DNA of 64,000 bases from positions 1 through 64,000 of the forward strand of contig JALLLT010000085.1 in NCBI GenBank assembly GCA_025266875.1, written 5' to 3'. A program made the position numbers and the translations under genes. This stretch comes from Fennellomyces sp. T-0311. Taxonomy: Eukaryota; Mucoromycota; Mucoromycetes; Mucorales; Lichtheimiaceae. Below the pieces are notes generated by a model, which was not told where the DNA came from, did not search any database, and saw only the letters and a program-made list of their open reading frames with translations. Positions within the stretch are counted from its first letter, which is position 1. Every line of letters starts with the position of its first letter. Shown one piece after another: positions 1 through 64,000 of this stretch.

Positions 1-1196
1 GCGGAAAAGGTGTCAGGACCGTAGGCATTAAAGGAAATGCAGCATCTAGTAGCATTCAACAATCAACTTCATCGTGAACTATTACATTTTTAAATCAACT
101 AACCTGCGATGATGTATGTACCGTCCATGCACATGCTTTCTGGCATGTTGACCAAGTTCTGATATAATGCACTGGACGTAAATGCTCGTGCATCGTGTAC
201 GCGTCCTACAGAATACAGCACTTATTACATCACCTATTGATATATTGTATAATACGTACCAGATTCGCCAGTTCTAACATAAGTGAAGCGCTTTTGGTAG
301 TCGCAGACAGCAAGCAACAAAAGAGACGCATTGTTTTTGCGATCCACAAATCTGTTTCCGTGTTCTTTTGGCTTTTGGATAACTACCAACTTGCCATCCA
401 TAGCACCTATCACACGTGGAAGACGCCGCGATTGTGGGCCACCTAAGCTCTCGAAACCCTGGGCAATAGCTGTTGTGCGTTCACTGTCGTTAAATGGCCA
501 GTTGATGAATTGCGGAGCGATTCGTGTCATTGCTTTGACAAAACGATTGGTGAATTTGTTGACAGATCCATCAGTGATACCCAGCATGTTTTTCAAGAGA
601 CGAAAGCCAAAGAGCGCATTGGCAAACCGCCAAAGCACGACCGCTACTTGCACCTCAGTGGGATAACCACCGCGACTAGCGCTGACCACATACTCTGGAC
701 AGAGTGACAGTACATTCACTAGTCGTTCAAACGCTGCAAGGGTAATACGATAGTGGGTTTTGAACCTATCGTTTTCTGGAGTATTGATGTTGTCATTTAA
801 GTTTGGATGGCGAACAGTCCACCAAGTATATGTCTGATAAGTTCGTTGACGTGGTCGACGAACTGAAACTGCTGTCATGAAAACAGGGGACGCGCGGAAA
901 ATCTCATAGAAAATATCTTGATAAACGATTCTCATCGCAAGAGACGACTGCATGGCAATGTTCGCGATGCATTCGAACGAAATGCTTTCAAATTTGAGAT
1001 ATTGGTAAGCGAGTGCCGTAAGAACTACATTGTCTTCTTCATCGATTTGCTCCAAGCGACTATTATTTCTCTCATCCTCGGCGATCAAGAGTTCAATCAT
1101 TATGTTGTTCACTTGAATTTGAGTGGTGTAAAAGATCATTGTATTATCGAGGATTGTCATTGTGAAAGTGTCGGGATAAACTGTAGGCCGAGGCAT
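1..1196 (-). CDS. PIF/Harbinger transposase, 3' end cut by window edge
   Basis: DDE nuclease of the PIF/Harbinger (HARBI1-like) superfamily, which cuts and moves its own element. Reading exons 260-1196, 104-205 and <1-45 on the minus strand gives one continuous frame across 54-nt and 58-nt GT-AG introns. The first catalytic Asp lies in GAMDGK near the end of exon 1. The next exon begins with the family's RVHDAR block. The second catalytic Asp lies in DAAFPL at the edge, so the last Glu is outside the window. The start at 1196 is the first ATG of the long frame; an upstream exon is possible. It shares the TRPNLND-like block and overall layout with the Harbinger gene at 27465, so both belong to one broad family. 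No internal stop is visible in the part present. Confidence 0.85.
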
Positions 1197-1273
1197 GTAG
1201 AGGGTATGTTAACACTTTTGAACCACCTCAGCCTTTGTGGAGCACATGTGACCTAATCCGTGACACCAAGCTA

Positions 1274-1330
1274 CCAAAAAGCGTATTACGGAAAAAGGTA
1301 GTCGCCAAAAAGCGTATTACGACAAAAGGC
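1274..1330. repeat. two tandem copies of a 31-bp unit
   Basis: The 17-mer CCAAAAAGCGTATTACG occurs at 1274 and again at 1305, each followed by a similar A-rich tail. It lies just upstream of the Harbinger gene, so it may be a subterminal repeat of that element. That link is inference. Confidence 0.6.
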
Positions 1331-2181
1331 TAAAAAAAAATTTAATTGCACCGGTGTGAGCACCCATTTCAACAACGTAAACATATTATCGTTTGCTTCC
1401 GCATACAGTGCTACACTTGTTTTTGCAGTGTGTGCATGTTTTCTCGAAAAATTAAGTAAAGTGGACTTTGCAAATACCTCCTTTTGCCGAAAATGGCAAC
1501 CCTCGTAGCACACCGACGTAGCTTTCCAAAAAAATAAAAAAACAGGAACAAAGGCGAGCTTTTGAGGATGATAATAACTAGTATATGAAGTAAGATTGGT
1601 ATCGTTATACTCGCCTCATCGTCCGCTACATCCATGTGCCTAAAAGTAGGAAACGATGACCCAAAAATCTTGGGTCTATTTTGACCAAAAAATGGCCAAA
1701 AGGCAAGGCTATACACTGGCGATTTTGTTGATTTTCGACCGTTTTTGACCTTTTTACACAACCTCTTTCAGCTCGACGAAAAAAAATCGTACAACATATC
1801 GGCTGGTATCTATCTACCGTGGGAGGGCCCCTTGACAACATACTGAACGCTCATAGCCCGCAAAATTTTTTTGGTGCACCATCTCTGGAGTTCGAGTTTG
1901 TATGTGCATGTCTTAATTATATTGTTTGTACTGTCCGCTCATTATCCGAAGCCCTTTTTCATTTTTTCAACAGTAAAACCATGTTAAAAAATCCATTTAT
2001 ATTGATGTAATCGATATTACTATAGTTTTTCGTATGTTGCAACGTACTTAAGTTGAAATATTTTCGATTAACAGATCAGTCAACAAACTTCTGTGTTTAG
2101 AGATCTTTCGTATTACTTAAAACAGTAGCCTCGCACACCAGGTACTCTGAAGCATTAAAAATAGTAATTTAGAACTTGTCA
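1331..2181. other. stretch without a recognisable gene
   Basis: AT-rich DNA with many homopolymer runs. The minus-strand open frame at 1411-1761 has no family pattern, no good neighbours and low-complexity composition, so it is not called. No TIR or target duplication was recognised here. Confidence 0.5.
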
Positions 2182-2196
2182 TGCTTTGATATACAA

Positions 2197-2273
2197 ACCA
2201 AACAAGTTTCCAAAAATTCATGTAATCATGTGACCTAAATTTCAAACCCCGGAGGGTAAAAACATGACATTTT
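2197..2273 (+). repeat. MULE-1 left terminal inverted repeat
   Basis: Matches the reverse complement of 5610-5688 over most of its length. Shared blocks include CAAGTTTCCAAAAATTCA, ATCATGTGACCTA and TTTCAAACCCCG. Confidence 0.85.
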
Positions 2274-2310
2274 GCTTTTGTAAGCCACTTTTATTAGTGT
2301 ACCTTGTCCC

Positions 2311-5300
2311 ATGGAAGAAATCAACGTACAATACTGCTCAGGATGCAGAAAATATCACTCGATTTCCGATTTTACGGGTAGAAAGTGTCTTTTAAAGACG
2401 TGCATTACGTGTCGCTGCAGACAAAGCAACGTAGAACGCCCTATTTCTGTCAGGAACTTCTCTTTCGGTGAAGTTCTCGAGTCGATTCCCTCACGTGCAG
2501 CCGTAGTCGCAGCTGCTGGCGGCAGTGGTACATCGTAATGCATTGCGTTAGAGCATGATTCTCAATAGATATTTTAGGTGAAGTTGCCGACATTTGCTAT
2601 TCTTTCGAAGGTGACGTGGTACTTGACGCTCAACTAAGCCAGTTTACCGATGACCACGCACTCGTCTACTATTTGAAGTCTCGAATTGAAGGATGCGACG
2701 GTTATGAGTACTATCTCAAGACACTGACGGATCTGGAGTTGAAACACTCGATTTCCTTCGAATGCGTCTGCTGTCTGGATGTTGGTGTTCAGCGGCAAGC
2801 ACCAGGTGAAGATCGGGTTCGGCTCCATTCTCGGATGCCGACTTATGTTTGCGAAGGGGAGATATCCAGGTTTATTGATCGACGTAATGGATTTATTCAT
2901 TTAAAAATCGATCACTCAATTGGCCACCCCCCGAAACCACCAAGTACTCGCGTCCCGATGCCACTTGCTGTCTGGGAGTTCATTGAGCAGAATGCTTTTG
3001 AGGCAACTGCTACGGCGTTATATCGTCGTATGGTCGAACAGTTTCCACGAGAAAGAGGCACTGTGACCCAAGCACAGGTATAGTTGATTATTTTGATTGT
3101 GACATTGATACGATGACAGTGAAATAGGTGTATGCAACATGGGCACGAACCACCCATGCTCGGTATAGGCTCCATGACAACCAGATCGCCTCAGCCGTCA
3201 TGCATATCGAACGTGCATCTTCACTCGGTATCAGAAAGGTATGTGTAATAAAACTGTATGTGCATAACCGTAGCTCTTCATGCAGTGTTCACTATGCGAC
3301 ATTAGCGGCAGATGCGATTCATATACATTTATATTTACAATAAATAAATAAAACAGATATTTCACAGAATCAATTTTACTGATGGGTACACTGGAATCGG
3401 CTTTGTGACTGAGCTGTTCGATATTGCATGTGCTCATGCCTTGACGCAAGAGTTTCACATCGACTCGACCTACAAAACAAACCGGCTCGGCTTTGAGCTG
3501 TTCGGTATTGTGGCCAGTATTAATGGCTGTGGTTTCCCTATTGCATATTTGCTTTTAGGCGTGGACGAGCGAAATGTGTGACAAAATAGGCGGATGTCTT
3601 CCAGAATGGAGTACATAAAGTATTTCCTCCGCAATCTGGCTCGTGAAGGCTTCACGCCAACGTACATGTTCACCGACAAAGATGCTGGACAGCTTAAAGC
3701 AATTGAAGACGTATTTGGTCGTAGTGTAGTGCGTCTATGTCTATGGCATATCATGCATTACATTGACTTGCGTTTGAAACAGCCCAAGATTCAAGATCCA
3801 CAGTATGATCCCTGTTTGGTACACGAGGAATTCCCATTCGTGTCGCGACGTTTCCTTCCGGATGATGATCGTGATGGATATCTTTGCCCTCAAAAATTCC
3901 TTCGCGATCAAATCGCAAATCTGATGCGTACGCATTATAATATGCATCCAGACATCCCACTTCCTGGTCGTATGTTACACTTATATTTATGTATGCATAA
4001 CCAGTTAATGTTGTTTTCTTAGTTGGATATCTATCGCCTGACGAAATCCACCAGCTTGCCGCAAAGGAGATGTATGAATACTGCAAGGATAATCACCTTC
4101 CTGATGTGTGGGCATACATGTTTTATAGATGGTATACGGAAGACATGTGGCAGAAATGGGCCAGAAGCACCCGCCCAGGTATCCCAAGGGCTAAAACAAC
4201 CATGATGATTGAGGCCCAATGGAAGGTTCTAAAACGGGATTTTCTTCTGAATTATCCCCATCCCAGGCTTGATATGTTGGTTTGGATCATAATCCATCAA
4301 CATCTTCCTCTCTGTATGGCTAAGTTCGAGCTCAAGATCGTTAATCGACGCGAGCCTTTAGATTGGGAAGGCGAGTTCGTTTCTGATTGGGGGACACTTA
4401 AGGAAACGCATATTGTCGACGGAGAACATCCTGATGCAGATCGCCTCTACCTGCCGTCGTTGGAAAAGTGGACGTGTGGTTGTCCGTACTTTGCCGAAAA
4501 CAATTTCATGCTTTGTAAGCATCTTGTTAAACGATGTAACGATAGGAGAGGATCGTCACTTCCTTTTGCTGCACGCGATTTTTTCATCTGCCGTCAAGAT
4601 GTGATTCCTTATGTGCAACTCATAGTATGTTCTTGTATAGGGTCAATACGTAAGGCTTAGTTTCTAATGATAGCATAATTTCTAGGATGGAATCTCTCCA
4701 TACACACTGATCGTGTATCCTTCACAACGACCTCAGCTAGAAAACCAACCTACTGATACGTCTACCAAGAATCCAATAGTCGTAGACGCTACTGATGCTT
4801 TTAATGAAGGTAATGTAGTAGTGCATGGATGTGTATATACGATAAATATACATGTAACTTATATATACATATATATAATTACGCTTTATAGACGCTGCTA
4901 CACCAGATGATCCCATTGGCAGCATTACTACTTACCACGAAGAGGAAGTGACAGCTGCGCCCTTGGTGATCGTTCTGGAAGACAGTGACGAAGAGCATCA
5001 CGAGATATCTGATGTAGGAGAGACCAGGGAAAGTGGTGACGTGTGGAACGAACTGGGCACGATGGAGGAGCGTATTCGTCAGCTCCATCAGCAACAGCAA
5101 CAAATACGTCAACAGATACAACAAGAAGCCGATCGGTATCGGAGCCTACTACCAGCTGGGCAGATCAGAGCATTTAATGATGCTTTTGCAATAACGATAT
5201 CGAAGGTTATATGGCCGCTGTTGGCACATACCGTCGTGCTCGTAGAAGACAAAGAACATGAAGCGATGACAACCTGTATACACGCTATTACCTTTAAGAT

Positions 5301-5403
5301 TTTTGTTTTTTTCTTTTCTTTTTTTGTCCCGTATCAGATCTATATTGACTTTACTCTTTCTTTTTCTATTTCATATTTTTTATCACAACATAGACTTCTT
5401 TGA
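2311..5403 (+). pseudogene. MULE-1 transposase with SWIM zinc finger, one nonsense codon
   Basis: Mutator-family DDE transposase. Exons read as 2311-2527, 2578-3077, 3128-3238, 3357-3969, 4023-4624, 4686-4809 and 4892 to about 5403, and every junction keeps frame. Visible parts in order: an N-terminal CxxC...CxxC zinc-binding patch; a second Cys-rich region; the DDE core with first Asp in FHIDSTYK, second Asp in FTDKDAGQ followed by CLWHIMHY, and Glu in MMIEAQWK; a SWIM finger (WTCGCPYF...CKH); an acidic segment; and a Gln-rich coiled coil (residues encoded near 5060-5130). The frame is broken by a TGA at 3579-3581, with unbroken homology on both sides, so this is a point nonsense change. The 3' end is uncertain because a GT at 5276 could splice to the AG at 5390. 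The gene fills the space between the TIRs. Confidence 0.85.
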
Positions 5404-5609
5404 ACCATCGTATATATACTTAAGTTATACTTCCATTCTCGGCTAATTCATACGGGTGCATACGGTATTACAAGCATGGCAAAAAGGTAAATTAACACTG
5501 TAAGTTATCTCGTATCCTTTCGAGGATGAAATAAACAACATATACCGTCATGATAGTATCTGCTAAAGAAAACTTTCAAATTCTAGTAACGAAAAAGCAG
5601 AATTTGAGA

Positions 5610-5688
5610 AAAATGTCATGTTTTACCTTGCGGGGTTTGAAATGTAGGTCACATGATTATGTGAATTTTTGGAAACTTGTAGGGTTCG
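5610..5688 (-). repeat. MULE-1 right terminal inverted repeat
   Basis: Inverted partner of 2197-2273. The outermost bases differ slightly; the match weakens inward of 5610. Confidence 0.85.
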
Positions 5689-5703
5689 TGCTTTGATATA
5701 CAA

Positions 5704-6004
5704 TAAATAGTCGCGTAGAGCTTGCAATATAATTGTCTCAATCTCATATACGTTCCAAAAAACCTACCATGTGGATTTGAGAACTTGATAGTTATCTTAA
5801 CTATAAGTATGCAATTGTTACATTTCTACGACGTAAATCAGTGCGTTAGTACTACCTCCCCCCTCCCTTATAACTTGCAATTTTAAAAGCATTCAGGTTA
5901 TATCTTGCTTCTACAGCCACAAGAGCCTCACTGGAGTTCACTCCTATCTTAATAACCATATTTAGCAGTGGTAAAATATCCCATTCAAAGAAAAGAAAAA
6001 AGAG
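5704..6004. other. gap between MULE-1 and KDZ-1, nothing recognised
   Basis: No open frame with family features. It probably holds the 3' untranslated and terminal part of the KDZ element next to it, but no inverted repeat was found. Confidence 0.4.
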
Positions 6005-6012
6005 ATGAAAGT

Positions 6013-8584
6013 TTACTCGGCATCTTCTTGGAAGAGCCTTTCGAAATGTTTGTCGTCGGCTTCCAGTTCTTCGTCCGATTCAGCTACTAGAGCCTCTTCG
6101 TCTTCATCATCTTTATCTTCATCACTATTCTCGCCATCGTTGTCCTCCTCTTTCTCCTTCGCCTTCTCGTTGCCGTCATCATCGTCGTCACTGTTGCCAT
6201 CAACAGCATCTTCGGGCTCGTCAATGGCGGGCGAGTTAACCACACCAGGGATCTGGAGTAGCCTCTCCAGGTGCATCTTTTGCTGGCGACGGGCATTTTT
6301 CAGCTTTTGCTTATATAGCGCAAGCTTCCCGCGGTTCTTCATCGACGACACCGAAAGTCCCTTGATCACTTTCTTCAACGATCGGATGACGTGTCTGTGA
6401 TAACGAAGAACAGACATTGCTTCATCCTAAAGGTTGAAGGCCATATTCTTCTGCGCCAACAGGTTTTGCGTGCGGTTGTGGCCTATATATAAATATCGAG
6501 TAAGCATGATCTGAATCACCATAACTATTACTAGATGATGTACCGTTGCCTTGTTGCCTAAACGCCTCGGTTGTGATATCATAGATACCAACCGCGGCAA
6601 CAAGCTTATCCCACGCGTGCGTGACAACGACCGCAGCAGAGTTGCCTGCGCCCCTAGGCTCTATAACGACCTTTCGGACGTACTTCTCCCATTCCACTGC
6701 TAGCTCTTCCAAGTTGAATCCAACAAGAGCAGTGTCTGCGTCGCTTTGGACTTGGAGTGCGCGCTTGTACTTTCACAAGAGAGTGTGTGCTATCATTAAT
6801 ATATTTAGTAGTTTCATTTGTTTAGCTGTAAGTAGACGTACCAATACTCTCAACCTTCTGGCGAGAAAAGGTCTTCAGTGCAACCGTCAAAGTAAGACAC
6901 CTGTTGAGAGGCGTCATGTATCTTGTCATCGATACAAAACCGTTGAGGTAAGACCAAAGTCTTTCCAACCACTCACCATCCTTTAGGCCATAGCCAATCG
7001 TCAGGCGAGGGTGGTACTTGACCTGGCAATCTGGAGTGTGCCCCGTGATGTGGAAGATGCCCACAGCAATCGGTGCGTCATTGATTGCTTGCAGGCATGG
7101 CATGTTCTGATGGTACATAACTTAATATATTCTGCACGGCTGGACCAATCTTGCATCCGACATCATACATAATGCAGATGCGTTCATTATACAGCGGATG
7201 CTGCACAACTTTGGCAAGGGTGCTGAGCATGTACTCGAACCTGAATAATATAGTCAGTACTAGAATGTAAGGACTGCTGTATTAGATGTACTTTTCGCCG
7301 CAGATCTTCATGTCCAGGAACGCAAGGGGAAAACCATGATCGTAGGTGATGCCAAAGACACCAGTTTCATCAACACCGGTCAAGCGGCCCCCTTGCTTCT
7401 CTAACGCATTCCATGATCCGCAGCCGCTCTTCGGTGACTAAAAGAAATGTAAGTTATTGTAGCAGCTAATATTATAAAGTGTAGAATCGAAATACTTACG
7501 TTAGCGCTGTGTAGTACTGTTGTATCAGTCCAAAGGCTATCTACCACGTCTGCACCCTCGAATACCACACCTGGCGGGTTCTGCGCATGCTTAAAGCGAC
7601 GCAACTGGAAGTTGCCGTCAGCAGTGATGCCCTTCCGCCCTTGCTATAACAATTGATATCCCTCAATATCCATTCCACCAATAGAGCGCTTAATATGCTT
7701 ACCAGAAACACGCATCCGGGGCAAACGTCGTCAACCTGGCACTCACAACGAAGCATTTTCTCCACATTGAGCATCATTCTCTCGTAAAAGGGCAATGCTT
7801 CTGAAAGGCGGGCCTTTAAGAAAGCAGGTACCTAAAGATTGCGTAAGCAACGCTAGATTAAAGTATACTCAAAGAACCTTTTGGTGGAAGTGCGCTTCAA
7901 AATATGTGACCACGCTGTGCATGGACAGGTGGCACAGAAAACGCAAATTGTGAATGCTGCGCATCACATCCAAATGGATTGCAATGCCAGGGACAGTGGG
8001 GGTGAGTGGGAAGAGGTGACGACATAGCAAGTGTAGTGGCAGAGGTGAGTGAGACTTGCAGTACTCAAACTCAAATTCCTTGATCGCTATTAGTTGTGCA
8101 CGGACGTTAGCACTGTATTGTTTACACCCTAATCCCCTTCCAATATCCGTAATTTACCACACATAAAAATACATGTCACCGTCTTGGACTTTTTCTCGCA
8201 TGAGCAGGGCTCATCACCAATAACGTTCGTTATTGGTTCCATGGCTTCAAGCCTTGGTTCCTGGAGTCCAATGCCTTCGAAATAAGCTTTGGGCAGTTTT
8301 TCGAGTAACATGCCCCAGGTGGCACTGCGATCATGGGCTTTCGAAGTATTCGAGCCCTTTTCCCTGTGCGCTTTCTCGTTCTTGCGGCGCAGGTACACAT
8401 TGCACATGGGTCGACGAGATTCCGCAATGGTTGTCAAAATTTCCAAGGGGCGGGAGATCCTCGCATTGCTCTCAATTATAGATAATCTCGGAACTTTATG
8501 GATCTGAGCGTTTCCTCTCTTGTTGAGGGGACCTGTCGACGCCTTTAGTGCCTTTGGTTTAGGGGTTTTACGACTGGGAGCCAT
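6013..8584 (-). pseudogene. KDZ-1 transposase (Kyakuja-Dileera-Zisupton), decayed
   Basis: Minus-strand remnant of a KDZ DDE transposase, a superfamily with a Cys-rich N-terminal part and a distinctive catalytic core. From the N-terminus: basic start (8584); Cys-rich block with EPCSCEKK; a block starting with NVRAQLIAIKEF; a CPGC motif; ITADGNFQLRRF at about 7600; first Asp in LTGVDETGVFG at about 7370; second Asp in MYDVGCK at about 7170; Glu in DGEWLERLWSYL at about 6965; and an acidic C-terminal tail ending at 6013. Several exon borders are clear, for example 7497/7440. The frame fails near 8152-8124, 7250 and 7115, where no ordinary splice site repairs it. These look like small indels, so the copy is probably dead. 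The order of motifs matches KDZ-2 at 23444. Confidence 0.8.
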
Positions 8585-9326
8585 TTAGAATATTGAAGGT
8601 AAACAAACGAGAATTTAGAGTTTTGAAGGAAACAAAACGAGAGCGCCTTATTAGGAATGGCCCTGACAGAAAACATCTAGCATCAAGGTCCGACAGGTTT
8701 TTGTTCTGTTGCGAGCAGTTATTGTTGCAGGAAAACTACCCGACAACAAGAATTTTTTGAACGTGAAATTAAGGTGGAGGCCAACGTGCTACTAGATGTA
8801 CAAAGTTGGTATGATTATGATACTTCTGCCCGCCGTCGATTGCAATCAATGAATGCTCTCTAAAAGCAATAGTAGTACGTGTGTTTCCAGATTAATATTA
8901 ACTTTTGTATTATATAAACCAAAAAACGGGTTTAGTTGTACTTAGCCTGTAAATATGATAATTACCATATCGTAATCAACTATATACTTCTGTTATTTAT
9001 AAAAATCTAGCAATAAATAGGAGCTATAAATGTCATACCTGTATGATACATAGCTACCTATCAATGCATTTTCACAAATTTATTGTCATTTCATTTTTTA
9101 CAAGCAGCATTCCTATACTTATATAGCAGCTGCAGAACGAAGTCAATTCAGTGGTATAAGCGATATTTATTGTGTGTTGATGCATACGCCCTACATAATA
9201 CAAATAATATAAGTTCAGAGCTAACGCATTAAAGCCCCTCTTCTAGCTAATTCGTCTCTTGTTTCATTTGCTACGTAAATTTGATGCCTCACTCCACCAC
9301 TACGTCGATGCATACGTACTTTATAT
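8585..9326. other. AT-rich intergenic stretch
   Basis: No supported coding region. It separates the KDZ-1 start from the zinc-finger gene, both on the minus strand. Confidence 0.5.
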
Positions 9327-10201
9327 CTATTCAAAACGATCAAATAGCATATCTTTCCATTCCTGCATGCTTAGCTCGCCTTTACGGGGCAAATTACCCC
9401 TTTCGGTGTCATCTTCTTCATCATCATCTGTATCTTCCTCCATCTGCGAAGTCGAGCGCACGAGCAAAGGATTGCCGACGCAGTGAAAGGCACGAAAACG
9501 CGGTCCATACTTCGCAAGAAAGCTGGGTTGCTTCGCCTCTAGCGCGGAACGAACTGCCTTGTTGACTTTCATTCTATCTGGCAAATCCAACTTGTCATAC
9601 ATCTCCCAGTGGCTTTCCATTTCCTTGTCATAAAACTGGAAGTATCGACTTTCGAAGATAGTTCGGCCTTCTTGAAGACACAACTCATAGAGAGCGTAAT
9701 CCCAGCACAAACCACACTCTTCCTTCAATCTCAGGATATTCAGGTCATCCTTAAGCTGAAGTTTTACCGAGTCCATGCTACTGAGCAGCTCCTGGTACAT
9801 CGTCTGCCTTTTTGCTGGTGAGATCGAAATAAGTTTATAGTAAAACTTATTTGCTGCGGCATTTCGCCTCTCTATTTTTCTTCTACGTGCCGTGGCAGAA
9901 GCATGTCTCTTTGTTGTTTCGCGCATCTTTTGGAGACGTTCTTGGCACTGCATTTGCGTTTTTGGCCTCTGCTTTTTTTTGTTGAACACCACCTCATGCT
10001 GCTCCTTATGACCCTTGAAGGTAGCCATATGTCTCTTATAGACATGCTCATCGGCAAACTCCTTACGGCACTCGACACATATTTATCCATCAGAAAATCG
10101 GTGGAGCGATACTTGTCGGAGTACCATGTCTTTGCAGGCGACCCGGGAGGTGTAGATCCACGGCGCTGGAAGTTAAACTCTTTTTTCGGCTGCGGCGGCA
10201 A
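9327..10201 (-). pseudogene. C2H2/U1-type zinc-finger protein of unknown role, frameshifted
   Basis: Two overlapping minus-strand frames form one protein if a single base is restored near 10081. The upstream frame starts at 10201 with a basic, Pro-rich segment. The downstream frame begins in the middle of a zinc finger (CVECRKEF...H...H) and runs to 9327. The finger straddles the frame change, and the downstream frame has no ATG before it, which argues for an indel rather than two genes. No intron with usable sites fits. After the finger comes a long Lys/Arg-rich region (nuclear-type), then a Cys/Trp-containing central part and an acidic tail. I do not recognise the family. It could be a KDZ accessory gene or a decayed host gene. 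Confidence 0.5.
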
Positions 10202-10861
10202 AGTTGGACAATCGAAACTGGCGTCGTCAAGCTCGTATTCAGAACGTCTGAAAAATATAGTAAAACTTTCTATGGGTTACTTGCTCTACGATCCGTTTAT
10301 AAGGACATACAAAGCAGCTTCAGACATAGTACAGATGATAGTGAGAAAGTGTGATATTCAAAAGACGGAGACAGAATATGATCACACGTTTGAAAGCTTA
10401 TATATAAGAAGCGCGAAATACTTTGAAATTTTCAATCGATAAGTGATACTACTAGTTCTTGTACGAGCCTAAATACCTGAAAACCTGCCGTGTACCACCC
10501 TTAACAGCAAAAAATAGGCTATCTGTCCGCAATTTCTTGTACTTTGCACCTCTTATAAAGCTCACTTCCACACGAGGTGCACACCTTTGCTTAGAATCAA
10601 CGGCATGCAATAACATGAATATTTATAACCAAACACAATAGACTGGTTTGTAAAGAGTAACGAATATCAAGCCTTTCTAAATCAACTTCGATAAATCTGT
10701 AGATTGATCGGTTCCACGTACATACACGAGGTACTTGCCTGTTTTCGGGGCGAGCTTAAATGGTCAGCTGTGTAATTAGACTCGCTCGTTGTCTCAATCG
10801 TTCGAGTTAAATTCTCGCAGACGTTGCTGCCGGATTCCATTCCGTTTTTACATAATGGTTG
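10202..10861. other. no recognisable gene
   Basis: Short open frames on the plus strand lack motifs. The stretch ends at the outer border of the 30-bp repeat arm. Confidence 0.4.
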
Positions 10862-11275
10862 ATGCTTATACCACCTAGTACTATCATCGTAGTTCTGATT
10901 GATACAATTATTATGGTTGCAACACTGATTTACTGGACTATAATGGTTACGACACTGATGGACCGGACTATCATGGTTGCAACATTAATTGACCGGACTA
11001 TCACGGTCGCAATATTGATAGATCGGACTATCATGGTCGCAATATTGATTGATCGGACTATCATGATTGCAACGTTGATTCACCAAGCTATCACAGTTGC
11101 AACACTGATTGACGAGACATATTGATTTCAACAAATTGCTGTATACGCACTTTTTGGTATATGTAAGTATCCCAGTTCTCTTCAAGGATCGATAATCCAA
11201 GTATTTGGCACGCAGTTATACATTTTGACTAGCTGTATGTACACTTCTGAGCATAATTAAGTCATTTAGTAGAAA
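10862..11275 (+). repeat. left arm of foldback element (30-bp tandem repeats)
   Basis: Outer part (10862-11120) is about eight diverged copies of a 30-bp unit built on GACCGGACTATCATGGTTGC. Inner part (11120-11275) is unique sequence. The whole arm matches, inverted, the right arm at 11775-12100 continued at 16271-16420. The array keeps an open frame only because the period is a multiple of three. Confidence 0.85.
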
Positions 11276-11774
11276 TTACTGTTATTATCATTTATTAACG
11301 TCAAAAACAATGAAGTTAATATTAAAAGCATAACATAATATTATAGATATTGATACTAGCAATAACAGTCATCACCAGAACTGTATTAACGATGCCTTTT
11401 ATAACTTCGATTTTAAGAAGTATTACAATGAGCGGTAATATAGTGGAATAGCTATGAATTCCTATTAAAACATATACTACAATATATACTGATGCGACGA
11501 CGTATCACGATTTTTCAACATCGATTATTACACAGCTATCATAGCTACAATATAAATGGCTAATCTAGCCATATGGTTACAATCTAGGATGATTTGGCTG
11601 TTGATTTTGTCTATCATCGTTCTACGTGTTTCATATTACTATTTAAATTAAGTCCTATTGATGACAGTGTTCGGTAATGACTTTTATTGCTTGTATTAAT
11701 ATACATACATATGTGGCTCTATATGCTACTTTTCTGTTCACCCAACAGTTTTCGACTTTAATATGTAGTAACTA
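11276..11774. other. spacer of the foldback element, non-coding
   Basis: About 500 bp of AT-rich DNA between inverted arms. No open frame of note, so the element is probably non-autonomous. Confidence 0.6.
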
Positions 11775-12100
11775 ACGACAAGTTCTTCTAAATGGCTTAA
11801 TTATATACAGAAGTGTACATATAGCTAGTCAAAATGTATAACTATGTGCCAAATACTTGAATTATTGATCCGTGAAGAGAACTGGGATATTTACATATAC
11901 CAAAGTGTGCGTATACAGCAATTTGTTGAAGTCAATATGTCTCGTCAATCAGTGTTGCAACCGTGATAACTTGGTGAATCAATGTTGCAATCATGATAGT
12001 CCGATCAATCAATATTGCGACTATGATAGTCCAATTAATCGATATTGCGACCGTGATAGTCCGATCAATCAATATTGCGGCTGTGATAGTCCGGTCAATT
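11775..12100 (-). repeat. right arm of foldback element, inner part
   Basis: Inverted copy of 10900-11275. It contains the unique segment and five 30-bp units, then stops at the DIRS border. The array resumes at 16271. Confidence 0.85.
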
Positions 12101-12154
12101 AATGAGTCATTTCGCCGAGGCCGTAGGCCGAAGGCTTCATAACATTATTCGAGT

Positions 12155-12246
12155 AAGGTGGATCCAGTGATTGTGTTACCATCTTTCCTTATATATTCGA
12201 GAGAAATATAAAATATGTGATACTATGAATATTAAACTATATCATC
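12155..12246 (+). repeat. DIRS left inverted terminal repeat
   Basis: 92 bp, inverted match to 16165-16256, nearly identical by eye. The outer extension 12101-12154 is also copied, inverted, in the internal complementary region. Confidence 0.9.
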
Positions 12247-12250
12247 GGAT

Positions 12251-12252
<2 letters not shown>

Positions 12253-12288
<36 letters not shown>
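12253..12288. repeat. (GA)n microsatellite
   Basis: About 18 AG dinucleotides between the left ITR and the internal complementary region of the DIRS element. Confidence 0.95.
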
Positions 12289-12289
<1 letters not shown>

Positions 12290-12304
12290 TGGGGTGGGTG
12301 GAGG

Positions 12305-12412
12305 CCAATCACTGGATCCACCTTACTCGAATAATGTTATGAAGCCTTCGGCCTACGGCCTCGGCGAAATGACTCATTATTCTTCGTTGGAAGGTGGATC
12401 CAGTGATTGTGG
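12305..12412. repeat. DIRS internal complementary region
   Basis: First half is the reverse complement of the left end (12101-12172); second half is the reverse complement of the right end (about 16237-16270). The two halves share one CATT where the ends meet, as expected of a copy of the circular junction. It lies near the 3' end of the coding strand, as in known DIRS elements. Confidence 0.9.
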
Positions 12413-13438
12413 ATTCAGAGCAAGCGAGGTAGATCCTTGAGGGTCGCCGAGTGTCAACGCCGTAAAGTTCGTCCTTGTTTCCCGTGACAAACGATAAAAT
12501 GCGTCGAAGATGGCCTTCGAAGACCAAGATCCATGGGCGACCACATCGTCTATGCATGCGCCAGCTTGAACGGCCCGAGTTGAGCCGAGTGCACGAGTCT
12601 TGACAGGTTTTCGTTGCGGGCCCTGCGGCATCAAATCCATGACTTTGCAGATATGTTTTCCAATACATTGTGAGCGGATGTGAGCGTTGAAATCGCGAAG
12701 GTCACGCAGCAAGTAGTTGATGTGGACTTGAGATAAGCATGGATGTGGTGCGCGACATGGACGAGTGGCAATACGTGCCATATAGGCCAAAAGGGTCCGA
12801 ACCGGGCAAATCGTGGCATCCGGATGTCGGGCGATCGTGATTGGCTTGGTGATCCGTTTACCTTGTCGCCGTTCCTTCGGTGCTACCACCAATAGAATGA
12901 GCAGGTCATCGTCCTGCGTAGGTATAGAGGATTGATCCAAATCGATACGCTCAATGTCTGAGGGCCGCATAAAGCCACATACACCCAAGAGCCAAGCCAA
13001 TTTGCGTGTCAACAGCGGTGGATCCAGACCATCGTTTGCGCCAATGTGCTGAAAATGCAGAAGAATTGGTGAGATATCCACAGGCCCGGAAGGCGCCGGT
13101 TTGATCGTCATATCATTCAATGACTGGAAATACGCCTTGTATAGCCACGATGATGTGATAGGATGACGATCCTCAAACAAATCCAAAATAGCTGATCGGT
13201 AGTTTTCCATGGTTGCAGTGGCCCAATGATGTTGCTTCTGGCCATGCGCCAGGAAGTTGATGAGATTGGCGGGTATGGGCTGAAGTGGCTCCAGGCCACG
13301 TTCAATACACCAGTTCCGAAACCGTCCTTGGATAGCTGAATATTGTTGTTGTGCTTGTTGTCGGTCAGGGTGAAGCACCAGGTCGATCACGTTCTGATCG
13401 GCTCCAGCCACCGTTAGACGTCGCATTTTATGTTCCAT
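12377..13438 (-). CDS. DIRS tyrosine recombinase
   Basis: Integrates the circular DNA form by site-specific recombination. I start it at ATG 13438, which overlaps the end of the RNase H frame by a few codons, as usual in DIRS. N-terminal SAM-like/core-binding region around residues 25-110. The catalytic Arg is in CGFMRPSDIERI; the C-terminal box includes GSTRAVQAGA...AHGSW; the Tyr nucleophile is probably in FDAFYRLSRE. About 353 aa with no internal stop. The same frame happens to stay open to 16102, but upstream of 13438 it lies over the Gag and pol frames and shows no recombinase features. Confidence 0.88.
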   Translation of the reverse strand: MEHKMRRLTVAGADQNVIDLVLHPDRQQAQQQYSAIQGRFRNWCIERGLEPLQPIPANLINFLAHGQKQHHWATATMENYRSAILDLFEDRHPITSSWLYKAYFQSLNDMTIKPAPSGPVDISPILLHFQHIGANDGLDPPLLTRKLAWLLGVCGFMRPSDIERIDLDQSSIPTQDDDLLILLVVAPKERRQGKRITKPITIARHPDATICPVRTLLAYMARIATRPCRAPHPCLSQVHINYLLRDLRDFNAHIRSQCIGKHICKVMDLMPQGPQRKPVKTRALGSTRAVQAGACIDDVVAHGSWSSKAIFDAFYRLSRETRTNFTALTLGDPQGSTSLALNPQSLDPPSNEE

Positions 13439-14232
13439 GCTGCCAGGGACCAATGGGGGTTCTTCTCCAAGACGTTTGTTGTTTGACCGATGGCTGGAAG
13501 TACCGATGCACGAGGAATCGGGATTGATTTGTGGTATGTCATTTGCTGTATGGTTGGGAACCATATCGCAGATGGCCACCATGGTGTTATCACCATCGCG
13601 ACTGCCTTCTCCAGGCGAAGCTTGAGAAGAACCTGCGGAATCAGATTCCACGGAGGGCAAATGAACATGCGGCCGAGCTGATTCCATGTTATACTGAAGG
13701 CATCTGTTGCCCGGGCTTGTGGATCCCATTGCCAAGTCACATAGTCCGGTAGATGAGTGTTCTTGCGATGGGCAAATAGGTCCACCTTGTGCGGGCCCCA
13801 CTTGCGATCCAGAAGTTGGAAGAATGAGTGAGATATTCTCCATTCCAATTGGTGTGTCAGGCGGCGAGATGGAGCATCGGCGGGGTTGAAGACCGATGGG
13901 ATGTAAGTCAACTGGATATGGGTCTGTGTCGTGAGACAGTAGTTCCATATATGTTTTGCCAGTGTCATGAGTGCATGAGATCGAGTGCCACCAAACTTGT
14001 TGATGTACGCGATGGTTGTGCTGTTGTCGCAGTATATGCGAATCCGGCGACAGCGGCAGACAGGTAAGTGAATGGCTTTCCATATCACTTGGAGCTCCTT
14101 CCAGTTGATGTGTTGCTTGAGTTCGGTGGGCGTCCACCGACCGTTCCAAGCTTGTTGATGATGAACCACACCCCATGCTGTGTCGGACGCGTCGGTAAAA
14201 AGTTCCATCTCGGGAGTCTGTGGGATAAGACT
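13414..14232 (-). CDS. DIRS RNase H and C-terminal domain
   Basis: Continues the RT frame after an in-frame TAG. RNase H begins with ELFTDASDTAWG (catalytic Asp), then the Glu of NWKELQ and the Asp of YCDNST. After it comes the region DIRS elements carry in place of an integrase: NPADAPSR, then a part resembling the methyltransferase-like domain (CPPWNLIPQVLLK...WWPSAIW). The frame ends at 13414, overlapping the recombinase start. Confidence 0.85.
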   Translation of the reverse strand, partial: SLIPQTPEMELFTDASDTAWGVVHHQQAWNGRWTPTELKQHINWKELQVIWKAIHLPVCRCRRIRIYCDNSTTIAYINKFGGTRSHALMTLAKHIWNYCLTTQTHIQLTYIPSVFNPADAPSRRLTHQLEWRISHSFFQLLDRKWGPHKVDLFAHRKNTHLPDYVTWQWDPQARATDAFSITWNQLGRMFICPPWNLIPQVLLKLRLEKAVAMVITPWWPSAIWFPTIQQMTYHKSIPIPRASVLPAIGQTTNVLEKNPHWSLAAWNIKCDV

Positions 14233-15285
14233 CTAGCCGTTCCATCCCGACAACTTGTCCTTCCACCACTTCAACTCGTTGATCGCCTGGCCGTCCAGGA
14301 GGACCGTTGCTGACCATGATTGCATCCTCTTCAATGCCTCGTTCTTTGCCTGGAGCAGATATCGAGTCTGCAAACGCGCCGGAAACACTGCCATCGTCAT
14401 AGCTTGTGCCTTGCCGATGAACGCTGCTAGATGACGTACTGAAGATGTTTGGCGGCGGATGATCTTGGTAGCCTCGCGTCGAAGGTTGCGAATTTTCATG
14501 GCCGGTACTTCCAAGGTCATGGTGCGGGTATCGATTTTGAAGCCCAAGTGTTCGATCTGCTGAGAAGGCGTGAGGTTGGATTTGGCAATTTTGATCAAAA
14601 ACCCCAACTCTTGAAGCTTGCGCTTTACCTTCTCGGTATGATGAAGTGATGTTTGTTTGTCTTTGGCTACCATGAGCAAATCGTCCAAATAGATCGACAA
14701 TCGAATCCCTTGTCTTCTTGCCCAACGACTGAGTGGTCTGAGGATTTTCGTGAAAACCATTGGGCTGAGCTTCATGCCGAAGCTGAGGACCTTCCAACGA
14801 TATAGTTTGCCTCGCCACGGAAATTGCAGAAATTTTCGAGAGCATGGATGAATCGGCTGATGAAGAAATGCGTCCTCCAAATCGATGCTGGTTAGATAGT
14901 CGTTCTGGTTGATCAAGGCACATGCGGTCTTCAGAGTCTCCCTTTTGAACGGGCGTGATTTGATATACTGGTTGAGTGGTCGAAGATTGAGAACAGGCCT
15001 CCGCCCCCCAGTCTTCTTGGGGATGGTGAAAAGCTGCGACCGATAGCCGATTGAGTGTGGCGGTATCTCTTCGATGGCACGCTTTGACAAAAGTTGCGAA
15101 ATTTCGTGGTCTATCTCGCGTTGTTGCTTGGCTGACTGTGAATAATTGGGTAGCCGTGGGTTGCCTGTGAGCAGTGGTGGACGAATGAATGGGATTTTGA
15201 AACCTTTGTGGACTACGCGACGAACCCACTCTTCCGTCGTTAGTGATTTCCATGCTGGTAAGAAAGAGGATAGTCGGCCCCCTAC
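14233..15285 (-). pseudogene. DIRS reverse transcriptase, ended by an in-frame TAG
   Basis: RT palm and fingers: FTIPKKTGGRRPVLNLRPLN, DLEDAFLHQPI with the first Asp, and the active site YLDDLLMVA. The frame is entered upstream of the Gag stop, so it is probably reached by frameshift or overlapping initiation. TAG at 14233-14235 separates it from RNase H, and both sides are in one frame without a gap, so this is a nonsense change or a readthrough site. The rest of the element is open, so readthrough cannot be excluded from sequence. Confidence 0.85.
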
Positions 15286-16112
15286 TGGGAGGCTGCTCGC
15301 GTTTTTCCCTTGTCGCGCAGCTGGGGGCCCGATCGAAAATCCTTTTTGGGTCCTTCGTAACCACCTTTACGAGTGGTGAACCGTTCGTGCGAGTCAGATG
15401 TGCTCTCATCTGATCGATTGTGGAAGGAATACGCCTTTCCTTTCCATTGTCTTGCCAGCCTTTGGGTGGATTGCTGTACAGCCTTCGATAATTTGGCATG
15501 TTCAACAAGTTCGTGCGGATCCAACAACGGCCCCGGACCAGTGCTAGAAAGTCTTGGAGCTTGTCCTGGTAAGCCGGAAGCCTTGAACATGTTATCGATG
15601 CGGAGTTGAGTGATGTAGGACGCTGTGTCCACCAATAACGCATGTACGACATTGGCAAAATCCAATGCATGTGCCTTGGAGATGCCGTCTTCACGCACAA
15701 CGGTATGGATGAATTGGTCGATAGGCCGAGTGATGCCTGAAAGACGAAATTGTACATCGGATAGCTGGTGGTCTGTGCGTTTGGCTGCGGGGTTGACATT
15801 GACACTGTTGAGATGCGGTGGCATGTATTCCCGCGCCACATTCCGTGGGCAGTCAGCCAGAAAACGACGACGCTCCACCTCCGGCAAAGGGCTACGAAAG
15901 AAATCCTTTTCCAGCCCGGGAAGAGCTTCCACGAATGCAGGATAAGGTCTAAAATCGGATTCCACCGGGCGCTCTGACATAGCAGGGTCACCCGCATGTG
16001 GTGAACGCTGCTCCAGGGATCCGATGCACCGAAGAAGAGCCATAGCCCAAACAGGAGGTTGGTCATCAGAAGGTTGGTGCTGAGTGTGTGCAGGTTGATC
16101 ATTTTCTGACAT
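15282..16112 (-). CDS. DIRS Gag-like ORF1
   Basis: 276 aa from ATG 16112. It is the first gene inside the right ITR, with the position and size of the putative nucleocapsid protein of DIRS elements. Pro/Gln-rich N-terminus, helical middle, Arg/Lys-rich C-terminus (SHERFTTRKGGYEG...), consistent with nucleic-acid binding. No zinc knuckle seen. Its stop lies inside the overlapping pol frame. Confidence 0.75.
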   Translation of the reverse strand: MSENDQPAHTQHQPSDDQPPVWAMALLRCIGSLEQRSPHAGDPAMSERPVESDFRPYPAFVEALPGLEKDFFRSPLPEVERRRFLADCPRNVAREYMPPHLNSVNVNPAAKRTDHQLSDVQFRLSGITRPIDQFIHTVVREDGISKAHALDFANVVHALLVDTASYITQLRIDNMFKASGLPGQAPRLSSTGPGPLLDPHELVEHAKLSKAVQQSTQRLARQWKGKAYSFHNRSDESTSDSHERFTTRKGGYEGPKKDFRSGPQLRDKGKTRAASQ

Positions 16113-16164
16113 CTCTAGGACGAACGTTGGTCGTGCACCTGAAGCGAACTCTCTCGAGAGAAAA

Positions 16165-16256
16165 GATGATGTAGTTTAATATTCATAGTATCACATATTT
16201 TATATTTCTCTCGAATATATAAGGAAAGATGGTAACACAATCACTGGATCCACCTT
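16165..16256 (-). repeat. DIRS right inverted terminal repeat
   Basis: Partner of 12155-12246. It contains a TATAT run and sits just upstream of the Gag start, so it probably carries the promoter. Confidence 0.9.
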
Positions 16257-16270
16257 CCAACGAAGAATAA

Positions 16271-16420
16271 TGTTGCAACCATGATAGTCCGGTCCATCAA
16301 TATTGCAGCCATGGTAGCCCTGCCAATTATTATTGTAACTATGATAATCCTGTCAATCAATGTTGAAACATTGATAGTTTGGTTAATTATTACTGTAACT
16401 ATGATAGCCAAGCAGCGACA
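16271..16420 (-). repeat. right arm of foldback element, outer part
   Basis: The 30-bp units resume directly after the DIRS border in phase with 12100. The outer units are more diverged than those of the left arm. Confidence 0.8.
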
Positions 16421-16458
16421 TCCCGAATATGGGTAGCGCCTTCCAGCGACTTCATGAG

Positions 16459-16480
16459 CATTTAAATGCACAGAAATGCC
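16459..16480 (+). repeat. candidate left TIR of the Plavaka element
   Basis: Starts CATTTAAATGCA and pairs with 23159-23180. AT-rich and short, so a chance match is possible. Confidence 0.5.
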
Positions 16481-16717
16481 TAAAAGGCAACTTTAGCAAC
16501 CCCCGTAAATTAAATTGACATACGCGCGCTAAAGTGAATTTAAAGGACCCAGATAGCTATCTAATATCAATTAAAGGCACTTAGATGTCAACGCTTTAGG
16601 ATATAATTTTCCTATAAACACGTCCTGAGCTTGCTGTCCGTTTGTTATTGTGATTCAAGCATACATTACTTTATTGAGTGAATATACAATCTGAATACGG
16701 TTATCACAGACTTGCAA

Positions 16718-18911
16718 CTACACTAACGGCTCGTCATCTGCGATCATATCGTATAAGCGAAGCTCGCGATTTACCAGCATTCCAGTTGTCCATCCGTTGC
16801 GACGTCGATCATTTGCCCTCAAGCGGTTTACTGCAACTGTGTGGAAGGCAATCGCTTCCTCCCAATCGATCGATTGTGCTTCAGGTGTGCGCTGATACAA
16901 CATGTCATGATATGTACGGTGCCAGAAAGAATCTTCAGAAAACTGATCGCCGTCATCAGTGTAGGTTGGATGTCTCGCGTGTTCAGCCATATGGAAGAAT
17001 ATCTGAAATAAACAAGTATCAGTAATATACAGATGCCACTTAGTACCAAAATATGAGATATTGTTACCATAGTATACGTCAATGCGATTAAAGTACGAGG
17101 TATCTCTTCAGGTTCAGGCGACAATCGCCGTCCCCCCCTTCCTTTCCTGTTGAAAAACACTTTGAAGATCATTTCTGATAAGACGGTACTTTGCATTAAT
17201 TCACCGTTTTGGCTGAATCGTGCACGTGCAAATCTGGATGGGATTTATATATTACGCTCCAAAAAAAAATGCTTAACGAGGAAGACATACCGAGAAAAAT
17301 CCAAGAGATACAAATACTGGTTACGGTTTCGATTTCTGAACTGTGGCTCGAGGAATTCAGGATTGAAAGTATAGCGAAGGAGAAAGACATCGACCTGGCT
17401 ATGAGCAGACACTCGTGTAGCACTTAACACGCGACGAAACTATTTATACGAGTTAGTAATTTCGTCCTAGGTGCCGCTATGATAGTGACAATACTTCTTT
17501 GCGTATGCTAGGATCAATTTCGTATGTCACTTCACCACTTTCCGTAGCTTCCGCGACTTCAAGAGCGATTCGATGACAATCAGTTGAAATCCCGTTCGTG
17601 CTCGGGAAAGCTTGCTCCAAATACACGTAACGACGCATGCGACCACGAAATTCATCCCAAATATCTGTGTCGTCCTCAGAAAATATAATCACTTCAGTGT
17701 TTCGTCTATAAAAGCTAGTGAGCCACAGTTCACAACCTCTTTCGACCATTTACCGATTCCGTATCACAAGGGGAGTAGTATTGGTAGGTGTAGGACTGGC
17801 ACGCATTCGGTTAGCAGGTACATGAAGATCATCACTAGGATAATTGCTCAATACATTAGATAACATAATAATACACGCGTATTGTTAGTTACTCAAGGAG
17901 AACATGATCTGCACTTGACACAGGAGGAAGTTGTCGTCTTAGCTGAGCACCGCCATCACGAGTTGTAGATCCTGTTGCAATGGGTCTATTTTAAACGAGA
18001 GAATGAATATTGGCATGAATGTAACAAGGAAATTATGTATACCTTTGCGGGGATGAGCTCGATGCCATATGCATTTCCCTTCGTTCCTCATTTTAACCCA
18101 TTGTACAGAATAATACATTGCCGTAGTTACTTACGGGTAAAGAGAGTCGTCATCATTTTCGAGTCGCCTCTGAGTAGAAGTGTCATCAAGTGGAAACTCA
18201 TTTTCCAGTTCAAACCACAGATCCGTGTCAGTTTGTTCGTGAGCAAGTATTGCTGCATCTAATAAAACATATTTAAGTTAGTCAATTAGGAGAAATATAA
18301 CGGTCATCCTTACATATTTCTGCTGATGAGGTTGGTTGTTGAAGATCTGCATACGACTTAGAATAAGATATAAACAACAGGATCACTACCGAAACTTACT
18401 TGATGAGTTCGATCCATCAAACAGATTTTGATCCAGTGGCTGCAGGCTTCGATTGGGCGGGCGGCGAACTTGTTGGTCCACCTGGTTCGTTGAAGGTGCA
18501 TTTACTTGTGGGGTATGCCGATTGCTTGGATTCTGAAGAAGACCGCGCGGTTCAGCCGGAGCAGTGGAGGAGGTTGACAACACCGTTCCAGGCACAGGGT
18601 TCCCTCTGGCGCTGTGAAGTGAGTTTACTATACTAATTGTCTGCCTAAATTACAGTAGTTAACCTGACTGGACGATTGCTTGAGCTTGTGTTCCTTTCTT
18701 GAGCAATGATACTTTGATTTTCCTTCTGAGTAATCCTGGTACGCTCTGATCGGTTGAGCATTTTATGAGTATAATCGAAATAGATTTGACTGATACACAA
18801 TAATTTACTAGATCTTAAGAAAGGAGCATTCGCAGAACCGGGAAGAATTCGTGAGTTTGATTCAACAAGGACTGGATCTCTGCGTTTTCGTATTAATTTT
18901 TTCGGAGGCAT
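16718..18911 (-). CDS. companion protein of the Plavaka element, 12 exons
   Basis: I do not know its function. Exons (minus strand): 18809-18911, 18664-18745, 18400-18611, 18314-18346, 18135-18258, 18043-18086, 17893-17971, 17754-17834, 17714-17495, 17439-17291, 17233-17068, 17002-16718. Together they give 1578 nt, 525 aa, open throughout with GT-AG at every junction. N-terminal half: basic start (PPKKLIRKRRDP) then Ser/Pro/Gln-rich, acidic and probably disordered. C-terminal half is a folded, helix-rich domain with many Tyr, Phe and Trp residues (IPRTLIALTYTMIFF, DSFWHRTYHDML). Its pattern recalls the DUF6532-like proteins found beside fungal transposons, which I could not verify. It is divergent from the transposase, 99 bp apart, so the two probably share a promoter. 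Confidence 0.75.
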
Positions 18912-19010
18912 GGTGGCAAAGAAGGTGTAGAAGAGTAAAATGCGCAGCAGCAGAGTCGCGAGACTTAAGAAATAATCTGCTGCATTGAGCAATGCCTTGC
19001 AGCTTCTTTT
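18912..19010. promoter_or_regulatory. candidate bidirectional promoter
   Basis: Only 99 bp separate the two start codons of the head-to-head pair. No clear TATA box; inferred from position alone. Confidence 0.45.
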
Positions 19011-22000
19011 GTGGCAATGGAGGACCTTTGCCCTTTACGCAAGAAATGCCGGAAAATGAATCCATTCTCCAGTCAATTTGCCCTAGAGCAGCATATACAA
19101 ACAACCCATCAGAATGATCCAATCCCATTACCGAAGCCAAAAGTGCCACAAGCAATCGCGTCTAGTCTTCCTCAGCCACGAAGTCCTCCAGCTCCAGATC
19201 AGATAGACTCTATCGAAGGATACTTCAACGACGTAACAATTTCAGTGTTTTTAAATGCTCATTGAGTCTCTCTCAAATAACAAAAAACGAAGGATTGTGA
19301 CTTAGGGGACTATGATGACACAGTTCGTAGCTCTAATGCCGATGATCAATCAGACGTTTCTCGTCAATTAGAAAAAGGTAAAATACGCTGTATTTACCTG
19401 CCTAAATACAGTACCAATATGCTTTTCGTGTAGAATCAATCGGAGACCCTCCTGAGTTTATCGAACTGCAAAGTCTAAACTGTGGCGACAAGTACAGAGG
19501 GTCCTTAAATGAGCTAGAACGTGATCTCGCAGAGTGGGCGTTTTCAAAAGGTGTAACTAACGAAACTTATGAAAGGTAACTATTATATGCTTGATTATAT
19601 TTCAATTAACCTTGGTATATGTAGCCTTATAAAAATAGTTGACAAGCATCGTACAAGCGCGATTACATCCACTGAACCGCACACGATCTCAACAACAACA
19701 TTAGATAAACTTAAGGAGAGACTAGAAGACGAGGCAGAGACAACAACTATATTGGTATAAGTTAACAACGCGGGGAAAGCTATGTACAAGACTAAAAGGT
19801 TTTTGTAGCCGTTTACAGATCACAAAGTGAATCTTCAGGACGTCGTCGACTTCCCTGCAAATCGCATAGAAGATTTTGATGAAGCTGTTGGGGAAATACA
19901 TTTCAGCTATAGAAACATCATCGATGTCTGTGAGCTAATTTTTTCTCATCCGATATTTTGGAGTGTAATGATCAACGGCCCGAGCATCTATCGACGGAAT
20001 GGGGAACGCGTGTATCGTGACATAGACTCAGGAGAATGGTGGGAGGAACTACAGGTACTTCATATATCTTCCCTTTTTATTGGCTTAGCGTGTCTAATGA
20101 GTGGTATCATAGTTGAAGTTCCTCGGAGGATATGTCATACTCGTCATCATGTTATCATCAGATCAAACCATTGTGTCAGGGAATGGACGACATAAGGCTT
20201 GGCCCTTATATATTAAACTGGGTATATTGAGGTGGACTGCACTATTAACATATGCTAACTCGTGTAGACTGAAATAGGCAACATTCCAATGGAGTATAGA
20301 AACACTGAGAAGTTTCATGCTAGCCGTGTTTTAGCATATTTGCCTGTCATCGAATGGAAGAGCAGCACCTCCCCACCATCGTGGTTAGCTACAGCAAGGA
20401 TTGCAATCTTCCATCATTGTCAATCGCTCATTCTTAAGCCACTAAAGCGGCTAGACGATAGGTATGTCACTGATCCAGTTTGATAACTAACATCATCATT
20501 GGAATTAATTTTCTTCTTTTAATCTTCGAAAGACATCAAGCATTTATGTTGAAAGGCCCCTATGGGCAGACGTACCCCTGTATTCCAGCACTGGCATGCT
20601 ATATTGCTGATTTGCCCGAACAGTAAGCTGTATGTGTACATATGATGATGTCCAAATACTGACGTGACAGCAATAATAGGCGCATGCTTGCTGTGGTGAA
20701 AGGAGGGAACTCCAAGATCGCTTGCCCACGCTGCTGTCTTCCATCTGTATATTTTCATCTTCCTTGCACATGTGGGAAATATAATGAAGGTACTCGGCCG
20801 CGAACGGAACAATATATGAGAACTCTCTATGATTATGGAAGTGCAAGACGAAACAGTGGTCAAGATGTCGAAGGACTGTGTCGAAATTATTCAACACACA
20901 TTGTCTGGGTAATAAAGTTTAATATACGATGCTGTGCATGCTTATTAACGTAATTTTCTGTCATTGCTAGAATGCATTCTGGGATGTTCCACTTTTCAAT
21001 ATTTACGAGTCTTTAGTGGTGGATGATCTTCATCAGTTAGGCGGTGTCTATCGTCATCTTGTGGAGTGCCTTGAGAAAATGATCAAAAGTCAACCCAGAG
21101 GAAGCGCAATACTTAAACGTATTAACAAGAGGTACGTATGGATCGTATACTGTGTCGAAGGACCATTACCTATTTTACGTTTCAGAGCAAGTTTTATCGC
21201 ACCCTTCAAGGGCTTACGGCCGTTCAAAGCAGGCTATATGTTCAGTGCATTAAAGAACCCCACTTACACAGAAATGAAGAGTCATATGGCTGTAAGGGTT
21301 AAAGCACAACTGACGAATATGATATGATGGCTGATGAAATTGCTAATGTTATTGTAATTAGATCTTGATGGTATGCATCCACGACGTTGATATCCAGGCA
21401 ACAAGATGCTTGCGCAGATTCATCGATTTCTTTCATACAGCAACTCTAAAGGAGCACTCTTCAGATACATTACGTCAATTGGATCTTGCATTGAAAGAAT
21501 ATAATGAACTGAGCCCTGTCTTTCAAAGTTACTCTGCAGTAAGTATTATACGGTATTGATATATCCTTTTAATATCAGCTATACTGAACTCTTACTGTAT
21601 CCTTAGTCGAAATTACGTTTCCCTAAAAATCATATGATGTGGAAGTATGAAGGAGATATTCGACGGTTTGGCTCTGTATCAGGATACAGTACGTGTCAGC
21701 CTGAACATCAGCATCGGGTCGACGCTAAAACTCCGGGGAAACGAACTAATTTTCACAAGAATAAAATGACAATGCAGGTACAGTACTTGTCTCCGAGTTT
21801 TTTTTTTAAACTCGGCACTCACACTTTATAATACCTAGATGGGAAAATATGTCTATTATCGCGATCTTCTATTCGATAACTATTGCGACGCATGGGTTGA
21901 CACTACACAACGCCAAGACACAATCACTTTAAGTATCCAACCGGTTCATACAAAGCAGCGAATCCTTGGGTCAGCACTTTGGGATAAGAAACCGGTTCCA

Positions 22001-22841
22001 GTTGCTCAGGTTCAACAAACGTACTCTACCTTCCCTCGACTCGTACCACTTATTCGCTGCTGCCTGCATACATTATCTGTAGGAATGGATACCACCTGTA
22101 GTCTCCAAAATATGCCCGAACTTAAAGAGTATACGGTAAGTTGCAACAATAGTTCCATTTGATGAATTCTGTCTAACACCACATACACCATACTCCGTCC
22201 AGGCTACGGTATACCAGAGTCTAAAAATTCATGATGTGAGTAGCAGTGGTAAGGAGTATGACGCTACTTTGAGAGTCCACGAGGATTTCCATGGACAGAA
22301 GCGCAATGATTTTGTGAAGTTTGAAGATGGTACTATCGGCAAGTTACTTTTGTTTTTCAATGTGCATCCACGTTCAACTGAGACGTACAACTTGCCTGAC
22401 TCGATCGACCTATGTCTTGTGAAACGATTTGAACATACTAGGAAACCACATCATACAGGTTTTCAAGTTCTTACCGTACCGTCTACGGAACGAGTATTTG
22501 ATTGCTACGTCGTCCAGCCTGTTGCAGATATTGGCCATGCGATTCATGTTGTACCGGACTTTTCTACAGCACTTAATGGACAAGAGGATGGAGATATTTT
22601 TGAGCAATACTTCATCAATTACGATGCTGATCCGGAACATAGTGACAAAGGAATTCTACCGGAAATTCAGAACTTAGAAACGTGGAAGCTTAGCGATAGT
22701 AGCGATGTACAGCTGGGACATAATGAGGACGGTGGCATTGATGAAAATTTCGATAACGGTTATGAAAGCAGCAATAGCAATGATTCAGGAGATAACTCTA
22801 ACGAGGATCTGATAGTGAGTTATTTTAGCATACAAACATGA
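19011..22841 (+). CDS. Plavaka-type transposase, 15 exons, open throughout
   Basis: Exons: 19011-19232, 19293-19377, 19434-19575, 19625-19754, 19809-20054, 20113-20221, 20278-20461, 20533-20622, 20680-20908, 20971-21131, 21186-21291, 21362-21538, 21607-21777, 21839-22135, 22203-22841. This gives 2988 nt, 995 aa, no stop. N-terminus: a C2H2-like finger (CPLRKKC...QHIQTTH). Core features of the family: VIMLSSDQTIVSGNG then WPLYIKLGNI, LAYLPVIEW, zinc pair ACPRCC, and FWDVPLFNIYESLVVDDLHQL leading to VYRHLVECL. The C-terminus is acidic, Asn/Ser-rich. In the first intron the acceptor at 19292 is chosen because only it keeps the next exon open. All introns are 48-70 nt. This is one of the best candidates for an active transposase in the window. 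Confidence 0.88.
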
Positions 22842-23158
22842 ATAACACTATTACGATATATATCTTTTTCACACTACTATCATCTCTCTTGATCACAATT
22901 AATTATAGACCGGAAAACTTTATGCCTAATAATTGCCCAAGTTATAAAAAGCATATTATAAGTGAAGTAGATTCAAGTAACGTCGCAGAAATTATAAATT
23001 GATTACCGCGTATGCTATTCATCTCAAGTGGTAATAGGAAACGCTGTAAGTCAGTGGAGTTGATAAAAAACACCTTCAAAGGAACTTATGTGCATTAGAA
23101 AATCCAAATTCCTTCAAGCACATTTAAAGACAATAAATTCATTCAAAAGTATTATAAA

Positions 23159-23180
23159 GGCATTTTTATGCATTTAAATG
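23159..23180 (-). repeat. candidate right TIR of the Plavaka element
   Basis: Inverted partner of 16459-16480, lying 317 bp after the transposase stop. The 22842-23158 stretch between is non-coding and AT-rich. Confidence 0.5.
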
Positions 23181-23443
23181 GAAAATCATATTTGCGATGG
23201 ACAGTAAAAGTCCACACTACAACGAATATGAATATAGGTAGATACATCTTCTATAGCTATACTACAAGTATTCTGTATATTAGCTTGTAAAATGCTTAAG
23301 CACAAAAGGCATTTTTTTAGTATCTGTGTACAAATACTAAACGAGCACGAACTTGCTTTCTAAATAAGGACAATAAGCAAAGCGACCATATAATTATAAA
23401 TATATTTGTTTTATGGTATTACTCTTTTCTCTACTAAATTACA
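23181..23443. other. AT-rich stretch before KDZ-2
   Basis: No gene. Probably the terminal and promoter part of the KDZ-2 element; no inverted repeat recognised. Confidence 0.4.
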
Positions 23444-26400
23444 ATGAAACCCTCGGGCAAAAAAAGCACCACCAAAACCTATGGCTCAATGCCTATAGTC
23501 GCCACCAATGAAAATGGAGATATTTGTTTCCAAAAAAACGGCAAAAGGCCTGTAATTAAATTTCTTCGCAAAAGAATGAACCACTCCAGTCAATCCAGCA
23601 GCGATCAAGAGCATTCTGCGAAGCGTACACACCAGGTGGAAACTGTCTCCAGCGAAACCACGCCGGGACCCAATAATGAAGGGCAAGATGAAGCTGATAC
23701 TAAGTGTCAGGCAGAAGTCAACATCGATGGTAAATCATATACAACGTATTTTTTACACGTACAAATTCTAAAAACATATGGTAGACCCGTGCCAGAATTC
23801 CATTCTGCGAGACAACCGCGACGATAATGTTGAATACGATTATGAGCATAATGGCGAAGATAGCAGCACTATCAAACCCGATACTGTGGTTGCAGAGCAG
23901 AATATTAGGCGTCTGCACAAACGTACCAACAGAGAAAAGACTGACAGTGCTGAAGAGACGTGGGATAAGATAATGCCAAAAGTTGTTGATGCTTATATCA
24001 CAAGTTTTAGCAATGGCGGTCCCCAGTTGACTGCAACAGGCACTGCTCTCGAAGAGCAATGCCAATGCTCGCTCCCTAAACTTGTTCGAAAGATTGAATG
24101 TGTATACCTTGGAGGTAGGTATACAGAGTATACATTGAAAAATGATGTGTTGCTAATTTCTTTTTAATAGCTATAAAAACCCAGAGCATCTCTATTTGCC
24201 AGTGTAACGAGTATCCCGCTCTTGCTTTGATGAAGAGCCATTTGTTTGCGGCCTCTCCAGATAAGCCAGAAATGGCTTTCCATCTCTTTTTTTTGGAATT
24301 CTTTTCCAAACTTAGAGGAAATGCACATACTGCTACTGATGCATTTTCCAAAACTATGACACAAGTCACTAGAAACTTCGTAAGTGCTTTTTACAAGTAT
24401 TAAATCAACTAAGCTACTAATAACAATTTTACCATGCATAATTTACCTTCGATAGCGATCTGAAGATGCAAAAGCAGAGAGCACCTTTCGGAAGAATTTG
24501 GGCAATACCTTTTTCAGATATGTCCAATTACTTATACTGGTAGAAGAGAAGCGCATACAACGCTCACCTTCTGTAAAATTTGAAGATGGTTGTCCAGCAT
24601 GTATTCCGGTAAAAACCAGATATACAAATCCGTATATTTATCAGATATTTACTAGCAATTATTGACTTCCTTCTAGGGAAACATGTTTGTATCACTTGAC
24701 GGTAACATGCAGCTTCGTCGTCAAAAGCGAGGTGACAACGATACCATCAGAGTCAAGGAGCCAAACTACTTTTTTGCTGATGACTGTCAAGATAAGTATG
24801 ACCAGGATATTCTCACTGCTTCCAATGGCAGATGCACCAGTGAACTTAGGGTTGCATCAACCAAAACAGCGCATCATACCAAAGCTCGCGATTTTGAGTG
24901 CGGCGTTGTTGGGTCGGTCTGTCGCTATGAGATTCCTCTCGAGTTCACCAACATTTTTGAATCTGGTGAAAAGTAATTGTTGGGTATTCGGTTGACAGCT
25001 TAATACTTCAGATACTGATAGTGAGCATGAAACATGTGCCATTAGATATAAGTACGCTCTTGCAGTTGTCGATGTTCTTGTTGAAAAATACAGAGACAAA
25101 ATCAACATCATGTATGACATTGTCTGTCGATTCAAAACGGCATTGAATGTAAGTTCCTATTTCCATATTTTCAAATACATGATACATCACAGTGTTGTGA
25201 GTATCGGTTCCACGATATACCAATTACAGCTGCTGGCTGATTATGTCAAAACTACTTGTTATTTGAATAATCGAATACTGACATTTCAATAACTTAAATA
25301 ATAGTTGTTTAAAGCCTTTTTCAGCTGATTATACTTTAATGGACACATTTCGGAGAACTTGGAAAACTCGCGATAGGAGTCTTTCATTCCTACGCCCACT
25401 CAATTGACTGCCAGCTTGACTTTAACCCAAGATACATCATGGGCCTAGGCTTGAGTGATGGTGAGGGTATGGAAAGACTGTGGTCATACCTTAACAAATA
25501 TGTCCCAATGACCAGAACAATGAGCTCCAAAAACAGAATGCTTATACTTCATCATGCATTATCGCACCGCAAAACACTTTACATTGAAAAACTGCGTATG
25601 TACACTAAATATGGATGTATTCACGTACTGATCAATAAGCTGCTTTAATCTTGTAATAGCTGAGACCCTAAAGCGTCGTAAAAAGCGAGTACAAACTGTA
25701 CTTGATTCGGCAGCAGAAGTTCTTGGCTCTATTTCAGATGAAGAGTGTGTGGAGCAGTGGAGTCGATTCAGAAATCAGGTCCAAAATGAAGTTGATCCAC
25801 TCTCTGAACAGTCAAAGGAGCAGCAGTATTTTGATCGATTGAACATGTATTATACACTGAGGTACGTTTGTTAAGATATTTCTTTTATGGTTTGATATGG
25901 AAGTTAGGTACTTAATAATATGTATTGCTTCACCTTGATTTAGCGACCAATGTGACAGTACAGCTCGCATGTTGCAGTCCCATTCAACTTCTGAGCAACT
26001 CGTACTGGCACTTTCAAAAGTACCCGAATCGATTACTGTTATGCTTCGTGAGCCTGATTGGCGTCGAAAGGCGCTGAGAAATATTGAGCGCGCTGAGCGT
26101 GCCCTTGAAATCTCGCCAGAAAATCGATGGCAAAAGACATCTCCCGACTTTATCCGTGTACGACGCGAAAAGTGGGTGAAAAACCGAGATGATGCCAAGG
26201 AAACCCTGAGATCCTCATTGGTAGGACAGAAAGGTCTCCATCATTCCTTACATCATAGAGGAAAACTAGGTAAAAGTGTAGTGTAAAGTGGTCAAATATT
26301 ATATATCTTACCTTAAGTGATACATAGGGCAAAAATTGGCTACACAGATTGAAAAATCTATCCACCAGGCGACCAAAAAAGCTAAGGCTGCTTTAGCCAC

Positions 26401-27076
26401 GTTCAATGCTGCATGTGAAGAGCTTCACCTAGGCCCGGTGAAATACCGCCCTGTAGCTTTTGAAAGTGTTAAGAAGATTGATGGGAATGCCTTTTGGAAC
26501 AGCCACCAGAGCGATACTTGGGACTTTAATGTCATATGGGCATACCTGATGAAGGAACGTGCAATTGAAGAGAGAGTTCTGCTGTTGGTCAGAGATATAT
26601 TAGATACTATATATTAGGAAAGTAACTAATATTTAATTTTCAATACGTAGGAAGAGAAAATATGTTTCCATGATTATATTAAGCGCCAATGCGAAAAGCT
26701 ATATATAGCAATGCAATTCGAGACAGATCATGGATATCATCATCTCACGGAGCTCCAGTTGAACGATGCTTTACGGCTCCACAAGAAAGCACTTGGTACA
26801 CACTGGATCCCCCCAACGCAAAGAGCCTTTACAGGACCAAGTGCTGAGCCTGACATGGCGTCTCACAATGCATCAGGTTCGGTACGAGGTCCAATAGCAG
26901 AAAAGATGCCACCTCTGCATGTGGGGGAAGAGGAGGAGGGTCACGAAGAGGAGCCAGACCTCGACCCTTTGGCAAGTGCGTTTGCCAACATCTTTATCAC
27001 TATGATAAACGGAGGAGACGGAGTCATTCTTTCTGATGACGAAGATGACGAAGTTGATAACGATAATATGCTTTAA
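23444..27076 (+). pseudogene. KDZ-2 transposase, one apparent nonsense codon
   Basis: KDZ-family DDE transposase. Exons: 23444-23729, 23785-24114, 24171-24379, 24456-24608, 24677-24965, 25012-25148, 25325-25595, 25660-25861, 25944-26269, 26328-26587, 26651-27076 (963 codons). Order: basic Ser-rich start; Cys motif QCQCSLP...ICQCNEY; GCPACIP; FVSLDGNMQLRR; first Asp in RDFECGVVGSVCRYE; second Asp in MYDIVCRF; FHSYAHSIDCQ; Glu in DGEGMERLWSYLNKY; helical basic region; acidic C-terminus. The only break is a TAA at 25337-25339 just after the 25325 acceptor. No alternative acceptor removes it while keeping the FGELGKLAIG block in frame. An unrecognised splice there would make the gene intact. Confidence 0.82.
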
Positions 27077-27464
27077 TATCTATGCCTAACTTTTATGTAT
27101 GCTAGTAATTACATGTATTCCATCTTCTTCTTATGCTTTACCTTTTATATCATCCATCTATGTGTTCTCTAAGGGTGCTCTCATTATGCTCCGAACAGAG
27201 AACTCCATTTCCAAAATTGATGATGGGAAATATTTTTTCCATTCCACCTTCCAAAATTAGGCTTCGCGGATGTCTCCTACTTTGGTAACTGCTTCTCGGT
27301 GGAAATACCACCGCGAAGACTCGCTCGGATCGATATAAAAGGAAACTGTTACTTCTTCTGTGCTTTAAAAACGCAATCAGAGTATTACAAAATATATGCC
27401 TCTTGTTTCTCATTGTCTCTCTATCTTCTTCTACTATTTTTTTTATTATCAACATTTCTTTACC
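27077..27464 (+). promoter_or_regulatory. gap with TATA box for Harbinger-2
   Basis: No gene. GATATAAAAG at about 27334 lies some 130 bp before the Harbinger-2 start and is followed by a T/C-rich leader. Confidence 0.5.
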
Positions 27465-28920
27465 ATGAACAACAACAGCATTCCACCGCCAATTCTCACC
27501 CAATGTCCCAGACGTAATAATGCTGCAGAAAGAAGACGCCGTCGAGCAGCATTTATGCAACGGCTGACAGAACTTATTGCGCCTTCAGTACAGGCTATCC
27601 GCTTTATTGATGCGAGCATTGTCGCAGCTTTTGCAAGCTCGCCTCACCACTTTCGTGCAGCAAAAGTTAGCCGAACGCATGGTGCGCAATTCTGGACGTT
27701 GACGCGTCCAAACCTGAACGACGACGATGGCTATGACAGTTACAGATGGCATTACCGCATGAAGAAATCAACTTTGGAATGGCTTATCAGTACTTTGTCA
27801 ATACATGACGCGTTTGCCTCAGACTCTCCTAGAATGACCCCAGTATACATTCAAGTCTGCTGTGCGGTGTGGCGTTTTGCAAACACACATGTTGGATACT
27901 GCATGTTTGAAACGCAATTTGGTTTAAGCCAAGGGTCGTATCATAACTTCACGATGCGATTCCTAAATGCCATCTGCGACGTTCACCGGCGACAGATCAG
28001 ATGGCCAAGCACACCACAAGAAGTACAGCAAGCAGCACAAGCCTTTTCGGCACCTACTGGACTGCCGAGCACCCACGATGCAGGCAGAAGGCTACAGGGA
28101 GCGATCGGGGCTATGGATGGCAAACTCATCGTCATCCACAAGCCTACTAGTAACGGACAGTGCTTTTGGGATCGTAAATTACACCATTTGATCAATTTAC
28201 TTGCTGTTTGTACTGCTGATGGAAGATTTTCGTATATAGAAGCTGGTCAATCAGGTATTGTCAACAACGTATTGAAATATCGATATATTACTCAGTCTAA
28301 TGTATTTTCAAATCAATCTATAAGGTCGAACCCATGATGCACGTACGTTTGCCAATAGCTCTCTTAATATGAAGCTATTGAATGAAACTGAACAATGGTG
28401 CCCAGACGGAAGTTATATCCTTGCCGGTTAGTACTTCGACCATGCTATATCTTGATGAATATTACTAACATGAAGTTCCCCAAACTTGAAAGACTCTGCG
28501 TATCCACTACGACCAACGATAATGGTGCCTTATTCACGAACAACAACAAGCCTTGCCGAGAAAAAATTCAACTTCGTTCACTCTTCGATGTGTATGGCCA
28601 TTGAACGAGCCTTTGGTTGCCTTGTTTCCCGTTGGAGATTCCTACGCCATTACCTTTATCTTAAGGATCATGAGCGATTGACATTGGCGATATACGCATG
28701 TTGTATATTGCACAACATCTGCATCGAACGGCACGACCTTCATTCAAATGAACTTTTTCCATTGAATACAGAAGAAGACGAAGGTACGACCGGCCGCATT
28801 GCTCTAATCGGTTCAGGACACCAACGTGGCATCGGAGACACTGCATCACTACGTCAACAAGGTGTTGTAGTACGCGACAGATTAAGGGATGAATTGTATG
28901 AAGCCAGTCGTAGATTGTAG
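27465..28920 (+). CDS. Harbinger-2 transposase, complete DDE triad
   Basis: PIF/Harbinger nuclease. Exons 27465-28254, 28325-28426 and 28493-28920 give 439 aa without a stop. The intron positions match those of the Harbinger gene at 1-1196. Catalytic residues: Asp in GAIGAMDGKLIV, Asp in DSAYPLRP, Glu in MAIERAFGCL. The RTHDARTF block and the C-terminal helical region (YACCILHNICIERH) are typical. The ATG at 27465 is used because the longer frame upstream is low-complexity leader. A partner gene lies convergently 52 bp downstream, the usual two-gene plan of Harbinger elements. Confidence 0.9.
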
Positions 28921-28972
28921 TAAAATAAAACGAACATTACAAAAAAATTAAGTAGAAGTTAAGCAAAATCAT

Positions 28973-29323
28973 TTATTGATCTTCATTATTGTCGACCTGC
29001 TCTTCTTCAGTACTGCTTGTGCTTGTATTTTTTTGCCCGCCACTGTTGCCAGGGCGACCAAAAAGTTCCCTCAATGTCTGAAGGTATTCAGAATGGCGTC
29101 GGTTTTCTGCTGCCTCAAAATCGCGCGCGCGGCGGTCCTCTGCCTCCTCAAACCGTTCGAAAGCCTCGCCAATACTAGCAATTAGGCGGTCCATCTGCTT
29201 GTTTGCATTTTCGAGGACCTGCTCTTGGAATGCAGTGGTTCGGCGTCGTTACGCTGGCCGCTCGTTGCCGTCATCTTTGTCATTGCGTTGTCGGTTTCGA
29301 ACAAGGCCATTGATAGAGTCCAT
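28973..29323 (-). pseudogene. Harbinger-2 partner gene, broken by TAA
   Basis: From ATG 29323 the frame runs to 28973 with one TAA at 29249-29251; sequence on both sides reads as one protein. The part after the stop is a highly charged helix (FERFEEAEDRRARDFEAAEN), a likely coiled coil, ending in a Ser/Thr/Glu tail. Harbinger elements normally encode a Myb/SANT-like partner; this could be the C-terminal part of one, but no Myb repeat is visible. The CACTA-1 left end lies only 7 bp upstream of the ATG, so the original promoter has been displaced. Confidence 0.55.
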
Positions 29324-29330
29324 GGTGGTT

Positions 29331-29380
29331 CACTGCGCAGAAGTAAAAGAATACTGTGCTTTTAAAAGCAACGTATTCTT
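29331..29380 (+). repeat. CACTA-1 left terminal inverted repeat
   Basis: CACTG start, then AAAAGAATAC and inverted GTATTCTTTT. Pairs with about 34380-34429. Confidence 0.7.
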
Positions 29381-30190
29381 TTAAATGGAGTGGGGGTACG
29401 TGAGAAACTGCCGGGACCCCCGATTTTGATATAGGAAGATGGTGTTTGCAGCAAGAAAAAAAGAAACATAAACAACGGCAATGGTATTCCGAGGTCATGT
29501 GTCAGCGAAAGTAAATAAAATACAAGCGTTTAAGCCTAATTTGGAACGTGCGAAACAGTAAACCAGCAATGCCGTTTGGCAATGTCAATACGGGAGATGT
29601 GCAGTGACTAGTAGTCTTTACAATACACATGAAGGAAGCGAACGGTTTAGTGGGAAAGCCAGTTTATTTAGGAAAGGGACGGCAATTTTCTGCTCCGGCA
29701 GTAAAAAAAGGCGTACTGTTGCTAATCTACTTAATGCTGGCGAGAATGAATGTCCAATGTGAAGACCGAGCGCTTGCACATAGTCTTCCATTCATGGAGC
29801 GCCAAGGCAGTATGTAATTTCGCTTTTTTCAGGCACGGTTCTGGATGAGAGATATGCAACTTTATATTATGCAGCAAGTTATTTTTACTGCCGATCTGTA
29901 TAAGGAGACACAAATCCAAAACAGGAAAATCTTTATCATAAAAAACGTGGCCGTTTAATATTGCTACGAACATAATACATGCGGCCAAGAAAGCAATAGA
30001 TGTGGCCAAAGAGAGAGGCATGCAGCCAAGGAAACTGGTTAATAGAAAGCACACATTCGTATCTACATTTTATTTTATAACGCGGTGCCGTAATTGAAGA
30101 AAAAAGATGAATATAAAAGCACGCCAGAAACGCGATCGAAGGATCGGGCATCTACACTTCTTCTTGCACACCACACTTACCTCTTTACCA
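29381..30190. promoter_or_regulatory. CACTA-1 5' region with TATA box
   Basis: No gene. TATAAAAG at about 30112 lies 79 bp before the transposase start. Confidence 0.5.
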
Positions 30191-33100
30191 ATGTCCAGTC
30201 ACCAATTGTTTCAATGCTTGTGCGAGACATGTACGCGGCATAATCCTAATGGTATGGCCGTAACAGCAGCAACGTACAACGCGCACTATGAGCGCGGTGT
30301 TACTGCAATGCTGATGGAATCTATTGGTAAGTCCAAATTATACGGTACCGTGCGTTATGTTGACCAAGGTATATGCAGATGGTAATCTTGTCGAATCAAC
30401 CGCAAATACCGAGGAAACCGCGGACCAAAGCCGTGACGAGCCAATGTCTGTTGATAACTACGATGGTGGTGGCAACGGTATGCTTCAGAGTAACATCCAG
30501 AGGTAGCTTGCTAATGAAAAAATAGGATATACATCGTACCAATCATCAGAACCTACACCGGAGCATACACTAGCGCCCTTGTTGCGAACTTTGAGCCAGG
30601 AATCTCTGCCGCAAGAGTCATTTCATGACGCAATTACGGAAGATCGGGAGCCGCTGATCGAGGAGCCAATGGAGGACTTTGATTCCTTGACGAATGACGA
30701 CGAAGGTTTGTAAAGAAACTTACTGCTGAGGCTAGAGTGCGACCGTTAATATAAAACTGATATAGATATAAATTCTGACGTACAACCTGACACTCCTTTG
30801 AGCGATTTGATCCCACAGCCGCTGCTCTTCATCTTCATGTTTCTTGCTCTGTTCCTACTGCACCATCTCTCGGAACGGACGTCGACCCTCCTGATTACTT
30901 TTGTCATGACGTTAATCCCTCTTATGCATGTCCCAACATTCAACCTTCCTGCTACGATATCCACAATTCGTCATTATATCGGATTTCAGGACCTGACAGA
31001 GCCTATCGTTATGTACGTTGCTTGCTCAAAATGCCACGCGATCTACCTGCCCTCCACAGCACCTGACACTTGTGAGACTGTTCGATTGAACGCCGACGTG
31101 TGCGCAAACCCATTGTTCAAGGTATCTTCCAATCGTCAGACTCGCGTGCGTCGGACGCCATTCAAGCAGTACGCCTACTACCCGGTCAAGTCCGCATTGG
31201 AGAAGTTGTTCAAACGCAACGGTTTCCAGGAAAAGATTGAGGAATGGAGGCAGCACCCGTTTTTTGGCACCGTGTATTCGGACATCCACCACGGCGCTAT
31301 GTGGAACAGCATCAAGACCGAAAATACCCAAGAGCCCTTTGTTGCCCGCGAGCGTTCTTTGCTACTATCCATCAATGCAGATTGGTTTGCACCTTTCGAT
31401 TCAGGTTATTCTTGTGGCGCCATATATCTTACCGTCAACAATCTACCGCGTGCCGAGCGCTATAAGACCGAGAATGTAATTCTTGTTGGTGTCATGCCTG
31501 GACCACGCGAGCCTAGCACTTACGAGATCAATAATTATTTGGAGCCGCTGATAACCGATCTACTTACCTTGTACACCGGAATCGATGATATGCCGACTGC
31601 TCAGATGCCCCGAGGTACTCGCGTGCGCGCTGCCCTGCTCAACGTTATTTGTGATATGCCGGCAAGCCGCAAAATCTGCGGTTTTACATCGCATGCAAGT
31701 ACACGGGCATGCAACAAGTGCTACCGCGAGTTTGTGACCGACCCCGAGACCAACAAGATGATCTATGCTGGCGTCGACATTCCTGAGGAGACATTGCGAT
31801 CAAACACGGACAATCGCGAGGCAGCGAGGCTTTGGCAGGCAGCAGAAACCCAAAGTGCGCGACAACGCCTTGAGCGCGAAAATGGGACACGTTGGTCGCA
31901 GCTCCATCGGCTTCCTTATTTTGACGCCATAAATGCAACTGTCATCGACCCTATGCATAACCTTTTCCTTGGCACCGCCGAGCGGATGGTTACGATATGG
32001 AAATCCGAGGGCTATCTGACGGAATCGGTGCTCACAGAGATGCAAACCAAAGCAGACCGAATCATCGTGCCTCCCGGAATGCCAACCCTTCAACGCAGGA
32101 TCCAACGGAAATTCAGCTTCATGACCGCCGATGACTGGCGAGTTTGGACCTTGGTGTACTCGCCATACGTACTGAAAAGTGTGTTGAGACGCACTCACTA
32201 TGTGCACTGGTTGCTTTTCGTCGACGCTTGCCGCATGCTGGCAAAACCCTGGATCACTGATGCCGAAATTGCAGAAGTACATGACAAGATGGTGGAATTC
32301 GTGGCAGACTGCGCGAGGTACTATGGTGACGCTGCCGTATCTCCCAATATGCACCTCCATCTTCACCTACGAGACGTCTTGCAGCTACATGGGCCGATCT
32401 ATGGATGGTGGGCCTTCTCCTTTGAGAGATACAACGGTTATATGAAAGATGTCGATACGAACCAGAAGGATTGCTTTGAGCTTACGTTCATGAAGCGATT
32501 TATCGAGAAGACTGGTGCGGTCGATTTTGTCCAGCGTCAAGCAGGTCGTTTCGAGGAGTATGCCCGGCAATACGCTATGCTGTTACAGATTGCTGGTCAA
32601 TCTACATCCCAAGCACAATACCACCGCCTAAATACCTTTGACTATGAGACGTTCCTCAGCTATTCGTTGAGCCCGACGTTGACCGTCAACATCACTGGAG
32701 CAGAGCCATTACCACCGTCCACCGCCATGTCCATGAGCAATGGTGTTGAGGGAAGCCTCAGTGAAGACCACCATGCTCTCTTATGCCAGTACTACAGCAA
32801 TACGTACGGCATCGAGGTTTTGGCACCTCGAAGCGGCACCACTGGCCGTACCTTTGCTACGGAAAAGGTTGAGAAGTTTCGAACGATTGAGATCTTTGGG
32901 CAGACGTACCGATCAGCTGCAGCTTCATCATCGCGCGGCTCACATATTCAAGTAATCTACTTGCGGCGTGGTGTACGTCGTGCATATCCTGGCCGCGTAA
33001 TGTACTTCTTCAAGCACAAAATCATCATCAACCGTATACCAATGGTCCACCATCTTGCGTTTGTCCGTTGGTACAGTTCAAAGGAGGAGCAACGCTTTGT

Positions 33101-33272
33101 ACCAGCGACCCTTGAAGAATGGCTGTGGCAGTACATGGATGAGAATGACGCGTGTATAATCCCGGTCCACAGAATCCATTCCCAGGTAGCGGTGGTTCCA
33201 CATGGCGCGCAGGCAGATCCTACGACGGCCTCGATGGTCGTAATCCCGTTGCCGAAAAGAATAACCATTTAA
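30191..33272 (+). CDS. CACTA-1 Tnp2-like transposase, intact
   Basis: Exons 30191-30326, 30379-30477, 30526-30705 and 30766-33272 give 973 aa without a stop. N-terminus: small Cys-rich finger (CLCETCTRH) then an acidic stretch. A hydrophobic segment (about 20 residues, LLFIFMFLALFLLHHL) follows; it is conserved in all three CACTA copies here, so it is probably part of the fold rather than a membrane anchor. Then a zinc-ribbon pair (ACSKCHAIY), the Tnp2 core with LLLSINADWFAPFDS, YLTVNNLPRAERY, LVGVMPGPREPS and GFTSHASTRACNKC, and IDPMHNLFLGTAERM. Further on come SFMTADDWRVW and HLHLHLRDVLQLHGPIYGWWAFSFERYNGY, the pattern of the C-terminal domain of Tnp2 proteins. It is the reference for the two broken copies at 37746 and 63776. 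Confidence 0.92.
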
Positions 33273-34200
33273 AAAATAAAGTTGCTTTGACACGAAAACA
33301 ATGGTTGTTCAGGGGAAAAAACGAAACTTTTAATTTTTAGCCCAAGAGGGCAAGGTCTCCAACACAGCCGGGTCCAAAACGCGGTCGTTATCCACTTCAT
33401 ACCTGGTATAAAAAGCAGTATGCAGCAGAAAATCTCTCTTTTCATCTCTTTCACTTTCCTTTACCATCGCTACCTTGTACAACTCCTCACTCTCTCATCG
33501 CTACAACCCTATCGGTATTGATTGAAGACTATCCATTCTTCTCTATGCTGCCTTATTGGAAACTAACAAGGCTGGCTAATAGGTAAGTCTGCTTGCCACC
33601 GCATAAATTCTTAAGCTTTTAATTTACCAGAGCCACTTGTTTACCACTGCCGGTGCTCCACTCATAGACTCAATCTACAAAGGTACATAATTGCTGAACT
33701 CCATTACAATGAAGCTCACGAAATTTGACAACAGAGATCCTGCAATTGGAGTGTGCCCATCAGCGTAAGGTAACCTTTACTTTAATATTACTGTGCACGT
33801 TTTCGTCTAACATCTCTCATTCTAGTTACCACCAGTTATCATTTTCTAACCGGTGCACCTATACTGTTCATCGAGGCTGGTCATTATTACTGCTCTTGCT
33901 GTCCCGTTCCATTGCACGATCTCGCTGCCATGCTCCCGGACTACTTGCTACATCTTATCGCTATATAGAAATTGAACCTGCTATCTTTTCTTTTGATAAT
34001 AAAAATGCCACAAATTTTAAATGCATACAATCGCACCATCTATTCTGCCAATTATGTCGCTGAAACGAAAGTCTATAAAACGATACCGTTCCATCTGTTT
34101 CGGGTACTCCTTCCGATATCGATAATCAGTGTTTCATCTATTTTTGTTTCTGAGAAAGCTTCCATTCTGACACGAAACGTTTCATTACACGAAAATTAAG
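33273..34200 (+). repeat. non-coding repeat family, copy A
   Basis: From a TATAAAA at about 33411 the sequence resembles 36105-36200 (leader TTTACCATCGCTAC). The middle resembles 43560-44035, including splice-like signals (CGTAAGGTA... and TTCTAG at 33770-33827). The tail 33993-34127 resembles 53905-54036. No long open frame. It may be a spliced non-coding transcript or a decayed element. Confidence 0.5.
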
Positions 34201-34249
34201 GTTCAAAACGTCATATTTATGCCGTCTTTAGTAAAACTACACAACCTCC

Positions 34250-34429
34250 GATTGGCCATTCACTAAAAGAATACATTGCTTTTAAAGCGCTGTATTCTTA
34301 AGAATGTCGAGTTCTCCTTAAAAGAATGCAGTATTTTCAAGAATACTGTATCTTCATGAGTATTCTTAAGGATACTCAGGTAGAATACGCAACTTTTTTA
34401 CCCCTGTATTCTTTTAGCCCCTCCCAGTG
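34250..34429 (-). repeat. CACTA-1 right end with GAATAC subterminal repeats
   Basis: At least eight copies of GAATAC or GTATTC in both orientations within 180 bp, ending in CAGTG at 34429. In CACTA elements such arrays are transposase or accessory-protein binding sites; that role here is inferred. Confidence 0.7.
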
Positions 34430-34790
34430 ATTATTTTATGATTAATGTTAATACCATCTGTTACAACACACGGGGCGGGGTTGGTTGAGCATATGCATAA
34501 AGGTTTTTTTTATCGTTTAGCTAGATAACTATATCATCATGTAATATAGCTGGTTCGAGATCTCTGTTTGCGATCCTGTAAGGAATGGCAGCAGGCTGCT
34601 GAAGGATATTGCTAGTAGATGACATTGTTGAGATGGTAAGATGTAGAAAGTAGAAAGTAAGGAAAAAAGCACAGCCGGGAAAGTGGGGAAAGGGGTTCTC
34701 TGCAAAATTAAGAGTAAGCAAGTAAGCATGCTTACTTTGTATTGAATACCCTTTTTTGAGATGCTTACTAGGGCGTTAAAACCCATTAGC
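34430..34790. other. spacer with an 18-bp palindrome
   Basis: No gene. The perfect palindrome AAGTAAGCATGCTTACTT lies near 34720. Confidence 0.5.
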
Positions 34791-34859
34791 GGAGAGGAAT
34801 TAGTTAAGAAATTGAGTGACCAGTGGGTGTGCCTGGGGTGTCCACTTCATACTTTCAGA

Positions 34860-35942
34860 CGAACTGCTTGCCGCTCTGGCTGCCTTGGCCACTTCTTCCA
34901 TGACCACCTACTGTGCTTACACCAGCGGCTGCCACAACTTGCTGGTCACCACCAGTGCTGCTGCTGCTTCCAGCCACAGCAGTGGAGCGATGGCGCTGCC
35001 TCTTTGCCTTCACCATCGCGTCCAGCTTCGTCAGGTACTCCGTGACCTACATATGCAACAGCTTAATTAACTCCAAATCGCATATGCAACTAAAAAATAA
35101 TTATGCTGGGCTTGCGGAAACTAGGAATATGGATACGCAAGATATCCGCATCACCTTCCTTATCACTCTCCTCTTCCGAAGTGCACTCTGGGACAAGAAC
35201 GCTCAACCCATCTGGGTACGCCGACTTCAGTGCAATCTTGTGGTCAGCATAGGCTGCCTCGCGTGCCTCAATTTTCTATACACCATAATATATGTTGTTA
35301 GTATATTATTTTGCACTCTCGGTTGAAAATGATGTGAACCATGGCCACGCGCGCCCTGCGTCTGTTGCGCTGCAACATTTCCTCGTATCCAGCAGCAGAC
35401 AGGCGGTAAGCTCGCTTCAACGTGTTGAAGTACGTGAGCAGCACATCCTTCATGTATTTGGGATCGTCCACCTGGCCGCCCGTCTACTCTTGTACATATG
35501 TGATCACGTCCACTTTGATCGCCTTGTTGACGCCGTGGCGAAAGTCCAGATCAAAGTTGAACGTCAACGGTTCTTCCACACAGGCGGCCAACTGCTTCAC
35601 CCTTGCATGGACGTGATTCTAACATGCTGTATAAATATGCGATAACTAAGTTTCCTTTAATTGTTCTCTTACGCGAATGTCCAAAACCTCTTCTTTGGTG
35701 TATCTGCGTGGTGCAGACACAACAACTGCTGGTTCAGCAGTCGTAGGCTCATCAGCTACTGGCTGGGTGCCTGGAGCTCTGCTCAACGCACAGATGCGAC
35801 TCCTGTGTTCCACCAGCGTGGCAGTCAACTGCCGGTTTTCATCCGTAAAGCGCTGAATCTCTGAGCTCATGTTAGCCATAGCTCGAAGCATCTGGATCTC
35901 GTGCAAGTCGGAGCTGTTGTTGTTGTTGTTGTTGCTAGACAT
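34860..35942 (-). pseudogene. CACTA companion protein family, decayed copy
   Basis: From ATG 35942: Asn-rich start, coiled coil (QMLRAMANMSSEIQRFTDEN), then an exon starting at about 35598 after a GTAAGA intron (QLAACVEEPLTF...). A TAG breaks that exon at the point QE/TGG, near 35485. A third exon at about 35275 carries HKIALKSAYPDG and an acid patch (CTSEEESD). A last exon (VTEYLTKLDAMV) cannot be joined with good splice sites. The spacing of basic helix, HxxALxxxYP and acid patch matches the intact gene at 40976-42119. It lies outside CACTA-1 and CACTA-2, so it belonged to another copy. Confidence 0.6.
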
Positions 35943-36059
35943 CTAACGTACAAGTAAGTACCATGTCTTTCCATAGAAATGCTAATATTACGATAGTTAA
36001 AAAGTCAGAATGGAATGGAACTGAGGAACCGGAACTATCGAGTTCTCTTACACTTTATG

Positions 36060-36325
36060 TACTTTAAGGTGGCTAGTCACTACAAAAGTTTATGGTGACC
36101 GCTACTTCCATGAGTATAAAAATCCACCGTTCAATACACAGCTCGATTTTCATCTCTTTCGCTTTCTTTACCATCGCTACATCGACTATACAGTAAGTTT
36201 TTTTTTCACATCGTCTTATATAACCGCTAATCCTTTCATCAACGCAACATCACCAGCGCTACTCAACAACCATATGTTCTCCTTTTAACACAACCTTATT
36301 AAAAGCTGTGGTAAACCACTACATG
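36060..36325 (+). promoter_or_regulatory. TATA-bearing leader resembling repeat family A
   Basis: TATAAAA at about 36117 followed by TTTACCATCGCTAC about 60 bp later, as at 33411. The segment is cut by the left end of CACTA-2. Confidence 0.45.
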
Positions 36326-36363
36326 CACTGCGCGAAAACCCATATATCAAGTACTTGATATAT
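36326..36363 (+). repeat. CACTA-2 left terminal inverted repeat
   Basis: 38 bp; the inner 22 bp are a perfect palindrome identical to 43251-43272. Confidence 0.8.
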
Positions 36364-37039
36364 GCATTGATATATGCCAACCTGATTTTGAAAAAAAATG
36401 ATGGCCCCCCAATTACTAAATAAAGTATATATTCAATAATTATGCAAAGCAGACTTGTAGAATTACTATAACAGAACAATATGTATGCATTGAATTATTA
36501 AAAAGTACCAGTTGTGATAGCTGTTTCACTTTCACGGCATAAAACACCCAAAAGTACGCACAGATATAATTTACAGTATTATAGTTACGAAAGAAATCCT
36601 TTGAAGATGATAGTTGCTGCCGGAATAGGCACTATTTGGGGGAGAGGTTACTAGACGGTACCCCAAGATTTATAGTGGAAGAAAGCGATTGAATGGGGGT
36701 TATATGCGGCATTATGCATAGTGGAAGAGATGTAAGCATAAAGAAATTGGCAACTACTGCGAGAGTATGCACTATGCACATATATTTTGTGTAAAGAAAT
36801 GACGGTGGATTGAGCAGGGTATGGATAAACTGCACCGGGTCGGGGGAGCTGACAGTGGGGAAGGAAGCTTGCTGCATGATAAGAGCACCAAAGCAACAGA
36901 ATATGATAGGATGCATACTGTCTTGTGTAATTGCTATATGTGAAATGCAACTGCTGGTTGTATATATCATACTTAAAAGGACAGCATGCTATCCATTCGT
37001 CTTTTATATACCAAAATTTTTATTGTAAAATATGTAAGC

Positions 37040-37525
37040 ATCAAACAGCAGCAGCGTTAGCAACGGTACCAGGGGCTGAAAAGGGAGCTGCCCAACGACG
37101 GCTGCATTGATCCGACGTGCTGTGCCTCAGATGATGGCCGCAGTGCTCTGGTCGTGCTCCGCCCGTCGTTCGCGAGGGAGAAAGTACTGTATGTACTAAA
37201 CCCGCATCATGTATACCGCTGCATTATTCTAAATTAGGAGGCTTTCTTTTTATCTAGCATTAAGGCACTGTATGAGCCGAAGGCGAAGGAGGTGGTATTG
37301 TTCCACCACCATTTTGATTAGGAAGAGAACGGGATCGATGAGGAGTTGCATCAATGGAGAGCTAATGAAGGAACGGATGCATTGGCGATCGATCGTACGA
37401 AGAAAAGAATCGAGAGCTCGCCGCTGGAGAAATTTCAGCAGTTGAGAGAGCAAGTTTTGCTATTTTTTGGAGGCGTTACCAAGGACAAAAAGCAATTTAA
37501 AAATTTATCGCTCAATATCCTGTAA
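37040..37525 (+). pseudogene. decayed coding fragment, possibly CACTA companion-like
   Basis: Codon-like sequence readable in one frame with scattered stops: GLKRELPNDGCIDPTC...LRPSFAREK, then after a short gap ALYEPKAKEVVLFHHHFD, a TAG, and EELHQWRANEGTDALAIDR. LKxxYP/LRxPSF spacing recalls the companion family, weakly. No intact start. The stretches 36364-37040 and 37526-37700 hold no gene. Confidence 0.35.
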
Positions 37526-37701
37526 TGCCACGCGTCACATTGGGGTTGCATAAGCAAAGTCTTGCAAGCTGTTGCAGCTGCATTAATTATATCATGCACA
37601 ATAGTGCTATTGTTCTGTAAAAGTTGCCTGTAATTCATTAAGCCATGTGTTTTTAATATGGCTTGCTTATCCAATATAAGCGCGTTAATAAGATACGAAG
37701 T

Positions 37702-37708
37702 GTATAAA
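37702..37708 (+). promoter_or_regulatory. TATA box of CACTA-2 transposase
   Basis: TATAAAA 38 bp before the ATG at 37746. Confidence 0.55.
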
Positions 37709-37745
37709 AGAGCAGTTCTCATTAAACTTTTTCTCTATCACTTCA

Positions 37746-40700
37746 ATGAACGATGTGGCCTGTTATTGTTCCATGTGCAGTGCACAGAATAACCTTGGAT
37801 TCCGGATGATATCGCGGGAAGCACGCGAAAGACATTATGAGCGATCGTTTGCTGGACCTAGAGATGATGGTATTTCTTTATTGGAATGCTTGAAAGAACG
37901 AACCAATAATAATAATGTTAACATTACAGTGCGTGCAGTTGTGGCACGATTCGAGAGACAGCAGCAGTTTGCCGATCCAGCACCGATGATGCGTAGACAA
38001 GGAACACCAATACGTCCTGCAGATGATGATGGTAACGGCTCATTCTGTATATCGCATAGCGTTTACTAAAATTCATATAGTAGAGATGGATGGTGAACCA
38101 CTAGAAGAGTTAATCCTTTGGATGACGATGTATATGACGACGAAGATGGTCGCGATAACGTTTCCGATGCCAATAACGACGAATACATGCGTGATGATGA
38201 TGATGCCAATCCAAGCGATAGCGATGGTAGTAGTGATACTGGCGGTGCAATGGATGCTTTGGATGTCGAGTTCGCAATGCAAGGGCAACAAGTGAACAAT
38301 GCAACAGAGGTAGTCAACGAGGAAAGTTAGTTGTTAAGAAGCAGTTTATTATACATATTTGCATTATTCTCACATTGTACATGACTGTAGAACTTACACA
38401 AATTCGTCATGCGAATACTTCCTGGATGAACACCGTCCCGCTGCTACTCACTTTCACTGTGGTATTCATTGCCCTTTTTCAACTACATTTCCTTTCCGAG
38501 CGGGCGGTTACCATTTTGATCGACTTTTGTACGATTGTGCTTGCAGAGGTATTCCTAACGTTTTCGCTGCCAGGGTCACTTGCAACATTGCGTCGATATA
38601 CTGGCTTCTCCTCATTGACCGATCGCCTGCGCACCTACGTATCTGTCCTCGATGCCACTACCTGTATCGCCTTGGACCAGGACAACCTGCCATCTCGGAT
38701 GAATGCACCAACAATGACATCCGATACGATCGTCGTTGTGGCAAACCATTGTTTCAAGACGTTGCAGGTCAGTGCACCCCACTGAAGACATTTGTCTATC
38801 AGCCACTCAGAGCCTCACTTGAGAGGATGTTCAAGCGTCCCAGGTTTGAGGCGAAGTTGGAGCACTGGCGTACCCACCGTCGGCGTATGGCACGAACATT
38901 CTCGGATATATATGACGGTGACATGTGGCGAAACGTTGAAGATGCCAACCAGCAACCTTTTGTTGCTAGGCCTCGATCTCTGTTGCTGACAATCAATGTT
39001 GATTGGTTTTCACCATATCTTAATTCGACATACTCTTGCGGTGCCATCTACCTTACGATCAACAACCTGCCTCGTGCCGACCGTTTCAAAACGGAGAATG
39101 ACATTCTTGTGGGTGTAATGCCCGGGCCAAAGGAAGCAAGCACGTCAGACTTGAACCATTACTTGAGGCCTTTGACAGATGACTTGGTGGAATGGTACAC
39201 AGGTTATAACATTGCCACCGCCGAGGTACCAACTGGTGCGAATGTCCGAGTCGCTCTTCTAAACGTTGCCTGTGATATCCCTGCCGCTCGAAAAGTCAGT
39301 GGATTTACCTCCCATGCAGCCGCAACACATGCCATAAATGTGATCGACAGTTTACAACGTTTCCCGATACCGGCCGCATTGACTATTCTGGCTTTGACGT
39401 TAGTACCTGGGTTCCTCGGGATCCTCATGCATACCGAATTCAAGCTACATTATGGCGCGACGCCGAAACAAGAGACGCTCGCCATCCAAATTGAACGCGA
39501 TCATGGAGCTCGATACTCTGAGCTCCATCGCCTGCATTACTTTGATCCAATCCGCTGCACAATCGTTGACCCTATGCACAACTTGTTTCTCGGCACGGCG
39601 AGACGTATGGCCAAGAAGTGGCTCTCTGACCGGGACTTGACAACCAGAGATCTGCGACAAATGCAGAAGATCGCTGACACCATTGTACCTCCTCCGGACT
39701 ACGTCTCGCTAACCGGAAGATCGAGAACGGCTTTGCGTTTATGACAGCGGATGACTGGAAGTCGTGGTGTCTTATATACTCGCCGATTGTGCTGAACGGT
39801 CGCCTCCCTCATGACAAACTTCGCAACTGGCTGCACTTTGTCGATGCCTGTCGTACTTTGGTTAGGCCATCCATTACCGAAGATGAGGTTGCTTCTGCAG
39901 ACGAAGAACTGGTCCAGTTTTGCCGTGGAGTCCAGGTGAACTACGATGCCCGGTTCATCTCACCAAACATGCATCTCCACTTGCATCTGCGAGAGACAAT
40001 CGCGGACTTCTCCTCTCTGTACGGCTGGTGGTTGTTTAGCTTCGAGAGGTACAATGGCTATTTGAAAGACATCGACACCAACCAGAAAGATTCGTTCGAG
40101 GCCACGTTCATGAGAAAGTTCCAGGAAAAGACAGGTGTTCGCGACTTCGTGAATTCGTTCGCAACTCGTTTTGGTGCCGCTCCTGTGTATCTTCAATTTT
40201 TGAACCGCTTTATGGATAAGGTCCAGCCGATCCAGGACACTATTGCCGAATTGCCACTGAACTTCGACATCCACACGTTCTACGCACTTTCCACAGATAC
40301 CGATGCCATTGGCAGTGTGAAGGGAAGCGAGCTACTGCCGCCGGATGCCTATCCATTAAAAGTCAAACCCTCTTCTCGCATGACGCTCGATGATTACCGT
40401 TGCTTGTTGGCGTTTTATCGTACGCAGTATCCTGCCATACTGCTGGACGATGTAGAAAATCAGACCGGCCAAGGGGTACTTGTCAGCAACTTGATCGAGG
40501 TGATGGCGACGATCACGCTTATGGGGCAGACGTACCGAAGCTTTGCAGCACGGTCGCGTAGAGGTGCTCACGCTCTCGTTTTGTTCGCAACAGGCCCGCG
40601 GAATGTCATCTTCTGGCCCTGTGAGATCCAGTACTTTTTCAGACATACGCTTCTCATTGATGGCCGGCCCATACACCACGTCTTTGCCTTTGTCCGTTAC

Positions 40701-40904
40701 CTTCAAGAAGCTGAGGATCGTGTCCACGAATACACCGATCAATACATTGAGACTTGGTCGAGCGAATATACCCAACCAGATTTCTATTGCATCTTGCCTG
40801 TCCATCGGCTGTATACACAAGTTGCGGTCATTAAACATACAGCCGGAGGCAATCGTGGCGCGAGAACTACTGTGATTCCTTTACATAAAAAGAAACTGGC
40901 TTAA
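37746..40904 (+). pseudogene. CACTA-2 Tnp2-like transposase, several frameshifts
   Basis: Same architecture as CACTA-1: Cys finger exon (CYCSMCSAQ) from 37746, acidic exon (38118-38326), then the long exon from about 38390. Compared with the intact copy, the frame must change near 38640 (before CPRCHYLYRL), near 39330 (before CHKCDRQF), near 39485 (before QIERDHGARY) and near 39718 (before FMTADDWKSW). The motifs DPMHNLFLG and HLHLHLRETI are still readable. The C-terminal third (39741-40904) is one clean frame. Small indels rather than introns, since no GT-AG pairs fit. Confidence 0.88.
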
Positions 40905-40975
40905 ACTAAAAAAAATAAAATAGTGCCTCAATATTTTTTTACCCTACAGAAAAGGTTCCCCCATTGGGGGGTTGT

Positions 40976-42119
40976 TTATTCATGAACTATCCAGTCCATC
41001 AACGCTGTGCGCGCATCATCAGGCATGGGAACATCGACATCGATATATCGTCGCTCCAGTTGGCCAGGATGTGAATCCTTTGAAGGACGATATCCGTCAA
41101 GTGTTCGTATAAGATCCGTTGCCTGCAGCTGAATAAGCAAGGGATATAATGAAATTTAAAAAGACAAATTCACCTGACGATTACGCCACTTGGGCACCTT
41201 TGCGGTCACATACTTTGTGCCGGTGGTGGGCTGGTCGATGTCTGTTTCTTCATCAGACATGCAGTCAACACGCGCCAGAAGAACTTCGGCGTTCGGATAT
41301 GCCGAAAGCTCGGCAGCATGCTTCCGGTACTCACGTAAACGACGTTCAGAATTCTAAGTACTTCAATCAAAACACCATTTCTATATACTCATTCACAAAA
41401 CTCTTACGGCCTTCTTGCGATTCGCCCGACGATCTGACCGTCGTTTACGTGCAGCCTTCTCCTCAGTTGTACGCAGCCTGGTACACCTATTGCCATGGAA
41501 ACTGCAGATCTTCGACTTCAGCGCTGCCGGGGTTATCCGGACATTCGCCAAGTCTTCGATATACTTTGTGAGCTTTCTTCTCACCTCCTTGTTATGAGGA
41601 GATGAGAAGGGCTCAGCAAGGAACCTAAACTGCTGGTCCGCTGGCAAAGTCTCATCGTGATACTCCCGTATTAGTTTCTATTCTCCAGTAAGTTACTATT
41701 CACACTTATTATAAAGTCTAACAGTTTCTTATGGAGACTTTCGAATCGTCCAGCCACAGCAATTCGGATCCAGGTACTGCAGCACCACCGGACGGGACGG
41801 CAAAGGCAGGCGGAACAGCGGCACCAGGCAGGACAACAGCGCCAGACGGGACAACAGTGCCGGTGGTAAGCAATACGGACTGTCGAGCAAGCGCGTCGCC
41901 CATCGAATCCACTCGCCGTTCCAGAGCGAGATTTCGCGCCTCCAACTGCCAGACGCGGTCCTGAAGCTGCAAACGCTCCTGTTCGGCATTTTCCGCCTCT
42001 ACTCGGCGAAGGCGCTCCTGAGAACGCTCTTCATCCGTAGCAGGGCGGACGAATTGGGTGGTGGTGGGCGTTTCACGGGTGGTGGTAGGGTGAGTGGTTG
42101 GAGCAGAAGAGCGAGGCAT
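40976..42119 (-). CDS. CACTA-2 companion protein, intact
   Basis: Second gene of the element, convergent with the transposase, 71 bp between stops. Exons 41778-42119, 41408-41677, 41174-41353 and 40976-41128 give 314 aa without a stop. N-terminus Thr/Pro-rich, then a Glu/Arg coiled coil (residues about 25-70) and an Ala/Pro/Val linker. The middle has a basic, probably DNA-binding region (NKEVRRKLTKYIEDL, RKRRSDRRANRKKA). Then HAAELSAYPNAEVLL and an acid patch, and a C-terminal ERRYIDVDVPMPDD. In plant CACTA elements the second product (TnpA) binds subterminal repeats; an equivalent role is plausible, not shown. A decayed relative lies at 34860-35942. Confidence 0.78.
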
Positions 42120-43140
42120 CTATAGTACCACTTGTAAACAGCTAACACACGCAAAACTACTGATAAACTTACGTTTGGCTTGGATACAATAGGTGGATAA
42201 AGAAGTGAAGGCATCAGGTGCGGTAGGGCCTTTTATTTCCAGCGGATGCATAGTTACACATATATTCTGGTTTCTGCTGCAAACTGTTATTGCCGCTTCT
42301 TTTTCCGTTTTCTTTCACTTTTTTCAATCTTCCACTGGCCCTTTCAAAAGCTCAGGTAACAATTCACTGCTGCCGGTTCTTCTTCACTAACAAATCTATT
42401 CCCAAGGCTGTACCCTTTATCGTCATCAGGTATGCTATATGAAAACTGGCCACGTTACTTTTACTGCGAAAATGTATTAAGCCGTGCGCGATTTGCCGAT
42501 ATGAAAGTACGTAATGTTTTCCTAACGCTCTTTCAAAGTCTCTTTTGCTAACTCATTGCTCCTTCCATAGCTGACATTCAGGCATCTCACTACGCCTGTT
42601 GTTCATTTCCAACCCAATCTGAAACAACTTCCAATTGCACTTTTCAGATGGCGTATTATTTTACTGAAGGTACTTTCTTTCATCACTTGCGGTTCTTACA
42701 CAAGCATGTAGAGCTTTTCCTGTTATATGCTGCCATGAGCGGTCTTTATGACGACTGTTGGGCTTCTCATTTTATCATTGCTAGCTTCTTTTCACTTTTA
42801 GCCACTATACCATTCTCTGCTTTCATCTAGCATAGCTGCTTTAGACCCTTTCATATATATAGCATAGATTATAGCTTTTTTAAATTGCAATGAATAAAAT
42901 TGAATTCGTTACCACCAATCTCTATACGATTTTACGGTTGCTATAAAAATACGCGTTGAATAATCCACCAATCAGTATATGACCACCATGCACGATAAAA
43001 GTATGTAATGCGATGTATGTACATTATAGTTTCAAACGTCATGTGGAAAATTTCGTACATATGCGCAGAAGGCAGTTACTTGCATTATGCAAAGTGCTGT
43101 TAGCTTTATGCACGCTAAAGCTCCCGTTTTTAGTAGGCAC
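42120..43140. other. non-coding part of CACTA-2
   Basis: T-rich sequence with several splice-like GT and AG signals (42442, 42570) but no gene. Confidence 0.4.
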
Positions 43141-43147
43141 CCAGGTC

Positions 43148-43288
43148 CATATATCAAGTACTTGATATACGGCAAGGAAGTACTTTTTTTGCTGCATATC
43201 GCAAGTACTTGATATACGTATATCAAAGCATATATCAAGCATTTTTATGCATATATCAAGTACTTGATATATGCCTTGTTGCCCAGTG
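43148..43288 (-). repeat. CACTA-2 right end with palindromic subterminal repeats
   Basis: Three copies of CAAGTACTTGATATA in 125 bp, the last being the perfect palindrome at 43251-43272, then CAGTG at 43288. Confidence 0.8.
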
Positions 43289-43559
43289 TATGTATGGACA
43301 CAATAGAGATCGGTCAAACATCCATTCTAGCACATTCCATCAGACGAACACTCTGGAAGAGTACTGATGACTAAGATATGAACGGTATTACCTTACACCG
43401 GTTTCAAGGAAGCTGAATGATGTTCTACAGGACATGCACCTATCACAGAGTACACGGAGTCGATATCTGCCGTCGTCGGTAAAACATAAGACGAACACGC
43501 AACCCGATACGTCCTCGACCAAGTATCATTTATCCAGGAACGGATATTAGAATCTCCAG

Positions 43560-44034
43560 TAAAAGATATAAAAGAGAGAGAGTTCATCCATAATAAAGGA
43601 CATACAATTATTCAGATTCTCAACGAATTCTATTTCTTGTTACCAATTCTATTTCTTATAACTCTCTCACCACAAAAGCCAAAGCATAAAACTGTCCGTT
43701 CAGTAAGATTACATTCTGCCCCATTGCTTCGCATGCTTTTACTTCATAATAGCATTCACTTTACTACGACCGGCACTTCTTTTCATAGGCTCAAGCTACA
43801 GAGGTACGTAATTCATGAAATCCGATTGCCACGAAACTCATAGGACTTGACTACATGGATGCCACACTCGTAGTACTCTCAGAATCGTAAGGTAGCTTTT
43901 TACTTTAAAACTGCTATATGCGTTTTCTTCTAACTTCTTCGGTTCTAGTCAACCTCGTTTACCATTTCCTTGGAAGGATCTATACTTCCTGCGCTGGTTG
44001 CTTTGCATTACTGGCAGTGCCCATATCTACCTAT
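43560..44034 (+). repeat. non-coding repeat family, copy C
   Basis: TATAAAAG at about 43566. Resembles copy A in the segments around GGTACGTAATT (43802) and AATCGTAAGGTAGC (43886), with TTCTAG at 43945 in the same relative place. It stops where Helitron A begins. No open frame. 43289-43559 between CACTA-2 and this copy holds nothing recognised. Confidence 0.5.
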
Positions 44035-44216
44035 TAAAAGAATCGAGTCCGCTAACTTTCCTTGCTAACTTTCTCTGCTAATTTTCAAGAAAAGGAAATC
44101 GCAGTCCCACCTTGAGAAAACCTTACTGTACCTTGCCAACTTTTTTTTTTACAACCACCTTTTTTCTTTTCTAACAGCTGACAACTACTACTGAAATTCT
44201 AAGAAGCGTGCTATCT

Positions 44217-44220
<4 letters not shown>

Positions 44221-44281
<61 letters not shown>
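44221..44281. repeat. 61-nt poly-T run
   Basis: Uninterrupted T run in the Helitron 5' region; the matching spot in the derivative at 52138 has only nine T. Expanded homopolymer, possibly with assembly error in length. Confidence 0.9.
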
Positions 44282-44283
<2 letters not shown>

Positions 44284-44576
44284 GTCTGATAAACAGCCTG
44301 AGTTTTTTTTTAATTGAGTCTCATCACTACCGTTTCTTTTCATCTCCTTCAATCTGTTCATCTCTTCATTATAATTTTTTTTTTGCAAGCAACAACTTTT
44401 CACATTGTGAGCCGGTGCTACATTTAAGCTAACTGACGCTGTTGTTTTCTAACTCGATTACTTTTTGCAAAGGTCTTCTAATTCTAATAATTTCGTTTTT
44501 GTTCCTGAAGAGTCTGCGTAAGACATAAACGTTTGCATAATCATATGTTGTTTCTAATTTGTATATAATAAAGAGG

Positions 44577-45124
44577 ACGCAGTCGTCCCTGCATCTGTTG
44601 TGGCGGAACAGACCACCAACGCAGTTCTAGCCGGAGATGCCCTCTCAACGAGAGGAATATTATTGCTGCTGCTGTTGCTGCTGAACCTGAGGCCCATCAG
44701 GGTGCACCATTGCATGAGGATGCGTAGGTATAAAAAATGCTACCATAACGCATTTACTTAAATAATTCTGCCACCAAAGACCCCGTCTCTGCATCCATTG
44801 TGGTGGAACAGACCACCAACGCAGTTCTAGCCGGAGATGCCCTCTCAACGAGAGGAATATTATTGCTGCTGCTGTTGCTGCTGAACCCGTGGCCCATCAG
44901 GGTGCACCATTGCATGAGGATGCGTAGGTATAAAAAATGCTACCCATAATGCATTTACTTAAAAAATTCTGCCACCAAAGACCCCGTCCCTGTGTCCGTT
45001 GTGGTGGAACAGACCACCAGCGCACTTCCAGCTGGAGATGTCCTTTCAATCCGCGGTACGTTGTTGCTGTTGCTGCTGCTGCTGAACTTGAGGTGGATGA
45101 AGCTGCGCCACTAGGAAATGATGC
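44577..45124 (+). repeat. three tandem copies of a zinc-knuckle exon plus intron
   Basis: Unit of about 200 bp: a 141-144-bp exon with the same phase at both ends and a 56-57-bp intron. Copies 1 and 2 are almost identical; copy 3 is more diverged. Confidence 0.9.
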
Positions 45125-48100
45125 GTACGTAGTATCTTCTATATGCTATCAATTACCGATCATACTAAATCACTTCTCCGATACAGTGGCGATGAAGCTG
45201 CGGCTGAGCCTGTCTGTAATGTTCGCCCACGCCTAGAAGCGCCTATGCCTCGAACCTACTTGGAAGCATGCTCAGACATCGATTCCTTCCGCGAGGAGTC
45301 GATTGTTGGTAGAAATATCAACGATGAGCATCGACATCTGCTGCCTACCGAGCTGTATCTCTGCCCATACTGCAATGCCCGCATGTATATATGGGAGAAG
45401 GTCGCCGGTACTGTCGCTGCCTCACGCTTCAACTTGTGCTGCCGCCAAGGAGCTGTCCGCCTGGCCCCTTTACAGGCTCCACCTCAACCGCTTCTTGGCC
45501 TTTTGACCGGTGATACTCTGCAAGCCCAACAGTTTCGTCGCAACATCAGGGCGTGCAACTCGGTGTTTGCATTCTCCTCCCTTGGTGCCACCATCGGCAG
45601 TGCCATCCACATCGATCATACTCACAACGTGTTTGTCTTTCGTTTGGAAGGTATATTGTACCACCGGATATCGCCATTGGAACCCGGTCAAGGCCATGCT
45701 CCGGGGTTCTCGCAGATTTACATCTTCGATGGGGCTATGCAGATGCAGCACCGCCAACGTATCTTCAGCGACCTGAATAACGCCGACTTGCTTGAGCTAC
45801 AGGATATGATACACGACGTCAATCCGTTTGCTCGCGAGTATCAAACTGCTGGAGAACGATTGCGCAACCAACCTGAGGCCAACGTCACCATCCGCATCAA
45901 CGGATCCACCGATCGTGCACGACGCCAGTATACCGCTCCTGCCACTGCTGAGGTCGCTGTCATCATTCCTGACCAGGAGGATGATGATGAGCCACGCCAT
46001 CGTGACGTGTTGGTTGTGCGTAGGAATGGGACAATGCAGCACATCAATGAGTTCAGTACTCTCTACGATCCATTGCACTACGTCCTCATGTTTCCTCGTG
46101 GTAACCTTGGGTGGGGTACCAACATCCCTCGCATTCCTGAGAACAACCGTGGCCAGATCAACGATGTCGAGGATACTGACGACTTTCGTGACGAAGCTCC
46201 GGATACCGATGGGCGTGAGATCAACGAGCGCAACACTGTCACCATCCGCGAGTTCTATGCGTACATGATCCAAATGCGCGAGAACTCATACATCCACTAC
46301 TACGGTCCACTGTTCCACCAGTTCCTCGTGGACATGTACGCCAAAATGGAGTCCAATCGCCTGTTTTACTTGCGGGAGAACCAGGATACTCTTCACGCAG
46401 ACGTTTACCAGGGACTTGTGGATGCTGTCCACAATGCTGACGGGGCACCAGTGAACGGGGACAACGTTGGTAGGCAGAGAGTAATTCTGCCATCAACATA
46501 CACTGGAGGACCACGGTTCATGCACCAGAACTACCAAGACGCCATGGCCATCATTCGTGCAGTCGGCCACCCTGATCTCTTCATCACGTTTACCTGCAAT
46601 CCAAACTGGGAGGAGATCATTACTGCATTGGAAGATCCGCAGGAGCGTTCTGATCGTACCGACCTCATTTGCCGCATTTTCCACCAAAAGCTTAAATGCT
46701 TGGTCGAGGATATTAAAAAGAACAAGATCTTTGGCCGCGTCATTGGCTCTGTCTACGTCGTCGAGTTTCAGAAGAGAGGATTGCCCCATACCCACTTCGT
46801 TGTAATTCTCGATCCTCGCGACAAGCCGCGCTCGCCTGAGCAGTACGACAGCCTGGTGTCTGCTGAGATTCCCGATCCGGACGTGAATCCGCGGCTTTAC
46901 GACATTGTACGACGCTTCATGGTGCACAGGCGGTGCAGCGCCCTTTGTTATAATGAGCATAATGTCTGCAAGAGCCATTATCCAAAGCCAATCTGCACAG
47001 AAACGACGATCAACGAGAGTACTGGGTTCGTACGCTATCGTCGTCGTCCAGGCCGCAAGTATCCCGATACCAACCAGGGCAACGAGTGGATTGTCCCTTA
47101 CAACCCTTATCTGTCCACCAAGTACAATGCACATATTAACGTCGAGATCTGTGCTTCGGCACGCTTCGTTAAATATCTGTACAAGTACATCTATAAGGGT
47201 AGTGATCGGGCTGATTACCGGATCGTACACGATGATGAGGTCGTAGACGAGATTCGTGCTTGGCAGCAATCTCGCTATGTCTCCGCCATTGAGGCCACAT
47301 GGCGTCTATTTTCGTACGAGCTACATCGCCAGTTTCCTTCCATCACTCGCCTAGCCATCCATCTCGAGGGTGAGCAGTATGTTACCTGGCGAAGTGGCGC
47401 ATCGATCGAGACGGTCATTGCAAGGCAGCAGCAGAAAAAGACCACGTTGACAGCTTGGTTTCAGCTCAACATCGATGATCCGGAGGCGCGTTGTTATGTC
47501 GGTTTTTGTATGACTTGGACACAACTAAAATTTGACAATAACGAATTGTCTCAAATTATTTCTTATCAAGATTCTATGTAAGAGTTAGTAACCTATAAAA
47601 GTTAGTGTTAATATACGCAGGAGTTCTTCAAGAATTGGTCTTATATTCGTTGCCAAACTGCGGTAATATCCTAAAAAGGAATTATCAAATTGTCGACTCT
47701 CGTTGAGATAGGACAGATAAGGTCAAGATAAAAAGAAGTTTATGTAGAGAAAACTTTATGTTGGGAAGAACTAAGCTTTACAGATAACTGACACGCTCTA
47801 TTTATACCTTTCCTCAGACACTTATCTAGTCTATACAATTTCTTATATCTGGACTTTTTATAAAATATAGATTTTCGATCATATCTGGATATCGGACAGA
47901 ATCTGGATCTTGGCAAGTATTTGGATTTTGATATATGTCTGGACTTGACATTTATCTAAACTTAATTAGGAAGTTAGTGTCACAATGACTATCAGCTTCC
48001 CTTGAGAACCAAAAACGTCGTAACAGCGTGAAATCCTCTACCCTGACATCTCAACGTACTATTGGTTCGATCCCGGAACGAACCATGGTACATGGATTAG

Positions 48101-50344
48101 GCGCACCAACTCCCGTCCTTCCATTGGTCGTCTTTACTTTGTCCAGCCTAGAGACACAGAGCGTTTCGCCTTGCGTCTCTTGCTGATGAACTTACCTGGT
48201 GCGACCTGCTATGATGATCTCCGTGCCAATGTCGATCGCCCTGTAATCGGTCCTGCGCTTCGACCCTACCCGACTTTCCAAGCAGCGGCTAGAGCCAGAG
48301 GCTTATTGCAGAATGACGACGAATGGAACCTGTGTCTCGAAGAAGCCGGCTTATTCGAGACATCCGGCGTGGCCATGTGCAAGCTCTTTGCCCAAATTCT
48401 GGTATTATGCCATCCTTCTGACCCCTTCGCCCTCTGGGACGCTCACAAGGACAATTTGGCGCAAGACTTCTTGCACCGTCAGCGGCAGAGGCATGAACGG
48501 CTAGAGTCTGAGGAGCCCCTGGACCCAACCGAGTCGTATACCCGTGCTCTTTGGCGTATAAACGACTTGCTTCGGGAACACCAGCGTACTTTGGCCGAAT
48601 TCCCAGAGATGCCTCCCCTACCACCACAGTTACCTGCTGAGCCTGACCTCCCTCAGCATAACGCTCCCCCGCCCAACCCCTTCGATGAGCGACAGCTTCC
48701 AGAGTTGCTCAATCAGTTGAATCCTGGCCAGCGTGAGATCTTTGATGCTATTGTGGCGGCGATCAATAGCAGTGAAGATCCACAGCACATTACTGAACCG
48801 AAGGCTTTCTTTGTCGACGGCCCTGGTGGTACAGGCAAGAGATTTCTCTACAATGTCATTATCGCCTACGTCAATTCCATTCGCAGGTTTGCAATCCCCG
48901 TAGCAACCTCTGGAATAGCCGCATTGCTTCTCCGCGGAGGAACGACTAGCCACTCGCGATTCGGTATCCCATTGAACCTTAACGCGCAGTCCACTTGCAA
49001 TATCACTGTGCAGTCTCCTCGCGCTCACGACCTCCGGTACGCTGCCCTCATTATCTGGGATGAGGCACCCATGATGCACCGCCATGGTCTAGAGGCTGTC
49101 AACCGACTCTTGCAGGATATTATGCGCACTGTCGACCCACGTCTTGGCAACGTACTTTTTGGTGGCAAAGTCGTGCTGATGGGTGGCGATTTCCGCCAGA
49201 CTTTGCCCATAATCGTCCATGGTAGTATGGAGGAAACCGTGGGGGCTACCATCAAGAGTTCACGCGCAATCTGGACACAAGTGCGTGTTATGCGTCTGAC
49301 GACCAATATGCGTGTTCAGCGAGCAGCAGATGATGGTGATGCTGCTGAGGTAGAAGAGTTCACATCCTACCTCTTGCGCGTTGGCGATGGGCTGGAGCCT
49401 ACTAATGCCGGCAATGAGATTCAGCTTCCTGATGACTGGTGTCATGCTGTCTCTGGGCCAACTGCCGTTATTCGCAACCTGTGGCCGAATTTAAACGAGC
49501 TCGCGACGACCACACCAATGGCGCTGATTACCTCTGCAATCTTGACGCCAACCAACGCAGTAGTAGGCTCGCTCAATGACTGTGCGATCGATATGCTGGA
49601 CGGGGATGCACATATCTTTCGTTCGGTTGACGCGGTGATCGAGACTCCCGACCACATGGAGAACCTCTATCCTCCAGAGTATATCAACTCGATCGACCTG
49701 CCTCAGCTCCCGCCGCATAGGCTTGCCCTCAAAGTTGGCATGCCTATAATGATGATCCGGAATGTCCACCAAGCACAAGGATTATGTAATGGAACCCGAT
49801 TGATTTGCCGACGCTTTTCGAGGAATCTGATCGAAGCTGAAATTGCAAACGGCGATCATGCAGGTCAATATGTTTAAACCTATTTACTTTTTTGTTCTCT
49901 AATCACTTTTTGCTAGGCAACGTTACATATATCCACCGGATTACCATCAACACTGATGACAGCTCTGCCTTGCCCTTCACCATGAGCCGCCATCAGTTTC
50001 CTGTCCGCCCAGCTTTTGCAATGACCATCAACAAAAGCCAGGGCCAAAGTTTGGAGCGTGTCAGCGTGTACCTCCCAAGCCCTGTCTTTGCACACGGCCA
50101 GTTGTACGTCGCTCTGTCGCGTGCAACCTCCCGCGCTGGCATTGCCGTCCATTTTTTGGAGGATTCCAACCCCAACCGCATCCTCCCACCTGCAACCGAA
50201 CCAAACCCTCCGCCCACAGCAACACGCAACGTGGTGTATCGTGAGGTGTTTGCGGAAAACCCGCTGGCAGCCTTAGAGGCGCGGCGGCCTCAACAGCAGC
50301 AGCAACAAGAGCTGGAACAAGAGCAGCAGCAGCAACATCACTAA
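44583..50344 (+). pseudogene. Helitron Rep/helicase, split by a solo LTR
   Basis: Exons: zinc-knuckle exons 44583-44723, 44780-44923 and 44981-45124; main exon 45187-47491 plus 48030-49863; last exon 49917-50344. Each knuckle exon encodes CxxCGGTDHQRxSSxRCPxN. The Rep part has the HUH motif in GLPHTHFVVI (about 46775) and the paired Tyr in VKYLYKYIYKG (about 47170). The helicase part has Walker A GPGGTGKRF (48818), Walker B IIWDEAPM (49050), MGGDFRQTLP, and C-terminal [13 protein letters not shown]...LYVALSRAT. The Walker A Thr/Ser is Arg. Gln-rich C-terminus. The frame is interrupted at 47492-48025 by an LTR; without it and one GCGT the protein is continuous. The true start codon is upstream of 44583 and not located. 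Confidence 0.88.
47492..48025. mobile_element. solo LTR of a retrotransposon
   Basis: 534 bp starting TGTTA and ending TAACA, flanked by GCGT at 47488-47491 and 48026-48029. No internal coding part, so it is a solo LTR left by recombination. A 4-bp duplication is short for gypsy-like elements but within the known range. Confidence 0.85.
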
Positions 50345-50611
50345 GTCTGCAATCCGTTCCTTTCCTATGTTTTCTTCTTCTGCTCCATTATGATCATTAT
50401 ATACTTTCTTATGCTTCTGTACATGCCTCATCGATTCTTTTTCTTATGCCTTTCATGTTTTTACGCAATTTCCTTACTCGCTCCGTTTGCCTATCTATGC
50501 TGCACTTTACGTATATCACAATATAATGATTCTCTCTATGCTGCATTCAGGTGTCACGCCCTTCTTAAATAATGTTCCACACGAAAGCTTATTTCCTACT
50601 TCTTTCCAAAA

Positions 50612-50952
50612 ATGCCCATTCCTATTTGCGATTCCTGCCAGGGCCCCTTACATGAGTCTTTGGATGAATGTCCAATGGCCCATGAGCTCATTGACGAAGA
50701 CAGGGACATCTGTCGCTACTGCGGAGAGTTCGATCACGAAGAAGTAGATTGCCCTCTCAATCAGGATCCGTCGAACGATGAGGCTCCGGTCGAGAATGCT
50801 GTGTCGGCGGAGAGCGGTGACTCTGCAGTAAGAAAATACTACGTTGTTTCCCTGTGCACTTCGTTAACTTTTGCCATGAACTGAAGGAGGAAGACCTGCA
50901 CCCGTTCTATCAGTCTGCGTTCGATGACGCTGAAGAAGAGAATCATCAATAA
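50612..50952 (+). CDS. small Helitron-borne double zinc-knuckle protein
   Basis: 93 aa from exons 50612-50827 and 50887-50952 (59-nt intron). Two CCHC-like knuckles: CDSCQGPLHESLDEC at residues 6-20 and CRYCGEFDHEEVDC at about 34-47; the rest is acidic (FDDAEEENHQ at the end). It ends 35 bp before the Helitron 3' terminus and has its own upstream gap (50345-50611). The 3' half of the gene and its intron are kept in Helitron B, though with a stop there. Function unknown; nucleic-acid binding is likely from the knuckles. Confidence 0.6.
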
Positions 50953-50954
50953 AA

Positions 50955-50987
50955 CAGTTTTTACTGCTTATAAAAGCTCGTGTCTAG
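50955..50987 (+). terminator. Helitron A 3' terminus (hairpin and CTAG)
   Basis: Hairpin CAGT-TTTT-ACTG, then 17 nt, then CTAG. Similarity with Helitron B ends at this CTAG(G). Confidence 0.8.
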
Positions 50988-50997
50988 GTATTTAAGA

Positions 50998-51048
50998 TGG
51001 CCGAGTCGTCACCTGTCGAGCAAAGCGAGACAGGTGACGACTCGGCCA
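50998..51048. repeat. perfect 20-bp-stem hairpin
   Basis: Arms 50998-51017 and 51029-51048 are perfectly complementary with an 11-nt loop. It begins 10 bp after the Helitron end. Its inner part (ACCTGTCGAG / GAGACAGGTGAC) recurs in the satellite units that follow. Confidence 0.9.
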
Positions 51049-51976
51049 TAAAGTTTAAATGACGAGCCGGCTCACCGTTGAATGACCCGCAGCGCAGCGA
51101 AGAGGATCATTCAGTCGAGCGTAGCGAGACAGGTGACGTGCTCATAAGCATAATAATGTACACAATAGCATTCCAATAGGGTTTAGGGTGTAGTTGGTAT
51201 TTAGGGTGTAGTTAATAACAATGCAGCTTTGCCACCGTGCAATATACAGTTGCTTTCCAAACCAAATGATCAAAACATTGCCATCCATCTACCCTAACCA
51301 GGTGAACTAATGTGTCATTACTATGGATAACAAGCATGATGAGCTGGCTCACCGTTGAATGACCCGCAGCGTAGCGAAGGGGATCATTCAGTCGAGCGTA
51401 GCGAGACAGGTGACGTGCTCATAAGCACGATAATGTACATAATAGCATTCCAATAGGGTTTAGGGTGTAGTTAGCGACAATGTAGCTTTGCCACTATATA
51501 ATAACAGTTACCTTTTAAACGAGTTATCAAACAGTGTCATCTATCTAGCCCAACCAGGTGAACTAATTGGTCTTTACTACGAATAATAAGCATAATGAGC
51601 CGGCTCACCGTTGGATGACCCGAAGCGTAGCGAAGGGGATCATTCAGTCGAGCGTAGCGAGACAGGTGACGTGCTCCTAAGCCTGATAATATATACAGTA
51701 GCATTCCAATAGGGTTTAGGGTGTAGTTAGTCATTTAGGGTATAGTTAGCCATTTAGGGTGTAGTTAGTGACAATGCCGCGTTGCAAGCATGCATTATAC
51801 AGTGGCCTTTCAAACTGAATATCAAACATTGGCTTCCAAACAAATTATCAAATATTGCCTCTCAAAACACACCGGAGCGGAGCGAAATAAAGTGCAGCCC
51901 AAAGGGTGCAGTGACACGCAGCGCAGCAGAGGGGCTCACAAACCCTGCGGCGAAGCGAAGGCTGCACTTTATCTAT
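51049..51976. repeat. GC-rich hairpin satellite, block 1
   Basis: Units starting GAGCCGGCTCACCGTTG at about 51061, 51338 and 51594 (spacing 277 and 256). Each holds inverted motifs (GAATGACCC...GGGATCATTC) and AGCGTAGCGA/AGCGAAG words, then an AT-rich part with TTTAGGGTGTAGTTAG. The block ends in a hairpin with arms 51887-51899 and 51960-51972. Confidence 0.85.
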
Positions 51977-52836
51977 ATATAAAAGAATCGAGTGTGGCTA
52001 ACTTTTGTGGCTAACTTTTAAAAAAGGAAATCACAGCCTCACCCCGAAAAACCCTTACTGTACCTCGCCACCACCTTTTTCTTTTCTAACCACTGACAAC
52101 CACTACTGAAATACTGAGAAGCGTGCTATCTTGCCATTTTTTTTTACATCTAACAGCTCTTTAACCACCGGACTACCAATTAAAAGAATCGAGTGCTCGC
52201 TAACTTACTCCGCTAACTTTCGTGGCTAACTTTTAAAAAAGGAAATCACAGCCTCACGCCGAAAAAGCCTTACTGTACCTTGCCAACTTTTTTCCCACCA
52301 CTTTTTTTCTTTTCTAACTGCTGACGACCGCTATTGTAATACTGAGGACCTTCCTATGTTGCCTTTTCTTTTTTTACGTCTGGCAACTCTTTGACCAACC
52401 TGACTTTTTTTAATTGGGTCTCATTACCACCATTTGGTTTCGCCTCTTCTAATCTGTTCACCATCTGTTCATCATAAGATTCCTATACTTTTTTTTTTTT
52501 TGCAAAAAGCAACTTTTGACACTGTGAACTAGTGCTACATTTGAGCTAACTGACACTGCTGTTTTCCAACTCGATTACTTTTTGCAAAGGTCTTTTAGGT
52601 CGTGTACTCAAACAGGACCCGTCGGACGATCAGCTTCGGTCGCGAATGCTGTGTCAGCAGAGAGCAGTATTTCTGCAGTAAGAAAATACTACGCTGCTTC
52701 CCTGTGCACTTTGTTGACTTTTGCTGTGAATCGAAGGAGGATGACCTGCACCCGTTCTAGCAGTCTGCGTTTGATGACGTTGAGGAAGAGAACGATCGAT
52801 AAAGCAGTTTTTACTGCTTATAAAAACTGTGTCTAG
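51977..52836 (+). mobile_element. Helitron B, non-autonomous derivative
   Basis: Contains the 5' region of Helitron A (compare 52182-52600 with 44035-44480) joined directly to its last 230 bp (52605-52836 with 50765-50987), losing the Rep/helicase. The first 205 bp are duplicated in tandem (51977 and 52182). It ends in a perfect 7-bp-stem hairpin (AAGCAGT...ACTGCTT, 52802-52819) and CTAG at 52833-52836. Confidence 0.85.
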
Positions 52837-53880
52837 GTACTGTCTCGCAACAGTTCAGCTTTGCCAGTGCGCAATATACAGTTGCCTTTCCAATCAAATG
52901 ATCATACATTGTCATCTACCTAAGACAACCAGGTAAACTAATGTGTCTTTACTATGAATAACAAGCATGATGAGCCGGCTCACCGTTGAATGACCCGCAG
53001 CGCAGCGAAGGGGATCATTCAGTCGAGCATAGCGAGACAGGTGACGTGCTTCTTAACAAAATAATAAGCATAATAATATACACAACAGCATTCCAATAGG
53101 GTTTAGGGTGTAGTTAATGACAATGCAGCTTTGCCAGTGCGCAATATACATTTGCTTTTCAAACCAAGTGATCAAACATTGTCATCTATCTAACCCAACC
53201 AGGTGAATTAATGTATCTTTACTACGTAGAACAAGCATGATGAGCCGGCTCACCGTTGAATGACCCGAAGCGTAGCGAAGGGGATCATTCAGTCGAGCAT
53301 AGCGAGACAGGTGACGTGCTCCTTAACAAAATAATAAGCATAATAATATACACAACAGCATTCCAATAGGGTTTAGGGTGTAGTTAATGACAATGTAGCC
53401 TTGCCAGTGCGCAATACACATTTGCTTTCCAAGCCAAGTTATCAAACATAGTCATCTATCTAACCCAACCAGGTGAATTAATGTATCTTTACTACGTAGA
53501 ACAAGCATGATGAGCCGGCTCACCGTTGAATGACCCGAAGCGTAGCGAAGGGGATCATTCAGGCGAGCGTAGCGAGACAGGTGACGTGCTCCTAACCACA
53601 GTAACATACACAATAGCATTCCAATTGGGTTTAGGGTATAGTTAGCCATTTAGGGTGTAGTTAGTGACAATGCAGCTTTACCACCGTGCAATATACAGCG
53701 GCCTTTCAAACTGAATTATCAAACATTGCCTTCCAAACAAATTATCAAACATTGCCTCTCAAAACACACCGGAGCGGAGCGAAATAAAGTGCAGCCCAAA
53801 GGGTGCAGTGACACGCAGCGCAGCGGAGGGGCTCACAAACCCTGCGGCGAAGCGAAGGCTGCACTTTATTTATTGATATA
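52837..53880. repeat. GC-rich hairpin satellite, block 2
   Basis: Units at about 52969, 53239 and 53509 (spacing 270 and 270), followed by the same terminal hairpin segment as in block 1 (53757-53870). Confidence 0.85.
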
Positions 53881-53904
53881 GAAACTATACTATACTAAAT
53901 TCTA

Positions 53905-54036
53905 TTCTGATAATAAAATACTATTCAATTTTAACCTATAATCAGTACCATCTATTCTTGCTGTTACGTTGACAAAATGATAATCTATCCTATACCAATC
54001 CATCTGCTTCGGGATGCTCTTTCCGATATTGATAAT
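53905..54036 (+). repeat. tail segment of repeat family A
   Basis: Resembles 33993-34127, including CCATCTATTCT and TTCGGG...CCGATAT.GATAAT. Confidence 0.5.
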
Positions 54037-54148
54037 AGGGGGTTTCACAGTAGATTCCAATTTGAAATTGGAATTCCACTGGATTTTGTCGGCTTTTGAA
54101 GTTAGCCAATCATAGCTAATTCCAGTCAAGGCTACTGTGAATCCCTAA
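54036..54148. mobile_element. small MITE-like element
   Basis: About 109 bp between TA dinucleotides (54036-54037, 54147-54148). The ends are inverted: GGGTTTCACAGTAG near the left, inverted GGGATTCACAGTAG at the right. A palindrome (CCAATTTGAAATTGG) lies in the middle. TA flanks suggest Tc1/mariner-type mobilisation. Confidence 0.55.
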
Positions 54149-54224
54149 ATAAAGACATTTGTTTTTATATAGTTGTATTGAGACGGATATCAACTGCTTT
54201 ATCTTCTTTTCTACATATTACACT

Positions 54225-55088
54225 ATGCCTAGAGAATCCACACGCAAAAATCTTCTTGATAAAGCACTCCACACTGCAGTTACTGCTAGTCTGATGGATT
54301 TGGTGTATGCTGACGACAGCTCAGATGATGATATCTTTGATGATGACATGACACTCAAAGATGATATTGACGACGACGAAATGTACAACGGTGTGATGCA
54401 TGCTGTCAACGAAGCTGACTCTTATAACGATGCATCTGATTACTCTGACCTCATAGATACGTCACTTGCTATTCATGGAGCAATTTCTCAGCATCGATAC
54501 CTTGGACGAGAAAAGAATAAACTGATGTACAACTACTACCTTTCAGAGGCCAATTACGACAAAATGAAAGATGACGAGTTTCAGCAGGAAGCACGAATGT
54601 CGAGGGAGTCATTCATTATGATTGACGACAAGATTAAAGGCGACGAAGGCTTCCAGAATGATTCGAATGTCGATCAGGCTCCAATCGAAGTCCAACTTTT
54701 GGTTGCTTTATTTCAGTTTGATATGAATGGAAATTCAGCATCTACTGGTCAAGTAGCCAAAAAGTTCAAGATCAGTAAGGGGGCAACTGAGCTATACATT
54801 GACCGGGTGATTATCGTGTTGAACCGCCTTCGAAACCAAACCATCCAATGGCCAGGAGCAGCCGAGCGCCGTGAAATCGGCAGGGATATTGGTGAAGATT
54901 TCTTCTTTCCTCAGTGCGTTGGATTTGTGGATGGCGCAACAATCGACCTTGCGTATAAACCAAGCAACGATGGTGAGGACTATTTCACCAGGAAAATGCG
55001 TTACTCTTTGGCAGTGATGGTCGTTTGCAACGACGAATGCAAGATACGCTTTGCGAACTGTGGTTTTGCTGGTAGTGCACATGGCTAA
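54225..55088 (+). pseudogene. Harbinger-3 transposase, 3' truncated
   Basis: 287 codons from ATG 54225. Acidic N-terminus (DDSSDDDIFDDDM), then the nuclease N-terminal half: helix-turn-helix-like segment (QVAKKFKISKGATELYIDRV), QCVGFVDGATIDLAYKP with the first catalytic Asp, and a last conserved part ending FAGSAHG instead of the usual GSAHD. The second Asp and Glu are absent; downstream DNA is unrelated. It differs clearly from the Harbinger genes at 1 and 27465. Confidence 0.75.
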
Positions 55089-55182
55089 TGTAAAGAATTT
55101 GGCCAGTTAGAGGAAAAGCAGTCACATATGTTCATAGGTTATACTGGCGCGTGCCTAGGTGTGGTGCCTTAAACTTTGTAGG

Positions 55183-55256
55183 TCTATATAGTGTAATGGT
55201 TTATATGCCGACTCGGATCTAGTAGGTCCAGTGTTCAAGCCCGGGTCTCGTATATT
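55183..55256 (+). tRNA. tRNA-like sequence (pseudo-tRNA or SINE head)
   Basis: Box A TAGTGTAATGG and box B GTTCAAGCC at the spacing of a tRNA gene (44 nt). Acceptor and T stems do not pair well, so a functional tRNA is doubtful. Confidence 0.3.
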
Positions 55257-55385
55257 TCGTATCCAAATTACTAAAAGGTGTGTAACTCTTTATAGAACAA
55301 TGGTAATATAATAAAAATTATATTGTCATGTACGAAATTTTTTTCTCTATATGATAAAAGCGTTTATAGATAGCTAGTTAAAGAA

Positions 55386-56865
55386 TTAAATTTCTATATC
55401 ACTATAATTTGAATAAGAGCTATTGTCATCAGCTGTAGTATCTTCATCACTAGAAATAACAATTGGCTGGCGATTTCGAGTAGGTCTTGGTGAAGGAATT
55501 CCATCTGATGAGATATCAGTTAATCCCTCTTCTGCCTCTTCATCTTCCAAGTCTTGCAAATCCCAGTCTTCATCTTCTGAATCTAAATCTGATTCATCAT
55601 GGTCCAAGTTTTGAGCAAGCTCATTTTCCTCTGCACTATCAATCTGATAAATAGTACGAAGGCAATGCAAAAAGCGGCTCCATAATTCTTCATTATGCTT
55701 GCGTTTCCAAATAAAGAAGTTTAAACTTGCTTTGATTTGGCTTTTGGTAAATGACTTGGGAAACATACGAATTTTGATGCCATTCCATGTGCCTAAACAG
55801 ATAAATAAGCTTTGATACTATATAAAACTAAAGACTTTACCTTCAATTGTATTGGTATGAACGCCATCTTCTGTTACAAATTCTCTTGAATGATTAACAG
55901 TAAAATGCTGAAAACCATAATTTTGTCCATGTCTTGTAACCAGTTGTGGAATTCGTTCATATGCTTTCCAACAATCAGTATAAATAATGGATCCTGGAGC
56001 AACATGTTTCTTGATTAACTTGAGCAACGTTTTGGCATTTCGTTTTTTGACAGGGACCAGAAAAAGACGACGTTCAGGTGTTTTTTCCACACCTCCAAGA
56101 ACCCATTGACCTTAAAAATTAGTTAGTTTAAGTTAAAAGCATATAACCAAGCTTACCTTCAACCATATGACCAACATTATACTTGCGTTTCCCAAACTTA
56201 GACTCATCAATTTCAACAATAATGCCTGGACCTCCAATTTTGATAACTTGGCCTAGTAAGCTACTATTAGACAGTAATACTTAAAGAATCTTGTACTTAC
56301 CATTAGCATCTTGCAAGCAATGTTCCAAATCAGCCTCAATTAGCAGTTTAAACTTGGCACCCAAAAGTGTGGTAGATGGATGAGAAATCTTGAGCATCCG
56401 TTCAATACTACCCAAAGGGACATCATTCAAAAGATAATAGAACCCTTTTAGTATTTTGTGAACTAGAAGGTTTTCATGCTTGAAAATAGTCTTGTAAAAG
56501 ATTGTTCGATGTGTACCACAGCTTGTGCATTGCCAGTTCTTGCGTTCTTGAGATAACTTCAGAGCCATTTGTCTTGGATAGCGGCAGTTTCCATTGGAGC
56601 AAATTGGGCCATCACGTAGTATAACTCCAGCAATCACCAAAAAAAGAATAGCAAACCATTCACACAAAAAAATCATAGCATCGTCTTCTGAAATATCTTG
56701 TTGGCTGGATAGAGCAACACAGACGAAAACCAGTGCTTGAACAGCCTCTTGAGTAGGCGCAGGTGGGTATTTCAAAAAGGGCAAGCAGACTTGAAACCAT
56801 GGAATCATTGCTGAAAAAGTACTCACTTGAAAATCCATAATAAAAGTGAAAAGAAGAAGGGACAA
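55386..56865 (-). CDS. Merlin/ISXO2-like DDE transposase, intact
   Basis: Exons 56301-56865, 56157-56252, 55841-56110 and 55386-55792 (minus strand) give 445 aa without a stop; the protein may start at the second ATG, 56838. The N-terminal part has a hydrophobic stretch and a zinc-binding region (CSNGNCRYP...WQCTSCGTHRT). Core: first Asp in VEIDESKFGKRKY, second Asp in IIYTDCWKAYE, Glu in TNTIEGTWNGIK. Acidic C-terminus, Ser/Asp/Glu-rich. Introns of 46-48 nt. The triad is complete, so this copy could be active. TIRs and the 8-bp duplication typical of Merlin were not found. Confidence 0.88.
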
Positions 56866-56983
56866 AACAAAACAAAATTTTTTTTACAATTAAACACCGC
56901 GTGACTTTGCTTTTATGACGTCAAGCTTGGCAATGTATTAAAAAAAAAGCAAGTTTTAAAAAAAGCATTAAAACATTTATATG

Positions 56984-57058
56984 GAGCAAAAGAGATTTGA
57001 ACACATGACCTTTAGATTTAAAACCCACTGTTATAACAATTAAGCTAAAACAACTTCT
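56984..57058 (-). tRNA. tRNA-like sequence, minus strand
   Basis: Box A TAGCTTAATTG and box B GTTCAAATC at tRNA spacing (45 nt), both matching the consensus. Stems are poorly paired, so a pseudo-tRNA or SINE head is more likely. Confidence 0.3.
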
Positions 57059-57150
57059 AAAAAATAAAGCTCTAGGACCGTTATATATGGAAACCACCTA
57101 TAGTTGAAGCCATCAGCTAAGCCACTGGCCAAATTGTTAACCTGATCCTA

Positions 57151-57677
57151 TGTTACGCTACTTTTGGTTCTAAAAACTAAAATCTGTTAAGGTCACTTGG
57201 AATGGTAAAACCTTATTGGTTCATATGAAACCTAAAATTACCCAGAAACGAATAATTATCTAGAAACGAATTTTTTGTTCAGAATACGAGACCTTGTTCA
57301 GAAAAAGATCTTATCAGAACAGCTATCTGTTCCTCCTTAGTGTAATTATCCAGAATACCCTTAGATTCTAGAAATATATAGCTGGAATATATAAGGTATA
57401 AATAGAGCATTCGTATTTTCAATAAACTACAGTCCTTTTCCTGCTAAACTTACTTTTTAGCTTTTTCTCTTTTGAGACATATTTAGTTTTTTTTTCTAGA
57501 TATTACTACAGTTGGCATCCGAAATATAAGTCCAAGCTCAAGAACTCCTGCGGTCAATTTAACTAACCTTTTAGGTTACTAACCTGTGTTTAGGTATTAT
57601 ACGAAAAACTCATTAAGACAAGCTATTCTTGTCAAATTTTCAGTTGTGTCTAAATCGATAGAGATACAGCATAACAG
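57151..57677 (+). mobile_element. LTR with primer-binding site, truncated retrotransposon
   Basis: Candidate LTR from TGTTACGC (57151) to ...ACTACA (about 57510), with a TATAAATAG promoter at about 57401. Directly after it comes TTGGCATCCGA, resembling the primer-binding site of copia-like elements, then 150 bp of leader that ends abruptly against CACTA-3 at 57677. No coding part remains. Confidence 0.45.
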
Positions 57678-58883
57678 CGGTCATGAACCCAAACTTGCTT
57701 CAGATCTTGCGCTGCAATGCGGGCATCCCAGGAGGCAAGATGATGTGGTCGGCCATGGTTTGCATATCTGTAAGCACAGATTCTGTCAGGATCTCTTGGT
57801 TCTTCCAGATGCTAACCATTCGAGCAGGTGTGCCCAAGAACAGGTTGTGCATCGGATCGATGACCGTGCCATGAATAGGGTCAAAGTACCCAAGGCGATG
57901 GAGTTGCGACCAGCGCATTCCATTAGCCCGCTCAAGACGATACCGTTCCGCCTGGGTTGTGGCAGCCAACCACGCATTGGCAGCAAGAAGGTTGTCTGGC
58001 TGTTTGCGCAAGCTGTCTCGTGGGATGTCGACTCCAGCGTAGATCATACTGTTGGTATCCGGATCAGTAACGAATTCAGGGTAGCACTTGTTACAGCCAT
58101 GTGTACTTGAGTGGGCAGTAAAGCTACAGACTTTCCTGCTGGCAGGGATATCGCACGCAACATTTAGCAGGGCCGCTCGCACTCGTGTCCGTCCATGGCA
58201 TTGTGCAGTCTTCATAGGTACGCCACAATACAATTCCAGCAATTCATCCGTTAATGGCTTCAGATAGTTGTTGATCTCAGATGTGCTTGGTTCACAAGGT
58301 CCCGGCATGATACCAACAAGGATGACGTTCTCGACTTTGTAACGTTCCACACGAGGCAAGTTGTTGACTGTAAGGTATATGGGCCAACGGAGTATCTACT
58401 GTCAGATGGGGCAAACCAATCTGTATTCAATGTCAACATCAAGGATCGGTCATCATCAACAAATGTAGCTCCGTAGCGGTCGACAAGCTCTTCCCACATT
58501 GTGCCGTGGTGAATATCTGATGCATATTCGCCCATGTACGGATGATCGCGCCACTCCAGGATCTTTTCCTCAGAGCCGTCGCGCATGAACAACTTTTCGA
58601 TGCTTGTTTTGACAGAATAGTACACATACTGCTTGAGGGGGGTGCGGCGGTTTTGGCCCTGGCAACCAGTGGACCTTTTGAAGAGCTGGTTACCGCATAT
58701 ATCACCGTTCAAGTGGTCTGTTGCGCAATTGTCCGGTGCAGCATCTGATGGATAGATTGTGTGGCACTTAGAACAGACGACATACATCTCGATTGGGTCG
58801 GTGAGCTCGTTGAAGCCAATTTGTAAGTGGATAGTGGCCAAGGTAGTAGGGAAGTTGAACTCTGGAAGATGCAATGCAGTAAC
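57678..58883 (-). pseudogene. CACTA-3 transposase, middle part
   Basis: Tnp2-like protein homologous to CACTA-1: HLPEFNFPTTLATI from the MULE-2 border, then CSKCHTIY, LNTDWFAPSDS, a one-base deletion near 58384, LPRVERYKVENVILVG, FTAHSSTHGCNKC and IDPMHNLFLGTPARM. A TGA at 57700-57702 follows LQRKI, and homology ends after GFMTA at about 57678, where the LTR fragment begins. The C-terminal third is lost. Confidence 0.88.
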
Positions 58884-59432
58884 GCATCCCCTTATTTCTT
58901 CCCGGTTGAGTTTGAAAAAATTTGATTTTTGGGGGGTGGGTGGGAGGAAATAACAGTTGGGTAGGCGATTTGGAGAAAAAAATTTTCTTTTCCATTTTAC
59001 ATCATCGTGTCATGAGCAAACAGATGGCCGGCAATTCAGTAAACGACCTCGCAACAAGCTTATCGTACTCACGGCGCGAAAAAGATGATTTCGTGTATAG
59101 GAAGAAAAAACGTACGAAACAACAAAAGGCTTTGCTGAGCGACTTTGAAAAAAAAACACACGTTCATCTGAAATCTCAAACAAGAAGCACTTCAATTCCG
59201 ACGATTTACATTAGCATTGGACGTAATTGTGAAAAGAGATGGAAGGAGAAAGGTCATTGGGGTGACATGGGAAAAGGAACTGTGTAGCTATGTTACGCAC
59301 TTACTTTGATAGAACCGTTTTCGTTTTCAAATGCATTCAGCAGCACTTTTCCTGTACGCGTATAGTAGCACGGTTTCATGCACAACAGTATCGGCGGCAA
59401 CCATATGATGATGGACGAAAGATGATGGAACT
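58884..59432 (+). repeat. MULE-2 left TIR
   Basis: About 549 bp, inverted match to 62469-63018 with scattered differences. Starts GCATCCCCTTATTTC. The open frame at 59010-59287 is not kept in the other copy. Confidence 0.9.
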
Positions 59433-59859
59433 AGTGGACAACTCTTCTGGTATTGTCAGGTTACTCATTGGATTATCTTGTTGGATTACCTTGCTGAAGC
59501 AAACAGTTTCGTTCTTTTGATGGATCCATAGCAACATATGGTCATGGTGATATACCCTATGAACGTTCCGGCAGTATTAAGGCGTTTTGCTTCACAAGTT
59601 ATCTATTAACGAAAAAAAATACCAAGCTCAACCAATAACAACTTGGTTCAGTTGAATGGGGTTTGATATGGCGTCATAGATCATACTTTGAAGAAAGCAG
59701 CTCTATTTTTATTTAATGCATATCGAACAATAAAAACCACTTTGTGATTTCCTTCTGCGATTATTATAAACGATGTGTCCCATTGTGGCTGAGAAGAGGT
59801 ATGCTTAATAGCGGTTTATGAAAAGTAAAGTAACCTTAGTTACTTTCAACTACTTTACC

Positions 59860-62042
59860 ATGAACAACGAACTTTACAACGTTAACAACATTCACTTCGC
59901 TCTCGGACATTCGACCGTACCTGGTGTTCTTGCAATGCATGTCGATCACCCTGTGCATGTTCATTCCAACGATTGGAGGAATTGCCTAACTCGCATCTCA
60001 GAATTATGTGGAAGTAAGTAGAACACGAAGCGCAAGACGAACAGCACTCCCAGTAGCAACAGCACTGTGCTGTATAGTGAGACTTTCAACTGCCACCGTG
60101 CTGGCCACTACTCGCCACAACGTTCAGTGAGAGTCGCGCAGAAGGACAGTAAGAAGTGCGGCTGTGAAGGTCGCTTGAAAGCTACGATTTTGAGTGAACA
60201 GCCTGAAGTTTGCGAAATTCGCCTTTTGAACGACCATATGAACCATGTTCCAGGAGATTCGTTTGATACCTGCACTCTTCCTTTGACGCGCAATAACGTC
60301 GAACGGATTGCCGAGCAGCTTCGCGTTACCAGCAACTGCCGTGATATCCGCATCTCGGTTTTGCGTCAACTTGACGCAATGGACGGCCAAGAAACAGCGG
60401 GTCAGAGGCGAGTGAACTATGAAGACGTTTACAACCTCATGAACAAGGTATTTGGATAGTTTTGTGCACCGGTTGCAAAATCAAAAGATTATCTTATACT
60501 GACGATAAAAATATATAGCTTAAGACAGATCTTTTTCAGTTTGATAACGATGATATGATTTCAGCACATATATGGCTCAATGAACGCCTCGTGAACGAAA
60601 ATTATGTCATCTTCCGTGGCGATCCCTCGCAGTATACACAGAGCGTTGACACTTATTCGTTCGGCTTCCTTTCGCCAGTTCAACTTGCGCAGCTCCAGCA
60701 CTCACGTTCGGTTTGCATGGATGCTACGTATAAGATCACAGCTCGACTTGCGGATGTCATGTACAGCATTGTAATTCGCGACCCATATACAGGATGTGGT
60801 TATCTAGTCGCATATATGTTCACCAATGACTTGTCCTCTGGACCCATCCATCAGTGGTTACGTTTTCTCCGTGGATCATGCAACATGGACATCACCCATA
60901 TGACGATCGACTGCAGCATTCCGGAGGTCAATGCCATCCAAGCAGTGTTTCCGGACGCAGCAATTCATTACTGTGGATTTCACGTTGCCCAAGCATGGAC
61001 TCGAAACCTGAAGAGCAAAGTACGATTGGATGGGTCGTATTCCGCTGATGAACTACAGGAGTATCGTTATGAAATACTGGGTGCATTGAAGCAGCTGTTG
61101 TTCGAAAAGAATATTGACCAGCTCTATCGTTCAATCCAGCAATTCCAAAGCGACTTTTATGACCAAGAAGAGTTTCAGGATTACTTTGAGACATGGTGGC
61201 TACCCGAAGAAAAGATTCGACGTTGGGCATATGCATATGCAGAACGTGACAGTAGACGTTTGATGACGAACAACTTTATCAAACCATGGCACAACCAACT
61301 GAAAACCGTGTACTTTAATCATCGGCGCAACAAGAGACTCGACCGTTTGTTTTTCATCCTTACACATGACGTCGAGTTCTACATGAAAAACGAACGCGAG
61401 CAGATCATGGCGTTGAATGGACGGATGGGGCCACTAGAGAACGAGCTGTCACGCCGTCGTCATTATGTTTCTCTTGTAGATCCTGAAGCTCTTGCATCGA
61501 TGATCTGCAATCTGGAAGGTGAACATTATAGTAGCCCAATGGTTGGTATCTGGTCAGTCAAGTCGTTTGAGGCTCGATCATCTGAGGTTTATGATGTGGC
61601 TGTCAGCGATGATATGCTTATTTTATCTTGTACCTGTGACGATTACCAGCATAGAAATGCTCCCTGTAAGCACATGTATCTGTTGGAGAAATTCACAGGC
61701 ATGCAACTTCCTTTTGAAGCAGAGCGGCATAATGCGATTGAGTTGGTTGCTTACGCAAACCCTGTCCAGGAAGGTGAGTTGCAAGATGCTGAAGCAATGG
61801 AGGATGTAAATGTGCAGGATCAATCCCTCCCAATTCCGAATCACACCGCAAACGATTTACAATTCGTCGAGCAATCAGTTGTAGCCCTTTACCATGATCG
61901 CGACTGGATACAACAGCTCAGCATGATTTCGCCGGAAGAGGCAGAGCGGTACGCCCAGCATGTTCGAACACTTGTACAGTTTTATGAAGAAATAATGCAG
62001 CGTTATTACCATGGTAGACGCTCTGGTACACAACGCCGCTAA
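59860..62042 (+). pseudogene. MULE-2 transposase with SWIM finger, two inactivating changes
   Basis: Exons 59860-60447 and 60519-62042 (704 codons). N-terminal zinc-binding region (CHRAG...CGCEG), DDE core with first Asp in VCMDATYKIT and second Asp in HMTIDCSIPEV followed by YCGFHVAQAW, then SWIM finger (SCTCDDYQ...CKH) near the C-terminus. Two faults: TAG at 60019-60021 inside the N-terminal part, and Lys (AAA, 61281-61283) in TNNFIKPWHNQLK where MULEs have the catalytic Glu. One G-to-A change would explain the Lys. It differs from MULE-1 in exon number and sequence, so the two are separate families. Confidence 0.88.
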
Positions 62043-62468
62043 TCAGCAATCTCCTTTTTTCTTTTTCACTTTAAGCTTTTATAAATAAAATCTGTGCTTT
62101 CTATTTTCTCTGTACTAACCGTGCAACCATCTTATCTATCATAGGGGCACATCTTTTATGGGCGAGAACGCGTTAATTACAAAGTGGATTTTATTACCGG
62201 GCATGCATAAGACAAAGATAGTTCTGCTTGTTTCTGAATATAATCCATACGGCTATACCAAATTCTATCTAACCATACCAGGTCGTTATTGATTGGCCAC
62301 TATGTTTTTTCTGTAGACATGTACCTTGTGAAGCAAACCATCTTTATATTGGTGGGATATCCATAACGTAAATTATCACGGCCATGTATTGCTGTGGATC
62401 CATCAATGAAAAGAAACTGTATGTGTCAACAGAAATCATCGAGCAATGTAAAAACGTTTGCCTAACAG
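62043..62468. other. MULE-2 3' untranslated part
   Basis: Non-coding sequence between the transposase stop and the right TIR. Confidence 0.6.
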
Positions 62469-63018
62469 TTCCATCATCTTTCGTCCATCATCATATGGTT
62501 GCCGCCGATACTGTTGTGCATGAAACCGTGCTACTGTACGCGTACAGGAAAAGTGCTGCTGAATGCATTTGAAAACGAAAACGGTTCTATCAAAGTAAGT
62601 GCGTAACATAGCTACACAGTTCCCTTTCCCATGTCACCCCAATGACCTTTCTCCTTCCATCTCCTTTCACAATTATGTCCAATGCTAATGTAAATCGTCG
62701 GAATTGAAGTGCTTCTTGTTTGAGATTTCAGATGAACTTGTGTTTTTTTTTCAAAGTCGGTCAGCAAAGCCTTTTTGTCATTTTGTACGTTTATTCTTCC
62801 TATACACGAAATCGTCTTTTTCTCGCGCCGTGCATAAAATAACTACGTTGCGAGGTCGTTTACTGAATTGCCGGCCATCTGTTTGCTCATGACACCATGA
62901 TGTAAAATGGAAAAGAAAATTTTTTTCTCCAAATCGCCTACCCAACTGTTATTTCCTCCCACCCACCCCCCAAAAATCAAATTTTTTCGAACTCAACTGG
63001 GAGGAAATAAGGGGATGC
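62469..63018 (-). repeat. MULE-2 right TIR
   Basis: Inverted partner of 58884-59432. Confidence 0.9.
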
Positions 63019-63027
63019 TGCGGTAAC

Positions 63028-63776
63028 CAGCATAATGAAAAAGCTGACCAGGATGTTGGCGGTGCGTTCAGATATATGGTGAAGTTGGAACAACACAAGG
63101 AAGATCATGACAAAGAAGATCGGGCGTGGAATGCTATCGCTGAATCGGGTAAGAGGAGTACCCGGAGCAGTAGGTGAGGCTATATTGTCATCTAAAGTAT
63201 TGCTTGATCAATTTACTGTGGTCTAAATTCATGTAGTGCAGCTTCTTAACACACCTTCATAGCCTTCGATCGTTGCATCCAACTCATTGGCCATCACCAT
63301 TTCCGCATTGATCTCGTTCTCGCGATCTTCGGCCGCCTGTTCATGAAATGCCTCCTGTGGCAAGGGTGGCTGATTAGGCACAATAATCGCGTCTGGTGCT
63401 TCATGTGGTAAAGTTTCTATGTGTGTTTTTTATCAGCAATCTAACTATCTAATATTGTTTCGAGGCATACCATTTCTATCGTTTTCATCATCTACGGCCA
63501 TCGTTTCGCCAGAACTTTGATCATCAGCAACCATATCATCGTCGTCAATGATCATATCATCATCGGTATTCGCAGCACACGAGGCTATATACAACACGTC
63601 TGTCAGCGTCATATACTGCGCCATATGACTTTGTTCTTACCATGCATTTCTGTCAATCTAGCTGCAACCTCGCGGTCATAATGTGCCTGGAATGTTGGTC
63701 TTGACACAGTCATGCCATTCAGATTGACCAGAATGCATTGATCACAGGTGCATACGAGCAGTTCATGGGACGACAT
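63028..63776 (-). pseudogene. CACTA-3 transposase, 5' exons
   Basis: Start ATG 63776 with the Cys finger exon (VCTCDQC), GT donor at about 63641. Acidic exon at about 63478-63585 (DDDMIIDDDDMVADD), a third exon at about 63256-63417 (PQEAFHEQAAEDREN), and the start of the long exon from about 63185 (hydrophobic segment FFVMIFLVLFQLHH) up to the MULE-2 border. Exon plan is the same as in CACTA-1. Its continuation is at 57678-58883. Confidence 0.85.
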
Positions 63777-64000
63777 AGAGATAGCAGGTAAGTTCGAAAA
63801 ATATGAATAGAGTGTATTCAATGATGGTTTTCCTACGCGTTTATATATCTTCTACGTCTTTGATTTATTACGCAATCCGCCAGAATAAATACTGATTGAA
63901 CATGTTATCGCTTGCTTGGCAACATGCTCTCTTCTCATGTCAAACTATCTTTTCTTTTGACAATTCTGACAGATCACGCTATGGCAGGTCGCGACATGAT
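63777..64000. other. upstream region of CACTA-3, cut by window edge
   Basis: AT-rich, no gene. The element end (CACTG expected, inverted) was not seen, so it probably lies outside the window. Confidence 0.5.

Follow-up and report, generated by a model that had tools for sequence, protein, structure and literature searches.

The Plavaka group of transposons is placed, together with EnSpm/CACTA, in the CMCT clade, and elements of the PlavakaB type have CATCA..TGATG ends and generate target duplications of 2-3 bp (PMC12730594, 2025, in the excerpts available to us). The CACTA elements are known to rely on two proteins: TNPA binds the subterminal repeats, TNPA and the transposase are both required, and the accessory proteins of different elements resemble one another little (PMC2613891, in the part consulted). 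DUF6532 (PF20149) is a Pfam family without an assigned function, which gains a genomic context in the present study. The texts on Marasmius oreades and Rhizophagus that we consulted in part mention Plavaka and do not mention a second gene. Our literature searches returned nothing that joins Plavaka with Mucoromycota or with an 'accessory protein', nor did the partial texts consulted describe a pairing of Plavaka with DUF6532, although the founding 2014 paper or the Repbase entries may note it. An earlier note on this DNA had called such a companion undescribed, which fits the literature consulted.

Here we describe a complete Plavaka element of Fennellomyces sp. T-0311 (Mucorales, family Lichtheimiaceae). 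It spans 6,781 bp (16419..23199) of a 64,000-nt stretch of DNA, the window, to which all positions given without a contig refer. The element resembles PlavakaB in its PF18759 transposase, its CATC..GATG ends and its 2-bp target duplication. It departs from PlavakaB, as far as the excerpts of PMC12730594 describe it, in three respects: the fifth base is C/G in the window element (CATCC..CGATG) and varies (CATCA..CGATG in a relative on contig C142), as opposed to CATCA..TGATG; a divergent second gene encoding a DUF6532 protein is present, whereas no such gene is mentioned in these excerpts; and the fungus that carries the element belongs to the Mucorales, the Plavaka families covered there being from Agaricomycotina.

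A DNA search of the Fennellomyces sp. T-0311 assembly (45.6 Mb, 182 contigs) revealed a near-identical second copy on contig C151, which aligns with the window over exactly 16419-23199 at 99.8% identity and is embedded in unrelated flanking sequence. The two copies are separated by 11 substitutions and one 1-base indel, all located inside 16459-23180, and they do not differ in the outermost 40 (left) and 19 (right) bases. When the flanks of the window element are joined, they match uninterrupted stretches at C19:26231-26828 (99%) and C1:1811784-1812382 (97%). These empty sites read AGCCAAGCGGCGACAGTAAAAG, while the occupied window site reads ..GCGA, element, GACAG.., which makes the element 6,781 bp long, with a 2-bp target duplication GA (16417..16418 on the left and 23200..23201 on the right). 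Its termini are formed by the inverted repeats CATCCCGAATATG (16419..16431, forward strand) and CATCGCAAATATG (23187..23199, reverse strand). The pattern CATCSCRAATATG occurs seven times genome-wide, and four of these occurrences are the ends of the window and C151 copies. No target duplication is present at the C151 copy, which lies between two different repeats that are each interrupted mid-repeat, and a search for the empty site of this copy found none. The element is real and intact, a PlavakaB-like member of the Plavaka group of cut-and-paste DNA transposons that has moved recently. As to present-day activity, there is one pointer, the young second copy, which suggests it.

The earlier note had set the borders at 16459-23180, at an inverted repeat that was said to enclose the gene pair. 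The repeat is real (23 nt at 16459-16481 and 23158-23180, 91% complementary). However, the span of the C151 alignment and the empty sites rule it out as the end of the element and correct the borders to those given above: it is subterminal, lying 40 bp (left) and 19 bp (right) inside the termini.

The transposase gene lies on the forward strand (19017..22841). Automatic prediction gave a model of 14 exons and 1009 aa, and splitting off one further intron by hand resulted in 15 exons and 991 aa; the exon number proposed in the earlier note agrees with the adjusted model and its length of 995 aa does not. The predicted protein matches PF18759 over residues 219-507 with 155.5 bits (cut-off 26.3; E 2.7e-45), and the gene on contig C151 is open and encodes a protein with no amino-acid difference. 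Four motifs, SDQT, CPRC, VDDLHQ and EHQH, recur by eye, some of them changed, in five spliced relatives, and they are candidates for the catalytic DDE residues with the C(2)C and H motifs of Plavaka transposases. Cys/His spacing resembling that of C2H2 fingers is likewise seen by eye at the N-termini of the transposases of the window, C142, C18 and C13 families. The window and C142 transposases are 56% identical over the aligned span. The first 680 residues gave no hits when compared with the sequences in the PDB.

Head to head with the transposase gene lies the companion (16718..18911, reverse strand), to which the NCBI protein BJV82DRAFT_675872 (522 aa) aligns letter for letter. The spliced alignment has 12 exons (18911-18809, 18745-18664, 18605-18400, 18346-18314, 18258-18135, 18078-18043, 17985-17893, 17834-17754, 17705-17495, 17439-17291, 17233-17068 and 17002-16718) separated by 11 GT-AG introns; thus the 12 exons claimed previously hold, with a protein of 522 rather than 525 aa. 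The companion scores 37.1 bits against DUF6532 (PF20149; curated cut-off 24), and four of its relatives likewise exceed the curated cut-off. Profile searches of both proteins, proposed earlier as a check, have thus yielded PF18759 for the transposase and PF20149 for the companion. In the C151 copy the companion is open and differs at two amino acids, so that both genes are open in two copies; the reading of the locus as an intact Plavaka element of two genes, the companion being a DUF6532 protein, is borne out. The two start codons are 105 bp apart (18912..19016), not 99 bp as first estimated for this short head-to-head region, and the interval is a putative bidirectional promoter. The corresponding spacing is 94 bp in the C142, 149 bp in the C18 and 107 bp in the C13 family, the four families being divergent.

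Full-length companions of the window and C142 elements are 40% identical. Over 255 codons of the domain, pN is 0.32 against a saturated pS of 0.89, which points to purifying selection on the companion domain as judged from these codon comparisons. The companions on contigs C105 and C61, in turn, have diverged by neutral drift (dN 0.032, dS 0.029; 264 codons). The companion N-termini are basic: the first 28 residues contain 7, 8, 8 and 12 K/R versus 2, 3, 5 and 2 D/E in four families. A Pfam scan of the companion found DUF6532 only, with no enzymatic family above cut-off, no Myb/SANT domain and no CACTA accessory family. AlphaFold modelling of the companion (3 sequences; mean pLDDT 34.9 and 35.1) gave no recognisable DNA-binding domain or fold, and the best match of a companion profile in the PDB (E 0.26) was taken as chance, leaving no solved relative there. 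Protein searches that required shared five-letter words and applied length limits returned three proteins, all from Fennellomyces sp. T-0311; an absence of companion homologues from other organisms does not follow from word-based searches of this kind.

We surveyed the assembly for both genes. A PF20149 profile search of the genome yielded only three exon matches, being too insensitive for split genes, and protein queries were used instead: the companion and its relatives for DUF6532, and the transposase and PF18759 for Plavaka. Plavaka matches were accepted up to E 0.001 or 0.01 depending on the search, and DUF6532 matches up to about 0.01, entered by hand and leaving out those inside clusters already covered; among the matches dropped for a larger E were two weak ones in head-to-head position at C106 and C119 (E 0.03). 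The two Plavaka searches scored 46 of 381 and 123 of 181 candidates, and part of the 159 matches of the second is listed. This gave at least 79 Plavaka and at least 86 DUF6532 clusters. Many clusters are copies of one another.

Among the matches listed, a DUF6532 match stands head to head, upstream and on the opposite strand, within 5 kb of 59 of the 79 Plavaka clusters, with 895-3597 bp between the matched stretches. All other arrangements within 5 kb amount to four pairs among these matches (two upstream on the same strand and two downstream on the opposite strand). Random placement, with the genome treated as one line, produced 0.4 head-to-head pairs on average and at most 4 in 1000 runs. 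Grouping by hand from shared hit patterns resulted in 34 families, one unpaired cluster (C112:179701) standing outside the grouping, and 28 of the 34 contain at least one pair. In the genome of Fennellomyces sp. T-0311 the DUF6532 protein regularly forms part of Plavaka elements, and the pairing is solid there. Its recurrence in distant relatives points to the second gene as one of the standard working parts of the transposon. The second copy, the empty sites and the recurrence across families show that the finding goes beyond chance. The earlier note had proposed a search for further copies with both genes, and such copies exist. Other Plavaka copies lacking the companion and the inverted repeat at these borders had been named there as the finding that would speak against the two-gene reading; the C151 copy has the companion as well as the inverted repeat, and among the matches listed 59 of 79 clusters are paired with a companion, none being detected at the remaining 20. 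In the same matches, 27 DUF6532 clusters are unpaired. Decay, contig ends, incomplete match lists or true absence may account for the unpaired clusters of either kind.

The ends of the elements contain short repeated motifs. The inverted repeat discussed above consists of two subterminal palindrome sites, at 16459..16481 and 23158..23180, both of which contain CATTTAAATG. The left site is part of a 41-bp subterminal block beside the companion-side end (GCCTTTTAGGCATTTCTGTGCATTTAAATG.., 16448..16488, reverse strand) that is common to the C105/C61 family; 35 of its 41 positions are identical in C105, and local alignment scores are 52 against C105 (best of 1000 shuffles, 31) and 47 against C61 (best shuffle, 32). 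The motif TTTAAATG/CATTTAAA, picked after inspection of the ends and with each palindrome counted once, has three distinct sites within the outermost 580 bp of the window element (a number reached in 2 of 2000 shuffles, mean 0.15) and one in the 6,181 bp between the terminal parts. At the ends of the C142 element, which are CATCATAAACAC and CATCGTAAATTC with an AT/AT duplication, there are four distinct sites (shuffle mean 0.11, reached in 0 of 2000). For TTTAAA alone the excess is weaker in the window element, with four occurrences in the ends (a count that 9 of 1000 shuffles reach), and stronger in C142, with eight (0 of 1000). Alignment of the window and C142 elements did not exceed chance for either the companion-side ends (134 of 1000 shuffles reach the score) or the right ends (207 of 1000), and the TTTAAATG motif is absent from the 900 bp past the companion stop in the C13 and C18 relatives, whose ends are not delimited.

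We consider it somewhat probable, on an overall reading of these analyses, that the locus is a complete, recently moved PlavakaB-like transposon whose divergent DUF6532 partner serves as an accessory factor on element DNA. This role for the companion is inferred from the analogy with TNPA and from the recurrence of the gene beside the transposase across divergent families. The basic N-termini of the companions, the selection seen between the window and C142 companions, the subterminal sites of these two elements and the 41-bp block common to the C105/C61 family also speak for it. Both proteins would be co-expressed from the start region of about 100 bp that their genes share, and the transposase would cut at CATC..GATG. 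The DUF6532 protein would most likely recognise the subterminal TTTAAATG / GCCTTTTAGGCATTT sites and might help to join the ends or to keep the element active, a role comparable to that of TNPA in plant CACTA elements. With CACTA/En-Spm (TNPD, TNPA) the element has in common two element proteins, short imperfect terminal repeats, repeated subterminal motifs and a duplication of 2-3 bp (PMC2613891, in the part consulted). However, TNPA and TNPD are alternative transcripts of one gene according to the same source, whereas here two separate divergent genes are found, and while TNPA binds subterminal repeats, the sites of the companion are putative and the companion has no match to a CACTA accessory family in Pfam. 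The Harbinger-type 'Nuwa' is likewise a two-protein DNA transposon with an accessory protein (PMC12730594, excerpts); its accessory protein is of the Myb/SANT type, unlike the companion, which has no Myb/SANT match, and its transposase belongs to another superfamily.

A bolder formulation, which we put forward tentatively and would sooner doubt than accept, is that DUF6532 is the overlooked second Plavaka protein. The two proteins would form an ancient system with a divergent promoter, the companion would bind subterminal repeats and be needed for transposition, and the DUF6532 expansions in fungi would mostly be traces of Plavaka elements. The neutral drift between the C105 and C61 companions, the end alignments with C142 that stay within chance and the lack of the motif near C13 and C18 all argue against a strong reading of the accessory role. 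The unpaired clusters among the matches listed (20 of 79 Plavaka and 27 of 86 DUF6532), the lack of a duplication at C151 and the failure to recognise a DNA-binding domain or fold in the companion also count against an accessory function.

The main rival, unlikely as we judge it, is that the companion is an anti-silencing factor, directed at the chromatin of the host or at RNA silencing of the element. TET/JBP genes, which some Plavaka elements contain, have been proposed to counter methylation (PMC12730594, excerpts), the basic N-termini would suit a chromatin protein too, and recurrence across families fits this explanation equally well. The companion, however, exceeds the cut-off for DUF6532 and for no enzymatic family, and its recurrent head-to-head position is unlike that of the TET/JBP cargo, which moves between transposon lineages (same excerpts). 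The divergent gene order, with 94-149 bp between the starts in four families, would also accommodate a companion that regulates transcription from the roughly 100 bp between the starts and so limits the dose of transposase; the motif that we found is enriched in the element ends, and we give this explanation little weight. That the companion is a passenger, a host gene acquired once by the window copy, was an option left open in the earlier note, and it could draw on the match to nothing other than a domain of unknown function and on the 27 of 86 DUF6532 clusters with no Plavaka detected among the matches listed. The companion, though, lies inside the ends of both copies and stands head to head with the transposase in 59 of 79 Plavaka clusters (matches listed) from many divergent families; this recurrence makes a passenger very improbable. 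Finally, contigs such as C142, C151 and C136 are rich in Plavaka and DUF6532 matches and the counts are minimum values, so one might suspect that the genes are neighbours by chance, or that repeat clustering or the searches created the pattern. Repeat clustering does not predict a pairing that is specific for orientation and side, with 59 pairs head to head against four otherwise within 5 kb, and we regard this explanation as hardly credible at all.

For an accessory factor on element DNA, the reading that we prefer, the two near-identical copies, of which one has proven ends, would be suited as they stand to a two-component excision assay in laboratory yeast. The pairing places the fungal domain family DUF6532 in a concrete context and suggests a role for it that can be tested; Plavaka elements, in Fennellomyces sp. 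T-0311 at any rate, are thereby redefined as commonly two-gene transposons. Much of the element would escape libraries built from transposases only, and DUF6532 copies belonging to transposons would be counted among the genes of the host. In a list of domains from Ganoderma, DUF6532 (PF20149) and Plavaka are both found among the extra domains of the same species (PMC8955403, in the part consulted).

The Plavaka element of the window is a nested insertion: it lies within a KDZ transposon (PF18758, CxC1/CxC2), the flanks of which occupy about 16270-16418 and 23200 to at least about 25.6 kb of the window. KDZ copies on two other contigs of the assembly, C19 and C1, are uninterrupted where the window copy holds the Plavaka element. 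To the left of the element, a long minus-strand stretch (window 12377-16114) carries a reverse transcriptase, with an RVT_1 match at 14233-15366, and sequence near 16.2 kb is found again, in inverted orientation, near 12.2 kb. This stretch is perhaps a DIRS-like element, likewise inserted in the KDZ copy. Judged by eye, it also appears to encode a tyrosine recombinase.

No target duplication borders the second, near-identical Plavaka copy (C151:95700-102481), which lies between two distinct high-copy repeats, both broken off in mid-repeat. Either the DNA was rearranged where the element ends, or the contig was misjoined there.

On contig C112, two Plavaka copies (C112:175978-178408 and C112:179701-181699) are arranged tail-to-tail, about 1.3 kb apart; in the genome-wide cluster count, a DUF6532 companion was detected at neither of these two convergent copies. 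A DUF6532 relative on C142 (P0003, C142:61037-62307) carries a long, Arg/Ser-rich, SR-protein-like C-terminal tail, whereas the window companion lacks such a tail. Just beyond the right end of the related Plavaka element on C142, we noted by eye an opposite-strand stretch resembling a Harbinger-type transposase.
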